Shown here: positions 1 through 46,260 of the stretch, one piece after another
How the letters are laid out: each line of letters begins with the position of its first letter
Numbering within the stretch: position 1 is the stretch's first letter
Assembly (NCBI GenBank): GCA_030619885.1
Contig: JAUXAN010000016.1
Span: 1-46,260 of the forward strand
DNA length: 46,260 nucleotides
Source: a bacterium
Lineage (GTDB): Bacteria; Hydrothermota; DG-26; JAUXAN01
Reading direction: 5' to 3'
The notes under the pieces: generated by a model
Seen by the model: the letters and a program-made list of their open reading frames with translations, nothing else
Told to the model about the DNA's origin: nothing
Database searches by the model: none
Translations under genes and position numbers: made by a program

Positions 1-282
1 AAGAATTGCAGAAAACAAAGTGAAATGGGATCAAGGTCGACGGAATTTACCTCACTTGGCTTTGACTTTGCGAAAGTTGCTGAGAAATCTAATGACTCTA
101 TTAAATCCAAGTGCTTCCAGGTATGTGAGTTTTTTGCCAAGTTGTCGACAAGCCTGCGTTCGGTAAAAACCGTCTCCTTGGATTGGTAAAAATGTTGAGG
201 TATAACGGAGAATATAGCTTAGAATCGCTTATATAATGAGTGCTTGCAATTAAAGACATTTAAATGATTTAAGGAGGTAAAA
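1..282. other. 5' flank with no assigned gene
   Basis: I see no convincing gene here. Two plus-strand frames stay open from the left edge to about 166 and 190, and one could be the 3' end of a gene cut by the window edge, but neither translation resembles a family I know. A TATAAT at 232-237 is a possible -10 without a clear -35. A strong Shine-Dalgarno AAGGAGG lies just before the ATG at 283. Confidence 0.4.
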
Positions 283-543
283 ATGGGACATAGACACAGA
301 TGGTGGTATAGATTGACAGGACTGCCGGGTTGGATGAGGTTTGGATTCTCACCAGGATGGGTTGGGAGGAGTTTTTTGGGATTTCCGATGCCTGGATTTC
401 CAACCCCTTACGACCCTTATGGGGCCGCACAGATTACACCTGAGCAGGAGTTGGATATGCTAAAAGGTCAGTCAGAGGTATTGGAAGACGAACTTGATGG
501 AATCAGGAAAAGAATTACAGAATTAGAAGGAGAGAAAAAATGA
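283..543 (+). CDS. DUF5320-like small protein with C-terminal coiled coil
   Basis: An 86-residue protein of unknown function. Residues 1-45 are rich in Gly, Pro, Trp and Phe. From about residue 52 (PEQELDMLKGQ) a charged heptad-like helix runs to the end. This tail is nearly the same design as the tail of the next gene (PEQELQMLKQQ), so the two proteins may pair through their coiled coils. DUF5320 proteins usually sit beside NifX/NifB-domain proteins and Mrp ATPases, as here. The start is set by AAGGAGG seven bases upstream, and the stop overlaps the next ATG, so the pair is translationally coupled. Family assignment rests on layout and composition. Confidence 0.7.
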   Translation: MGHRHRWWYRLTGLPGWMRFGFSPGWVGRSFLGFPMPGFPTPYDPYGAAQITPEQELDMLKGQSEVLEDELDGIRKRITELEGEKK

Positions 544-1151
544 AGATAGCTATTACATCAGCTGGAACCGATCTATCTGCTCAAGTGGACCCCAGATTTG
601 GACGATGTCCATACTTCATTATAGTAGACTCTGATACCAACGAATTTGAGGCTCTGGAAAATCCTAATGTCCAGGCTATGGGTGGAGCAGGCATTCAGTC
701 TGCACAGTTTGTTGCGAACAAAGGTGCAGAGGTGGTGCTTACAGGTAGTTGCGGTCCAAATGCATTTCAGACCCTTCAGGCTGCTGGCGTGAAAGTAATT
801 GTAGGAGTGGTTGGAACGGTTCAGGAGGCAGTGCAAAGATACAAGTCAGGACAACTTCAGCCGACTTCGGGGCCCAATGTGCAATCCCACTATGGTATGG
901 GTTATGGAGCTGGGATGGGTATGGGCAGAGGGATGGGACAAGGCATGGGTAGAGGAATGGGAATGGGGAGAGGTATGGGCGCTGGAATGGGCTATGGACC
1001 GACGCAACAGCCCACTGGAATGGGCACTCCACCACCAGGTATGGCACAGCCTGTACCAGAGCAGGAATTGCAGATGCTAAAACAACAGGCAGAGTTATTA
1101 CGACAGCAAATGGACGCAATCAATAAAAGAATATCTGAATTAGAAAAGTAA
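540..1151 (+). CDS. NifX/NifB-type Fe-Mo-cluster-binding domain protein with Gly/Met-rich linker and coiled-coil tail
   Basis: A 203-residue protein. Residues 1-105 form the dinitrogenase iron-molybdenum cofactor-binding fold (MKIAITSAGTDLSAQVDPRFGRCPYFIIVD start, then a conserved GxxxxAVxxxGxxVVLTGxCGPNAF region). Residues about 120-160 are a run of GMGRGMG-type repeats rich in Gly, Met and Arg. Residues 168-203 are a coiled coil matching that of the upstream DUF5320-like protein. The domain binds or carries Fe-S or Mo-Fe clusters in NifX, NafY and NifB proteins, but no nitrogenase genes are visible, so the client is unknown. The fusion of a cluster-binding domain to a DUF5320-like tail suggests that the two gene products work together. 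Confidence 0.85.
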   Translation: MKIAITSAGTDLSAQVDPRFGRCPYFIIVDSDTNEFEALENPNVQAMGGAGIQSAQFVANKGAEVVLTGSCGPNAFQTLQAAGVKVIVGVVGTVQEAVQRYKSGQLQPTSGPNVQSHYGMGYGAGMGMGRGMGQGMGRGMGMGRGMGAGMGYGPTQQPTGMGTPPPGMAQPVPEQELQMLKQQAELLRQQMDAINKRISELEK

Positions 1152-1178
1152 AAATCAGATGACCGTGGAGGCATAATT

Positions 1179-1982
1179 ATGGGTAATGAAGAAGATAGAA
1201 AAATCAAAGCAGTATTATCGAAGATTAAAAACCGACTTCTGATTTTCAGTGGGAAAGGTGGTGTTGGGAAGAGCACCGTTGCCGCCAATTTGAGTTTGGC
1301 TCTTGCTGAAAAAGGGATGCAAGTTGGACTTTTAGATGTCGATATCCACGGACCAAATCTTGCAAAGATGTTGGGGGTTGAAGGAAAGAGGATGGGAGCT
1401 GTGGGTAAAGATAGAATTATGCCAGTATCTATTACTGACAAATTGAAACTCGTCTCGATGGCGTTTCTTTTACAAAACCCTGACTTGCCCGTGATATGGC
1501 GGGGGCCCTTGAAGATGAAGGCTATCCAGCAATTTCTTGGAGATGTTGAATGGGGAAACTTGGACTGGCTGATAGTCGATTCACCCCCTGGGACTGGCGA
1601 TGAACCACTTTCGATTGCTCAACTCATCCCTACTACAGGAGCTATAATCGTTACGACACCTCAAGATATCTCGGTTTTAGATTCAAGAAAAGCGATCAAT
1701 TTTGCACGGAGACTCAATTTACGAATAGTGGGAATAATTGAGAATATGAGCGGACTCATCTGCCCACATTGTGGAGGAAGAATCGACCTTTTCAAAGACG
1801 GCGGAGGCGAGAAGGCTGCAAGGGAGTTAGGGGTGACATTTTTGGGCAAAATCCCTATTGACCCGAATATCGTAGAATCTGGTGATAACGGAAAACCTTT
1901 CGTTTCAAATCAGCCAGAATCTGATGCAGCGAAGGCTTTTATCAAAATAGTTGAAAAAATTATGGGGGGAGGAACTAAATGA
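1179..1982 (+). CDS. Mrp/NBP35-family Fe-S carrier ATPase
   Basis: A 267-residue P-loop ATPase of the Mrp/NBP35/ApbC family, which binds a bridging [4Fe-4S] cluster between subunits and passes it to client proteins. The deviant Walker A SGKGGVGKST is at about residues 24-33, the second Lys/Asp region is DVDIHGPN, and the CPHC cluster ligands are Cys195 and Cys198. Length is normal for the short, single-domain form. SD GGAGG lies upstream of the ATG. Its stop overlaps the next NifX-like gene by 4 bp. Its placement between two NifX-type genes supports a role in loading or moving their clusters, which is inference. Confidence 0.93.
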   Translation: MGNEEDRKIKAVLSKIKNRLLIFSGKGGVGKSTVAANLSLALAEKGMQVGLLDVDIHGPNLAKMLGVEGKRMGAVGKDRIMPVSITDKLKLVSMAFLLQNPDLPVIWRGPLKMKAIQQFLGDVEWGNLDWLIVDSPPGTGDEPLSIAQLIPTTGAIIVTTPQDISVLDSRKAINFARRLNLRIVGIIENMSGLICPHCGGRIDLFKDGGGEKAARELGVTFLGKIPIDPNIVESGDNGKPFVSNQPESDAAKAFIKIVEKIMGGGTK

Positions 1983-2374
1983 AAATTGCGATTTCCACAG
2001 ATGGAGAGTTCGTATCCCCCCATTTTGGACGCTGTCCTACTTTTACTATTGCTGAAGTCGAAAATGGGGAGATATTGAATACTGAAGAGATCACCAATCC
2101 AGGGCACCATCCAGGGTTTCTACCAGAATTTCTCTCAGAGAGAGGGGTAAGATGCATAATCTGCGGTGGTATGGGGAGGAGGGCTCAATCACTGTTCACA
2201 GAGAAGGGAATAGAGCCGTTCTTTACAGGCGGAAGAGTGGATGAAGTGCTAAAAAAATTCGCCAAAGGGGAATTGGAACGAGGAACATCTGAATGCCAAC
2301 CTGGAGCAGGAAGAGGATATGGGGTAGAGAAGGGTGAATGTGAACATCCTGAAGAACGAGAAACACATGAATAA
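1979..2374 (+). CDS. NifX/NifB-type Fe-Mo-cluster-binding protein
   Basis: A 131-residue protein with the same fold as residues 1-105 of the gene at 540: MKIAISTDGEFVSPHFGRCPTF at the start, then IICGGMGRRAQSLF and FFTGGRVDEVLKKF. The Cys of GRCP and His15 of the SPHFGR motif are likely cluster or metal ligands. The C-terminal 30 residues are charged and contain Cys and His that may bind metal. It overlaps the Mrp gene by 4 bp and is followed by a 144-bp gap of short repeats, so it probably closes the first transcription unit of the cluster. Confidence 0.87.
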   Translation: MKIAISTDGEFVSPHFGRCPTFTIAEVENGEILNTEEITNPGHHPGFLPEFLSERGVRCIICGGMGRRAQSLFTEKGIEPFFTGGRVDEVLKKFAKGELERGTSECQPGAGRGYGVEKGECEHPEERETHE

Positions 2375-2432
2375 ACCACAAGATTACACGAGATTAGAAT
2401 ATCAGAGTATCCAATCCTCCATGACTTTTTAT

Positions 2433-2464
2433 CTGATTTTCTGATACTCTGATTTTCTGATACT
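2433..2464. repeat. Tandem duplication of a 16-bp unit
   Basis: Two exact copies of CTGATTTTCTGATACT lie head to tail in the gap between the NifX-like gene and the next DUF5320-like gene. An inverted partner (ATCAGAGTATC) lies about 30 bp upstream, so the RNA could fold. No function is evident. Confidence 0.7.
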
Positions 2465-2518
2465 CTGCGATATCTGTGGTTAACGCATTGTATAGAATAA
2501 AATTATAAGGGGGGTATT

Positions 2519-2782
2519 ATGCCAAGGGGTGACGGAACAGGACCACGAGGAAAGGGTCCTGGAACAGGAAGAGGGTTAGGAAGAGGCAGAGGTATGGATC
2601 AGAGTCAGGGACGTGGACAGGGAAGAGGGCGCATGGGTCCTACGACCCCTGAGGGTGGTAGAGGTTTGGGACCTGGTGGAGATTGTGTCTGCCCATCCTG
2701 TGGAGCGAAAATTCCGCATCAGATAGGAATTCCCTGTTATGAGATGGTCTGTCCGACATGCGGCGCTAAAATGACGAGATAA
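2519..2782 (+). CDS. DUF5320-like Gly/Arg-rich protein with two zinc-knuckle motifs
   Basis: An 87-residue basic protein. Residues 1-58 are almost entirely Gly, Arg, Pro and polar residues, opening with the MPRGDGTGPRGKGPGTGRG pattern typical of DUF5320 proteins. Residues 61-87 carry two CPxCGAK motifs (CPSCGAK and CPTCGAK) that would bind one zinc ion or a cluster. The low-complexity N-terminus resembles other proteins in NifX/Mrp neighbourhoods. The SD is GGGGGG in the ATAAGGGGGGTATT leader. No enzymatic role can be proposed. Confidence 0.7.
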   Translation: MPRGDGTGPRGKGPGTGRGLGRGRGMDQSQGRGQGRGRMGPTTPEGGRGLGPGGDCVCPSCGAKIPHQIGIPCYEMVCPTCGAKMTR

Positions 2783-2804
2783 TAGAAGACACAAGGAGGT
2801 AGCG

Positions 2805-2990
2805 ATGAAAGTAAAAATTGATGAGGAACAATGCACAGGGTGTGGTATCTGTTCTGATACCTGTCCTGAAATATTTGAACTGGGAGATGATGACTTGGCT
2901 CATGTGAAAAACCCCAATCCCACCGATATGAATTGTGCAAAAGAGGCAGCCGAGAGCTGCCCGACCGAAGCGATAATTATAGAAGAATAA
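2805..2990 (+). CDS. Single-cluster [4Fe-4S] ferredoxin
   Basis: A 61-residue ferredoxin. CTGCGICSDTCP supplies three ligands and the CP of SCPTEAI the fourth; a lone Cys at CAKEA may form the disulfide seen in Thermotoga- and Desulfovibrio-type ferredoxins. It would donate or accept low-potential electrons in the cytoplasm. SD AAGGAGG lies eight bases upstream. Sitting inside the metal-cofactor-like cluster, it may supply electrons for Fe-S assembly or for a nearby oxidoreductase. Confidence 0.93.
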   Translation: MKVKIDEEQCTGCGICSDTCPEIFELGDDDLAHVKNPNPTDMNCAKEAAESCPTEAIIIEE

Positions 2991-3027
2991 TCTAATAACC
3001 CAATGACCAGTGACCAATGACAATATC

Positions 3028-3096
3028 CAATTGCTTGGGATTTAGAAATTGGGATTTACTTTGGATTTTGGTTTTGGATGTTGGGATTTCTTAAGG
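3028..3096 (+). repeat. Dispersed gene-upstream repeat, copy 1
   Basis: Contains GCTTGGGATTTAGAAATTGG, GATTTACTTTGGATTTTGG and TTGGGATTTCTTAA. It ends at the SD of the FmdB gene at 3106. Both this copy and copy 2 are preceded by an ATGACC/CAATGAC-rich stretch. Confidence 0.75.
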
Positions 3097-3105
3097 GAGG
3101 TATCT

Positions 3106-3315
3106 ATGCCAATATATTCCTACAGATGTAAGGATTGTGGCGCAGAGTTCGAGCTTTTAGTTGGGATCACACAGAGCTCGAAAAAACCAAAATGTAAAAA
3201 GTGTGGGAGTAAAAATTTAAAGAGGTTGTTCTCTTCATTCGGGGTGAGAATGGGAAGTTCGTCCACTGGTAGTTCAAGTTGCCCGACTGGAACCTGTCCA
3301 ATCACAGGTAAATGA
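3106..3315 (+). CDS. FmdB-type zinc ribbon protein
   Basis: A 69-residue protein opening MPIYSYRCKDCGAEFELL, the hallmark of the FmdB/CxxC_CXXC_SSSS regulatory-protein family. Two CxxC pairs (CKDC, CKKC) form the ribbon; a Ser/Cys-rich tail follows. I place the start at 3106, where AAGGGAGG lies seven bases upstream; an in-frame ATG at 3049 falls inside a dispersed repeat. FmdB-type ribbons accompany formamidase and metal-enzyme genes, but their biochemical role is poorly known. Adjacent to a second copy. Confidence 0.85.
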   Translation: MPIYSYRCKDCGAEFELLVGITQSSKKPKCKKCGSKNLKRLFSSFGVRMGSSSTGSSSCPTGTCPITGK

Positions 3316-3316
3316 G

Positions 3317-3562
3317 ATGCCTATATACGAATATAGATGTGAAGACTGTGGAAAGGTAACCGAAGTATTTCAAAAAGGTCTGAAACAAGAAGAACCTATA
3401 GTATGCTCAGATTGCGGCAGCACCAAGCTCACACGATTGTTCTCAACCCCTGGTATGGTTAGAATAGGAAGTTCTGCTCCAAAAGGAACTACCTGCTGTG
3501 GAAGGACAGAACGATGTGAGACACCTCCTTGTTCTACTGACGGTACCTGCAAAAGGGAGTGA
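3317..3562 (+). CDS. FmdB-type zinc ribbon protein, second copy
   Basis: An 81-residue paralogue of the preceding gene: MPIYEYRCEDCGKVTEVFQ, then CSDCGSTKLTRLFSTPG. The tail carries further Cys (TCCGRTERCETPPCSTDGTC), enough to bind another metal. The gap to the previous stop is one base and the stop is followed directly by the next ATG, so the three genes form one operon. Two tandem FmdB copies may form a heterodimer, which is inference. Confidence 0.85.
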   Translation: MPIYEYRCEDCGKVTEVFQKGLKQEEPIVCSDCGSTKLTRLFSTPGMVRIGSSAPKGTTCCGRTERCETPPCSTDGTCKRE

Positions 3563-3832
3563 ATGCTCCAGGTAAAAGATGAACTCTGTATTGGCTGCAC
3601 TCTGTGTGCTACAGTCTGCCTATCAGGGGCAATAATTCTACTGTACGGAAAAGCACGAATAAATCCCGCACTATGTACTAACTGCTACAGATGTGTCTCA
3701 GTCTGTCCCCAAGGGGCTATTCAGGAAGAGGCACGGATTACCATCTATAATCTGAAGTCGAGTCTCATTGAACTCGGAGAAAAAATCAATCAACTTTCTG
3801 CAAGACTAGGCCAGTTGGAAGTAAGGAGATGA
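3563..3832 (+). CDS. Two-cluster ferredoxin with C-terminal helix
   Basis: An 89-residue bacterial-type 2[4Fe-4S] protein. Ligand sets are CIGCTLCATVC (first Cys at residue 8) and CTNCYRCVSVCP. Residues 58-89 (an IYNLKSSLIELGEKINQLSARL-type helix) form a likely coiled coil, unusual for a free ferredoxin and suggesting that it docks on a partner. The ATG directly follows the preceding stop, and its own stop overlaps the next ATG by 4 bp. Confidence 0.9.
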   Translation: MLQVKDELCIGCTLCATVCLSGAIILLYGKARINPALCTNCYRCVSVCPQGAIQEEARITIYNLKSSLIELGEKINQLSARLGQLEVRR

Positions 3833-4587
3833 ATATTACAATCTTGTTTGACAATTATCCATATAAAGAGGGGCTTGCCCCGTTAGATAGTAAACTTCTA
3901 ACGGGGCTTGAAACAGGTTGGGGATTCAGTTGTCTACTCAAAGGCTTGGAAAAGACCATCCTGTTCGATACGGGGGCAGATGGCAGGGTTTTGCTCTCAA
4001 ATATGGAAAAACTTGGAATAGAACCCAAAAGTATAGACACGATCTTTCTTTCACATGAACATTGGGACCACACAGGTGGATTAACCACGCTGCTCAATAA
4101 ACGTTCAGATTATTTCATCTATCTACCAAAATCTTTTTCAACGGGGTTCAAGTCGAGCGTAAGAGAGTATGGAGCAAAGATTGTGGATGTGGACAAATCG
4201 GTGGAAATTTGTAAGGACGCATATTCTACTGGTGAAATGGGTGTATCCTTGAAGGAACAATCTCTCATTGTAAAAACTGCACATGGTCTCATAGGAATTA
4301 CAGGCTGTGCGCATCCTGGTATTGTAAATATTCTCAAGAAGATAAAACAACTATTTACAGAAGAGATATACCTGATTATGGGCGGGTTTCATCTTGGTGG
4401 CTATTCTGATAAAGAATTGAAAGAGATTGTTAAAGAGTTCAAAACTATGGGGGTTATGAAGACTGCTCCATCCCATTGTAGTGGTGATAGATGTATGAAA
4501 TTATTCAAAGAAGAATACGGAGACAATTTTGTTGAACTTGGGGTGGGGATAAATTTATCCACGGATTGCACAGATTTCACGGAATAG
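3829..4587 (+). CDS. Metallo-beta-lactamase-fold protein (COG1237 type) with an 11-residue repeat insertion
   Basis: A 252-residue MBL-fold protein of the COG1237 group (annotated as 7,8-dihydropterin-6-methyl-4-aminobenzene-phosphate synthase-like). Metal ligands are visible in SHEHWDHTGG (HxHxDH), GCAHPG and the GGFH region. It is about 45 percent similar by eye to the MBL protein at 7080. Residues 17-27 (APLDSKLLTGL) have no counterpart in that paralogue and are encoded by a palindromic repeat; without them NYPYKEG-LETGWGFSC aligns residue for residue with NNIPHDTALKTSWGMSC. The enzymatic role in this cluster is unknown; neighbours suggest cofactor chemistry or redox. Confidence 0.88.
   Translation: MNITILFDNYPYKEGLAPLDSKLLTGLETGWGFSCLLKGLEKTILFDTGADGRVLLSNMEKLGIEPKSIDTIFLSHEHWDHTGGLTTLLNKRSDYFIYLPKSFSTGFKSSVREYGAKIVDVDKSVEICKDAYSTGEMGVSLKEQSLIVKTAHGLIGITGCAHPGIVNILKKIKQLFTEEIYLIMGGFHLGGYSDKELKEIVKEFKTMGVMKTAPSHCSGDRCMKLFKEEYGDNFVELGVGINLSTDCTDFTE
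3870..3910. repeat. Palindromic repeat, short form, in frame within a CDS
   Basis: Arms GCCCCGTTAGA (3877-3887) and TCTAACGGGGC (3897-3907) are perfect inverted repeats with a 9-base loop. GGGGCTTG occurs at 3870-3877 and 3903-3910, exactly 33 bp apart, as expected if an insertion duplicated part of its target. The 33-bp gain keeps the frame and gives 11 extra residues. Same family as the elements at 5061, 8765 and 44662. Confidence 0.88.
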
Positions 4588-4592
4588 GAAAC

Positions 4593-4797
4593 ATGGATAA
4601 TAAATTAATATTTGAAGATCTGAGCTACAAAATTATTGGAGCAGCTATGGAAGTGCATAAGGTTTTAGATCATGGTTTTAAATAAGAAATACAAAGCAAA
4701 TTATGTAGTAGAAGGTAAAGTGATTGTAGAAATCAAGGAAACGAATGGTCTTATAAAATCAGTGCAATCTGTGAAATCAGTGGATGAGATCGAATGA
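4593..4797 (+). pseudogene. GxxExxY-family gene remnant with internal deletion
   Basis: The first 30 codons read MDNKLIFEDLSYKIIGAAME then VHKVLDHGFK and a stop at 4683. From 4687, in another frame, the sequence reads KYKANYVVEGKVIVEIKETNG to a TGA at 4795-4797. These are the N-terminal (IIGAAxEVHxxLGxG) and middle (YxADxVVEGKVIVEIK) parts of GxxExxY proteins, which are normally about 125 residues. The stretch between, including the GxxExxY motif itself, is missing, as is the C-terminus. The family's function is unknown. The last bases overlap the start of the next gene, so the remnant could still serve as its leader. Confidence 0.82.
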
Positions 4798-5729
4798 TAG
4801 TTTCGATTGCCAGCGGTAAAGGTGGAACTGGTAAAACGACAGTAGCCGTAAACCTTGCTCTATTGTTGAGCAGGAACGGGTCACAGAATATCCACTTTTT
4901 AGACTGCGATGTGGAGGAGCCTAACGCCCACATCTTCTTAAAACCTCATATTGATTCGTTTGAATCTGTGGGTATCCCCATACCTGAAATTGACGAACAG
5001 AAATGCACCTACTGTGGGATATGCGCTGAGGTGTGTGTCTATAATGCAATTGCGGTAGTTCACCCCGTTAGAAGTAATTCCACAGAGCAGGATGTCTCGT
5101 CTTTGACGAGAACTTCTAACGGGGTAAAAGATAAGGTGCTCATCTTCCCCGAGTTATGCCACGGGTGCGGGGGATGCAGCCTCCTCTGTCCAGAAGAGGC
5201 AATCAGTGAGAAAGAGCGAGAGATAGGTGTTTTAGAACAGGGAAGAGCTGAGGGAATTAAATTTGTGCACGGAAAACTTAATATTGGTGAACCTATGGCA
5301 GCACCGTTGATAAGGGCTGTTAAGGAAAAGATTACTTCACATGGTATCGCTATCATCGATGTTCCTCCAGGAACCTCCTGCCCGGTGATTGAGGCGGTTA
5401 AAGATAGCGATTTCACTATTTTGGTGACTGAACCAACCCCTTTTGGTCTGAATGACTTGCAATTAGCGGTTGAGACGGTGAGAAAACTCGGGCTTCCTTG
5501 TGGAGTCGTCATCAATTGTTCAGATGTAGGAGATGAAAAGGTAAAAGAATACTGCAATGAAGAAGGTATTCCAATTTTAGCCGAAATTCCTTATGACAGA
5601 ACAGTAGCAATTCTCTATTCACATGGTATCCCAATATTGATTGAAGGGGAGAAGTACAGAACAATTTTCCAGCAGATGTGGGACTCGATTGAGAAAGAAG
5701 CTAAACAGATTAAAAAAGAAAAAAGATGA
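4794..5729 (+). CDS. MinD-superfamily ATPase with inserted ferredoxin domain (COG1149), with repeat insertion
   Basis: A 311-residue P-loop ATPase. [10 protein letters not shown] is at residues 7-16. A two-cluster ferredoxin module follows ([15 protein letters not shown] and [14 protein letters not shown]), then the ATPase core resumes ([10 protein letters not shown]). Such proteins couple ATP hydrolysis to Fe-S clusters, but their clients are unknown. Between the two cluster motifs, residues 90-111 (starting [10 protein letters not shown]) are extra: family members run from AIAVV straight to [11 protein letters not shown]. The extra block is encoded by a 66-bp palindromic repeat. The start is the ATG at 4794, overlapping the GxxExxY remnant. 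The stop overlaps the next ATG by 4 bp. Confidence 0.92.
5061..5126. repeat. Palindromic repeat, long form, in frame within a CDS
   Basis: Outer arms ACCCCGTTAGAAGT (5062-5075) and ACTTCTAACGGGGT (5112-5125) are perfect inverted repeats of 14 bp. A second, inner hairpin TCTCGTC-TTT-GACGAGA lies just before the right arm. Length is 66 bp, a multiple of three, adding about 22 residues between the two cluster motifs of the ATPase. It looks like the full-length version of the short elements at 3870 and 8765. Confidence 0.88.
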
Positions 5730-6079
5730 ATCCCGCTATAGAAGTAGAAAATTTGGCCAAATCTTATGGAAAGTTACTCGCCGTTGACCATATATCCTTC
5801 CAGGTAAAAAGGGGAGAAATCTTTGGATTTCTTGGTCCCAACGGTGCGGGAAAGACAACTACCCAGAGGATATTAACTGGGGTCCTGGAACCAACCGGAG
5901 GCAGAATAGTGGCATTGTTCTCACCACTTACATACACTACGGATCTTTTGCGGCATTCGCTTCAGCAGCACCATCACTATCAAATCGCTTTGGATGTGTT
6001 GATGCTCCTTGCATTCATAATTCTATTTTTGATTCTCGGAATGGGGTTTCATAAGAAGAGTTTGTCAAAGAGGTTATAG
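5726..6079 (+). pseudogene. ABC transporter remnant: ATPase N-terminus fused to permease C-terminus
   Basis: A 117-codon open frame. Residues 1-63 are the start of an ABC-type ATPase ([11 protein letters not shown], Walker [11 protein letters not shown], then [13 protein letters not shown]). From about residue 64 it switches to the C-terminus of an ABC-2 type permease ([15 protein letters not shown], then the last membrane helix [17 protein letters not shown] and a basic tail). Signature motif, Walker B and most membrane helices are absent. This is best explained by one deletion joining two adjacent genes of an exporter, with the reading frame kept by chance. The product cannot transport. It still overlaps its neighbours as an operon member. 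Confidence 0.85.
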
Positions 6080-6080
6080 G

Positions 6081-6950
6081 ATGAAACAGATTGTTGTCAT
6101 AAGCGGAAAAGGTGGAACAGGAAAGACGGTGCTCACAGCATCCTTTGCTGCATTAGCCAAGAAAAAGGTGATGGCGGATTGCGATGTGGATGCGGCTGAC
6201 CTCCACCTTCTGCTCCATCCACAGATAAAAGAGAGGCACGAATTCAAAGGAGGGTTCAAACCAGTAATAGATGAAGAGAAATGCACGGAATGTGGCAAGT
6301 GTGTAGAAGTATGCCGATTTTCCGCGATTACCGATCACCCGATAACCATTGAACCAATCTCCTGCGAAGGGTGTGGTGTATGCTCACAGATTTGTCCGGA
6401 GGGGGCGATACGGATGGAAGAAAATATCTGTGGTGAATGGTATATCTCGGATACTAAATACGGCCCTATGATTCATGCGAAATTGGGAATTGCTGAGGAG
6501 AATTCTGGAAAACTCGTAACGGTGGTGAGGCAGAATGCCAAATCGATTGCCGAAAAGAACAAGCTGGGTTTAGTGATCGTTGATGGTCCACCTGGAATCG
6601 GCTGTCCGGTAATTGCATCCCTTTCAGGAATTGACCTTGCTCTCATAGTTACGGAACCGACCCTATCAGGCATACATGATATGGAAAGGGTAGTCGGGGT
6701 AGCAAAACATTTTGGTGTGAAATCCGCCTGTGCAATCAATAAATACGACATCAATCTGGAGAAATCAACCGAGATTGAAAAATGGTGTCGGTCAGAAGGT
6801 GTACCTGTAGTGGGAAAAATTCCTTATGAACCCGCAATAATAAAAGCGGTGGTCCAAACTATGCCTCCGGTAGAATATTCTAATAACAGCGCATCCGAGG
6901 AGATAGAAAATATCTGGACTCAACTGGCAAAAGAATTGGGTTTGAAATGA
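6081..6950 (+). CDS. MinD-superfamily ATPase with inserted ferredoxin domain (COG1149)
   Basis: A 289-residue paralogue of the gene at 4794. SGKGGTGKT is at residues 8-16, DCDVDAADLHLLL follows, then clusters CTECGKCVEVCRF and CEGCGVCSQICPEG, and VDGPPGIGCPV. It lacks the repeat-encoded insertion of its paralogue. These ATPases nearly always occur as adjacent pairs and probably act as a heterodimer, which is inference from their usual arrangement. One base separates its ATG from the stop of the ABC remnant. A dispersed repeat follows the gene. Confidence 0.93.
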   Translation: MKQIVVISGKGGTGKTVLTASFAALAKKKVMADCDVDAADLHLLLHPQIKERHEFKGGFKPVIDEEKCTECGKCVEVCRFSAITDHPITIEPISCEGCGVCSQICPEGAIRMEENICGEWYISDTKYGPMIHAKLGIAEENSGKLVTVVRQNAKSIAEKNKLGLVIVDGPPGIGCPVIASLSGIDLALIVTEPTLSGIHDMERVVGVAKHFGVKSACAINKYDINLEKSTEIEKWCRSEGVPVVGKIPYEPAIIKAVVQTMPPVEYSNNSASEEIENIWTQLAKELGLK

Positions 6951-6974
6951 CCAATGACTAATGACCTTTTTACT

Positions 6975-7046
6975 GTAATGTTGGAATTTTGAAATTGGGA
7001 TTTACTTTGGATTTTGAATTTGGTAGTATTTGGATTTCTTAATTTA
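6975..7046 (+). repeat. Dispersed gene-upstream repeat, copy 2
   Basis: Contains the blocks GAAATTGGGATTTACTTTGG and GAATTTGGTAGTATTTGGAT, ending TTCTTAA. It lies directly upstream of the SD of the MBL gene at 7080. Similar blocks occur at 3028-3096, 41048-41126 and, inverted, at 23752-23846. Every copy points toward the start of the gene that follows it. Confidence 0.8.
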
Positions 7047-7079
7047 GTGCATAGTCTATGATAAAAGGGAGGTATTTCT

Positions 7080-7790
7080 ATGAACTTTCTATTGATTTTA
7101 ATGTCCATCATCTCTTTGAACAGGGAGATAAGTTTCACCATTACCTACAATAATATTCCACACGATACTGCACTCAAAACTTCATGGGGAATGAGTTGTT
7201 ATATAGAGGGTTTTGAAAAGAATATTCTCTTCGATATTGAACCTGATAGTATAGATATAATCGTCCTCTCCCATATTCACGGTGACCATACAGAGGGTAT
7301 ATGGGAATTGCTCAAAATAAATCCAGCAGTAACGGTATACCTACCGTCTTCATTTCCAAAGGGATTTAAACATAAGGTTAAATCCACAGGAGCGAAGATT
7401 ATAGAAGTGAGTAAGCCCTCAAAGATTTGCAAGGATGTCTGGACCACAGGAGAGCTGGGAAGGTTTATCAAAGAGCAGGCGCTCGTGCTCGATACTAAAA
7501 AGGGAACTGTCATAGTAACGGGCTGCGCCCATCCAGGAATTGTGAATATAGTAAAGAAGGCAGAAGAGATGATGCACAGAGATAAGACATACCTTGCACT
7601 TGGGGGTTTTCATCTTATGGCATACAGAAAAAGCGGGATAAAAGAGATTATAAAAGGGTTGAAAAATTGTAAAGTAGAGAAGATAGGTCCCTCACACTGC
7701 ACAGGTGGAGAGGCTATAGAGTTATTCAGGAAAGCATGGGGAGATGATTTTATTGATATGGGATGTGGAAAGAGGGTATTTATCAAATGA
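7080..7790 (+). CDS. Metallo-beta-lactamase-fold protein, paralogue with internal deletion
   Basis: A 236-residue COG1237-type protein, paralogous to the one at 3829. SHIHGDHTEG keeps the HxHxDH ligands; TGCAHPG and LGGFHL are also present. Compared with its paralogue, about 16 residues are missing after NILFD (TGADGRVLLSNMEKLG in the other), in frame, which removes a loop next to the active site. The N-terminus adds a short hydrophobic stretch (MNFLLILMSIISL) not seen in the paralogue, possibly from an upstream start. The start is set by GGGAGG seven bases upstream. The stop overlaps the next ATG by 4 bp. Confidence 0.85.
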   Translation: MNFLLILMSIISLNREISFTITYNNIPHDTALKTSWGMSCYIEGFEKNILFDIEPDSIDIIVLSHIHGDHTEGIWELLKINPAVTVYLPSSFPKGFKHKVKSTGAKIIEVSKPSKICKDVWTTGELGRFIKEQALVLDTKKGTVIVTGCAHPGIVNIVKKAEEMMHRDKTYLALGGFHLMAYRKSGIKEIIKGLKNCKVEKIGPSHCTGGEAIELFRKAWGDDFIDMGCGKRVFIK

Positions 7791-8629
7791 AGACATACCT
7801 CGACTGCATCCCGTGTTTCTTGAAGCAGGCACTCTGGATATCCCGTAGGACGACAGACGATGAGCCCAAGATAAAGCAGATACTGGGTGAAATCGGAGCG
7901 CTCATAAAAACCATTCCTCTCAACAGTTCGCCCCCTGAAACAGGAAGGCTTATATACAAAAAGATACGGGAAATAACGGGTATTTCGGACCCGCTCAAGG
8001 ATTTAAAAAAGAAATACACTGAAATTGCACTGGGGCTCTATCCATTCTTAAAAAGAGAAATTGAAAAATCGGATGATAGACTCCTCACGGCGATAAGGCT
8101 CTCCATTGCTGGAAATGTGATAGACTTTGGTGCAAGCAGAGGATTCGAACTCGAAAAAGAGATAGAGGAGATACTGAAAAAAGAGTTTGCAATCTTTGAT
8201 TATGAAAAGTTCAAAGAATGTTTTGAATCTGCTGATGAAGTCTTATACATTGGAGACAATGCGGGTGAGACCGTTTTTGATAAAATTCTGATAGAAGAAA
8301 TGAACAAACCCGTAACTTATGTTGTGAGGGAGCAGCCTGTTATAAACGATGCAACTTACGTGGATGCAGTTGAATCGGGGCTCGATAAGGTTGCAAAGAT
8401 TTTATCCTCTGGCACGGATGCCCCGGGTGTTATTCTCGAAACCACGGGTGAGGAGTTCAAAAAAGTTTACAACGATGCGCAATTCATAATAAGTAAGGGG
8501 CAGGGAAATTATGAGGCACTCTCTGAGGAGAAACGTCCCATATTCTTTCTATTGAAGGTAAAATGCCCTGTCATTGCAAAGGACATAGGGGTGGGGGATG
8601 GGGATATAATACTCAAGAAATCTTTTTAA
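7787..8629 (+). CDS. DUF89 / ARMT1-like damage-control phosphatase
   Basis: A 280-residue protein opening MKTYLDCIPCFLKQAL, with the CxxC-containing N-terminus typical of prokaryotic DUF89 proteins (COG1578). LYIGDNAGETVFDKIL carries the conserved Asp-Asn-Ala-Gly-Glu metal site, and FIISKGQGNYEAL is the second signature. Eukaryotic relatives are Mn- or Co-dependent phosphatases that remove damaged sugar-phosphate metabolites; the substrate here is unknown. The chosen start at 7787 overlaps the MBL stop. A minor upstream in-frame ATG at 7763 lacks an SD. It is the last gene of the cluster. Confidence 0.92.
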   Translation: MKTYLDCIPCFLKQALWISRRTTDDEPKIKQILGEIGALIKTIPLNSSPPETGRLIYKKIREITGISDPLKDLKKKYTEIALGLYPFLKREIEKSDDRLLTAIRLSIAGNVIDFGASRGFELEKEIEEILKKEFAIFDYEKFKECFESADEVLYIGDNAGETVFDKILIEEMNKPVTYVVREQPVINDATYVDAVESGLDKVAKILSSGTDAPGVILETTGEEFKKVYNDAQFIISKGQGNYEALSEEKRPIFFLLKVKCPVIAKDIGVGDGDIILKKSF

Positions 8630-8631
8630 TA

Positions 8632-8664
8632 GGACGCAGATTTCCGCAGATAACCGCAGATTCA
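8632..8664 (+). repeat. Dispersed repeat GGACGCAGATTTCCGCAGAT, copy
   Basis: The 31-34 bp motif GGACGCAGATTTCCGCAGAT, continuing AACCGCAGATT, follows the DUF89 stop. Close copies are at 27351-27381, 31411-31441 and 34324-34352, with a partial copy near 29995. All lie in intergenic gaps. Confidence 0.8.
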
Positions 8665-8764
8665 TTCAAATTTAATACCAACCCAACAAAATATTCTCCA
8701 ATTATTTGCAAAAAAACCTTGATAATATTGTCGTTTATATATTTTAGAATCCTGAAAATCTGCG

Positions 8765-8801
8765 TTCACCCCGTTAGATAGTAAACATCTAACGGGGTGA
8801 A
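8765..8801. repeat. Palindromic repeat, short form, intergenic
   Basis: Perfect arms TTCACCCCGTTAGAT (8765-8779) and ATCTAACGGGGTGAA (8787-8801) with a 7-base loop. AATCTGCGT lies on both sides (8757-8765 and 8800-8808). Same family as the in-gene elements at 3870 and 5061. It could fold as an RNA hairpin after the long cluster, but no T-run follows. Confidence 0.88.
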
Positions 8802-8827
8802 TCTGCGTCCCTGTTTTTAAATTCTTA

Positions 8828-8855
8828 TTGACATTTTTACTGGATTTGTTATAAA
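8828..8855 (+). promoter_or_regulatory. Sigma-70-type promoter for the DUF6485 gene
   Basis: TTGACA at 8828-8833 and TATAAA at 8850-8855 with a 16-bp spacer; the ATG is at 8871 after an SD GGAGG. Confidence 0.65.
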
Positions 8856-8870
8856 GGCATTGGAGGAAGT

Positions 8871-9092
8871 ATGAAAGAGTGCAATTTAGAACAGAATCTT
8901 AAAAAGTGTAATTGCTCCTATGAACCCTGCGACAAAAAAGGGGTTTGTTGTGAGTGCATTCAATACCATCTGAATCTGGGAGAGTTCCCTGCATGTTTAT
9001 TCCCTGACGACATAGAGAAAACTTATGACCGCTCAATAGAGAGATTCATCAAGGTCTATCAGAAAAGGGGAATGGATATATGGAAGAGATAA
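8871..9092 (+). CDS. DUF6485-family Cys-rich protein
   Basis: A 73-residue protein of unknown function. The Cys pattern [21 protein letters not shown] followed by FPACLF matches the DUF6485 family, small anaerobe proteins presumed to bind metal. The C-terminal half ([15 protein letters not shown]) is helical and typical of the family. It has its own promoter and SD GGAGG and is followed by the sigma-54-controlled unit. Confidence 0.82.
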
Positions 9093-9205
9093 CCAAAGAT
9101 ACGACTCAAAATTCTCTCTTTAGTATGTGGAACATAAATTTATTATCATTTCAGTATTTTTTGGGTGGCTTTCTGTGCTTAATGATTATAAAAATCGCAT
9201 ACAAA

Positions 9206-9254
9206 TTTGTCGAAAATACAAAATTGTCGAACTTTTGTGGGAAAACTTGTTGAA
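9206..9254 (+). promoter_or_regulatory. Possible upstream activator sites
   Basis: Three similar octamers, TTGTCGAA (9207-9214 and 9224-9231) and TTGTTGAA (9247-9254), lie 20-80 bp upstream of the sigma-54 promoter. NtrC-type activators bind repeated sites in such positions; that these are the sites is inference. Confidence 0.4.
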
Positions 9255-9271
9255 ATTTCGGCACTTTCGGC

Positions 9272-9286
9272 TGGCACGGAAATTGC
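9272..9286 (+). promoter_or_regulatory. Sigma-54 promoter (-24/-12)
   Basis: TGGCACGGAAATTGC matches the sigma-54 consensus TGGCACG-N4-TTGC at every defined position. The -24 GG is at 9273-9274 and the -12 GC at 9285-9286, with exactly 10 bases between. The first ATG is at 9314. The unit it drives ends with an NtrC-family activator whose GAFTGA loop is intact. Confidence 0.9.
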
Positions 9287-9313
9287 GTGTTATAGTAGTA
9301 AAAGGAGGTTACC

Positions 9314-10054
9314 ATGAAAACGATGGCAAACATAATAATAATTATTATGGGGATAGGAACCCTACTATCCGCAGAGGACATAGAATTAAAAGGGAAGATA
9401 GGGCATGTTGAAGAGATTGCATCCCCATCAGACAATACAAATATCTTACAGGTGCGGTTGAAAACTCGGAGCAGAGAAAGAGAAATGGTGATGGCTCATC
9501 TTTGCCCGACCTGGTCCCTGGATATGGAGTTGAAAGAAGGTGATGAAATAACTGTTAAGGGCAAGTTTAGAGAGGAAAATCAATTCATGGTGAGAGAAAT
9601 GGTGCGCAACAATGTAAGATATCGGATGAGAGATGAAAATTACGAACCACTCTGGTTAAGAACAAGATTGAGACAGAAAAGCCACTTTTACAATCCTCAG
9701 ACAGAAAAACAGATGAAGGGGAAATTAGAGGATCTCTATATAGACAGACCATCTTCAATGATGGAGGCAAAGGTAAGATTGGAGAATGGAGAATTGGTCA
9801 GGGTAAGATTTGCACCGGAATGGTATCTACGGAACCGTTTGAGGGTAGGGGATAAGTTAGAGCTGAGAGGCTCAGAGGTGAAATCTGATGGCGAGACGAT
9901 GATACTGGCAAGAGAAATGAGGAATTTTAGAACACGACAGGAGGTTGCATTAAGAGATAGACAGGGATTCCCTATGTGGAGTGGAAAAGGAAAGGGTTTT
10001 CATAGAAGACAGCCAGGCCATATGGGCAGGAAAAAAGGCCGAGGTGAAGACTAA
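9314..10054 (+). CDS. Secreted protein with two OB-fold-like repeats
   Basis: A 246-residue protein I do not recognise. Residues 1-20 are a signal peptide (MKTMANIIIIIMGIGTLLSA). Two repeats follow. Repeat 1, about 24-115, runs from LKGKIGHVEEI through CPTWSLDMELKEGDEITVKG to RYRMRDENYEPLW. Repeat 2, about 135-226, runs from MKGKLEDLYI through APEWYLRNRLRVGDKLELRG to ALRDRQGFPMW. The strand-rich pattern and the GDxxxxxG turn suggest bacterial OB folds. The tail is very basic (Lys, Arg, His). SD AAAGGAGG. First gene of the sigma-54 unit, so it is probably induced under the stress sensed by the kinase downstream. Confidence 0.75.
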   Translation: MKTMANIIIIIMGIGTLLSAEDIELKGKIGHVEEIASPSDNTNILQVRLKTRSREREMVMAHLCPTWSLDMELKEGDEITVKGKFREENQFMVREMVRNNVRYRMRDENYEPLWLRTRLRQKSHFYNPQTEKQMKGKLEDLYIDRPSSMMEAKVRLENGELVRVRFAPEWYLRNRLRVGDKLELRGSEVKSDGETMILAREMRNFRTRQEVALRDRQGFPMWSGKGKGFHRRQPGHMGRKKGRGED

Positions 10055-11054
10055 ACTTGTAAGGATGGGAGGAGGAATTTTGCTTCTCCTCCCTCTATCA
10101 CTCTACTCCTTTAGTACTAAAGGAGTATTGTTTTCTTATACTGTCACCGACAATCTTTATCTGTCAAATATAAAAGAGCATGGAAACATAACGAACATTA
10201 ACCCTTTTTTGCATCAAGGCAATTTTTTCGACTTTAAATATAACGGTAATGTATCTGTAATTAATTTTGAAACTTACAATTTGGTTTTTGAAAATTATTT
10301 TGAACTCCATAAGAGGATATATCTGCCCGGTGTCGGCAACAAAAATATATTATATTCAAATCTTTACAGTTTTTTACCTTTTTCTTATGAAATCTACCGG
10401 CTCATCGAGTTTGCTCTTGGTGACTCTTTAAATATCTACTTGGGGAATAAATACCTGTTCTCTCCAGAGGTGAAAATAAAATACAAAAATTTCTATTCGG
10501 ATTCAATAAGTGATTACTTGGAACCGAGTATTAAATCCTCAATTTCAATTCCGCTACCTTATGTATTTTTTATACCAGGTGTTGATGCGGGTTTCAAAGT
10601 TTTCGAGAATGAAGCGTTCTCTTTTTATAAAACATCTTCACACTTTTATTTCCCCTTAACCTTTGATTTTTCCTTTACCCTTTCATTGACCTACTACTAC
10701 TCACAATATGTTGAAGCTGCGTATCCTATTCCTGTCTCTTATGCAGACGACCCATTCTTTGAACAAGAGAATTTGAATCAGATGTTAGACCTCAAGATAT
10801 TTTTAAATAAATTATTCCACAATCATCGTTCCCAACTCAGTGTAGATCTGCAGCTTTTTAAAAAAGAGTTTTTTGAGGTAGAAAATCAGACAAGAGAAGA
10901 TTCAGGTCTGAAAGTAAATGTGGGATTTACTAAAATTGTTGACAAAAATTTATCCTTCTCTTTACAAATTGAATCACTTTACAACTTGTCATCAATCCAA
11001 GATTTTGAATATATAAAAAATAGTTTAGAATCAAGTTTTGGGTTGATTTTTTAA
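10044..11054 (+). CDS. Putative outer-membrane beta-barrel protein
   Basis: About 336 residues. A hydrophobic signal peptide (GGGILLLLPLSLYSFS) is followed by alternating polar/aromatic strands rich in Tyr, Phe and Asn, and the chain ends SSFGLIF, a C-terminal Phe typical of barrels inserted by BamA. I do not recognise the family. The start is uncertain: GTG at 10044 (overlapping the previous stop, AAAAAAGG upstream) gives the best signal peptide; ATG at 10065 is the alternative. Two hairpins lie in its first 90 bases. It belongs to the sigma-54 unit, so the kinase and regulator may respond to envelope conditions. Confidence 0.65.
   Translation: MKTKLVRMGGGILLLLPLSLYSFSTKGVLFSYTVTDNLYLSNIKEHGNITNINPFLHQGNFFDFKYNGNVSVINFETYNLVFENYFELHKRIYLPGVGNKNILYSNLYSFLPFSYEIYRLIEFALGDSLNIYLGNKYLFSPEVKIKYKNFYSDSISDYLEPSIKSSISIPLPYVFFIPGVDAGFKVFENEAFSFYKTSSHFYFPLTFDFSFTLSLTYYYSQYVEAAYPIPVSYADDPFFEQENLNQMLDLKIFLNKLFHNHRSQLSVDLQLFKKEFFEVENQTREDSGLKVNVGFTKIVDKNLSFSLQIESLYNLSSIQDFEYIKNSLESSFGLIF
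10067..10127 (+). promoter_or_regulatory. Two hairpins at the start of the barrel gene
   Basis: GGGAGGAG (10067-10074) pairs with CTCCTCCC (10086-10093), and TACTCCTTTAGT-ACTAAAGGAGTA (10104-10127) is a perfect 24-bp palindrome. Both fall in the first codons. The first masks an SD-like GGGAGGAGG. They might control translation or be chance palindromes. Confidence 0.4.
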
Positions 11055-11079
11055 TAAAAATGTTATATAAGTAATCACA

Positions 11080-12531
11080 GTGAGAGCACATAATTTTACC
11101 CTGATATTTATTCTCCTATTTCTAATAATTTTTACAGTTTCCATTGTAAAGTTAACCAACTGGAACATTGAGAGGATGTACTGGAGAAGTTACGAAAATA
11201 CCTTTTATCTTCTGTCTTTAATTGTAGATAATTATCTTCAGGAGAAAAAGGAACTCGAAGATATTGAAATAGGAAACGCCAAGAAAAAGAGCATCGAAGT
11301 TGCAAAAAATCCTCAAGGTTTAAATGAATCTTTTTTCTCCGAAACGCTTCAGGGGATCTGGATTTTTAAGAAAGACTTGATAAAAGGAATCACCCATTAC
11401 AGTGGTATTGAAAATGAAATAATTCGATTTTACGAAGGAAACTTGAAAGGTAAAAATGCCCATACCATGATTATCGTTGAAAACAAACCATTCTGCCTGA
11501 TCAATTCTACGGTTGGTTCGCTTGATGTTTTGCTTCTTTCAGATGCAAAAGGTATTTCTGGAACAAGGCTCAATCAATTACTCGATTTCCTTGTCTCGTC
11601 TTCAGACCTTGTCTATTTTTGCATTCTGGATGAAAACCAGGTACCCATTCTTTACAGTTCCCTGTACGAAAACTTCCTGCCGTTGAAGGGAGAAGGTTTT
11701 CATATAGTAAAAACTCCTGTGGGCAGCATATTTCAGATTGAAGAAAAAAAATTCAACAAAAATTTTGTAGCTGGTTTTACAACGAGTTCTCTGGAAAAAA
11801 TAAAATCTGGAAACATTTTATTTCTCATATTAGTAATTGTTATCTTTATAATGCTGGAGGCAGTGCTTTTTTATAATTTTGTAAAATTTGAGAGATTCAA
11901 GGTCAAAAAAGAAAAAGAAGTTAACCTTTTTAAAGAAATCGGTGCACTCTCCACTGGGTTCGCGCACGAGTTCAGAAATCCACTGCACACCATTTCGCTC
12001 CTTGCCCATGATCTCAATGGGGAAAACAGGAATATTTTAACTGAGGAGATTGAAAGAATGAGGTCGGTTATGAATTCGTTGAAATTACTGGGTGTAACGG
12101 AGATAGATAAAAAAGAAGTCGAAATCTCGAGCCTCGTGGGTGAATCAATTTCTTTGCTTAAAAAAACAATCACCAAAAATGATGTAACCTTTAAGAAAAA
12201 CATAGATGAGAATCTAACGGTTTATGGAAACAGAACGTTATTTGTAACTGCCTTCTCAAATTTAATTAAGAACAGTATTGAAGCGCACGCAAAGAATGTG
12301 ACGATAACAGGATTGAAAAAGGGCAACAAGCTTACCATAGATTTTATCGATAATGGCAGGGGCATTGACGCTAACATTATTGATAAAATCTTTGAACCGT
12401 TCTTTTCGAAGAAAGGACATAGTGGACTCGGACTCTATCTTGTAAAGAAAATCATTGAAGTACACGGTGGTGCACTGGAAGTTCAAAGTAACAAAAACAC
12501 GATTTTTAAAATTATATTAAAGATAAGGTGA
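11080..12531 (+). CDS. Membrane sensor histidine kinase (NtrB/ZraS-like)
   Basis: A 483-residue two-membrane-segment kinase. Segment 1 (FTLIFILLFLIIFTVSIVKL) is near residue 6, an extracytoplasmic sensor domain of about 210 residues follows, and segment 2 (FLILVIVIFIMLEAVLFYNF) is near residue 248. The phosphoacceptor His296 lies in GFAHEFRNPL, and the ATP-binding domain has NLIKNSIEA, DNGRGID and GLGLYLVKK. It is expected to phosphorylate the adjacent sigma-54 activator. The start is a GTG at 11080 with no good SD. Its stop overlaps the regulator's start region. Confidence 0.9.
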   Translation: MRAHNFTLIFILLFLIIFTVSIVKLTNWNIERMYWRSYENTFYLLSLIVDNYLQEKKELEDIEIGNAKKKSIEVAKNPQGLNESFFSETLQGIWIFKKDLIKGITHYSGIENEIIRFYEGNLKGKNAHTMIIVENKPFCLINSTVGSLDVLLLSDAKGISGTRLNQLLDFLVSSSDLVYFCILDENQVPILYSSLYENFLPLKGEGFHIVKTPVGSIFQIEEKKFNKNFVAGFTTSSLEKIKSGNILFLILVIVIFIMLEAVLFYNFVKFERFKVKKEKEVNLFKEIGALSTGFAHEFRNPLHTISLLAHDLNGENRNILTEEIERMRSVMNSLKLLGVTEIDKKEVEISSLVGESISLLKKTITKNDVTFKKNIDENLTVYGNRTLFVTAFSNLIKNSIEAHAKNVTITGLKKGNKLTIDFIDNGRGIDANIIDKIFEPFFSKKGHSGLGLYLVKKIIEVHGGALEVQSNKNTIFKIILKIR

Positions 12532-12536
12532 GTGGA

Positions 12537-13877
12537 ATGAAAGTATTCGTTGTAGAAGATGAAAAGAATCAAAGGATTCTTTTAAAAAAAATTCTCGAAA
12601 AAGAAGGTTACTCAATTGTAGAAGCGGTAAATGGAAATGATGCACTCAATACATTCGACACACATGATTTTGACCTTGTTTTGCTCGACCATCGGCTACC
12701 TGATATAACCGGTATTGAAGTTTTACAGAAAATCAAGGCTATCAATCCGATAATCCCGGTTATTATTATAACTGCTTTTGCAAATGTGAAGGATGCAGTT
12801 AAGGCAATGAAACATGGTGCCTTTCACTACCTGACAAAACCTGTCGAGCCTGATGAACTATTGCTTATTATGCAAAAAGCCGCAGAGACCTTAACCCTGA
12901 AAAGAGAAAATGTAGAACTCAAGAAATCTCTTCAAGAAAAATATAGCCATGAAAAGATTATATATGCATCGGGTAAGATGGAAGAGATAATGTCTATGGT
13001 AGTCAGAGCAGCACAGAGTGATGCACATGTATTGATTACAGGAGAAAGTGGAACAGGAAAAGAACTTATTGCCGGAGATATCCACAATTTATCGAAAAGA
13101 AAACAAAAAAACTTTGTTAAGACACATCTGGCGGCACTTCCTGAAACACTTATTGAAGCAGAACTCTTTGGACACGAAAAAGGGGCATTCACCGGTGCGG
13201 ACAAACGGAGAATAGGGAAATTTGAATTTGCATCAGGCGGAACGATCTTTCTTGATGAAATCGGAGAGTTGCCTCAGAGTATCCAGATAAAATTACTCAG
13301 AATTATGCAGGAGAAAAAAATAGTTAGACTTGGTTCAAACGAGGAGATCCCGGTTGATATAAGACTCATCTGTGCTACGAATAAAAATATAGAAGAAGAG
13401 GTAAGGAAAGAAAAATTCAGGGAAGATCTTTACTACAGACTCAATGTGATAAGAATTCATGTTCCACCGTTGCGAGAAAGGAAAGAAGACATTCCTCTTC
13501 TCGTTGATCACTTCATTAGGTTTTATTCGGACAAAGAGAATAAGAAGATAAACGGTATAACCGATGAGGCAATGAAAAATGTCTTAAAGTATAATTTCCC
13601 TGGGAATATACGCGAACTTGAAAACATTATTGATAGAGCCATCGTGTTCACAAGGGGAGAATATATAACAAAAGAAGACTTGCCCATTTCTATTATTCAA
13701 ATACCAAGATATTCTACATCTGGGAAATTGAAGGATGCGACTGAGAAGGTTGAGAAAGAGATGGTTCAAGAGGCTTTGAAAAGGAATGAATGGAATCAGA
13801 CAAAGGCGGCACTGGAACTTGGAATTTCCGAAAGGGTTTTGAGATATAAGATGAAGAAGTATCGTATCAAAAAATGA
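12537..13877 (+). CDS. NtrC-family sigma-54-dependent response regulator
   Basis: A 446-residue activator. The receiver domain (1-115) has Asp51 as phosphoacceptor (LVLLDHRLPD). The AAA+ domain has Walker A GESGTGKE, the sigma-54-contacting loop GAFTGA intact, Walker B GGTIFLDEIGEL and the Arg-finger region FREDLYYRLNV. The Fis-type helix-turn-helix is at the C-terminus (NQTKAALELGISERVLRYKMKKY). The start is ATG at 12537, preceded by AAGGTGAG, rather than the GTG at 12528. With the sigma-54 promoter at 9272 the unit is probably self-activating. Confidence 0.95.
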   Translation: MKVFVVEDEKNQRILLKKILEKEGYSIVEAVNGNDALNTFDTHDFDLVLLDHRLPDITGIEVLQKIKAINPIIPVIIITAFANVKDAVKAMKHGAFHYLTKPVEPDELLLIMQKAAETLTLKRENVELKKSLQEKYSHEKIIYASGKMEEIMSMVVRAAQSDAHVLITGESGTGKELIAGDIHNLSKRKQKNFVKTHLAALPETLIEAELFGHEKGAFTGADKRRIGKFEFASGGTIFLDEIGELPQSIQIKLLRIMQEKKIVRLGSNEEIPVDIRLICATNKNIEEEVRKEKFREDLYYRLNVIRIHVPPLRERKEDIPLLVDHFIRFYSDKENKKINGITDEAMKNVLKYNFPGNIRELENIIDRAIVFTRGEYITKEDLPISIIQIPRYSTSGKLKDATEKVEKEMVQEALKRNEWNQTKAALELGISERVLRYKMKKYRIKK

Positions 13878-13920
13878 GAGACCTTGTCCCAATGACATGA
13901 CAAATATCAAACAAGCAATA

Positions 13921-13970
13921 ACTTTCGAGAACCGTCCCCAATAGATGTTTGTCCCCAATAGATGTTTCTT
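13921..13970. repeat. GAACCGTCCCCA dispersed motif with tandem tail
   Basis: CGAGAACCGTCCCCAATAGA is followed by a second GTCCCCAATAGATGTTT. Related copies are at 23157-23190, 27456-27470 and 30075-30090. The GTCCCCA core is typical of short REP-like sequences mobilised by REP-associated (RAYT) transposases; that link is inference. Confidence 0.65.
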
Positions 13971-13985
13971 GATTGGATATCTTAA

Positions 13986-14330
13986 TCAATCTCGAAACCC
14001 AAATTCGTCAATCAAACGTTCAAGTAGTTTAATATCCTCCGGAGAAGATTTGAGCAGTTGAAATCCAGTAGCGTAAAAGTTAGGATTGACGTCTTTTTTG
14101 CACCAAATGCTCTTGGCATCAAAAGTGATTTCCTTACTTCCCTCGATTCCTTTGGGTAACACCATTTTTGATTTAAAAATGGTGTTTGTTTCAATAGGAT
14201 GTTTGCTAATTAGCATTACACCTTCGGTTGTAACATCTACCAGATGTCCAATGAGTTGACCACTATTCCTGTCAAAAACTCTCAAGTAGTAAATCAAATG
14301 CCTTCGTTTAAGTTTTCTTTTATTTAGCAC
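13986..14330 (-). CDS. PilZ-domain protein
   Basis: A 114-residue PilZ domain, the c-di-GMP-binding module. The basic N-terminal switch (NKRKLKRRHLIYYLRVFD) precedes GHLVDVTTEGVMLISK, which matches the D/NxSxxG motif in position. Binding competence is plausible but the Arg motif is not canonical. I place the start at the GTG at 14330, which has AAGGAGG at correct spacing; the ATG at 14351 lies upstream of that SD. The target is unknown. Confidence 0.78.
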   Translation of the reverse strand: MLNKRKLKRRHLIYYLRVFDRNSGQLIGHLVDVTTEGVMLISKHPIETNTIFKSKMVLPKGIEGSKEITFDAKSIWCKKDVNPNFYATGFQLLKSSPEDIKLLERLIDEFGFRD

Positions 14331-14722
14331 TTTTTCCTCCTTTGTGTTCATTTGACATAAAAGTCATTGGTTTGCTATCCAGTCTAAAAGACCGTGATAA
14401 TGCCACCTAACTATTAAGTAAATCCTTGTGGGGTCAGCCATGAAAAGACCTCTGTCCCTTGATAGAGACGATAATTGATTATGATATTTCTATTATACTA
14501 TAAGGGTTGTAAAGTGTCAAGTTTTTGTCTCCACGAGTTTACAACATCTCTTGAACCATAGTCAACAATTAGGGTCAGACTTAAAGTTGAATGTAGTTTT
14601 TCAAGTAAATTTTATCCCTACGGTCTCAGACCCGTATGGGATCCGTATGGAAAGCTTTAACCCCATCATTGTATCTGGATGGATTCTCACCTCCTCGAAT
14701 TTCAAAGGATTAAAGTCAGCTT
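14331..14722. other. Intergenic stretch with repeat fragments
   Basis: No gene is seen. It holds a GGGTCAGACTTAAAGTTGAA fragment, CAGACCCGTATGGGATCCGT, and TTTAACCCCATCATTGTATC, which recurs at about 18250 (TTTGACCCCATCATTGTATT). These are parts of dispersed repeats. Confidence 0.6.
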
Positions 14723-16312
14723 TTATTCTTCTTCCAAAAGCGGCTCCCAGATTGCATATCTTCGGACCATAAAGTTAGTTCGGGGACCGTAATCTTTAAT
14801 TTTTTCGTTAAAATTATAACTCCATTCAAGATACTCAGAGTCACCTCCACCTATAGTGGTAATAAGATATCTGTTCGACCTGTGACCGATGGCCAGTGCT
14901 TTTCTTCTCGGATAGGGTGAATCTGCTACGCCTGGATCTACCGCAACCCATCCATATCCTGGAAGATATATCTCTATCCAGCGATGAAATACACCATCTA
15001 TAGATGCACGGTCTCCTCTCTCAACAACTGAACCTACATACCTTGCTGGGACTCCTGCAGCCCTCATCATGGAAATGTAAACGTATGCATATTCAGAGCA
15101 AGAACCCTTTCCTCTCTTTAATACTTCCGGGGCGACATCCCATCCTCTAATCCGTTCGTAATCAATTTTATCTGCTACATAATTTAAGACCTTCCTCGCT
15201 ATCCAGTAGGGATTTCTCTCATCTCCGATGGCTTCTTTTACTGCCTTTTGTATGAATGGGTCTTTTATTCTGAACCTTTCACTGTCTCTCAAATAAGTCT
15301 TTTTTATCTCTTTAGGTATTTCTTTTGAACTTTTTACTCTCTCAGGCATAATAAAGTAATTAACAGATGAAAGTTCTGCCTCTATTATTGCTTTAGCTGT
15401 GTGGTGTTCCATTGGTTGTATATCCTTTAGCTGATAGTAAGCTACTTTCTGTCCGTAACGATCTGTGAGAATATCATCAGGTTTTGGGGTAAATTCTGGC
15501 TCCTTTAGCAAGCGTTGATTCGGTAAATTCTTAGGAATTGCTATGTAAACTTCTACATCTCCTACATTACCGGGCCCGGGATTTACCATTTCCCACCGAA
15601 GCGTTACACGGGACTTCTTTGGCATTTCAGTGATGATGTAATCAGTTGTAGGCAACAGGTGAACGAAGATGCTGTCTTTTTCAAAATCAGAGACATATAT
15701 ACTGTCATCCATTACAAAGATTCCAGAAGGATAGGGACCGGGTGAGGGTAGTATATTGACCACCTCTCCGTTTTCAGGTTCTATCATATAAATCTCATCT
15801 TTATACCTGCTTGTTGTCCAGAGATACCCATCTGAATACCCAAGTCCGTTGATCCTGCCTTCTGGACCTTCTAAAGTTTTTATTGTGGTTCCGTCATCTG
15901 CTGAAATACAATAAATTTTACCTGTTTCTTCAGTTATCCAGATGTAATTGCCATCTGAGGCAAGCCCAGTGATTGAGGATGCTGGAGAATTTATTGTCCT
16001 GTAAATTTTCCCATCGCTATCAATAAAGCATATTTCGTCATCGTTTGAAACTATTAGTGTATCTTTAAATACAGAAATAGAGTAGGGATTAAATCCAGGT
16101 GTGGTAATGCTTTTTACATACGCACCTTTTTCAAGGTCAAAGATGGAAATGCTGTAGAATACAATGTCCACCTGCCATATTTTCCCCTGCCAGATTGTAA
16201 AATCTCCACTGTAAGATGTTATGGGTATACCTTTTATAGGCTTAAACTCTGCGTTTAGTAAAATAGGCAAAGTCACGATTATTAAAAGAGTGATAAAAAC
16301 TACCTTTTTCAT
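14723..16312 (-). CDS. Secreted propeller-transglutaminase-like protein
   Basis: About 529 residues. A signal peptide (MKKVVFITLLIIVTLPILLNA) leads into about 230 residues of repeated IDSDGKIYRTI-like and GLGYSDGYLWTT-like blades, a likely beta-propeller. After a linker, a transglutaminase-like cysteine protease domain carries the triad: Cys in GKGSCSEYAYVY, His in FHRWIEIY and Asp in VAVDPG. Such proteins cleave or cross-link proteins or peptidoglycan outside the cytoplasm. The start at 16312 is preceded by GGGGG; an alternative ATG lies 12 bp upstream. It stands alone on the minus strand between repeat-filled gaps. Confidence 0.88.
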   Translation of the reverse strand: MKKVVFITLLIIVTLPILLNAEFKPIKGIPITSYSGDFTIWQGKIWQVDIVFYSISIFDLEKGAYVKSITTPGFNPYSISVFKDTLIVSNDDEICFIDSDGKIYRTINSPASSITGLASDGNYIWITEETGKIYCISADDGTTIKTLEGPEGRINGLGYSDGYLWTTSRYKDEIYMIEPENGEVVNILPSPGPYPSGIFVMDDSIYVSDFEKDSIFVHLLPTTDYIITEMPKKSRVTLRWEMVNPGPGNVGDVEVYIAIPKNLPNQRLLKEPEFTPKPDDILTDRYGQKVAYYQLKDIQPMEHHTAKAIIEAELSSVNYFIMPERVKSSKEIPKEIKKTYLRDSERFRIKDPFIQKAVKEAIGDERNPYWIARKVLNYVADKIDYERIRGWDVAPEVLKRGKGSCSEYAYVYISMMRAAGVPARYVGSVVERGDRASIDGVFHRWIEIYLPGYGWVAVDPGVADSPYPRRKALAIGHRSNRYLITTIGGGDSEYLEWSYNFNEKIKDYGPRTNFMVRRYAIWEPLLEEE

Positions 16313-16324
16313 AAAAACCCCCAT

Positions 16325-16756
16325 TTTAAGATTTTTTGTTTAACTTTTGAATACATAATGCCAAGTTTTGACTCTTGACAAAAAAATTTGGACCATCTCA
16401 TAGGTTTATTATGAAATGCAATAAAAATTTAGTCAAGAGAAAACAAACTACCCATATTCCTACGGATCAGCGCGGACGGGTCGTATGACAGCTTACATCT
16501 CAGGATCAGTTGCACAGCATCCCATACGGGTCTGTGACCGTATGGAATGGCCAGATATTACAGACTAAAGCACAAGAGAAGGACATTGGGGTCGGATCTT
16601 GACAAAGTTGACACCAACCCTTACCAGATAAGAATAGAGAAGAGAGAGTAAAAAAATTCCCTGATTTTGCTTGACAAAGAAGGCCAATAGGGATCAAATC
16701 TTTATTTTTTACTTTACACAGAGCCTTTAATATGTGTTAGGCGATGTTGCTGCCAG
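16325..16756. other. Intergenic repeat mosaic
   Basis: No intact gene. 16380-16452 (GACCATCTCATAG, then TTTAGTCAAGA) is a direct copy of 18138-18210. GAGCCTTTAATATGTGTTAG at about 16720 recurs at about 18308. On the minus strand, around 16558-16583, the translation SFSCALVCNIW echoes KFSCALICEIP of the RAMA-like remnant at 18402, so a fragment of the same gene is present. An inverted copy of 16488-16552 occurs at 31655-31716. Confidence 0.65.
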
Positions 16757-17743
16757 TTACTCATTATTTTTATAAAATTCAGAATAAAATTCTTTAGCAC
16801 ATTCAGGACAAAGCCCATGGGTGAACTTCACTTCAGAATGATCACGAATATAAACTTCAATTTGCTGCCAATGTCCGTTATCATTGCGTATCTTTTTGCA
16901 GAAAACGCAAATGGGCAAAACTCCTTTCAAAGCCTTAATTTTGGTAAGAGATTCTTGAAGTTCGAGGATAAGTTTCTCTTTCTCGTCTTCTATTCGCTTC
17001 CGCTTGGCGATATCACGCACGATAATAGTGAAGAAGATTCCCTCTTTTGTCTTCCAGGTAGTCAGGCAAAACTCCATAGGGAATTCACTGCCGTCTTTTC
17101 TAATCCCATAATACTCAATCGTTTTTCCAATAATATTTGATTTTCCGGTTGATAATATACGATTCATTTCATTTTTAAGGTCTTTCTTAAGTTGTTTAGT
17201 TAATATAAAAGTAAACGGCTTGTCTACTACTTCATCGGCCGAATAGCCAAACATAGTTTCCGCCGCACGGTTCCAGGAAGCGATGTTTCCACGGCTGTCA
17301 ACAGTGATGATGGATTCGATGGCGGTATCTATCACTGAACGATACCTCTCTTCTGACTCACGTAGCTGTCGCTCTATATCTTTTTTATAAAGAGCGAGTT
17401 CAATAGCCGCTTTTATTTCTTTTTCTTGAAACGGTTTTACAATATATCCAAAAGGTTCCACAGTCTTTGCTTTCTTTACGAATTTATCATCTGTATAGGC
17501 GGTCAGGAATATAACTGGAATATCCAGTTCTGCCTTAATCATTTCGGAGGCTTCAATACCGTCTAACCTTCCCGGCATAACAATATCCATCAGGATTATA
17601 TCGGGTCTGAGGCGTTTGGCCATGTCTACGGCTTCTTCCCCAGAAGAGACACTCTCCACAACTTTGTATCCTATGGATGTAAGGAGGTCTTCCAATAGCT
17701 TGGTTATGATAACGTCGTCGTCTACTATCATTATTCTATACAT
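16757..17743 (-). CDS. Response regulator with PAS domain and zinc-finger-like tail
   Basis: A 328-residue signalling protein. The receiver domain (1-120) has Asp53 in IILMDIVMPG and the conserved Lys in YIVKPF. A PAS domain follows (YRSVIDTAIESIITVDSRGN to WNRAAETMFGY), then a coiled coil and a tail with ICVFCKKIRNDNGHWQQIE and HGLCPECAKE, a CxxC/CxxC module that often ends such proteins. No kinase or output domain is present, so it probably relays to another partner. It overlaps the kinase remnant upstream by 8 bp. Confidence 0.88.
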   Translation of the reverse strand: MYRIMIVDDDVIITKLLEDLLTSIGYKVVESVSSGEEAVDMAKRLRPDIILMDIVMPGRLDGIEASEMIKAELDIPVIFLTAYTDDKFVKKAKTVEPFGYIVKPFQEKEIKAAIELALYKKDIERQLRESEERYRSVIDTAIESIITVDSRGNIASWNRAAETMFGYSADEVVDKPFTFILTKQLKKDLKNEMNRILSTGKSNIIGKTIEYYGIRKDGSEFPMEFCLTTWKTKEGIFFTIIVRDIAKRKRIEDEKEKLILELQESLTKIKALKGVLPICVFCKKIRNDNGHWQQIEVYIRDHSEVKFTHGLCPECAKEFYSEFYKNNE

Positions 17744-18041
17744 ATTTTGCCTCCTCTTCTAAGGTAAATTCTGTACCCTTATTCCGTTTAACCTGTAATT
17801 TCCCCTGTAGCTGTTTCTGAACTATATTTCTGACCAACTTTAGACCCAGGCTCTCAGTTTTATAAATATCAATTTCTTCCCAGATACCGATACCTTCATC
17901 TTTGACTCTTACAAAAATCGTGTCCTCGGTTGATCTCTTCATGGAAATTTCAAGTGTCCCTTTTTGCCCCTCCTTGAAGGCATGTTTCAAAGCATTGGAA
18001 ATCAGTTCGTTCATAACAAGGGTGCAGAGGATAGCTTGCAT
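17736..18041 (-). pseudogene. Histidine kinase remnant, C-terminal ATPase part only
   Basis: About 101 codons. VMNELISNALKHAF is the N-box of a HisKA_2/HWE-type kinase and VKDEGIGI the G1 box; SLGLKLVRNIV is the G2 region. The phosphoacceptor His and all sensor domains are missing, since upstream sequence dissolves into other frames and repeats after about 18062. The gene was cut at its 5' side, next to the 16380/18138 repeat pair. Without a His it cannot autophosphorylate, so the response regulator has lost its natural partner here. Confidence 0.75.
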
Positions 18042-18137
18042 GTTTGCAATTGGGGTCGGGCTTGAAAGGCTGAATATGTAGGTTGAATATACGGGATGTA
18101 GTTTCCGCTTCTTCTGGATTTTTTCTCATAGTAAGGA

Positions 18138-18210
18138 TAAAAAAAATTGACCATCTCATAGATTTATTATAAAATACGATAAAAACTTAGTCAAGAAAAA
18201 ACAACCGCTG
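18138..18210. repeat. Direct copy of the 16380-16452 repeat
   Basis: GACCATCTCATAGATTTATT and TTTAGTCAAGAAAAAACAA match the 16380 copy with scattered substitutions over about 70 bp. Together the two copies bracket the response regulator and the broken kinase. Confidence 0.7.
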
Positions 18211-18401
18211 GCGCAAATGTATTACGCCATATTTTTTCTCAATTTTAAAGGTTTGACCCCATCATTGTATTTGGAAAAATCGTTATGGGAGGGCATTTTA
18301 TTCTTGCAACCGAGCCTTTAATATGTGTTAGTCGATGTATGACGCAGACATCAGCTCCCCTGAATCATAATATAATTGGGAATAAAGAGCGAGGAGTACC
18401 A

Positions 18402-18683
18402 TCATTTTTTTCTCAAATTATCAATGGTTTTAACTTCGCCATCATAGAGAAATCTACAAAAATGCCAACCGTCAATAGGGTAACTACAGATTGACTTGGT
18501 AGCACCAGATGGAGATTCGAAAATTTTTCCGTTTAATTCAACTTGCTTTAAATTGATTAGTTTAGCATTATACCGCTTTCCTTTTGTGATCCCAAAAATA
18601 TCAGGGATTTCACAGATTAAAGCACAGGAGAATTTCTCCCTTTCTAACTTTCTCCATTTCTCTTTGAATTTATACTTGGTCTG
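18402..18683 (-). pseudogene. RAMA-like domain gene remnant
   Basis: An open frame of 93 codons with no start codon, preceded immediately by an in-frame TGA at 18684-18686. The translation contains GKRYNAKLINLKQVELNGK, FESPSGATKSIC and PIDGWHFCRFLYDGE, then DNLRKK and a stop. The FxSPSGAxxxI...GWxFxxF pattern resembles the RAMA domain found at the C-terminus of restriction and DNA-modification proteins. It is a 5'-truncated piece; the cut lies in a CATACGAC repeat motif. The family call is by eye. Confidence 0.55.
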
Positions 18684-18724
18684 TCATACGACTCTGTTTG
18701 CGACCGTAGGGGTAGGGAAGAGCA

Positions 18725-18946
18725 CTATTGGACTGCTTGCACTTCTTTTATTTCTGGAAGTTCATCTTTGATCGCTTTTTCGACATAGGATTTCATAGTC
18801 ATTTGCGATATAGGACAGCCAGCACAGGCACCCGTCAACCTTACCTTCACTACTCCATCGTTCACATCAACTAATTCTATACCCCCTCCATGTAATGTCA
18901 ATCCCTTATGAATTTTTTCGATTACTTCCTTCAATTTTTTCTTCAT
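18725..18946 (-). CDS. NifU C-terminal-domain (Nfu-type) Fe-S scaffold
   Basis: A 73-residue Nfu-type protein. Residues LTGACAGCPISQMTMK carry the CxxC that binds a [4Fe-4S] cluster between two subunits for delivery to apo-proteins. GLTLHGGGIELVDV and VKVRLTG match the family core. Full length for the stand-alone bacterial form. SD GGAGGG lies before the ATG at 18946. It starts a minus-strand unit distinct from the plus-strand Fe-S cluster at the left end. Confidence 0.92.
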   Translation of the reverse strand: MKKKLKEVIEKIHKGLTLHGGGIELVDVNDGVVKVRLTGACAGCPISQMTMKSYVEKAIKDELPEIKEVQAVQ

Positions 18947-18960
18947 CTTCCCTCCTTAAA

Positions 18961-19821
18961 TTACCATTTACGATGGAATCCTTCTCCAAAAACTTCGTGG
19001 ATTTTAGTGATTATGACGAAAGCATCTGAATCTACATCCTTGATAATTTCTTTGAGGTGGGAAAGTTCCCTGCGCGTGAAGACACAGAAGAGCACCTCCC
19101 TATCCTGTTTACCAAACATTCCCTTTCCGTGAAGGGCCGTGACTCCTCTATTCATATCCTTGAGCAATCTTTCTGCAATTCTTTCCGATTTATCAGATAT
19201 AATATAGGCACCTCTTGCATAACTCCATCCTTCGAGAATCAAGTCAATTACCCTGCTTGAAAGGTATAGCGCAACATATGCATATAGAGCCAGTTCGATA
19301 GACTTGAAGGCAACCCCGGCAAAGGTGATGACAATAAAGTCACAGAACATAATACCCATACCAGTGGTAAAGTTCGTATATTTTCCTATAATCTTCCCGA
19401 TAATGTCGGACCCACCTGTGCTACCTCTCCCTCTAAACACCAGACCAATTCCAGCACCTAAAAAAACTCCTCCGTAGAGTGAGGCGAGGAGTCTATTATC
19501 CGTAGCCCTTGGCAGTTTGATGTAATAAAACATAAAATCGATGAAGAGTGAGAGCAGCACTGTTCCAATAATAGTTCTCACACCAAATTTTCGTCCCAAT
19601 AACTTTACCCCGAGCAAAAAGATTGGAATATTAAAAACAAGCATGGTCAATCCTACTGGAACATAAATAAGATAATGAAGCACCGTTGCCAGACCGCTGA
19701 CACCACCGGGTGCAATCTTGTTTGGTATGAGAAATAAGACAAATCCAACGGACATCACAAAAGAGCCTCCAGCAATGAGAGCCAATTCCCTCACTTCTTT
19801 TAAAATTTTCTGTCTTAACAT
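18961..19821 (-). CDS. YitT-family membrane protein
   Basis: A 286-residue inner-membrane protein. Six predicted hydrophobic segments (from SFVMSVGFVLFLIPNKIAPG onward) form the DUF161 module, and the C-terminal cytoplasmic part (AYIISDKSERIAERLLKDM, GKQDREVLFCVFTRREL, FVIITKIHEVFGEGF) is DUF2179. The transported substrate of the family is unknown. It lies four bases downstream of the PgpH-type gene and is probably cotranscribed with it. Confidence 0.9.
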   Translation of the reverse strand: MLRQKILKEVRELALIAGGSFVMSVGFVLFLIPNKIAPGGVSGLATVLHYLIYVPVGLTMLVFNIPIFLLGVKLLGRKFGVRTIIGTVLLSLFIDFMFYYIKLPRATDNRLLASLYGGVFLGAGIGLVFRGRGSTGGSDIIGKIIGKYTNFTTGMGIMFCDFIVITFAGVAFKSIELALYAYVALYLSSRVIDLILEGWSYARGAYIISDKSERIAERLLKDMNRGVTALHGKGMFGKQDREVLFCVFTRRELSHLKEIIKDVDSDAFVIITKIHEVFGEGFHRKW

Positions 19822-19825
19822 AGTT

Positions 19826-21991
19826 CTACTGAACTGGAGAACCAGTTCTTTCAGGATATTCAGGACGTTGATGGTATACCCCTAATATAATTGGTAGGAA
19901 ACTCTCACCGATTTTATGAAGGTCTCTCATCGTAAGTCCTGCCTCATCGAGCTCAAAATCATTGAATCTGTTATTTATAACCTGTCTTATAGCGCCCTTC
20001 AATCTACTCGGTGTTGGATTCTCCAGACTCCTGCAGGTAGCCTCAACAGCATCTGCTAACATCACAATAGCACTTTCTTTTGAATGGGGACGGGGACCTG
20101 TATACCTGAAATCATGTTCGGAGACCTTACCCTTTGGATTTGTTGCAATCGCTTTCTGATAGAAAGGAACGATTAGAGTTTTTCCATGATGTTCTTTTAT
20201 TATATCAATGACCGGTTTTGGTAATCTATTCTTCTTCGCTATCTCTATCCCATCTTTCGCATGTGAGATAACTATCAGTGCACTCATCTTGGGGGAGAGT
20301 TTGTCGTGAGGGTTTTTTATACCAATCTGGTTGTCCGCATAGTATTCGGGCTTTTTAAGTTTTCCTATGTCGTGATAGTATGCACCAACTCTTGCAAGCA
20401 GGGAATTTGCTCCTATCCCCTCAGCAGCTGCTTCTGCAAGACTGCCAATTACAATGGAGTGATGGAAAGTACCTGGAGCCTCCATTGAGAGTCTTTTCAA
20501 CAGGGGTCTGTTCAAATCAGAAATTTCAAGCAGGGTTAAGTCGGTGGTCACACCGAAAAATCTTTCAAAAACAGGCAATATTCCCATCACGAAGAATACA
20601 GAGAAGACACTGGCTAGACCGCCGAATTCGACATTTCTTATTATTTCTTTCAGCTCGCTCAACCTCAAAAGCTCTATCGAAGTTATTCCTATTAGATAGA
20701 CAGCGAAGATGAACAGGATAGATTCGTAGAATTGAGCCCTTCGTCTCAATTTGCGCACACTGAAAGCCCCCGTGATACCTGTAAGAAGTGCTATCAAGAA
20801 TTCGGGGAATCGGAGTCCTGTATATATCCCTATGGCCAGGCTCAGAGTCAATGTTACAGCTATCGCAATCTCTGTATCTAAAAGGAGAGCCAGGGCAAGT
20901 GAAGCGATAGCCACAGGTATTGCGTAGTTTGGAAGCCATTTTATAGAGAGAACCAGATACCCAAACCCGAGTGATATAAAAAAGAGGACTACAATCAATA
21001 ACAAGGATAAATCATTCCTGAACACCGCCCTTTTATATGAATAGAGATAGAAAAATAGAAAAAGCAAAAGAAGTGAAAATAGGAAATTTCTTCCCAAGAT
21101 AGAAAGTCCTGCTGAATACCTCCTTTTGATTCCACGCCTATCTTTTTCAAACTCCAGAGATATGATTTTTTCCCACGCACCCTTGGTTACAGAATAGTGA
21201 GCAGCTGCTATCATCTCGCCCTTCAAAACCGTCCCTTTCTTTTCAGAAACCTTCGCGACTTGAACCTCTTCCCCTAACTTCGTCTTCTCAGTATCGATGG
21301 AAAGAAAGGGCTCGATGAAAAAGATGGCCAGTTCGACCATAACTTCCATAATATCTTCCTCATCAGAATATTTGAATTTGCTTCTGCGAATCTCTTCTGC
21401 AATCTCTTTCGAATCGAGAATGTCATCCGGTCGGATAAAGGTCTCTTTTTTACCAACTAACAGTATCATACCCCCTCTCTGTAATATCTGTGTTTTGTCA
21501 GCTATTACGCCCTTTTTGATAATAGCAGAAGCGAGTTTCAAAAACTCTTTTTCAATGCTCGCCCCTCGGATTGAAAGGAGTTTTTTATAAGTGGTTTCGG
21601 AGATGAGGGGATTCATTTCTCCAAGTTCTTTCAATTTTTCTTGCAATTCTATATTTTTATTTTTTATCCTTTTGACTTCGGTGAAAAAAGCATTCATCAC
21701 CTTCTTAATCTGTTTCACCTTAGCACTCTCGCGGATGACAACAGGCATTACACTCTCTCTCACCTTTTTCTTCTCCTCTTCTAACTCCTCCTCGGTTTTG
21801 AGAATGGGAAAAGTGAATGGTGCGATCACATCTTCTAATGCGATGTCGCCCTCTTTCAGTGTAATCCTCTTATACTTCTTATACGGGTATAGGAGATTAA
21901 ACAGCAGAAAGAAGCTTGCAATAATTGCTATCTTAAAAAGGGGTAATCCTTTCGCTCTCTCTATCAACTTATTTATTCGAATATTTTTCAT
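19826..21991 (-). CDS. 7TM-HD phosphohydrolase (PgpH-type)
   Basis: A 721-residue membrane protein. One N-terminal membrane helix (FKIAIIASFFLLFNLLYPY) precedes the extracytoplasmic 7TMR-HDED domain, then about seven helices between residues 300 and 470, then a cytoplasmic HD domain with TFHHSIVIGSLAEAAAEG, AYYHDIGKLKKPEY and VISHAKDG. Gram-positive PgpH degrades c-di-AMP, so c-di-AMP hydrolysis is likely but not shown. It overlaps phoH by 23 bp, the usual phoH-yqfF arrangement; the ybeY gene that normally follows is absent. Confidence 0.93.
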   Translation of the reverse strand: MKNIRINKLIERAKGLPLFKIAIIASFFLLFNLLYPYKKYKRITLKEGDIALEDVIAPFTFPILKTEEELEEEKKKVRESVMPVVIRESAKVKQIKKVMNAFFTEVKRIKNKNIELQEKLKELGEMNPLISETTYKKLLSIRGASIEKEFLKLASAIIKKGVIADKTQILQRGGMILLVGKKETFIRPDDILDSKEIAEEIRRSKFKYSDEEDIMEVMVELAIFFIEPFLSIDTEKTKLGEEVQVAKVSEKKGTVLKGEMIAAAHYSVTKGAWEKIISLEFEKDRRGIKRRYSAGLSILGRNFLFSLLLLFLFFYLYSYKRAVFRNDLSLLLIVVLFFISLGFGYLVLSIKWLPNYAIPVAIASLALALLLDTEIAIAVTLTLSLAIGIYTGLRFPEFLIALLTGITGAFSVRKLRRRAQFYESILFIFAVYLIGITSIELLRLSELKEIIRNVEFGGLASVFSVFFVMGILPVFERFFGVTTDLTLLEISDLNRPLLKRLSMEAPGTFHHSIVIGSLAEAAAEGIGANSLLARVGAYYHDIGKLKKPEYYADNQIGIKNPHDKLSPKMSALIVISHAKDGIEIAKKNRLPKPVIDIIKEHHGKTLIVPFYQKAIATNPKGKVSEHDFRYTGPRPHSKESAIVMLADAVEATCRSLENPTPSRLKGAIRQVINNRFNDFELDEAGLTMRDLHKIGESFLPIILGVYHQRPEYPERTGSPVQ

Positions 21992-22898
21992 AAGCTTTTA
22001 TGATTTCTTGCACAAGCCTGTGTCTCACCACATCTTTTTCGGTAAGATAGACAAATTTTATCCCCCTCACTCCGAGAAGTAATTTCTGAATTTCAAGAAG
22101 ACCTGATGAATTATTGCCGGGTAGGTCTATCTGGGTAATATCTCCGGTTATGACCGCCTTCGATTTTGGACCCAGACGGGTGAGAAACATTTTCATCTGT
22201 AACTTTGTTGTATTCTGTGCTTCGTCGAGAATTACGAATGAGTCGTCCAAAGTTCTACCCCTCATATATGCCAGAGGTGCCACTTCGATTACCCTTTGAT
22301 CAATGAGTTTCCTCACCTTTTCGGGTGGAAACATCTCATACAGTGCATCGTAGAGTGGACGAAGATAAGGGTCTATCTTCTCCACATAATCACCCGGAAG
22401 GTAGCCGAGTGCCTCCCCGGCTTCCACTGCAGGTCGGGTCAGAATAATTTTACTCCATTCGTCTCTCTCCAGCGATGCAAGAGCAACCGCAACAGCGAGG
22501 AAGGTCTTTCCAGTTCCAGCAGGACCAATGCTCACAACGATATCGTGTTCTTTCATTGCATCTACATATTCTCGCTGACCCTCCGTTCTCGGTCTTACCC
22601 TCGCTTTCCGCGAAGTCAGTATTATATCCTCTTTTACCTCGGATAATTTCTCTCCCTTTTTTAACAGATAAGAGATATCCTCAGTGGTCAATCTTTCTCC
22701 TTTTTTTACTCTCTTTATAAGGTGTGAGAAGAGCAGATTCAACCTTTCCAGTTCTTCTTTTGCACCCTCCAAAAGGAGTTCTTCGCCTCGGATGATAATC
22801 CTACCATTAAAAGACTTTTCTACGAGTCTAAGATTATTATCGTGTTCCCCAAAAAGTAAAATCTGGTTCACACCATACAAAGGTATCTTCAATTTCAT
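21969..22898 (-). CDS. PhoH-family ATPase
   Basis: A 309-residue P-loop ATPase/helicase-like protein. GPAGTGKTFLAVAVAL is Walker A (about residue 127) and SFVILDEAQNTT the Walker B/Q region. An N-terminal KH-like RNA-binding region precedes it. PhoH proteins are linked to RNA metabolism and ribosome maturation, often beside ybeY and 7TM-HD genes. The start at 22898 has no strong SD. Confidence 0.95.
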   Translation of the reverse strand: MKLKIPLYGVNQILLFGEHDNNLRLVEKSFNGRIIIRGEELLLEGAKEELERLNLLFSHLIKRVKKGERLTTEDISYLLKKGEKLSEVKEDIILTSRKARVRPRTEGQREYVDAMKEHDIVVSIGPAGTGKTFLAVAVALASLERDEWSKIILTRPAVEAGEALGYLPGDYVEKIDPYLRPLYDALYEMFPPEKVRKLIDQRVIEVAPLAYMRGRTLDDSFVILDEAQNTTKLQMKMFLTRLGPKSKAVITGDITQIDLPGNNSSGLLEIQKLLLGVRGIKFVYLTEKDVVRHRLVQEIIKAYEKYSNK

Positions 22899-23192
22899 AG
22901 GATAAATTTTAATTAAAGAAAAAATCTTGTCAAGTAGTCATTACGCAGTGTGAAAAACCATAGAGTACACAGAGATGATAAAAAGAGATTCACATTAAAG
23001 ATAGGAACGCAGATTTGCTGGATTTTAAATATAGAGATATAAACGATGTATTCAGTCGCAGACATGTATGGGAAGACTTTATTAGAGATCTCAACACGGA
23101 TAAAAAAAATTGAGTAAATTCTGCGGATAACTCTTTGATTGTCAATAAGTTTTGAGATCCGTCCCCAACAGATGGTCCCCAATAGATGTGTT
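22899..23192. other. Intergenic stretch with REP-like motif
   Basis: No gene. Near its right end are CCGTCCCCAACAGATGG and GGTCCCCAATAGATG, related to the motif at 13921, plus a GGAACGCAGATTTGC fragment of the GGACGCAGATT family. Confidence 0.6.
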
Positions 23193-23747
23193 TCAATACC
23201 TGTCATAAAAGAGAATTTCTTCGAGCCCAAGCCTTTTTTTATCTTTCTCTTTCAATTCCTCTTCTGGATAGCCAAGGGTTATTAATGCCACTATCTTTGT
23301 CTTTTTTGGTATTTTTAATAATTTTCTAATAGACTTTTCTTTAAACCAGCCAATCCAACAAGTACCCAACCCCAATTCTGTAGCCATCAATATGAGATGT
23401 TCTATCGCACACCCCATATCTAAAAGGTAGTAATCGATAGCAGAAATTTTTGCCCCAAGTCTATGGGTAAGAAAATTTAACTCTGCGCAGGCTACAATTA
23501 TGACCGGTGCGGTCCTTGCCCATTTATTCTTCACAGGTATTTTTTCCAGCCCCTTTTCTACAAGTTGTCTTAGCACTTCTTTGTCTCTTACAACTATGAA
23601 CCTCCAGCACTGGGAATTGCAGGCAGATGGTGCAAGTCGTGCCGCTTCAATGACCTTCTCTATCTTTTCATTTTCTACAGGTTTGTCCAGGTAGCTTCTA
23701 ACACTGCGCCTCTTTTTGATAATATCCATCACACTCTTTTTTTTCAT
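23193..23747 (-). CDS. Nitroreductase-family flavoprotein
   Basis: A 184-residue FMN-dependent nitroreductase-fold protein. KKRRSVRSYLDKPVENEKIE and ARLAPSACNSQCWRFIVVRD are the FMN-phosphate and substrate-side motifs; GLGTCWIGWF is the conserved loop before the C-terminal arm. The substrate is not predictable. The start at 23747 lies just after an inverted copy of the dispersed gene-upstream repeat, whose end contributes TATAAT-like sequence. Confidence 0.92.
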   Translation of the reverse strand: MKKKSVMDIIKKRRSVRSYLDKPVENEKIEKVIEAARLAPSACNSQCWRFIVVRDKEVLRQLVEKGLEKIPVKNKWARTAPVIIVACAELNFLTHRLGAKISAIDYYLLDMGCAIEHLILMATELGLGTCWIGWFKEKSIRKLLKIPKKTKIVALITLGYPEEELKEKDKKRLGLEEILFYDRY

Positions 23748-23751
23748 GGCA

Positions 23752-23846
23752 GATTATACCCTAATATAAGAAATCCCAATACTACCAAAACCAAAATACA
23801 AATTAAATCCCAATTTCCAAATCCCAAGTAATCTAAGCCTTTATAT
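23752..23846 (-). repeat. Dispersed gene-upstream repeat, copy 4 (minus)
   Basis: Read on the minus strand: CTTGGGATTTGGAAATTGGG, then TTTTGGTAGTATTGGGATTT and TTATATTAGGGTATAAT. It points toward the nitroreductase start like the plus-strand copies point to theirs. Confidence 0.78.
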
Positions 23847-23876
23847 CTATTTGCAGTATTTCGTTTAATTCGTGGT

Positions 23877-24671
23877 TCATCTCGAGTCTTCATGCCACTT
23901 TGGTTTTCTCTTCTGTAAAAAGGCGTTCATACCTTCCTGCCCTTCATCACTTATCCTTAATGATGCGATTACCTGAGCGGTGTATGTTTTTGCCTCATCA
24001 AGTGTTAGCCCCGGAACCTTTTGCAATAGCTCCTTGCAGGTAGCAATTGCATTTGGACCGCTCGTCAAGAGAAGCCTTACTACCTCATCAACAGCCTCAT
24101 TTAGTTTTTCAAGGGGAACGACTCTATCGACGAGTCCAAAATTGAGCGCTTCTTCGGCTGTAATTCTTTTCCCTGTTAGAAAGAGTTCTCTGCATCTACT
24201 CTCACCCGCCCGTTTTATTACATAGGGAGAGATACAGGCAGGAACCAATCCTAATTTCACTTCACTCAAACTGAATTTGGCATTCTGTTGTGCGATTGCA
24301 ATATCACATCCAGCAACCAATCCCATACCACCACCGATGGCTGAACCGTTTACCCTTGCAATGGTTGCTTGAGGAAGGGTATAGAGTGTATACATACATT
24401 CAGATACCAGGTTGGAATCTTCTATATTCTCCTCGTATGTGTAGTTTATCATCTTCTTCATCCAGTTCAGATCTGCACCTGCACAGAAAGATTTCCCGTT
24501 ACCGGTAAGAATTACAACCCTTGCATTTTGGTCTTTGCCAATTTTTTTAAAAGCATCTATCAACTCGGAAAGCATGGTGTCATTGAATGCATTGTGTATA
24601 TCCGGCCGATTCAGAGTAACTGTGGCAATGCGCCCCTCTAATGAATAAAGAATAGTTTTATAATCTTTCAT
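23877..24671 (-). CDS. Enoyl-CoA hydratase/isomerase, methylglutaconyl-CoA-hydratase-like
   Basis: A 264-residue crotonase. The oxyanion-hole region is GKSFCAGADLNWMKKM, with GSAIGGGMGLVAGCDIA as the second motif and SLSEVKLGLVPACISPYVI carrying the remaining catalytic Glu. DLNWMKKM and LSEVxLGLVPAxISPYVI are hallmarks of methylglutaconyl-CoA hydratases (leucine breakdown), but other acyl-CoA substrates are possible. The first catalytic Glu of classic enoyl hydratases is Gly here, as in that subgroup. It follows valS directly (TAG then ATG). Confidence 0.88.
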   Translation of the reverse strand: MKDYKTILYSLEGRIATVTLNRPDIHNAFNDTMLSELIDAFKKIGKDQNARVVILTGNGKSFCAGADLNWMKKMINYTYEENIEDSNLVSECMYTLYTLPQATIARVNGSAIGGGMGLVAGCDIAIAQQNAKFSLSEVKLGLVPACISPYVIKRAGESRCRELFLTGKRITAEEALNFGLVDRVVPLEKLNEAVDEVVRLLLTSGPNAIATCKELLQKVPGLTLDEAKTYTAQVIASLRISDEGQEGMNAFLQKRKPKWHEDSR

Positions 24672-27281
24672 CTACAATAAGGACTTCAAATTTTCTTCGA
24701 GTCTGTGCAGTTTTTCTTCATATTCAATCTTCTTCACTTTTGTTTTTTCTATAACCTCTTTTGGTGCCCTGGAGATGAATGCTTCATTCAAAAACTTTTT
24801 ATTCACTTTTGTCAATTCTCTTTTTATTGCATCCCGTTCTTTCTCTATCCGCTTACGCTCCACTTCAAAATCTATAAGACCCTTTAGCGGCAAATATATC
24901 TCTGCACCAGATATGACGCTTACAGCCGAATGTTCTGGCTTTTCTGCATCGGAACCTGCTTCTATGGATTCTACCTTTGATAGACCGAGCACATAATCTC
25001 TGCACTTTTCTATCAGTTCTTTTATTTCACCTCTATCCGTCTTTATCAAACATACGCCCTTCTTATTGGATGGTACTCTTAACTCGCTTCTTATGTTCCT
25101 GATTGCACTTACTACATCCTTCACTATATTCATACTAACTTCACTCTTGTTATCTATAAATTTTTTCTTGAAAACTGGCCAGGATGATACCATTATGCTC
25201 TCCCCTTTATGAGGGATTTTCTGCCACAACTCCTCTGTTATGAACGGCATAATGGGATGGAGTAGTTTAAGGGTCCCTTCTAATACATAGTAGATTACAT
25301 AAAGGCAGGTAGTGTCTTTTCTATACAATCTCGATTTTGCAAGTTCCAGATACCAGTCACAGAATTCGTGCCAGAAAAAAGAATAGAGTGTTCCTGCGGC
25401 TGTGGAAAAATTGAAATGCTTAAAGGCATCCGTTACCGATTTGATAGTCCTGGTATATTCTGAGAGGATCCATCTGTCTGATAGCTCGTAGTTCATACGT
25501 TCGTCCAACTTTGGTTCGAAATGGGAAAGATAGGGTAAAACGAGTCTTGTTGCATTCCATATCTTATTTGCAAAGTTTCTACCCATCTCAAATCTATCTT
25601 CCCACAATCTGAAACTCTGTGACTGTGATTCTAAATAGGTTAGAGTAAATCTCAATGCATCTGTTCCAAATTTATTGATAAGGTCTAATGGGTCAGCGCC
25701 TATCCCTTTCGAGCGGCTCATCCTCTCACCCTTCTCATTCAATACCGTGGAGTGGATGTATACATCTTTGAAAGGGATCTGATTCATAAATTCCAATCCT
25801 GAGATTATCATCCTTGCAACCCATAGATAGATGATGTCAGGGTCCGTGGAGAGGATATTTGTAGGATAGAACTTGGCGAGGTCTTTTGTGGCTTTTGGCC
25901 AGCCAAGTGTGGATAATGGCCATAGGGCAGATGAGAACCATGTGTCTAATACATCCGCATCCTGATATATGGCTTTGCTCCCACATTTTTCACAGCCCTT
26001 CGGTGTATTGATTGTCACCATTATATTATTGCAATCTTTGCAATACCACACAGGTATTCTATGTCCCCACCATAACTGTCTCGATATGCACCAGTCTTTT
26101 ATATTATACATCCAGTTTAAATAGACCTTTGCCCATCGTTTGGGATAGAATTTCACCTTACCATTTTTAACGACCTTTATTGCTGGTTCTGCAAGGGGTT
26201 TCATTTTGACAAACCACTGTTTAGAGACCATGGGTTCAACAGTTGTCTCGCACCTTGCACAACTCCCGACAGAATGTGTGTATGGCTCAATTTTAACGAG
26301 TAGTTTCTTGCTTTTTAAATCTTTCACAATCTTATTTCTTGTCTTTTCTATTGAGAGTCCCTTATACAGTGGGTGTGTGATTCTTCCATTCTCATCTATG
26401 ACTTTTATGAAATCCAATTTTTCCCTCTTTCCGATTTCAAAATCGTTAGGGTCATGACAGGGAGTAACCTTCACAGCGCCCGTTCCAAATTTCGGGTCTA
26501 CAAGTTCATCCTCGATTATAGGGATCTCTCTATTCACCAGAGGTAACATTGCAGTCTTGCCAACCAATTTCTTGTATCTTGAATCTTCTGGATTGACTGC
26601 AACTGCGGTGTCGCCAAGCATAGTTTCCGGTCTTGTTGTCGCAACTGTAATGAATTTTTTACTCTCAGCAATCGGGTAATTTATATAGTATAATTTCCCC
26701 TCTACTTCATTATACCTCACTTCCAGATCAGATATGGCTGTTCCACATCTTGAACACCAGTTTATGATTCGCTCGCCCCTGTAGATTAATCCCTTTTTGT
26801 AATACTTTACGAACGACTCTCTCACCGCCTCTGAAAGCCCCTCATCAAGGGTGAACCTTTCCCTCTCCCAGTCACACGAAGCTCCGAGTTTTTTAAGTTG
26901 TTCTATGATTCTCTTTCCGTATTTTCCCTTCCACTTCCACACCTCTTCTTCAAATTTCTCTCTTCCGAGGTCGAATCTCGTCTTCCCTTCTCTTGCCAAC
27001 TTCCGTTCAACCTGATTCTGGGTAGCGATACCCGCATGGTCGGTCCCTGGTACCCACAGACTCTCATATCCCTGCATCTTTCTCCACCGTATCAAGATAT
27101 CCTGGATGGTATTATTCAATGCATGACCCATGTGGAGTGAGCCTGTAACATTGGGGGGTGGGATGGCTATACAGAAGGGTTTGCGTGGAGAGTTCTCGTC
27201 TGCAGAGAAATATCCCTTTTCTTCCCAGAACCTGTACCATTTCTCCTCTACCCTGTGCGGGTCGTATACCTTATTTAGCAT
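24672..27281 (-). CDS. valS: Valyl-tRNA synthetase
   Basis: About 869 residues. The class I HIGH motif is PPPNVTGSLHMGHAL and the KMSKS motif is ERMSRSKG. An editing domain (TTRPETMLGDTAVAVNP), the anticodon-binding domain and a C-terminal coiled coil (FEVERKRIEKERDAIKREL) complete the usual layout and length. It charges tRNA-Val and clears Thr-tRNA-Val. I prefer the ATG at 27281 (MLNKVYDPHRVEEKWYRFW); the GTG at 27293 lies inside the predicted -10 hexamer. No SD precedes either start. Confidence 0.96.
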   Translation of the reverse strand: MLNKVYDPHRVEEKWYRFWEEKGYFSADENSPRKPFCIAIPPPNVTGSLHMGHALNNTIQDILIRWRKMQGYESLWVPGTDHAGIATQNQVERKLAREGKTRFDLGREKFEEEVWKWKGKYGKRIIEQLKKLGASCDWERERFTLDEGLSEAVRESFVKYYKKGLIYRGERIINWCSRCGTAISDLEVRYNEVEGKLYYINYPIAESKKFITVATTRPETMLGDTAVAVNPEDSRYKKLVGKTAMLPLVNREIPIIEDELVDPKFGTGAVKVTPCHDPNDFEIGKREKLDFIKVIDENGRITHPLYKGLSIEKTRNKIVKDLKSKKLLVKIEPYTHSVGSCARCETTVEPMVSKQWFVKMKPLAEPAIKVVKNGKVKFYPKRWAKVYLNWMYNIKDWCISRQLWWGHRIPVWYCKDCNNIMVTINTPKGCEKCGSKAIYQDADVLDTWFSSALWPLSTLGWPKATKDLAKFYPTNILSTDPDIIYLWVARMIISGLEFMNQIPFKDVYIHSTVLNEKGERMSRSKGIGADPLDLINKFGTDALRFTLTYLESQSQSFRLWEDRFEMGRNFANKIWNATRLVLPYLSHFEPKLDERMNYELSDRWILSEYTRTIKSVTDAFKHFNFSTAAGTLYSFFWHEFCDWYLELAKSRLYRKDTTCLYVIYYVLEGTLKLLHPIMPFITEELWQKIPHKGESIMVSSWPVFKKKFIDNKSEVSMNIVKDVVSAIRNIRSELRVPSNKKGVCLIKTDRGEIKELIEKCRDYVLGLSKVESIEAGSDAEKPEHSAVSVISGAEIYLPLKGLIDFEVERKRIEKERDAIKRELTKVNKKFLNEAFISRAPKEVIEKTKVKKIEYEEKLHRLEENLKSLL

Positions 27282-27291
27282 AGAGAAATTC

Positions 27292-27319
27292 ACTTTATTT
27301 AGAAAAGTTTGAATGTCAA
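27292..27319 (-). promoter_or_regulatory. valS promoter, near-leaderless
   Basis: Minus strand: TTGACA at 27319-27314, 16-bp spacer, TAAAGT at 27297-27292. Transcription would start near 27285, only a few bases before the ATG at 27281, so the mRNA would have almost no leader, consistent with the missing SD. Confidence 0.6.
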
Positions 27320-27470
27320 GACTTTTCTTTATTATTTGACAGGATTAACAGGACGCAGATTTTCAGAGATGTTCGCAGATTTATTCAAGTAGGAAACCAG
27401 TGTGCGAGAGAAGAGGTCAAAATTTTGAGCAAGTTATGTAGATTCAAGAACTTCCGAGAACCGTCCCCAA
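27319..27470. repeat. Long direct repeat, left copy (bounds restriction island)
   Basis: Starts ACTTTTCTTTATTATTTGAC and runs through GCAGATTTATTCAAGTAGGA, GAGGTCAAAATTTTGAGCAA and ends CGAGAACCGTCCCCAA. The same series of blocks, in the same order, is found at 29897-30090. It contains one copy each of the GGACGCAGATT and GAACCGTCCCC dispersed motifs. Confidence 0.78.
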
Positions 27471-27482
27471 TATCCACAATAT

Positions 27483-27716
27483 CCAACAATTGAAATATTT
27501 CTTGAAGACAAGCAACTTTCTTTAAATGAAATTGCTTAGCGAATTAATAGACCGTATAAAACTGTTACTGGGCATCTCAAAAATTTAGAGAAGGCAGGAT
27601 TGCTCAAAACCCAGCGATTGAAAGGAGAAATCCTTTACTCGTTAAATACAGGTGGCAATCTATATTACAATCGGCAATTAATTACTCTCATTAAAAAGCG
27701 AATGATGAAAAAATAG
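27483..27716 (+). pseudogene. Winged-helix regulator remnant with in-frame stop
   Basis: The frame reads LEDKQLSLNEIA, a TAG at 27537-27539, then RINRPYKTVTGHLKNLEKAG, LLKTQRLKGEILYSLN, and ends at TAG 27714. This is an ArsR/MarR-type winged helix: recognition helix, TVTGHLKNLEKAGLL turn and a wing. The start is missing and an amber stop cuts the helix-turn-helix, so it is decayed. Confidence 0.7.
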
Positions 27717-27800
27717 GTTTCTTTGTTTCTTAAGAAAGTGAGAAAGAGAAATCAATGTGTTGATTTTTTTTAGAATAACTTATATGTTATACTCCGTTGT

Positions 27801-28274
27801 TTAGAATTCAATAAAATAAACCAATTCCTCATCAATTTTTTCGAGATCTAACAGTACTTTTTCTCTTCTCGGTTGCCCGCCAGCATTTCTAAAATCTCTT
27901 TGAAATGAACCACATTTAACCAAAGTATTGTCTGTTATTCTGATGAAAGAAATCTGTTGTAAATCAAAGGTAACTTTTCTTAATCTTGACCAAGCACCTC
28001 TTTTTATCCTTTCTATTACATATTTTGATTTTCCACCTTTCAATGCTTCGTGCCATTTTTGAAATGTTCTATCCTCATCATTATATAAAACTTTCCCAAG
28101 AGCAAGAATTAATCCAACTGCTCCGTAATCTTTAATCCCATTCGCCGTTGCTTCACTATCATTAACAATAATCTGATGACTGCTTGTATTCATAGCATGA
28201 GCCTTGAAATCCTACTGAATGTTTTTAAAAGCATCAAACTCAACTCTGCCATATCTTGGTCCAGGAATTTTCAT
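27801..28274 (-). pseudogene. Uncharacterised gene interrupted by an in-frame TAG
   Basis: From an ATG at 28274 the frame reads MKIPGPRYGRVEFDAFKNIQ, then TAG at 28214-28212, then DFKAHAMNTSSHQIIVNDSE and 110 further codons, giving about 157 codons in all. The downstream part (130 codons from the ATG at 28193) is open on its own. A TGG-to-TAG change at a Trp codon would explain the break. I do not recognise the family. It is the last gene of the restriction island on this strand and could be an accessory of the nuclease. Confidence 0.65.
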
Positions 28275-28328
28275 TTTACTCGATAAATGTTTTTCCCATA
28301 GGAATTGAAAATAAAAGCCAATCCATCT

Positions 28329-28607
28329 TTATTCATCATATTTTGTATAAGTGATTTTGTAAGTAAGGTTATCTTTAAGCACTGATAATAAATTGGTAGT
28401 TGCAGTTTTTGTACCCTCTATAAGTATTTTGCAATATCTTTTGCTCTCTACAATATCATGCAAAATAAAACTATACAATTTTCTCGTTTTTCGTGCTTCT
28501 TCGCTTACAAGTTCTGCTATAAAATCATTATCTTTATTCAACAAATTTCGTTTCGAAATGATTGTTATTAACCACATCATTTGTTTATTTAACTTGTTAG
28601 ATGCCAT
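28329..28607 (-). CDS. Uncharacterised small protein
   Basis: A 92-residue, mostly helical protein rich in Lys, with no motif I recognise (MASNKLNKQMMWLITIISKR at the start). It overlaps the end of the PLD-nuclease gene by 19 bp, suggesting co-translation with it. Base composition is more AT-rich than the metabolic genes, like the rest of the island. Confidence 0.6.
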   Translation of the reverse strand: MASNKLNKQMMWLITIISKRNLLNKDNDFIAELVSEEARKTRKLYSFILHDIVESKRYCKILIEGTKTATTNLLSVLKDNLTYKITYTKYDE

Positions 28608-29449
28608 TTTTCACCCTTTAAATAAATTAATCTTTTCTTCTTTAGAGACTGTTGAGCATCTCTAACTAAATGTTTCCATTTCTTACCAAAATGCTGCCCG
28701 TCAATCACTCTATCGATAGAATCGTCACAAATATCTGGATGTATTGATTGAATTAAAGGATGAAGTTCGCTTGTACTTAAAGGACCTTTCTTTTTTAAAA
28801 TATAAAGAATCGTATCAGAAAATATTGCATTAATTGTTTTACCTCCTTTTATTCTGTTTTTTAATAATTCAAAATCAAGAATCTCAGTAGTTTTCTTTAG
28901 TAATTGTGCTAATCTTGTATTTTTTTTAACAAAATTATCCGCTTTATTTTTAATCCTATGTAACTTATTAGACTCTTCACTAATTTTTTCTAATAAATCT
29001 TTGCTAAATATATTGCCTAATGAATAGTATTTTAACATGTCCTCTTTTATGGTAGAAATAACATTCTTATCATCTATCAAAACTCCATACTCAAAGTTAC
29101 TAACCAACCCACCACTTGTAAGATTCGCCGAAGTAATTATTCCTATCTCGCAATCTATTAAATACACTTTAGCGTGCAATCTACCAAGACTTGAAATTTT
29201 AACTTGATCAAATTGTTTATATAATTCCAATAATGCTGCTGGCTCAGTAATTCCATTTACTATGTTTTGCGTTGTAAGGTTTGTAACGAGAGATATTTCT
29301 ATTGAACTTTTCGTTTGAACCGCATCCGATAATATTCTTACTCCTTCTACGTTTATAAAAGGTGAAGACATAAACAACTCTTTCCTTGTTTTGCTGATAA
29401 CATCAATAAATTCATTTTTCCATGGCGATAATAAAAACTTATATTGCAT
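28589..29449 (-). CDS. Phospholipase-D-fold nuclease with C-terminal winged-helix-like domain (restriction-type)
   Basis: A 286-residue protein. The PLD/HKD motif is HAKVYLID (His92, Lys94, Asp99) followed by IITSANLTSGGLVSNFEYG, one motif per chain as in nucleases that work as dimers (the BfiI and NgoFVII type). The C-terminal 80 residues (ILYILKKKGPLSTSELHPLI, DSIDRVIDGQHFGKKWKHLV) look like a DNA-binding helical domain. Its position directly behind a DNA methyltransferase fragment supports a restriction role. Cleavage specificity is unknown. Confidence 0.82.
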   Translation of the reverse strand: MQYKFLLSPWKNEFIDVISKTRKELFMSSPFINVEGVRILSDAVQTKSSIEISLVTNLTTQNIVNGITEPAALLELYKQFDQVKISSLGRLHAKVYLIDCEIGIITSANLTSGGLVSNFEYGVLIDDKNVISTIKEDMLKYYSLGNIFSKDLLEKISEESNKLHRIKNKADNFVKKNTRLAQLLKKTTEILDFELLKNRIKGGKTINAIFSDTILYILKKKGPLSTSELHPLIQSIHPDICDDSIDRVIDGQHFGKKWKHLVRDAQQSLKKKRLIYLKGEKWHLTS

Positions 29450-29451
29450 AT

Positions 29452-29817
29452 TTATCTCCCAAATTGATATTTACAAATAATATGATTTACAGTAATAAAA
29501 CCTAATTCATCAATTGCTATTAAAATATCTTTCAAATTATTCCATCCAGAAAAAACATACATACTTCCAGACTCCTTAAGTATCCTATATACCTCTTTCA
29601 TCCATTTAACAGTAAAATCATAATATTTTTCTTTAGGAATTTCATTATACCCTTCCAGAACCCTTGACGCTGTTCTATGATAGTTACTTCTTTTTGCCTT
29701 AAAATCTATGGCAAAAGGTGGGTCTGTGATAACAAGGTCTATTGTATTATCAGAAATATGCTTCATTCCTTCAGTACAATCCAGATTGTGTATTTTATTG
29801 ACTTGCAAGTTTTTCAT
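29452..29817 (-). pseudogene. DNA methyltransferase fragment, N-terminal part
   Basis: A 121-residue open frame with VITDPPFAID (catalytic motif IV, DPPF) and SGSMYVFSGWNNL, as in beta-class N6-adenine or N4-cytosine methyltransferases. It stops after IICKYQFGR, where intact relatives run on for about 150 more residues including the SAM-binding FxGxG motif. Without that motif it should not bind SAM. The stop is directly followed by the nuclease ATG, so a deletion probably removed the 3' half. Confidence 0.8.
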
Positions 29818-29896
29818 ATTTTCACATACTTATCTTATTATAGACAACATCATCTAACATTTATATTATGAAGATGCAATAAATCCGGACCAAAGT

Positions 29897-30090
29897 CAAC
29901 TCTTTTCTTCATCATTTTGACAGGATTAATCCACGTAATCCGTATGGACAGGATTCTTATTCAATAGGATGCCCATATGGGTCTACGAGAGATAACCGCA
30001 GATTTATTTAAGTAGGAAACTTGTAAAGTCGGAGGTCAAAAATTTAAGCAAGTTGTAGAGTTTCAATAACTTCCTAGAACCGTCCCCAAA
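29897..30090. repeat. Long direct repeat, right copy (bounds restriction island)
   Basis: Parallel to 27319-27470: TTTTGACAGGATTAATCC, GCAGATTTATTTAAGTAGGA, GGAGGTCAAAAATTTAAGC, TTCCTAGAACCGTCCCCAA. About 40 extra bases (TCCGTATGGACAGGATTC and following) are inserted in this copy. Confidence 0.75.
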
Positions 30091-30168
30091 ATTTAATGCA
30101 GTTGCTACTGCAATATGCTCAGCGTCTTCAGGAAATTCAATCGGTATGATTTTTCTCGTAAAAGTCAT
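30091..30168 (-). pseudogene. PIN-domain toxin C-terminal remnant
   Basis: Minus-strand translation MTFTRKIIPIEFPEDAEHIA then VATALNFG resembles the E-DAEHIAxATxL region of PIN-domain RNases of toxin-antitoxin systems. Nothing before or after fits, so at most it is a fragment. Confidence 0.35.
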
Positions 30169-30180
30169 TTTCAATTTTGT

Positions 30181-30561
30181 TTATACTTCTCCCACCTCTA
30201 ATTCAACCTTCTTATTTATAAAATTTACTAAAAAATACGAAAAGAGGTCTGAAGCTAACTCCATTCCCAGAAGAAAATCTCCTTCAATAAATAGCGCCTC
30301 ATATTCATACTTACCTAAAACAATCCAGCCATACCATAGATCTTTCCAGACTACTTTTCCATCTGCTAACTGAAAAGGCATTGTACCTGAATATTCTACA
30401 TCAAGGAGGTCTAAAATTTCAGAAGGTACACTCATATCCCCTGTAAAACCCGAGTCTACTATAAGAGGATGTTCTCCATGCCCAACGATTAATTTTTCCT
30501 CGTGCGATATGCCTGCTTTAATTACGGGACTAAAGTCGATAAATTTACCTCTAATCTTCAT
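30181..30561 (-). CDS. Clan AA retropepsin-like aspartic protease
   Basis: A 126-residue protein. LIVDSGFTGDMSVPSEIL carries the DSG/DTG catalytic motif, and FLLGMELASDL the second conserved turn of the COG5550 group. A single-motif chain would act as a dimer. It overlaps the gene before it by 11 bp. Such small proteases often sit with a short DUF5678-like protein, as here; whether they form a toxin-antitoxin-like pair is not known. Confidence 0.8.
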   Translation of the reverse strand: MKIRGKFIDFSPVIKAGISHEEKLIVGHGEHPLIVDSGFTGDMSVPSEILDLLDVEYSGTMPFQLADGKVVWKDLWYGWIVLGKYEYEALFIEGDFLLGMELASDLFSYFLVNFINKKVELEVGEV

Positions 30562-30811
30562 TTTCTATCTTTCTTAAACCCCCAATCTGGCGATGAACAT
30601 AGGGATACCCTATGCGGATGAAATAAAAAACTTTTCCTGGAAAAGCCTTACGGGCCTCGTGAGCAGCTTCCAAAAGAGTCTGTCCCAGAATGTATTCACC
30701 GCTCTCAGATTCCACTGCTGCAATACAACCTTCCTTTGAAGAAAGTTCTGAATGCAATCTACTCACAAACTCAGGCAGAGGCCCTCTCAGAAACTTCGCT
30801 TTTTTTTTCAT
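30551..30811 (-). CDS. DUF5678-like small protein
   Basis: An 86-residue protein: basic N-terminus (MKKKAKFLRGPLPEFVSRLH) then GEYILGQTLLEAAHEARKAF and FYFIRIGYPYVHR, the pattern of DUF5678-type proteins that pair with clan AA proteases. SD AGGAGG in the leader. It starts the two-gene unit. Function is unknown; binding to or being cut by the protease is possible. Confidence 0.65.
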   Translation of the reverse strand: MKKKAKFLRGPLPEFVSRLHSELSSKEGCIAAVESESGEYILGQTLLEAAHEARKAFPGKVFYFIRIGYPYVHRQIGGLRKIENED

Positions 30812-30820
30812 CTTAACCTC

Positions 30821-31006
30821 CTATTTTACTTTTTGCTTTAGTTTTTTCTCAATAACTTTTGCCAATTTTGGATATCTTCTCCAATACCAATTTTCAACCT
30901 CTTTTATATCATCTTCATTAAGATTATACATTTTATAAACAAGCCTGTCAATCTCAATCTGCTCGTTTTGGCCAAGTAATCGTAGTGGAGATTTTGTTTT
31001 TAACGT
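30821..31006 (-). pseudogene. C-terminal remnant of a type IIG / Eco57I-like restriction-modification enzyme
   Basis: An open stretch without a start codon. It reads LKTKSPLRLLGQNEQIEIDR, LVYKMYNLNEDDIKEVENWY, WRRYPKLAKVIEKKLKQ and a TAG at 30821-30823. The (E/K)IDxLVYxLYxLxxxEI pattern is the usual C-terminus of large N6-adenine methylase/nuclease fusions. Everything upstream is lost. Confidence 0.65.
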
Positions 31007-31015
31007 AACTTATAT

Positions 31016-31386
31016 TCAGCGAAGCTTCCCAGCCACTTCTTCTGCTACCTCTAAGGTTGTAGCTATTCCACCCATATCATAGGTCTTCACTTTTCCATCT
31101 TTGATAACGGATGCGATCGCGAGTTCTAACTTTTTCGCGAGTTCTGATTCTTTAAGCCATTCGAGCATCAATTTTACGGCTAAAAGGGTAGCCGTAGGGT
31201 TCACTTTATACTGCCCCGCGTATTTGGGTGCCGAGCCATGCGTCGGTTCAAAAACCGCATAGTCGTCGCCTATGTTCCCAGAATTTGCAAACCCCAGACC
31301 TCCAACCAACTGAGCACACAGGTCTGAAACTATGTCTCCAAACATATACCATCTCCTGGCAGTACGGCTATCCTATATTTTGCCAA
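31016..31386 (-). pseudogene. Isocitrate/isopropylmalate dehydrogenase remnant with the middle deleted
   Basis: From a TTG at 31386 with GGGGGG before it, the frame reads [13 protein letters not shown], the N-terminus of the IDH/IPMDH family. It then shifts frame and continues as [39 protein letters not shown] to the natural C-terminus. About 200 central codons, including the catalytic Lys/Tyr, are missing. An intact NADP-isocitrate dehydrogenase is at 37200, so this copy was probably dispensable or was an isopropylmalate dehydrogenase. Confidence 0.82.
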
Positions 31387-31712
31387 ATCCCCCCTTCTAT
31401 CTGTTTGATAGGACGCAGATTTCCGCAGATATTCGCAGATTACACGAAGATACAATTCACTTTTAGTCGCTCGTTTACGTTAATCGGTTACGATGCCCGT
31501 TTCGTCCTTCGGTGATGGAGTCCGTACATCCGTAACCCTTAACCGCTCCACGATACGGGCTTCGTTACCGCTAAACTTTTAACAATTCCGAATCTGTGTT
31601 TATCTGTGTTCATCTGTGGTTAGAATTAATTTAATCTTGTCTATCCTGTTCATCCTGTCCATTCCATACGGTCATACGACTCGTAGGGGATGCTGTGCAA
31701 CGGATCTTGAGA
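31387..31712. other. Intergenic repeat cluster
   Basis: No gene. It contains GGACGCAGATTTCCGCAGAT (31411), a block TCGTTTACGTTAATCGGTTA to TTCGTCCTTCGGTGAT (31470-31514) that is inverted at 44541-44603, TGTGTTTATCTGTGTTCATC-type AT-rich text, and TCCATTCCATACGGTCA to GATGCTGTGCAAC (31655-31716), inverted at 16488-16552. Confidence 0.7.
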
Positions 31713-32588
31713 TCAGAATTTTCCTGTAATTCTTTTTAATAGTTCTGTATACCTTTCTTCTGTCTTTGTAACTATATCCTTTGGTAATTCGATTGGGGTC
31801 TTATCCCATTCTATTGATAGAAGATAGTCCCTGACAAACTGTTTATCGAAACTCTTCTGCACCCCCCCAGGTTCATACCCTTCCTTTGGCCAGAACCTGG
31901 AAGAGTCGGGCGTTAAAAGTTCATCAATGAGAAGCAACTCGCCATCGCGTGTTCCAAATTCAAACTTTGTATCAGCAATTATGAGACCCCTCTTATCCGC
32001 TATCTCACAACCATGGGTATATATACTCAAACACACTTCCTTGATTCTTTTTGCTATAGAAGAACCAATCATACCACTCATCTCATCGTAACTTATGTTT
32101 CTATCATGCTCCCCATATTCGGCTTTTGTAGTAGGTGTGAACAGGGGAGGCTCCAACCTATCGGCCTTCTTCAAACCTTCACCTAGTTCTATACCACAGA
32201 CCCTACAGGTCTGTTTATATTCTTCCCATCCAGAGCCGTAGAGATACCCCCTTACAACACACTCCACAGGAATGGACTCTGTCTTTTTTACCACCATACT
32301 CCTTCGGTGAAGAATTTCTCCATATTTTTTAAGATTTGGAAAATCCTCTACTTTGCAGGATATGAGGTGATTGGATATGATGTCTTCTGTTTTCTTGAAC
32401 CAGAACTCTGAAATCTGTGTTAGGATTTTTCCCTTATCCGGTATGCCGTTCAATAATATAACATCGAAGGCGGATATTCTATCTGTGGTAACGAAGAGAA
32501 GATTTTCGCTCAGGTCGTAAATATCCCTTACCTTTCCTCTTTTAAACAGTTTTAAAGAAGGAAACTCGGTGTGCAAAACTGTTTCCAT
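31713..32588 (-). CDS. purC: SAICAR synthase (phosphoribosylaminoimidazole-succinocarboxamide synthase)
   Basis: A 291-residue enzyme of the eighth step of purine synthesis, joining aspartate to CAIR with ATP. Motifs: [11 protein letters not shown] (nucleotide-binding start), [27 protein letters not shown] and [14 protein letters not shown]. Full length for the longer (yeast-like) bacterial form. It follows the tonB-like gene by three bases, an odd partnership, probably simple cotranscription. Confidence 0.97.
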
Positions 32589-32591
32589 ATA

Positions 32592-33194
32592 CTATTCCAA
32601 TCTGTATATGAATGTTATTATCCCTTCCTGGTAGAGTTGGGGCGCCTCTTTCGGTAGGAGCGAGAATCGCCATTGTGATAGGGAGGAAATAGTCAATCTC
32701 TCCAATGTTGGGTCGCCTTTCATTAATGGGATGATTTCCCCCACATTACCTTCTGGTGAGACCGAAAATCTGAATTTTAAAATCACCTCTTTTTGGAGCC
32801 CCTCTGGATATTGAGGCAGTACCTTCCATACTATGGAGCGTTTAGAGATTTCCCCTGAAAGTGTGAAAGTTGAACGTTCACCAATGGTTTCTATTTCTCC
32901 AGTTTCTTTCTCACCCACATCTATGGGTTTTGGTTCAAGTTTGCTTTCGATTGCCATCTTCTCATAAACAGGGAGTGGGATCTCCTCTTTATAAAAACTT
33001 GATAGAGGGAGGTTAACCGCCCCCTTACTCCCCAGCTTTTTTATAGGTTCTTCGACAGTTTTGAACTCGAGTGTTATAAAAGTGGGAGCCTCTTTCTTCA
33101 TCTCGATGACTACAAAAGAGAAAACGACCAGTAGTAGGATATGAAAAGAAAAGGATGCGAAAAAACCTATGCTCGTTTCTTTTTTTATCTGCAT
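32592..33194 (-). CDS. TonB-like energy-transducing protein
   Basis: A 200-residue protein with one N-terminal membrane anchor (IGFFASFSFHILLLVVFSFVV), a linker and a C-terminal TonB fold (LKFRFSVSPEGNVGEIIPLM, ISSLSQWRFSLLP). It would span the periplasm and pass the energy from ExbBD to outer-membrane receptors. The Pro-rich linker is short. It lies one base after the exbD-like gene. Confidence 0.85.
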   Translation of the reverse strand: MQIKKETSIGFFASFSFHILLLVVFSFVVIEMKKEAPTFITLEFKTVEEPIKKLGSKGAVNLPLSSFYKEEIPLPVYEKMAIESKLEPKPIDVGEKETGEIETIGERSTFTLSGEISKRSIVWKVLPQYPEGLQKEVILKFRFSVSPEGNVGEIIPLMKGDPTLERLTISSLSQWRFSLLPKEAPQLYQEGIITFIYRLE

Positions 33195-33195
33195 C

Positions 33196-33600
33196 TCATT
33201 CTGCCTTCGGTTGGGTTGCTATAATGAATTTCTCTCCACCGGCACCTTTCGCAATGTCGAGGATTTCAACTGCACGCTCAAGGGGCACCTCTCTATCTGC
33301 CCTCAATACTATCAACTGCTCGGGTTGTTCTATTAACCTTTGATAGATCCTACCCGGGAGGGTCGCGATGTCTACCGGTTCATCCTCCAGATATATCTCT
33401 CCACTTCCAAGCAAGGTTATTGATATATTTCTCTCAATCTCGGCATCTCTCGTTATCGCCTTTGGTAGTCTAACCCTTATCCCTGGCTGGACTATGAAGG
33501 TAGATGATAGGAGGAAGAATATAAGAAGCAGAAGCACTATATCTGCGAGAGAGATGAAAGTGAAGGATGTTTTTATCCTGTGCGTTGATCTGATATCCAT
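33196..33600 (-). CDS. ExbD/TolR-family protein
   Basis: A 134-residue proton-channel subunit. One membrane helix (FISLADIVLLLLIFFLLSST) contains the conserved Asp that carries protons, followed by a periplasmic domain with IYLEDEPVD and LRADREVPLERAVEILDIAK. It works with ExbB and TonB. Sits between them, four bases after exbB. Confidence 0.95.
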   Translation of the reverse strand: MDIRSTHRIKTSFTFISLADIVLLLLIFFLLSSTFIVQPGIRVRLPKAITRDAEIERNISITLLGSGEIYLEDEPVDIATLPGRIYQRLIEQPEQLIVLRADREVPLERAVEILDIAKGAGGEKFIIATQPKAE

Positions 33601-33604
33601 TGTT

Positions 33605-34213
33605 TTACTCCTTTAAAAGATTTAGAATATCCTCTGAGTTTGTCTCCATATCGAGGACGAAGCTGTCTACCTTTGACACGAGGTAGTTGTAGAATATTAA
33701 AGCAGGGATACCAACTGCCAGTCCTGCAGCAGTTGTGACCAGTGCCTCCCATATCCCACCGGCGAGCACAGATGCATTAACATTACCTCCAAGGACCTGG
33801 ATTTTCATAAATGCCTTGATCATTCCGGTAACGGTTCCTAAAAACCCGATAAGTGGAGCAATCGCTGCAATAGTTCCTAATATACCAAGATTTTTTTCCA
33901 ACTTATGCACTTCTACCTTTCCAGCATTTTCAACCGCAGTTCTTATCTCTTGTTTTGATCTATCTTTCAATTCGAGCCCTGCTTTGATGAGCGAAGCAAT
34001 CGGGACTTTCATTCTCTCACATAGTACCTTGGTCTTACCTATACCTCTTTTTCCGATTGTACTTTTAATCTCATAGATGAATGTTTTTGTATCCACACTA
34101 CTATGATGCAGGACTATTAACCGCTCTATGAAAATTGCGATCGCAATGACAGAACATATTCCAATCGCTATCATCAACCAACCACCTTTTGCAATTATTA
34201 CAAACAAGTTCAT
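33605..34213 (-). CDS. MotA/TolQ/ExbB-family proton channel protein
   Basis: A 202-residue inner-membrane protein with three predicted helices (WLMIAIGICSVIAIAIFIER; LGILGTIAAIAPLIGFLGTV; EALVTTAAGLAVGIPALIFY). The GTVTGMIKAF turn and the AxAPLIGFLGTV helix are diagnostic. It forms the ExbB pentamer around ExbD. First gene of the exbB-exbD-tonB-purC unit, with SD GGAGGG. Confidence 0.95.
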   Translation of the reverse strand: MNLFVIIAKGGWLMIAIGICSVIAIAIFIERLIVLHHSSVDTKTFIYEIKSTIGKRGIGKTKVLCERMKVPIASLIKAGLELKDRSKQEIRTAVENAGKVEVHKLEKNLGILGTIAAIAPLIGFLGTVTGMIKAFMKIQVLGGNVNASVLAGGIWEALVTTAAGLAVGIPALIFYNYLVSKVDSFVLDMETNSEDILNLLKE

Positions 34214-34246
34214 TTTCCCTCCTTAATTTTATTTATTGTTTATCGA

Positions 34247-34275
34247 ACTATATCAATTCTCTACCAATTTGTCAA
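34247..34275 (-). promoter_or_regulatory. Sigma-70 promoter of the exbB-exbD-tonB-purC unit
   Basis: Minus strand: TTGACA at 34275-34270, spacer of 17 bp, TATAGT at 34252-34247. The exbB-like ATG is at 34213. Confidence 0.75.
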
Positions 34276-34323
34276 GAAAAAAATTGCAACCGAAGAGTTC
34301 GCAGAGAACACAGAGTTTTAATA

Positions 34324-34352
34324 GGACACAGATTTACGCAGATAATCGCAGA
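34324..34352 (+). repeat. Dispersed repeat GGACACAGATTTACGCAGAT, copy
   Basis: A diverged copy of the 8632 family, in the gap between the exbB promoter and the ARPP-1 gene. Confidence 0.7.
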
Positions 34353-34481
34353 TTAAACCACTTTCTCCTTTCAGAGCAAAAACTGCAGCGCCGCATGACC
34401 GCAGCACTGCAGCACTATAGACACCCTTCTATCCTTCATCCTACATCTTACATCGTACATCTCTTATCTTCATTCAGGTAA

Positions 34482-35633
34482 TCACTGCTTATACAAATTC
34501 AAGTGCTGTAAGTTGCCTTTATTGTCACGGGATTCATTTCCGATGATTTGGTCGGTCTCTAACTCATAGTTGCAGTTGGAGTTGTACTTTTTGAGTTCCT
34601 CGGTCTTTGCCGTCTTTAGTTCCTCAAAAAACGCAAGAATATCCTTTTTCCCAGGAGGTTTTATGCTCGTCACTTCAGTACCTATTGCATCGAGTACATA
34701 CGCCTTGAGGAGTTTTCCTTTTACCTTGGCAAAGAACTTGGAATTGGCAAATATGTCGACGCATACTATCTCGCCATTGAGAGTCATTATCATTCCTACC
34801 ATATTCTTATCTTTGAGACCGTTTTTCATTGCTTTGAGGTAAGGCTTGCTTCTTTTCTCAATGTCTTTGCTTTCAACTATCGCATTGTAGGTCCCGCTTG
34901 TAGTTTCCGCCTTATTCACCTGACATGCTTTACTCACTTCTCTCCATACTTCTTGCTGGTCTTTGAACTGGAGGGCGCTCCTTACTTCTTTGCATCCTAC
35001 AGCTTCAGCTGATTTAAACTTTGTAGATTTGCCGTGCCATCTTCCGTGTTCAACGCACTTAACTGAAACTTCTACTTCTTTACCTGCAGGAATGAGGACA
35101 TCATAAGAGATCATTCTATCCTGCTTTCCACCGATGATAACCTCTCCTGCCATAATGTAGATGGGTTTTCGTCCAGTATTTTTTATCACCACAACTGGGA
35201 CTGATTCCGACTCTTTCTCAGTTATTATAATAATCTTGGATTCTTGAGCCTCATCTAAAGTGAGATAATTTTCTACCTTAATCGTTGTCTTCTTGAAAAC
35301 CGGGAATATGGCAAGGTGCTTGTACACTGCTGGTTTTTTGACTACAAAGTCTTTCTCAATCTCGAATGGGAAATCATCCGTTCCATCCTTTATCATATAA
35401 GCAATAAGGTCATCGTTCGCTCCAGCCTTTTTAAGTTTAATAATATCCTTAGTTGATAGATCGAAAATCTTACCCTTTTCGGCAATATGCGTCTTAATGA
35501 CTTCTTCACCAACCTTTGCCTTGAGAAGTTTAATAATGTCACTGACGTTCTTATTACTATCAATTCCGAGTGACCACATAAGGTTCACGCCTACAACTAT
35601 GACGCAAAGCATTATTACGATTTTTCTAACCAT
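34482..35633 (-). CDS. Secreted ARPP-1/DUF6569-like protein
   Basis: About 383 residues. A signal peptide (MVRKIVIMLCVIVVGVNLMW) is followed by a small helical domain (VSDIIKLLKAKVGEEVIKTH) and a 300-residue ARPP-1-type domain (YLTLDEAQESKIIIITEKES, NTGRKPIYIMAGEVIIGGKQ, VKCVEHGRWHG). The domain's function is not known. The start at ATG 35633 has AGGAGGT seven bases upstream; the GTG at 35642 is too close to the SD. It stands alone. Confidence 0.75.
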   Translation of the reverse strand: MVRKIVIMLCVIVVGVNLMWSLGIDSNKNVSDIIKLLKAKVGEEVIKTHIAEKGKIFDLSTKDIIKLKKAGANDDLIAYMIKDGTDDFPFEIEKDFVVKKPAVYKHLAIFPVFKKTTIKVENYLTLDEAQESKIIIITEKESESVPVVVIKNTGRKPIYIMAGEVIIGGKQDRMISYDVLIPAGKEVEVSVKCVEHGRWHGKSTKFKSAEAVGCKEVRSALQFKDQQEVWREVSKACQVNKAETTSGTYNAIVESKDIEKRSKPYLKAMKNGLKDKNMVGMIMTLNGEIVCVDIFANSKFFAKVKGKLLKAYVLDAIGTEVTSIKPPGKKDILAFFEELKTAKTEELKKYNSNCNYELETDQIIGNESRDNKGNLQHLNLYKQ

Positions 35634-35734
35634 TACTTTCACCTCCTTTCTTTTTAACTTTTATACATCCTTTATCTTCTCATTTGTATATACAACCAAA
35701 ACAGTCTGTTTATTCCAAAAACTATAATAAAATT

Positions 35735-35839
35735 ATGTCGAGACAAGCAAGATTTGATTACGAGGGACAATTCATGAACGAACAAACGAACGCCTGCCCC
35801 CGGGGATATAAAAATCTTGACACAATTACTTTCAGTTAA
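35735..35839 (+). pseudogene. Possible 5' remnant of a RAYT-type transposase
   Basis: MSRQARFDYEGQF resembles the usual start of REP-associated tyrosine (Y1) transposases (MxRxxRxxxxGxxYHV...), then the frame leaves the family and stops 34 codons after the ATG. Only 12-13 residues support it. It would fit with the REP-like motifs found in this window. Confidence 0.4.
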
Positions 35840-35845
35840 TAAACT
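35817..35845 (+). promoter_or_regulatory. Promoter for the PNPOx-like gene
   Basis: TTGACA at 35817-35822 and TAAACT at 35840-35845 with 17 bp between. Confidence 0.45.
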
Positions 35846-35947
35846 GCTATAAGGATAAGGAAAGGAACATCTACAGAGATGTATGGAGTTACCTGACAGG
35901 TCGACAATGGGGGATAATTTAAAAAGTTATTCAAGGAGGAAATAATT

Positions 35948-36367
35948 ATGAAAAAAGAAGAGGCTATCGAACAAGGGTTAGCACTAGTAAATAGATCTGA
36001 ATTCGCAATGTTAGGGACTAATGGTAGTGAAGGTTATCCTAACATTAGAGCAATGATAAAAATGGAGAATGAAGGTTTAAAGAAAATATGGTTTAGCACA
36101 AATACCTCTTCAAAAAAAGTAGCACAACTCAAAAAGATCCCAAAGGCGTGTGTTTATTTCGTTGATTTTGATAAATGGATGGGATTAATGTTAGTTGGAA
36201 TTATTGATATACTCCAAGACCCAGAATCAAAACAACGACTTTGGCGTGAGGAATTTGAAAAGTATTACCCTTTAGGTGTGGGTGACCCCGATTATTCTGT
36301 CCTACATTTCACAGGACAGTGGGGGGAGTATTACCATGGTTTGGCTACTATAACCTTTGAACTTTAG
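35948..36367 (+). CDS. Pyridoxamine-phosphate-oxidase-fold (general stress) protein
   Basis: A 139-residue split-barrel flavin-binding protein. SEFAMLGTNGSEGYPNIRAM is the core motif, then KKIWFSTNTSSKKVAQLKKI and ACVYFVDFDKWMGLMLVGII. The true PNPOx substrate residues are absent, so the role is probably flavin or F420/heme binding in stress. Strong SD AAGGAGG. It is followed by the attC-like dyad, suggesting that it is or was a gene cassette. Confidence 0.88.
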   Translation: MKKEEAIEQGLALVNRSEFAMLGTNGSEGYPNIRAMIKMENEGLKKIWFSTNTSSKKVAQLKKIPKACVYFVDFDKWMGLMLVGIIDILQDPESKQRLWREEFEKYYPLGVGDPDYSVLHFTGQWGEYYHGLATITFEL

Positions 36368-36416
36368 ATTGTTTAGAAAGCAACAAAATGGTTGTGATGA
36401 TTAGTCGGCTCGGATC

Positions 36417-36508
36417 AGATAACAGGTGGATATGCGGTTCGCACCTTCGGTGTTTTCTCAAACTCTTCACTATGTTCGAAACTTCGCATATCCCCCCAGC
36501 CGTTAAAC
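36417..36508 (+). other. attC-like recombination site
   Basis: A 92-bp imperfect dyad between two small genes. The outer ends are AGATAAC (36417-36423) and GTTAAAC (36502-36508; matches GTTRRRY). GGATATGCG (36428-36436) pairs with CGCATATCC (36485-36493), extended by GG/CC pairs around one mismatch. A loop with CACC-TTC-GGTG lies inside. The form is that of an integron cassette site, but the left core (expected RYYYAAC) is not fully conserved and no integrase is present. Confidence 0.55.
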
Positions 36509-36544
36509 GAAATTATTTTAAAAAATTAAAAATTCGAGGATAAA

Positions 36545-36970
36545 ATGTTGGTATTAAAAATATGTATTATCATTGGAGGAATTTTATCAGTTTTTATGAT
36601 TATTTTTCATAGTCAATTTTATAAACTTTTTAACTGGAAAAAAGACTTTGAAAGAATAACTCAAGGTAACCAAAAAATATTTTATACAATACATTTTGCA
36701 TTGATTTTTTTATTTATTGCCTTTGCTTGTTTTTCATTGATTTATACTGATGAACTTAGTCAATGTACAGGAGTTGCGTTTGGAATTACTCTATCTTACT
36801 CTCTATTTTGGTTATGGCGTACTATTTGGCAGATAATTTATTTTAATCCTCACAAAAGCAACAATGTTCAAAAATTAGTATTTCTTCATTATTTTTTGGT
36901 CTTCATATTTTTAATGCTATTTATTGTGTATCTTATTCCAGTCATATTTAAAATATTTGGAAAGTACTGA
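36545..36970 (+). CDS. Small integral membrane protein of unknown function
   Basis: A 141-residue protein with four hydrophobic segments: ICIIIGGILSVFMIIFHSQF (near 7), FALIFLFIAFACFSLIYTDE (near 52), GVAFGITLSYSLFWLWRTIW (near 76) and HYFLVFIFLMLFIVYLIPVI (near 114). Family not recognised. It is AT-rich and sits right after the attC-like site, as cassette genes do. Confidence 0.75.
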   Translation: MLVLKICIIIGGILSVFMIIFHSQFYKLFNWKKDFERITQGNQKIFYTIHFALIFLFIAFACFSLIYTDELSQCTGVAFGITLSYSLFWLWRTIWQIIYFNPHKSNNVQKLVFLHYFLVFIFLMLFIVYLIPVIFKIFGKY

Positions 36971-37062
36971 GGGTCAGGTCTTTAATTTTAAATTTTTCTT
37001 TGCCGCAGGTTTTGCTTTTGGGGTTATTACTTTTATCATAATATTTATGCCTGACTCCTCTA
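36970..37062. repeat. REP-like element with inverted ends
   Basis: Begins GGGTCAGGTCTTTAATTTTA and ends ATGCCTGACTCC; the ends are inverted repeats (GGGTCAGGTC against GGAGTCAGGC). Such TCAGG-ended elements are typical substrates of RAYT transposases, a suggested link. Confidence 0.5.
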
Positions 37063-37138
37063 CGGGTCAAGTTCGATAACCGATTACCGATAGCCGACAA
37101 CCGAATGAACAACGTCCGGCACCATTTATCTTTCTGTA

Positions 37139-37166
37139 TTGACAAGTTGATTTTTGTTTATATATT
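37139..37166 (+). promoter_or_regulatory. Promoter of the isocitrate dehydrogenase gene
   Basis: TTGACA at 37139-37144, 16-bp spacer, TATATT at 37161-37166; ATG at 37200 with SD GGAGGT. Confidence 0.7.
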
Positions 37167-37199
37167 TCATAAAAGAAAGTTTAATGTAAAGGAGGTAGT

Positions 37200-38510
37200 A
37201 TGAAATTTGATAAATTGAAAGTGCCCGAAGACGGTGAGAAGATAGAGATAAAAGACGGCAAGTTACAGATCCCTGATAACCCGATTATTCCTTTTATAGA
37301 AGGCGATGGGATAGGACCGGATATTATGAGCGCAGCAAAAAGGGTCTGGAATGCAGCAGTGGAATACGCCTACGGTGGAAAGAAGAAGATAGTGTGGATG
37401 GAGATATATGGTGGTGAGAAGGCTCAAGAAAAATACGGCGAGGTGCTGCCCGATGATACATACAATGCTATAGAACATTTTATCGTGGCTATAAAAGGAC
37501 CACTCACTACGCCTGTTGCAGGTGGGTATAGAAGCCTCAATGTGAGTATGAGGCAGAGATTGAATCTGTATGCATGTATTAGACCGGTAAAACATTATAA
37601 GGGCGTTCCTTCTCCAGTAAGACATCCAGAGAAATTGAATGTTATCGTATTTAGAGAGAACACCGAAGATGTTTATGCGGGAATAGAATGGGAACAGGGG
37701 ACACCCGAAGTAAAGAAAGTGCTCGACTTCTTTAAAAAAGAGATGGGCGTAAACATACGGGATGATTCAGGAATAGGCGTGAAGCCCATAAGTATTACAG
37801 GCACGAAAAGACTGGTTAAAAAGGCGATACAACATACTGTAGAGAGAAAAAGAAAGAGTGTCACACTGGTTCACAAAGGAAATATTATGAAGTTCACTGA
37901 AGGGGCTTTCAAGGACTGGGGGTTTGAAGTTGCTAAAGAAGAATTCCGTGACCACATCATAACAGAAGATGAACTCTGGGACCAGGTGAAGGGACCTGAT
38001 GGGGTTACGCCTACAACAAAACCGGGCGCCTTTGCTGAGTTGAGGGGTGGAAAGGAAGCAGGAGACTCAGGAGGGCGAATTATCGTTAAAGACAGGATTG
38101 CAGACCAGATGTTCCAGCAGGTTCTACTTCGTCCTGATGAGTATGATGTGATTGCCCTGCCAAATCTCAACGGCGACTATCTTTCAGATGCGTGTGCCGC
38201 ACAGGTGGGTGGACTTGGGATGGCACCAGGGGGGAACATTGGTGACTACACAGCACTCTTCGAGGCAACCCATGGCTCTGCACCAAAGTATAGGGGTATG
38301 GATAAAGTGAACCCATCTTCACTCATCCTATCAGGTTTTATGATGTTGGAATATCTGGGATGGTTTGAGGCGGCAAAATTGATAGAGGATGCTATTGAGA
38401 AGACCATCACTCAGAAAAAGGTTACTTATGACCTTGCAAGACAGATGGAGGATGTTAAACCGATAAAAACATCAGAGTATGGAACCGCATTGATTGAAAA
38501 TATGAAATAA
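37200..38510 (+). CDS. icd: NADP-dependent isocitrate dehydrogenase
   Basis: A 436-residue enzyme oxidising isocitrate to 2-oxoglutarate with NADP+. The N-terminal EGDGIGPD, substrate motif [36 protein letters not shown] and cofactor region [20 protein letters not shown] (with downstream Tyr/Arg typical of NADP users) place it with the E. coli type. It makes reducing power for biosynthesis and feeds the NfnAB system downstream. A degraded IDH-family copy is at 31016. Confidence 0.96.
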
Positions 38511-38590
38511 TTTCCATTTTCTTATTTTCTCTTTAGTATCCAAGACAATCAGTGTCTGATTGTAATTACTAACATTAGACAGGAGGCATT

Positions 38591-39778
38591 ATGAAGATAC
38601 TTATCCTTTTTTACGGTGTTTTTGGCGTGGAATATACGCTTTTTGAAATGGAAGGAGAGAGAGAACTCGCAAGGGGGATAATAGAAGGGATTGGTACAAA
38701 GACTGCCATCAATACATATAAATACCCTGATGGAGAGACAGAACACACAGTCAAAGAAGTGAGCAACCCAGTTTCTGCTATAAAATGGATTTTGCATACC
38801 CTGACCTCTAAAACCGTTATTAAGAATGTTGAAGAAATAGATGCAATAGGTCACCGGGTGATACATGGAGGAACAAAATATAGTAGAGCAACCATTATAA
38901 ACAATGAGGTGCTGAACGATGTGGTCGATTTTTCGGACCTTGCACCTGAACATAACCCCTTTAACGCACAGGGAATAAAAGCATCGAGTCAAGTTTTTCC
39001 CAGCACGCCACAGGTTGCCGTTTTTGATACCGCCTTCTACTCCACTTTAAAACCAGAGGTCTATCTTTATGGGTTGCCGTATCAATTCTATACCCAGTAC
39101 GGGATAAGGAAATACGGTTTCCACGGAATCGGACACCTCTGTGCTGCGGTTGAGGTCTCAAAACTGATACACAGGTCGCTCAAAAGAATGAGAATCATAT
39201 CTTTGCATATTGGACGTGGGTCTTCAATAACGGCAATAGATAAGGGTGAGGCGGTCGACACCTCTATGGGCTTTTCACCCACAGGTGGACTTTTGATGAA
39301 GACGAGGTGTGGAGACATCGACCCGCTGATCGTTATATACCTTGCAGCGAAGGAGAATCTCTCTCTAATAGGTGTTGAAAATATTTTGAATAAAAATAGT
39401 GGAATTTTAGGGCTTGCAGGAACTACCAGTTTAAAAGAACTGGCTGAAAAGGCAGAGAAAGGAGAGAAACGAGCGGTCTGTGCTCTGAACGCATTCGTCT
39501 ATCGGATTCAAAAATATTTTGGGGGGTATTATGTCTCTATGGGTGGAGTGGATGCATTCGTTTTAACATCGAGAGACGATGATTCAGTTCCACTCATTAG
39601 AAGCAAGATTATAAAAAAGTTGGAATTTTTAGGTTTAAAACTGGATGAGAAGAAAAATGAGAAATGTTGTGATAAAACCATGGAGATAAGCACCCGGAAC
39701 TCGAAGGTGAAGATATTTTTCGTTCCCAGGAACGAGGAATTGTGCATCGCTCGTGAGACAAAAGAGGTAGTGAAATGA
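38591..39778 (+). CDS. Degenerate acetate-kinase paralogue (probably not an ATP-using kinase)
   Basis: A 395-residue protein with the full acetate-kinase fold. Kept: GHRVIHGG (substrate Arg), VAVFDTAFY (catalytic Asp), KYGFHGIGH (catalytic His), LLMKTRCGDIDP (catalytic Arg) and VPRNEELCIARET (metal Glu). Lost: the NxGSSS loop is FYGVFG (Asn7 to Phe, Ser10 to Val, Ser12 to Gly), the HxGNG adenosine loop is HIGRGSS (Asn to Arg), and the GGIGEN phosphate loop is SRDDDS. So acetyl-phosphate and acetate residues stay while ATP-phosphate residues are gone. Its stop overlaps the canonical gene by 4 bp. It may be a sensor or a partner of the true kinase. Confidence 0.85.
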   Translation: MKILILFYGVFGVEYTLFEMEGERELARGIIEGIGTKTAINTYKYPDGETEHTVKEVSNPVSAIKWILHTLTSKTVIKNVEEIDAIGHRVIHGGTKYSRATIINNEVLNDVVDFSDLAPEHNPFNAQGIKASSQVFPSTPQVAVFDTAFYSTLKPEVYLYGLPYQFYTQYGIRKYGFHGIGHLCAAVEVSKLIHRSLKRMRIISLHIGRGSSITAIDKGEAVDTSMGFSPTGGLLMKTRCGDIDPLIVIYLAAKENLSLIGVENILNKNSGILGLAGTTSLKELAEKAEKGEKRAVCALNAFVYRIQKYFGGYYVSMGGVDAFVLTSRDDDSVPLIRSKIIKKLEFLGLKLDEKKNEKCCDKTMEISTRNSKVKIFFVPRNEELCIARETKEVVK

Positions 39779-40947
39779 GAATACTGGTCTTAAACTGCGG
39801 TAGTTCTTCGGCGAAATATCAACTTTTTGATTACGAAGAGGTAGCAGCGAAAGGTTCGGTTGAAAGGATTGGTGAATCGGTCTCTCTCTTCACTCACTAC
39901 TCTGAAACATTCCAAACTAAAAAATCGCCGATAGATGCACCTGACCATACAAAGGCGATCGACAAAATCCTCGAAGCCTTGAATGCTAAAGAGAAGAAGA
40001 TAGATGCTGTAGGCCACAGGGTTGTGCATGGAGGTGAGAAATTTTCATCATCGGTCCTCATAGATTCAGAGGTAATGAAAAGGGTCCAGGACTGCATCCC
40101 CCTGGCACCACTGCATAATCCATCAAATATAAAGGGGATAGAGGCATGCAGTGCCCTCCTTCCCGGTGTGCCTCAGGTTGCAGTCTTCGATACCGCTTTC
40201 CACCAGACACTGCCCGACTATGCCTATATTTATGGGATTCCATATTCTTACTATAAAAAGTACCGAGTCCGAAGGTATGGATTTCACGGCACCTCACACT
40301 ACTATGTTTCAAACAGGGCTGCAAGACTCTTAAACAGACCTATTGAGGAGTTGAAGATAGTTACCTGCCACCTTGGAAATGGGTGCAGTATTGCAGCGGT
40401 TAAATATGGCAAATCTGTAGACACATCTATGGGCTTCACACCCCTTGAGGGACTTTTGATGGGGACGAGGTCGGGTGATTTCGACCCTGCAGTAGTCTTA
40501 TTTTTGATGGAGAAAGAAAATTTAGACACGGTTGGAGCGAATTCAGTCTTCAATAAACGGAGTGGTCTTTTAGGTATCTCACAGACTGCAAACGATATGA
40601 GAGAGATATTGAGGGAATCTAAAGAAGGGAATGAACTTGCTACCCTTGCGTTCGAGGTATTTACCTACAGACTGAAGAAATATATCGCTTCTTATTCTGG
40701 TGTAATGGGTGGGGTGGATGCAGTTGTATTTACAGGTGGCATCGGAGAGAATGCAAAAGAAGTTAGAGAGAGCAGTCTTTCAGAACTCGAGTTTATGGGG
40801 GTGGAATTGGATAGAAGGAAAAATGACGAACTCTCTGCCGGAGAGCATATAATCAGCAAAGAGGATTCTAACGTTGCTGTATTGGTCATTCCTACGAATG
40901 AGGAACTTGTGATTGCTAAAGAGACGGAGAGGATATGTATTTCTTAA
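39775..40947 (+). CDS. ackA: Acetate kinase
   Basis: A 390-residue canonical acetate kinase: LNCGSSSAKYQLFD (Asn7, Ser10-12), GHRVVHGG, VAVFDTAFHQ, RYGFHGTSH, CHLGNGCSIAAV, GLLMGTRSGDFDP, VFTGGIGEN and PTNEELVIAKET are all intact. It makes ATP and acetate from acetyl phosphate, a main energy step in anaerobes. No phosphotransacetylase is in the window. It follows its degenerate paralogue by overlap, and a repeat region separates it from nfnA. Confidence 0.97.
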   Translation: MRILVLNCGSSSAKYQLFDYEEVAAKGSVERIGESVSLFTHYSETFQTKKSPIDAPDHTKAIDKILEALNAKEKKIDAVGHRVVHGGEKFSSSVLIDSEVMKRVQDCIPLAPLHNPSNIKGIEACSALLPGVPQVAVFDTAFHQTLPDYAYIYGIPYSYYKKYRVRRYGFHGTSHYYVSNRAARLLNRPIEELKIVTCHLGNGCSIAAVKYGKSVDTSMGFTPLEGLLMGTRSGDFDPAVVLFLMEKENLDTVGANSVFNKRSGLLGISQTANDMREILRESKEGNELATLAFEVFTYRLKKYIASYSGVMGGVDAVVFTGGIGENAKEVRESSLSELEFMGVELDRRKNDELSAGEHIISKEDSNVAVLVIPTNEELVIAKETERICIS

Positions 40948-40989
40948 ATGAACTCAAATAATGTGTAAAAAAACACCGAATGACATTCA

Positions 40990-41015
40990 CCCCGCACTTA
41001 CACACAAGTGCGGGG
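40990..41015. repeat. Perfect hairpin after ackA
   Basis: CCCCGCACTT (40990-40999) and AAGTGCGGGG (41006-41015) flank a 6-base loop. It could pause or end transcription, but no T-run follows. It begins TTCACCCCG like the palindromic family, so it might be a diverged member. Confidence 0.5.
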
Positions 41016-41047
41016 CGGGTTATCACGAATAAATATAAGGGTTTAGA

Positions 41048-41126
41048 TTGCTTGGGATTTGGGAATTGGGATTTATTTTGGATTTTGAATTTGGTAGTAT
41101 TGGGGTTTCCCAGGTTGAGGCATAGT
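41048..41126 (+). repeat. Dispersed gene-upstream repeat, copy 3
   Basis: CTTGGGATTTGGGAATTGGG, TTTATTTTGGATTTTGAATT and TGGTAGTATTGGGGTTTCCC, ending with CATAGTTTAATATGAAT just before the SD of nfnA. Confidence 0.8.
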
Positions 41127-41148
41127 TTAATATGAATGGGGGATTTTT

Positions 41149-41967
41149 ATGAATAGAATTTTGAAAAAACTTGAACTGGCGCCAGAGGTGAAACTGTTTG
41201 AGATCAACTCCCCGCTCATAACAAGGAAGACGCTTCCCGGTCAATTTGTTGTCGTGAGGATATGCGAAGAAGGGGAGAGGATTCCATTGACGATTGCCGA
41301 TACGAAAGAAGATACTATCGTTTTAGTAGTTCAGGAGGTAGGTAAGACAACGAAACATATGGGAACTCTGGAAGAGGGTTATGAACTTTCAGATGTGATA
41401 GGTCCTCTCGGAAAACCGACACACATAGAGAAATTGGGGACGGTCGTCTGTGTGGGTGGAGGAATTGGCATAGCACCAATATATCCAATAACGAAGGCAA
41501 TGAAAAATATTGGTAACAAAGTAATATCAATAATAGGTGCAAGAAGTAAAGACCTCTTAATATTTGAAGAGAAGATGAAAAAAGTTTCAGACGAGTTATA
41601 CATAACAACAGACGATGGAAGTTATGGAAGAAAAGGATTTGTGACAGATGAGTTGAATGGACTAATCGATGAGGGTAGAAATATAGATTTCGTGATGGCG
41701 ATAGGTCCTGTGGTGATGATGTATGCGGTGGCAGAGGTTACAAGACCCCATAATATAAATACTATGGTGAGTCTCAATCCGATAATGGTGGATGGCACAG
41801 GGATGTGTGGTGCGTGCAGGGTTGAGGTTGGAGGGAAGACAAGATTCACCTGTGTTGACGGCCCTGATTTCGATGCGCATCAGGTTGATTTTAAACTCTT
41901 AATGGATAGACAGAGGATATACCTGAAACAGGAAGAAGAGTCTATGAGACTGTTTAAGAGACATTGA
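41149..41967 (+). CDS. NfnA-type ferredoxin-NADP reductase subunit (NfnS/SudB)
   Basis: A 272-residue FAD/[2Fe-2S] subunit. The FAD region includes GQFVVVRICEEGERIPLTIAD, the NAD(P)-binding region CVGGGIGIAPIYPITKAM, and the C-terminal Cys ligands MCGACRVEVGG, with RFTCVDGPDFD as the fourth. With NfnB it forms the electron-bifurcating enzyme that uses NADH and reduced ferredoxin to reduce two NADP+. It is separated from nfnB by 146 bp that include a good promoter, so nfnB can be expressed separately. Confidence 0.95.
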   Translation: MNRILKKLELAPEVKLFEINSPLITRKTLPGQFVVVRICEEGERIPLTIADTKEDTIVLVVQEVGKTTKHMGTLEEGYELSDVIGPLGKPTHIEKLGTVVCVGGGIGIAPIYPITKAMKNIGNKVISIIGARSKDLLIFEEKMKKVSDELYITTDDGSYGRKGFVTDELNGLIDEGRNIDFVMAIGPVVMMYAVAEVTRPHNINTMVSLNPIMVDGTGMCGACRVEVGGKTRFTCVDGPDFDAHQVDFKLLMDRQRIYLKQEEESMRLFKRH

Positions 41968-41999
41968 TTCAAACAGTAGATACAGAAACTTGACACTAT

Positions 42000-42100
42000 A
42001 AAATAGAAATTGGAAATTAAGAAATTTATCCGTTCATTTTTACAATTTCCATTTTCTTAATTTCTTAGTTTCTTGTTAATATCAGTGTCTGAATTATAAT
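42000..42100 (+). repeat. Gene-upstream repeat ending in ATCAGTGTCTGA and a promoter
   Basis: AATTTCCATTTTCTTAATTTC leads to ATCAGTGTCTGAATTATAAT. A similar arrangement (TTTCCATTTTCTTATTTTCTC and ATCAGTGTCTGATTGTAAT) lies at 38513-38565 before the acetate-kinase pair. Confidence 0.65.
42073..42100 (+). promoter_or_regulatory. nfnB promoter, near-leaderless
   Basis: TTGTTA at 42073-42078, 16-bp spacer, TATAAT at 42095-42100. Transcription would start near 42107, only about 7 bases before the ATG at 42114; no SD is visible. Confidence 0.6.
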
Positions 42101-42113
42101 TTAAAAAAAAATT

Positions 42114-43511
42114 ATGCCAAAGGTACGTCCCAAAAAGACCCCTATTCCCAAACAATCACCTAAGAAAAGGGTTAAAAATTTTAACGAAGTAGCACTTGGA
42201 TATTCTGAGAAACAGGCTGTGAAAGAGGCAAAAAGATGTCTCCAGTGTAAAAAACCTGTCTGTATCTCTGGATGTCCTGTTGAAATAGATATACCAGGAT
42301 TTATCAAATTAATTGCAGAGAAAGATTTTAAAGAGGCAATACGGTTAATGAAGGAGAAGAATGTACTTCCTGCTATATGTGGGAGGGTATGTCCTCAGGA
42401 GGATCAGTGTGAGAAAGTCTGTGTGCTTGCAGAAAAGTTCGAACCCGTTGGTATTGGAAGACTCGAAAGGTTCATCGCCGACTGGGAAGCAGAACAGGGG
42501 GAGATGGCTCTCCCGCCAAAACCTTCCCTTACGGGCAAGAAGGTTGCCGTGGTTGGCTCGGGCCCAGCAGGTCTGACCGTTGCAGGTGATTTAGTTAAAT
42601 TGGGTCACAGTTTGACCATATTTGAAGCACTCCACAAGACCGGGGGTGTATTGGTCTATGGGATTCCAGAGTTCAGACTGCCCAAGGCGATCGTTCAAAG
42701 GGAAGTAGATTATGTGCATAAATTGGGTGCCGAGATAGTTACCAGTTTCGTAGTTGGAAAGACAAAGACTGTTGATGAACTCCTAAAGGAATATGATGCG
42801 GTATTTTTAGGGACGGGTGCTGGACTGCCATGGTTTATGCAGATACCCGGTGAAAACTACAATGGTATATACTCTGCTAACGAATATTTGACAAGGTCGA
42901 ATCTGATGAAGGCATATCTATTTCCAAAGTATGATACACCTATTGTGAGAGGAAAGAGGGTTGCAGTTATCGGCGGTGGTAATGTAGCGATGGACTCGGC
43001 ACGAACAGGGCTAAGACTCGGTGCAGAAAAGTCTATGATAATATACAGGAGGTCGAGGAAAGAACTTCCTGCGAGGATAGAAGAGATAGAGAATGCGGAA
43101 GAGGAGGGGATCGTCTTCGAATTTCTCACCTTACCTGTCAGATATTATACCGATGATAAGGGATGGGTAAAGGAGATGGAATGTATAAGGATGAAATTGG
43201 GTAAGCCGGATGCATCTGGAAGGAGAAGACCGCTTCCGATAAAGGGTTCAAACTTCAAAATACCTGTAGATACCGTTGTAGTAGCGATAGGTCAGAGTCC
43301 GAACCCGTTAGTTCCATCTACAACGCCTGGATTGGAGACAGGTAAGCACGGTAATATAATAGCGGATGAGCAGACAGGAAAGACGAGTAAAAAAGGTGTA
43401 TTTGCAGGAGGGGACATAGTAACAGGAGCGGCGACAGTAATATTAGCGATGGGTGCAGGAAGGATAGCAGCAAAATCAATGGATGAATATTTAAATACAG
43501 GGGAGTGGTAA
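42114..43511 (+). CDS. NfnB-type / glutamate-synthase-like NADPH subunit
   Basis: A 465-residue flavoprotein with N-terminal Cys clusters (RCLQCKKPVCISGCPVEID and CGRVCPQEDQCEKVC) for two [4Fe-4S] clusters, then two dinucleotide-binding folds (VAVVGSGPAGLTVAGDL and VAVIGGGNVAMDSARTG) and GDIVTGAATVILAMGAGR. It is the large subunit of NfnAB, carrying the bifurcating FAD, though it is also called gltA or gltD-like. Paired with nfnA it links NADH, NADPH and ferredoxin pools. Confidence 0.95.
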   Translation: MPKVRPKKTPIPKQSPKKRVKNFNEVALGYSEKQAVKEAKRCLQCKKPVCISGCPVEIDIPGFIKLIAEKDFKEAIRLMKEKNVLPAICGRVCPQEDQCEKVCVLAEKFEPVGIGRLERFIADWEAEQGEMALPPKPSLTGKKVAVVGSGPAGLTVAGDLVKLGHSLTIFEALHKTGGVLVYGIPEFRLPKAIVQREVDYVHKLGAEIVTSFVVGKTKTVDELLKEYDAVFLGTGAGLPWFMQIPGENYNGIYSANEYLTRSNLMKAYLFPKYDTPIVRGKRVAVIGGGNVAMDSARTGLRLGAEKSMIIYRRSRKELPARIEEIENAEEEGIVFEFLTLPVRYYTDDKGWVKEMECIRMKLGKPDASGRRRPLPIKGSNFKIPVDTVVVAIGQSPNPLVPSTTPGLETGKHGNIIADEQTGKTSKKGVFAGGDIVTGAATVILAMGAGRIAAKSMDEYLNTGEW

Positions 43512-43527
43512 TTTAAGATAGATATGT

Positions 43528-44202
43528 ATGAGACTTAATGTCTTTATATCAAAAAGTGGCATTACCTCAAGAAGGAAGGCGGATGAACTTATAAAAAGTG
43601 GAAAAGTGAGAGTGGATGGAAAGGTCGTAAAGGAATTAGGGGTAAAGGTAAACCCTGAAAGCAACAGAGTAGAGGTAGATGGAAAGGAGATTAAAATTAC
43701 GCCTACTATTTTGATTGCACTCAATAAGCCTCGTGGCTATGTGACATCGCTTTCTGACCCACACAGTTCCCATACCGTGAATGAACTTGTAAAAGGGATT
43801 GGACGGGTTTTCCCTGTGGGGAGGTTGGATAAAGATGCGGAGGGACTTCTCTTGCTCACAAATGATGGTAAGGTTGCCTACAGATTGACCCATCCTAAAT
43901 TCGGAATAGAAAAGGAGTATATAGTAAATACAGACAGAAAACTTTCAAATGAGAAACTGAGAGTGATAGAAAATGGAATCTATTGGAAGGGAGAGATGCT
44001 AAGAGCAAAAAAGGTAGAAATTGTTGGTGAGAAAAGGGCTAAAATCATATTGACAGAGGGGAAGAAGAGGGAGATAAAAAAAATAATGGAGTCCATCGGC
44101 TGTAAAGTCACAAGACTTGTCAGGGTGAGGGTTGGGAACATAAAACTTCAGTCTCTCAAAACTGGTAGATACCGCAAAATAGACCCAGATATGATAATTT
44201 GA
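43528..44202 (+). CDS. Pseudouridine synthase (RsuA/RluB family)
   Basis: A 224-residue rRNA-modifying enzyme. The N-terminal S4 domain (RLNVFISKSGITSRRKADEL) binds RNA, and the catalytic motif GRLDKDAEGLLLLTND carries the Asp; the ALNKPRGYVTS and GKKREIKKIMESIGC motifs match. It isomerises one uridine in 16S or 23S rRNA; which one cannot be said. It follows nfnB by 16 bp. Confidence 0.95.
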   Translation: MRLNVFISKSGITSRRKADELIKSGKVRVDGKVVKELGVKVNPESNRVEVDGKEIKITPTILIALNKPRGYVTSLSDPHSSHTVNELVKGIGRVFPVGRLDKDAEGLLLLTNDGKVAYRLTHPKFGIEKEYIVNTDRKLSNEKLRVIENGIYWKGEMLRAKKVEIVGEKRAKIILTEGKKREIKKIMESIGCKVTRLVRVRVGNIKLQSLKTGRYRKIDPDMII

Positions 44203-44618
44203 AAACCCATCAATGGGCAATGAGAAAGAATACCAGATTACCAGAATACCAGGTGGAGAATTCAGATACAGGAAGATGTTATTCGTTCAGTTAGTCGCCG
44301 ATATTTGCCTCGCTTATCTTTTGACTTTGCGTCTGTTGTTGGTAAGTACGTAAATATCACAAACTAACGAGATTGCATGAATAAAAGCATAGTATACGCT
44401 TATCGAAAAGGTTGCGCTCGACAAAAGATCGGCTCCTTTTAGGCATATAGTAAGCAGGCCTTGTGGCAGTATGCGATAACCGCAAACCGATAACCTATAA
44501 CCGATGCTCAATGACTAATGACTCAATAACTCAATGACTAATACTGTCACCGAAAGACGAAACGGGCATCGTGACCGATTAACATAAACGAGTGACTTTA
44601 GATCTTTGTGTTTTTTTC

Positions 44619-44647
44619 TTGACAAGATTCTTTTACTATTGTAAATG
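44619..44647 (+). promoter_or_regulatory. Probable citrate synthase promoter
   Basis: TTGACA at 44619-44624 with a weak -10 TAAATG at 44642-44647 and a 17-bp spacer. The leader carries the palindrome at 44662. Confidence 0.45.
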
Positions 44648-44661
44648 AATTTTGAAAATGA

Positions 44662-44692
44662 ACCCCGTTAGATATTAGCTATCTAACAGGGT
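44662..44692. repeat. Palindromic repeat, diverged form, in a 5' leader
   Basis: ACCCCGTTAGATA (44662-44674) faces TATCTAACAGGGT (44680-44692) with a 5-base loop; one G/A change breaks the pairing. Same family as 3870, 5061 and 8765. It would lie in the 5' leader of the citrate synthase mRNA. Confidence 0.8.
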
Positions 44693-44775
44693 GAAAGGAG
44701 GCGAAAAGAAAAAAAGTGATTCCAAAAAATTTGGGAATATTCCCATAAAAAACATCTAATATGAAGGAGGAAATG

Positions 44776-46050
44776 ATGGCAAAAATAAAAGAGAAATTAG
44801 CAGAAAAAATTCCTGTACTACGGGATGAAATTAAAAGTTTTATAAAGGAAAATAAGGACAAGGTAATATCTGAAGTTACCGTAACTCAGGCATATGGTGG
44901 CATGCGAGGCGTCAAGGCTCTTGTCTGTGATACTTCAGTAGTTCCCCCAGATAAGGGTTTAATAATTCGTGGCAGACCTATTGCAGAACTGAAAGATAAA
45001 CTGCCTGAGGCAGTCTTTTATCTTCTTGTTACCGGCGAGATGCCGGATGATGAGGCACTCGAAGACATGAAGAAGGATTTGAAAAGCCGTTCTGAAGTTC
45101 CTGATTATGTTTGGAAAGTTCTCGAAGCAATGCCTGAGGGTTCCCATCCAATGGTGATGTTCAGTCTTGGAATATTGTCAATGGAAAAGGAATCAGTATA
45201 CAAAAAGAGATATACCGAAGGTATGAAGAAAACAGAGTACTGGGACCCAACACTCGAGGATTGTTTAAATCTGATTGCTAAATTACCAACGCTCGCTGCA
45301 GGAATTTATCGTATGCGTTTCAAGAAAGGTCCGCGCATTGACCCTGACCCAAAACTTGACTGGGCTGGTGATTATGCACGCATGCTTGGTATCGACGACC
45401 CTAAAGGTGAATTTGCAAATCTTATGCGTCTTTATATGGTTTTACACTCAGACCATGAAGGGGGTAATGTAAGTGCTCATACCTGCCATTGTGTTGGTTC
45501 TGCACTCTCTGACGCATATTATGCTGTTTCAGCTGGACTTAATGGCCTGGCTGGACCTCTCCATGGCCTGGCAAATCAGGAATGTTTACGATGGGTAATA
45601 ATGGTTAAAGAAAAGTTTGATGGTGTTCCAACAGAAGATCAGCTCAAACAATTTGCCTGGGACACCTTAAACTCTGGACAGGTCATTCCTGGATATGGTC
45701 ATGCTGTTTTAAGAGTAACCGACCCCAGATTTGAGGCATTCCATGAATTCGGTGCCAAGGCATGCCCTGATGACCCTCTATATCAGATTGTTGACAAGGT
45801 TTATAAAGTCATTCCGGATGTTTTAAAGGAACACGGTAAGGCAAAAGACCCCTGGCCCAATGTTGATGCACATTCTGGTTGTTTGCTCTATCACTTTGGT
45901 CTAACTGAATTTGAATACTATACTGTATTATTTGGAGTCTCAAGGGCACTGGGTATGTGCTCACAACTTGTTGTCAGCCGTGCTATGGGTGAAGCGATTG
46001 AGAGACCGAAGTCGGTGACAACAGAATGGGTCAAGCAGGCAGTCAAGTGA
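44776..46050 (+). CDS. gltA: Citrate synthase (eukaryote-like type)
   Basis: About 424 residues, condensing acetyl-CoA and oxaloacetate. Catalytic residues: His in LHSDHEGGNVSAHT, His in IPGYGHAVLR, Asp in PNVDAHSG, with GPLHGLANQE between. The spacing and the SAHTCHCVGSALSDAYY region fit the eukaryote-like citrate synthases also found in Geobacter. The start is ATG 44776, five bases after AAGGAGG; the ATG at 44761 lies before that SD. With icd it gives a route to 2-oxoglutarate; aconitase is not in the window. Confidence 0.95.
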   Translation: MAKIKEKLAEKIPVLRDEIKSFIKENKDKVISEVTVTQAYGGMRGVKALVCDTSVVPPDKGLIIRGRPIAELKDKLPEAVFYLLVTGEMPDDEALEDMKKDLKSRSEVPDYVWKVLEAMPEGSHPMVMFSLGILSMEKESVYKKRYTEGMKKTEYWDPTLEDCLNLIAKLPTLAAGIYRMRFKKGPRIDPDPKLDWAGDYARMLGIDDPKGEFANLMRLYMVLHSDHEGGNVSAHTCHCVGSALSDAYYAVSAGLNGLAGPLHGLANQECLRWVIMVKEKFDGVPTEDQLKQFAWDTLNSGQVIPGYGHAVLRVTDPRFEAFHEFGAKACPDDPLYQIVDKVYKVIPDVLKEHGKAKDPWPNVDAHSGCLLYHFGLTEFEYYTVLFGVSRALGMCSQLVVSRAMGEAIERPKSVTTEWVKQAVK

Positions 46051-46055
46051 GAGGA

Positions 46056-46111
46056 AACCACAGATTAACATCATGAATAAATTTCTATTTTCTGGGATTA
46101 ATCTTGTGGTT
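46056..46111 (+). terminator. Possible hairpin downstream of gltA
   Basis: AACCACAGATTAA (46056-46068) pairs imperfectly with TTAATCTTGTGGTT (46098-46111). It is a candidate 3' structure but lacks a T-run. The rest, to 46260, shows no gene. Confidence 0.35.
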
Positions 46112-46260
46112 CATACTTCCATTATGAGAGTGTTGAAAAATCTTTTCCCATAAAGAAGGCAGGGGTTTTTGGTGAGTGCAGATCCGTCGACAATCCTTGG
46201 CACAAAACTCGTCACTTTGGCTAACCCTTTTAGTATGAAAGACATACGGATACTAAGCGA

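Follow-up and report, generated by a model that had tools for sequence, protein, structure and literature searches.

A palindrome carried in frame by a bacterial MinD/ParA-type ATPase gene, very probably a non-autonomous mobile element that duplicates four base pairs of its target

In-frame palindromic insertions in bacterial genes have so far been described above all in Rickettsia, where unrelated genes are reported to contain palindromic elements of ~150 bp that keep the frame (Ogata et al., 2000, 2002, via PMC10969869). Prokaryotic MITEs, such as QMITE1/2 of Coxiella, are non-coding, have terminal inverted repeats and target duplications, and are occasionally inserted in frame within an ORF (PMC5896051); their length is given as 50-500 bp (PMC10969869). 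The REP sequences mobilised by RAYT transposases are very short hairpins, and REPINs are tagged REP pairs that are tied to RAYT genes and come without target duplication (PMC3116915).

Here we analyse a window of DNA, the whole stretch of 46,260 nucleotides from contig JAUXAN010000016.1 of a Hydrothermota bacterium, in which one gene carries a palindrome between two sequence motifs that are contiguous in its closer relatives. The features of this gene are:
4794-5729, plus strand: MinD/ParA-type P-loop ATPase with two 4Fe-4S motifs
5061-5126, plus strand: 66-bp insertion (22 codons) relative to the orthologues, absent from 21 of them
5063-5124, plus strand: 62-bp palindromic element with the conserved family ends CCCCGTTAGA and TCTAACGGGG; its perfect 14-bp arms include the flanking A and T
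5095-5111, plus strand: inner hairpin TCTCGTC-TTT-GACGAGA, a second hairpin inside the arms
5059-5062, plus strand: left flanking tetramer TTCA, which fits YNNR and differs from the right tetramer
5125-5128, plus strand: right flanking tetramer TAAA, which agrees with the V-K reading of the orthologues

The first-pass annotation had described a 66-bp element with 14-bp outer arms and an inner hairpin, adding about 22 residues between two ferredoxin motifs where relatives run straight on, and both the anatomy and the absence from relatives are borne out. The element reads CCCCGTTAGAAGT...ACTTCTAACGGGG from 5063 to 5124, with perfect 14-bp arms at 5062-5075 (ACCCCGTTAGAAGT) and 5112-5125 (ACTTCTAACGGGGT). 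Twenty-one orthologues of the same phylum, 38-64% identical to the protein, were aligned with it; none has the 22 extra residues that lie between AIAV and VKDK, and in the closer orthologues AI(A/V)V-(V/L)K(D/N) is contiguous. The insertion keeps the frame of the ATPase ORF, in which the Walker A motif (GKGGTGKT) and all eight cluster cysteines are intact, and its site is the short stretch that joins the cluster motifs, flanked by the strand-like segments AIAVV and KVLIF. Judged from the sequence, the site is probably a turn at the protein surface, and the ATPase probably gains 22 residues from the element; a single-sequence AlphaFold model of the protein had a pLDDT of 35 and was left unused. 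As RNA the element folds with -33.6 kcal/mol (z = -5.8), a stability reached by 0 of 200 shuffles, and a scan of the region against Rfam yielded neither a hit above the gathering score nor any ribozyme or intron match. The hairpin core of this copy has no match elsewhere in the genome, in 39 relatives or in viral contigs.

The outer ends, in contrast to the core, recur at dozens of unrelated sites and genes. Defining the family by its 10-bp ends, CCCCGTTAGA...TCTAACGGGG, we found 43 copies with exact arms in the 2.46-Mb assembly, 35 of them short (4-31 bp between the ends) and eight long (32-62 bp), whereas a reversed control pattern had no match. Allowing two arm mismatches gave 48 distinct copies in the stretches around copies, which were read with their flanks. 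An exact 4-bp direct repeat stands directly outside the ends in 25 of the 48, and no copy has a repeat of 5 bp or more; shuffled pairings gave a mean of 6 copies with such a repeat and a maximum of 14 in 10,000 permutations. An excess of this size is the signature of target site duplication. Moreover, one and the same 29-bp core is found at many sites with differing repeats (TTCA, TGAA, TAAA, TTTA and TTAA), which argues that 29-bp units moved as such. Three 29-bp members lie elsewhere in the window, one of them in the neighbouring MBL-fold gene:
3829-4587, plus strand: MBL-fold hydrolase with an 11-residue insertion
3878-3906, plus strand: 29-bp family member with a perfect 4-bp repeat, CTTG at 3874-3877 and 3907-3910
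8769-8797, no strand assigned: intergenic 29-bp member with flanks TTCA/TGAA
44663-44691, no strand assigned: 29-bp member with one arm mismatch and the 4-bp repeat TGAA

The member in the MBL-fold gene is in frame, its 29 bp plus the 4-bp repeat making 33 bp or 11 amino acids, and comparison with PDB 7dck places an 11-residue gap exactly at the insert. Copies in the genome lie between genes as well as in unrelated genes, namely those for the ATPase, the MBL-fold hydrolase, YceD, CheR and GxxExxY proteins. The YceD copy is in frame (...DEV-HPVRCSLSNGV-KVN...) and relatives of this protein lack the inserted segment, although the alignment is loose in that region; the CheR copy (...KYF-TPLDGRHLTGF-TCV...) is also in frame, the protein being ~11 residues longer there than PDB 1af7, and GxxExxY proteins have in-frame copies at their N-termini. 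A check proposed with the original annotation, whether the inserted peptide recurs in unrelated protein families, is therefore positive both in this genome and in other phyla: unrelated proteins contain, in frame, one of the end peptides, x-PVR...SNGV-x or PL(D/E)...LTG.

The same ends are found well beyond the source phylum. In a search of 40 genomes of relatives, nine (counting the source genome) have the family, and a scan for exact ends with 7-37 bp between them, in which each species was represented by one genome, returned at least 117 stretches. Among the matches listed are Omnitrophota, many Patescibacteria lineages, Nitrospirota, Thermodesulfovibrionia, Elusimicrobia and Planctomycetota, together with Desulfobacterota, Riflebacteria, Cloacimonadota, Stahlbacteria and WOR-3, one WOR-3 genome (L211) having a near-identical 29-bp copy; most family copies among these matches are 27-53 bp long. 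The two arms pair at positions 11, 12 and 13 in 91, 75 and 62% of the distinct elements and at position 14 in ~24%, and this covariation suggests an end signal of ~10 fixed and three covarying positions. Elsewhere, inserts are spanned by Pfam domains of DnaE (HHH_6), PolA (exonuclease), MurC, PheT (B5), TatD, RACo and an ETF protein, with excess protein lengths mostly close to the insert lengths, and GAPDH is a further in-frame host. Where an element has entered a prepilin gene at TTTA, the G-F-T processing site is formed anew (...GFTPLE...SLTGFTLIEL...). The genes that recur beside copies across phyla are only common housekeeping and prepilin families.

Some matches call for separate comment. 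Prepilin-leader copies can be seen at L157:6588-7028, L157:6004-6501, L219:6730-7347 and L144:1468-2379, and two neighbouring prepilin genes on one Omnitrophota contig (L219) both have leader copies; other genomes have leader copies too. A contig labelled Aenigmatarchaeota (L141) has copies whose flanks resemble those of the source genome, and could be a relative's contig that was binned wrongly. Three viral contigs (L235, L237 and L242) have a CCCCGTTAGA palindrome near the start of a large gene with flanks AAGC/GCTT, which do not fit YNNR; this is probably a different, conserved phage palindrome. A match in Rhizobium and several viral matches lack YNNR repeats and are probably unrelated palindromes.

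Among the matches listed, 104 of 207 distinct copies with exact arms have an exact 4-bp direct repeat, and all 104 repeats fit Y-N-N-R, the symmetrised preferred target being GTWWAC. The ATPase copy has no perfect duplication, as its flanks TTCA and TAAA agree at two of four positions; the orthologue sequences favour TAAA, read as V-K, as the original site. The YceD copy has the same mismatched pair, and in the wider set of listed matches the pair appears six times, so that point decay of a duplication is not the full explanation. Copies without an exact repeat have YNNR on both sides in 69 of 103 cases, where neighbouring tetramers would lead one to expect ~10%. The mismatched flanks would be better accounted for by exchange between copies, or by insertion in a second mode, than by point decay. 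Recurrent mismatched pairs include TTCA/TAAA and CCTG/TGAA, with examples at window positions 5059-5128 and at L108:1755-1791.

The reading frame was addressed by removing each element with one repeat and asking whether an ORF of at least 150 aa runs across the joined site. Such an empty-site ORF was found for 29 of 101 insertions whose length is a multiple of three and for 3 of 67 others (Fisher p=4e-5, an optimistic value since copies within a genome are not fully independent); of the three exceptions, two look like spurious ORFs and one lies just ahead of a start codon. We used this test in place of the simpler count of copies spanned by an ORF, 30 of 31 of which are multiples of three, because that count is biased by its requirement for an open ORF. 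At the same loci, 71% of random positions but only 25% of copies fall in such ORFs: genes are avoided, and insertions within them survive when the frame is kept. This frame-dependent survival shows that insertions in genes are frame-filtered, and they are probably translated. The first-pass annotation had noted that two genes of one operon carry inserts of the same family, both multiples of three (66 bp in the ATPase, 33 bp in the MBL-fold gene), which is correct, and had taken this to imply selection for frame or a tolerated-protein mechanism. Selection for frame is supported by the empty-site test, and two copies in one operon are unremarkable among the 43-48 copies in the genome. No special mechanism is needed for the multiple of three, since adding a 4-bp duplication to an element whose length is 2 mod 3 gives it directly. 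At such lengths the arm stops TAG and TAA share one frame and the other two frames are open, encoding x-PVR...SNGV-x and PL(D/E)...LTG, the very peptides seen. A general bias towards 2 mod 3 lengths was considered and rejected for extragenic cross-phylum copies (38 of 93, p=0.12).

We therefore think it very probable that the 62-bp palindrome is a non-autonomous mobile element that is moved in trans with a 4-bp YNNR duplication and whose frame is kept by selection. Copies would insert at YNNR tetramers (at best GTWWAC) and duplicate the 4-bp target, the likely mover being an integrase or transposase that acts in trans with a 4-nt staggered cut. One element would have inserted into the ATPase gene between its two ferredoxin motifs, where 62 + 4 = 66 bp is a multiple of three and, with the arm stops confined to one frame, reading could pass through. 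Frame-shifting insertions would be purged from genes by selection, leaving in-frame copies, and the extra residues would merely be tolerated, with no function required of the peptide.

No mobilising enzyme was found. A kilobase-size element with these ends, matching 4-bp repeats and a transposase was looked for and not found, the pairs that came up being separate copies on either side of ordinary genes. Nor did the genome and the fetched loci yield an autonomous insertion sequence that shares the ends; as the assemblies are fragmentary and two transposase families were searched, the missing parent is weak evidence. Two DDE_Tnp_1 genes were considered as a source and rejected, as they lack matching ends. 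A length of 27-29 bp is very short for classical two-ended transposition, which counts against the proposed mechanism.

One alternative is that the palindrome is of the REP/REPIN type, moved on single strands by RAYT (Y1) transposases. The smallest family members are indeed hairpins of REP size, the genome has 14 Y1_Tnp matches, and Y1_Tnp is present in 9 of 9 element-bearing genomes, whereas 15 of the 31 element-free genomes have it (p of about 0.005, calculated by hand), a co-occurrence that may only mark repeat-rich genomes. However, the ten Y1 loci examined hold a single degraded family-like copy and no flanking elements, the flanks beyond the arms are variable YNNR tetramers with no conserved GTAG tag, and half the copies have a 4-bp target duplication. 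Such a duplication is not expected from the Y1 single-strand mechanism. We consider this alternative improbable.

It is also conceivable that the insert is removed or skipped at the RNA or protein level, by hairpin-promoted ribosome bypass or by splicing, leaving the protein unchanged. The very stable RNA hairpin (-33.6 kcal/mol) would be compatible with this, but Rfam offers no ribozyme or intron match, and removal would make the frame irrelevant, yet the empty-site test gave 29/101 against 3/67, the latter three being doubtful; this makes removal very improbable. Equally hard to credit is that the peptide is kept for a benefit to the ATPase, such as altered electron transfer between the clusters. 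The gene is intact and an insert between two cluster motifs could affect function, but a single sequence with the ATPase insert is known, and family members occur in numerous unrelated proteins and for the most part lie outside genes, which fits tolerance. That the insert is an inherited loop of the ATPase lineage with an incidental palindrome is scarcely credible: the ORF is open with all metal-binding motifs intact and the core is unique in the genome, but the 21 orthologues without it, taken with the 4-bp target duplications of the same family at so many unrelated sites, point to a transposed MITE-like element.

The nearest published counterpart of the palindrome is the Rickettsia palindromic element, which is likewise palindromic, non-autonomous, present in many copies, in frame in unrelated genes and also intergenic. 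By their description those elements differ in that most copies here are 27-53 bp, with ends fixed across many phyla and a 4-bp YNNR duplication. Like prokaryotic MITEs the family has terminal inverted repeats and a duplication of fixed length, except at the ATPase copy itself, but MITEs are derived from a known insertion sequence, whereas here a parent was not found; the ATPase copy (62 bp) falls within the 50-500 bp range and most family copies are below or near 50 bp. With REP sequences and REPINs it shares the very short hairpin and the presence of Y1 transposases in the genome, but it is a single palindrome with a 4-bp duplication, and it has neither a GTAG/CGTC tag nor linkage to a RAYT gene. 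A search of the open-access literature for the 10-base ends gave no paper on such an element, so that novelty is provisional. The small dispersed repeats of cyanobacteria reported by Elhai and colleagues in 2008 are reported to be of similar minimal size, dispersed and apparently mobile, with sequences other than those of this family.

These observations extend in-frame palindromic insertion to Omnitrophota, Patescibacteria, Nitrospirota and the source phylum and make it a more general phenomenon; a single end sequence is conserved and the duplication signature is clean. More tentatively, and stopping just short of favouring it, we suggest that the CCCCGTTAGA palindromes form a cross-phylum superfamily of tiny transposable units (down to 27-33 bp) with target duplications, moved by an undescribed enzyme that would read ~10 bp and cut GTWWAC-like targets 4 nt apart, and that their length and stop layout may let them pass through essential genes as peptides in uncultured bacteria. 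The ends, the target rule and the copies in essential genes are handles for finding the enzyme. For annotation, NPVR...SNGVK or FTPLE...LTGF inside a conserved protein should be taken as a warning of mobile DNA and not as a domain.

Other features of the window were noted in passing. Between the MBL-fold and ATPase genes, 4591-4790 reads by eye as a broken remnant of a GxxExxY (PDDEXK_3-like) gene. In a short ORF at 5726-6079, a match to positions 2-51 of 137 of PF00005, the start of an ABC transporter ATPase, is followed by an unrelated membrane-like tail; the ORF looks like a deletion remnant. Two further dispersed repeat families are present, GGACGCAGATTTCCGCAGAT... at 8626, 27345, 31405 and 34318 and CAATAACTTTCGAGAACCGTCCCC... 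at 13916, 23143, 27445 and 30064, and repeats of the GCAGAT type often host nested CCCCGTTAGA copies.
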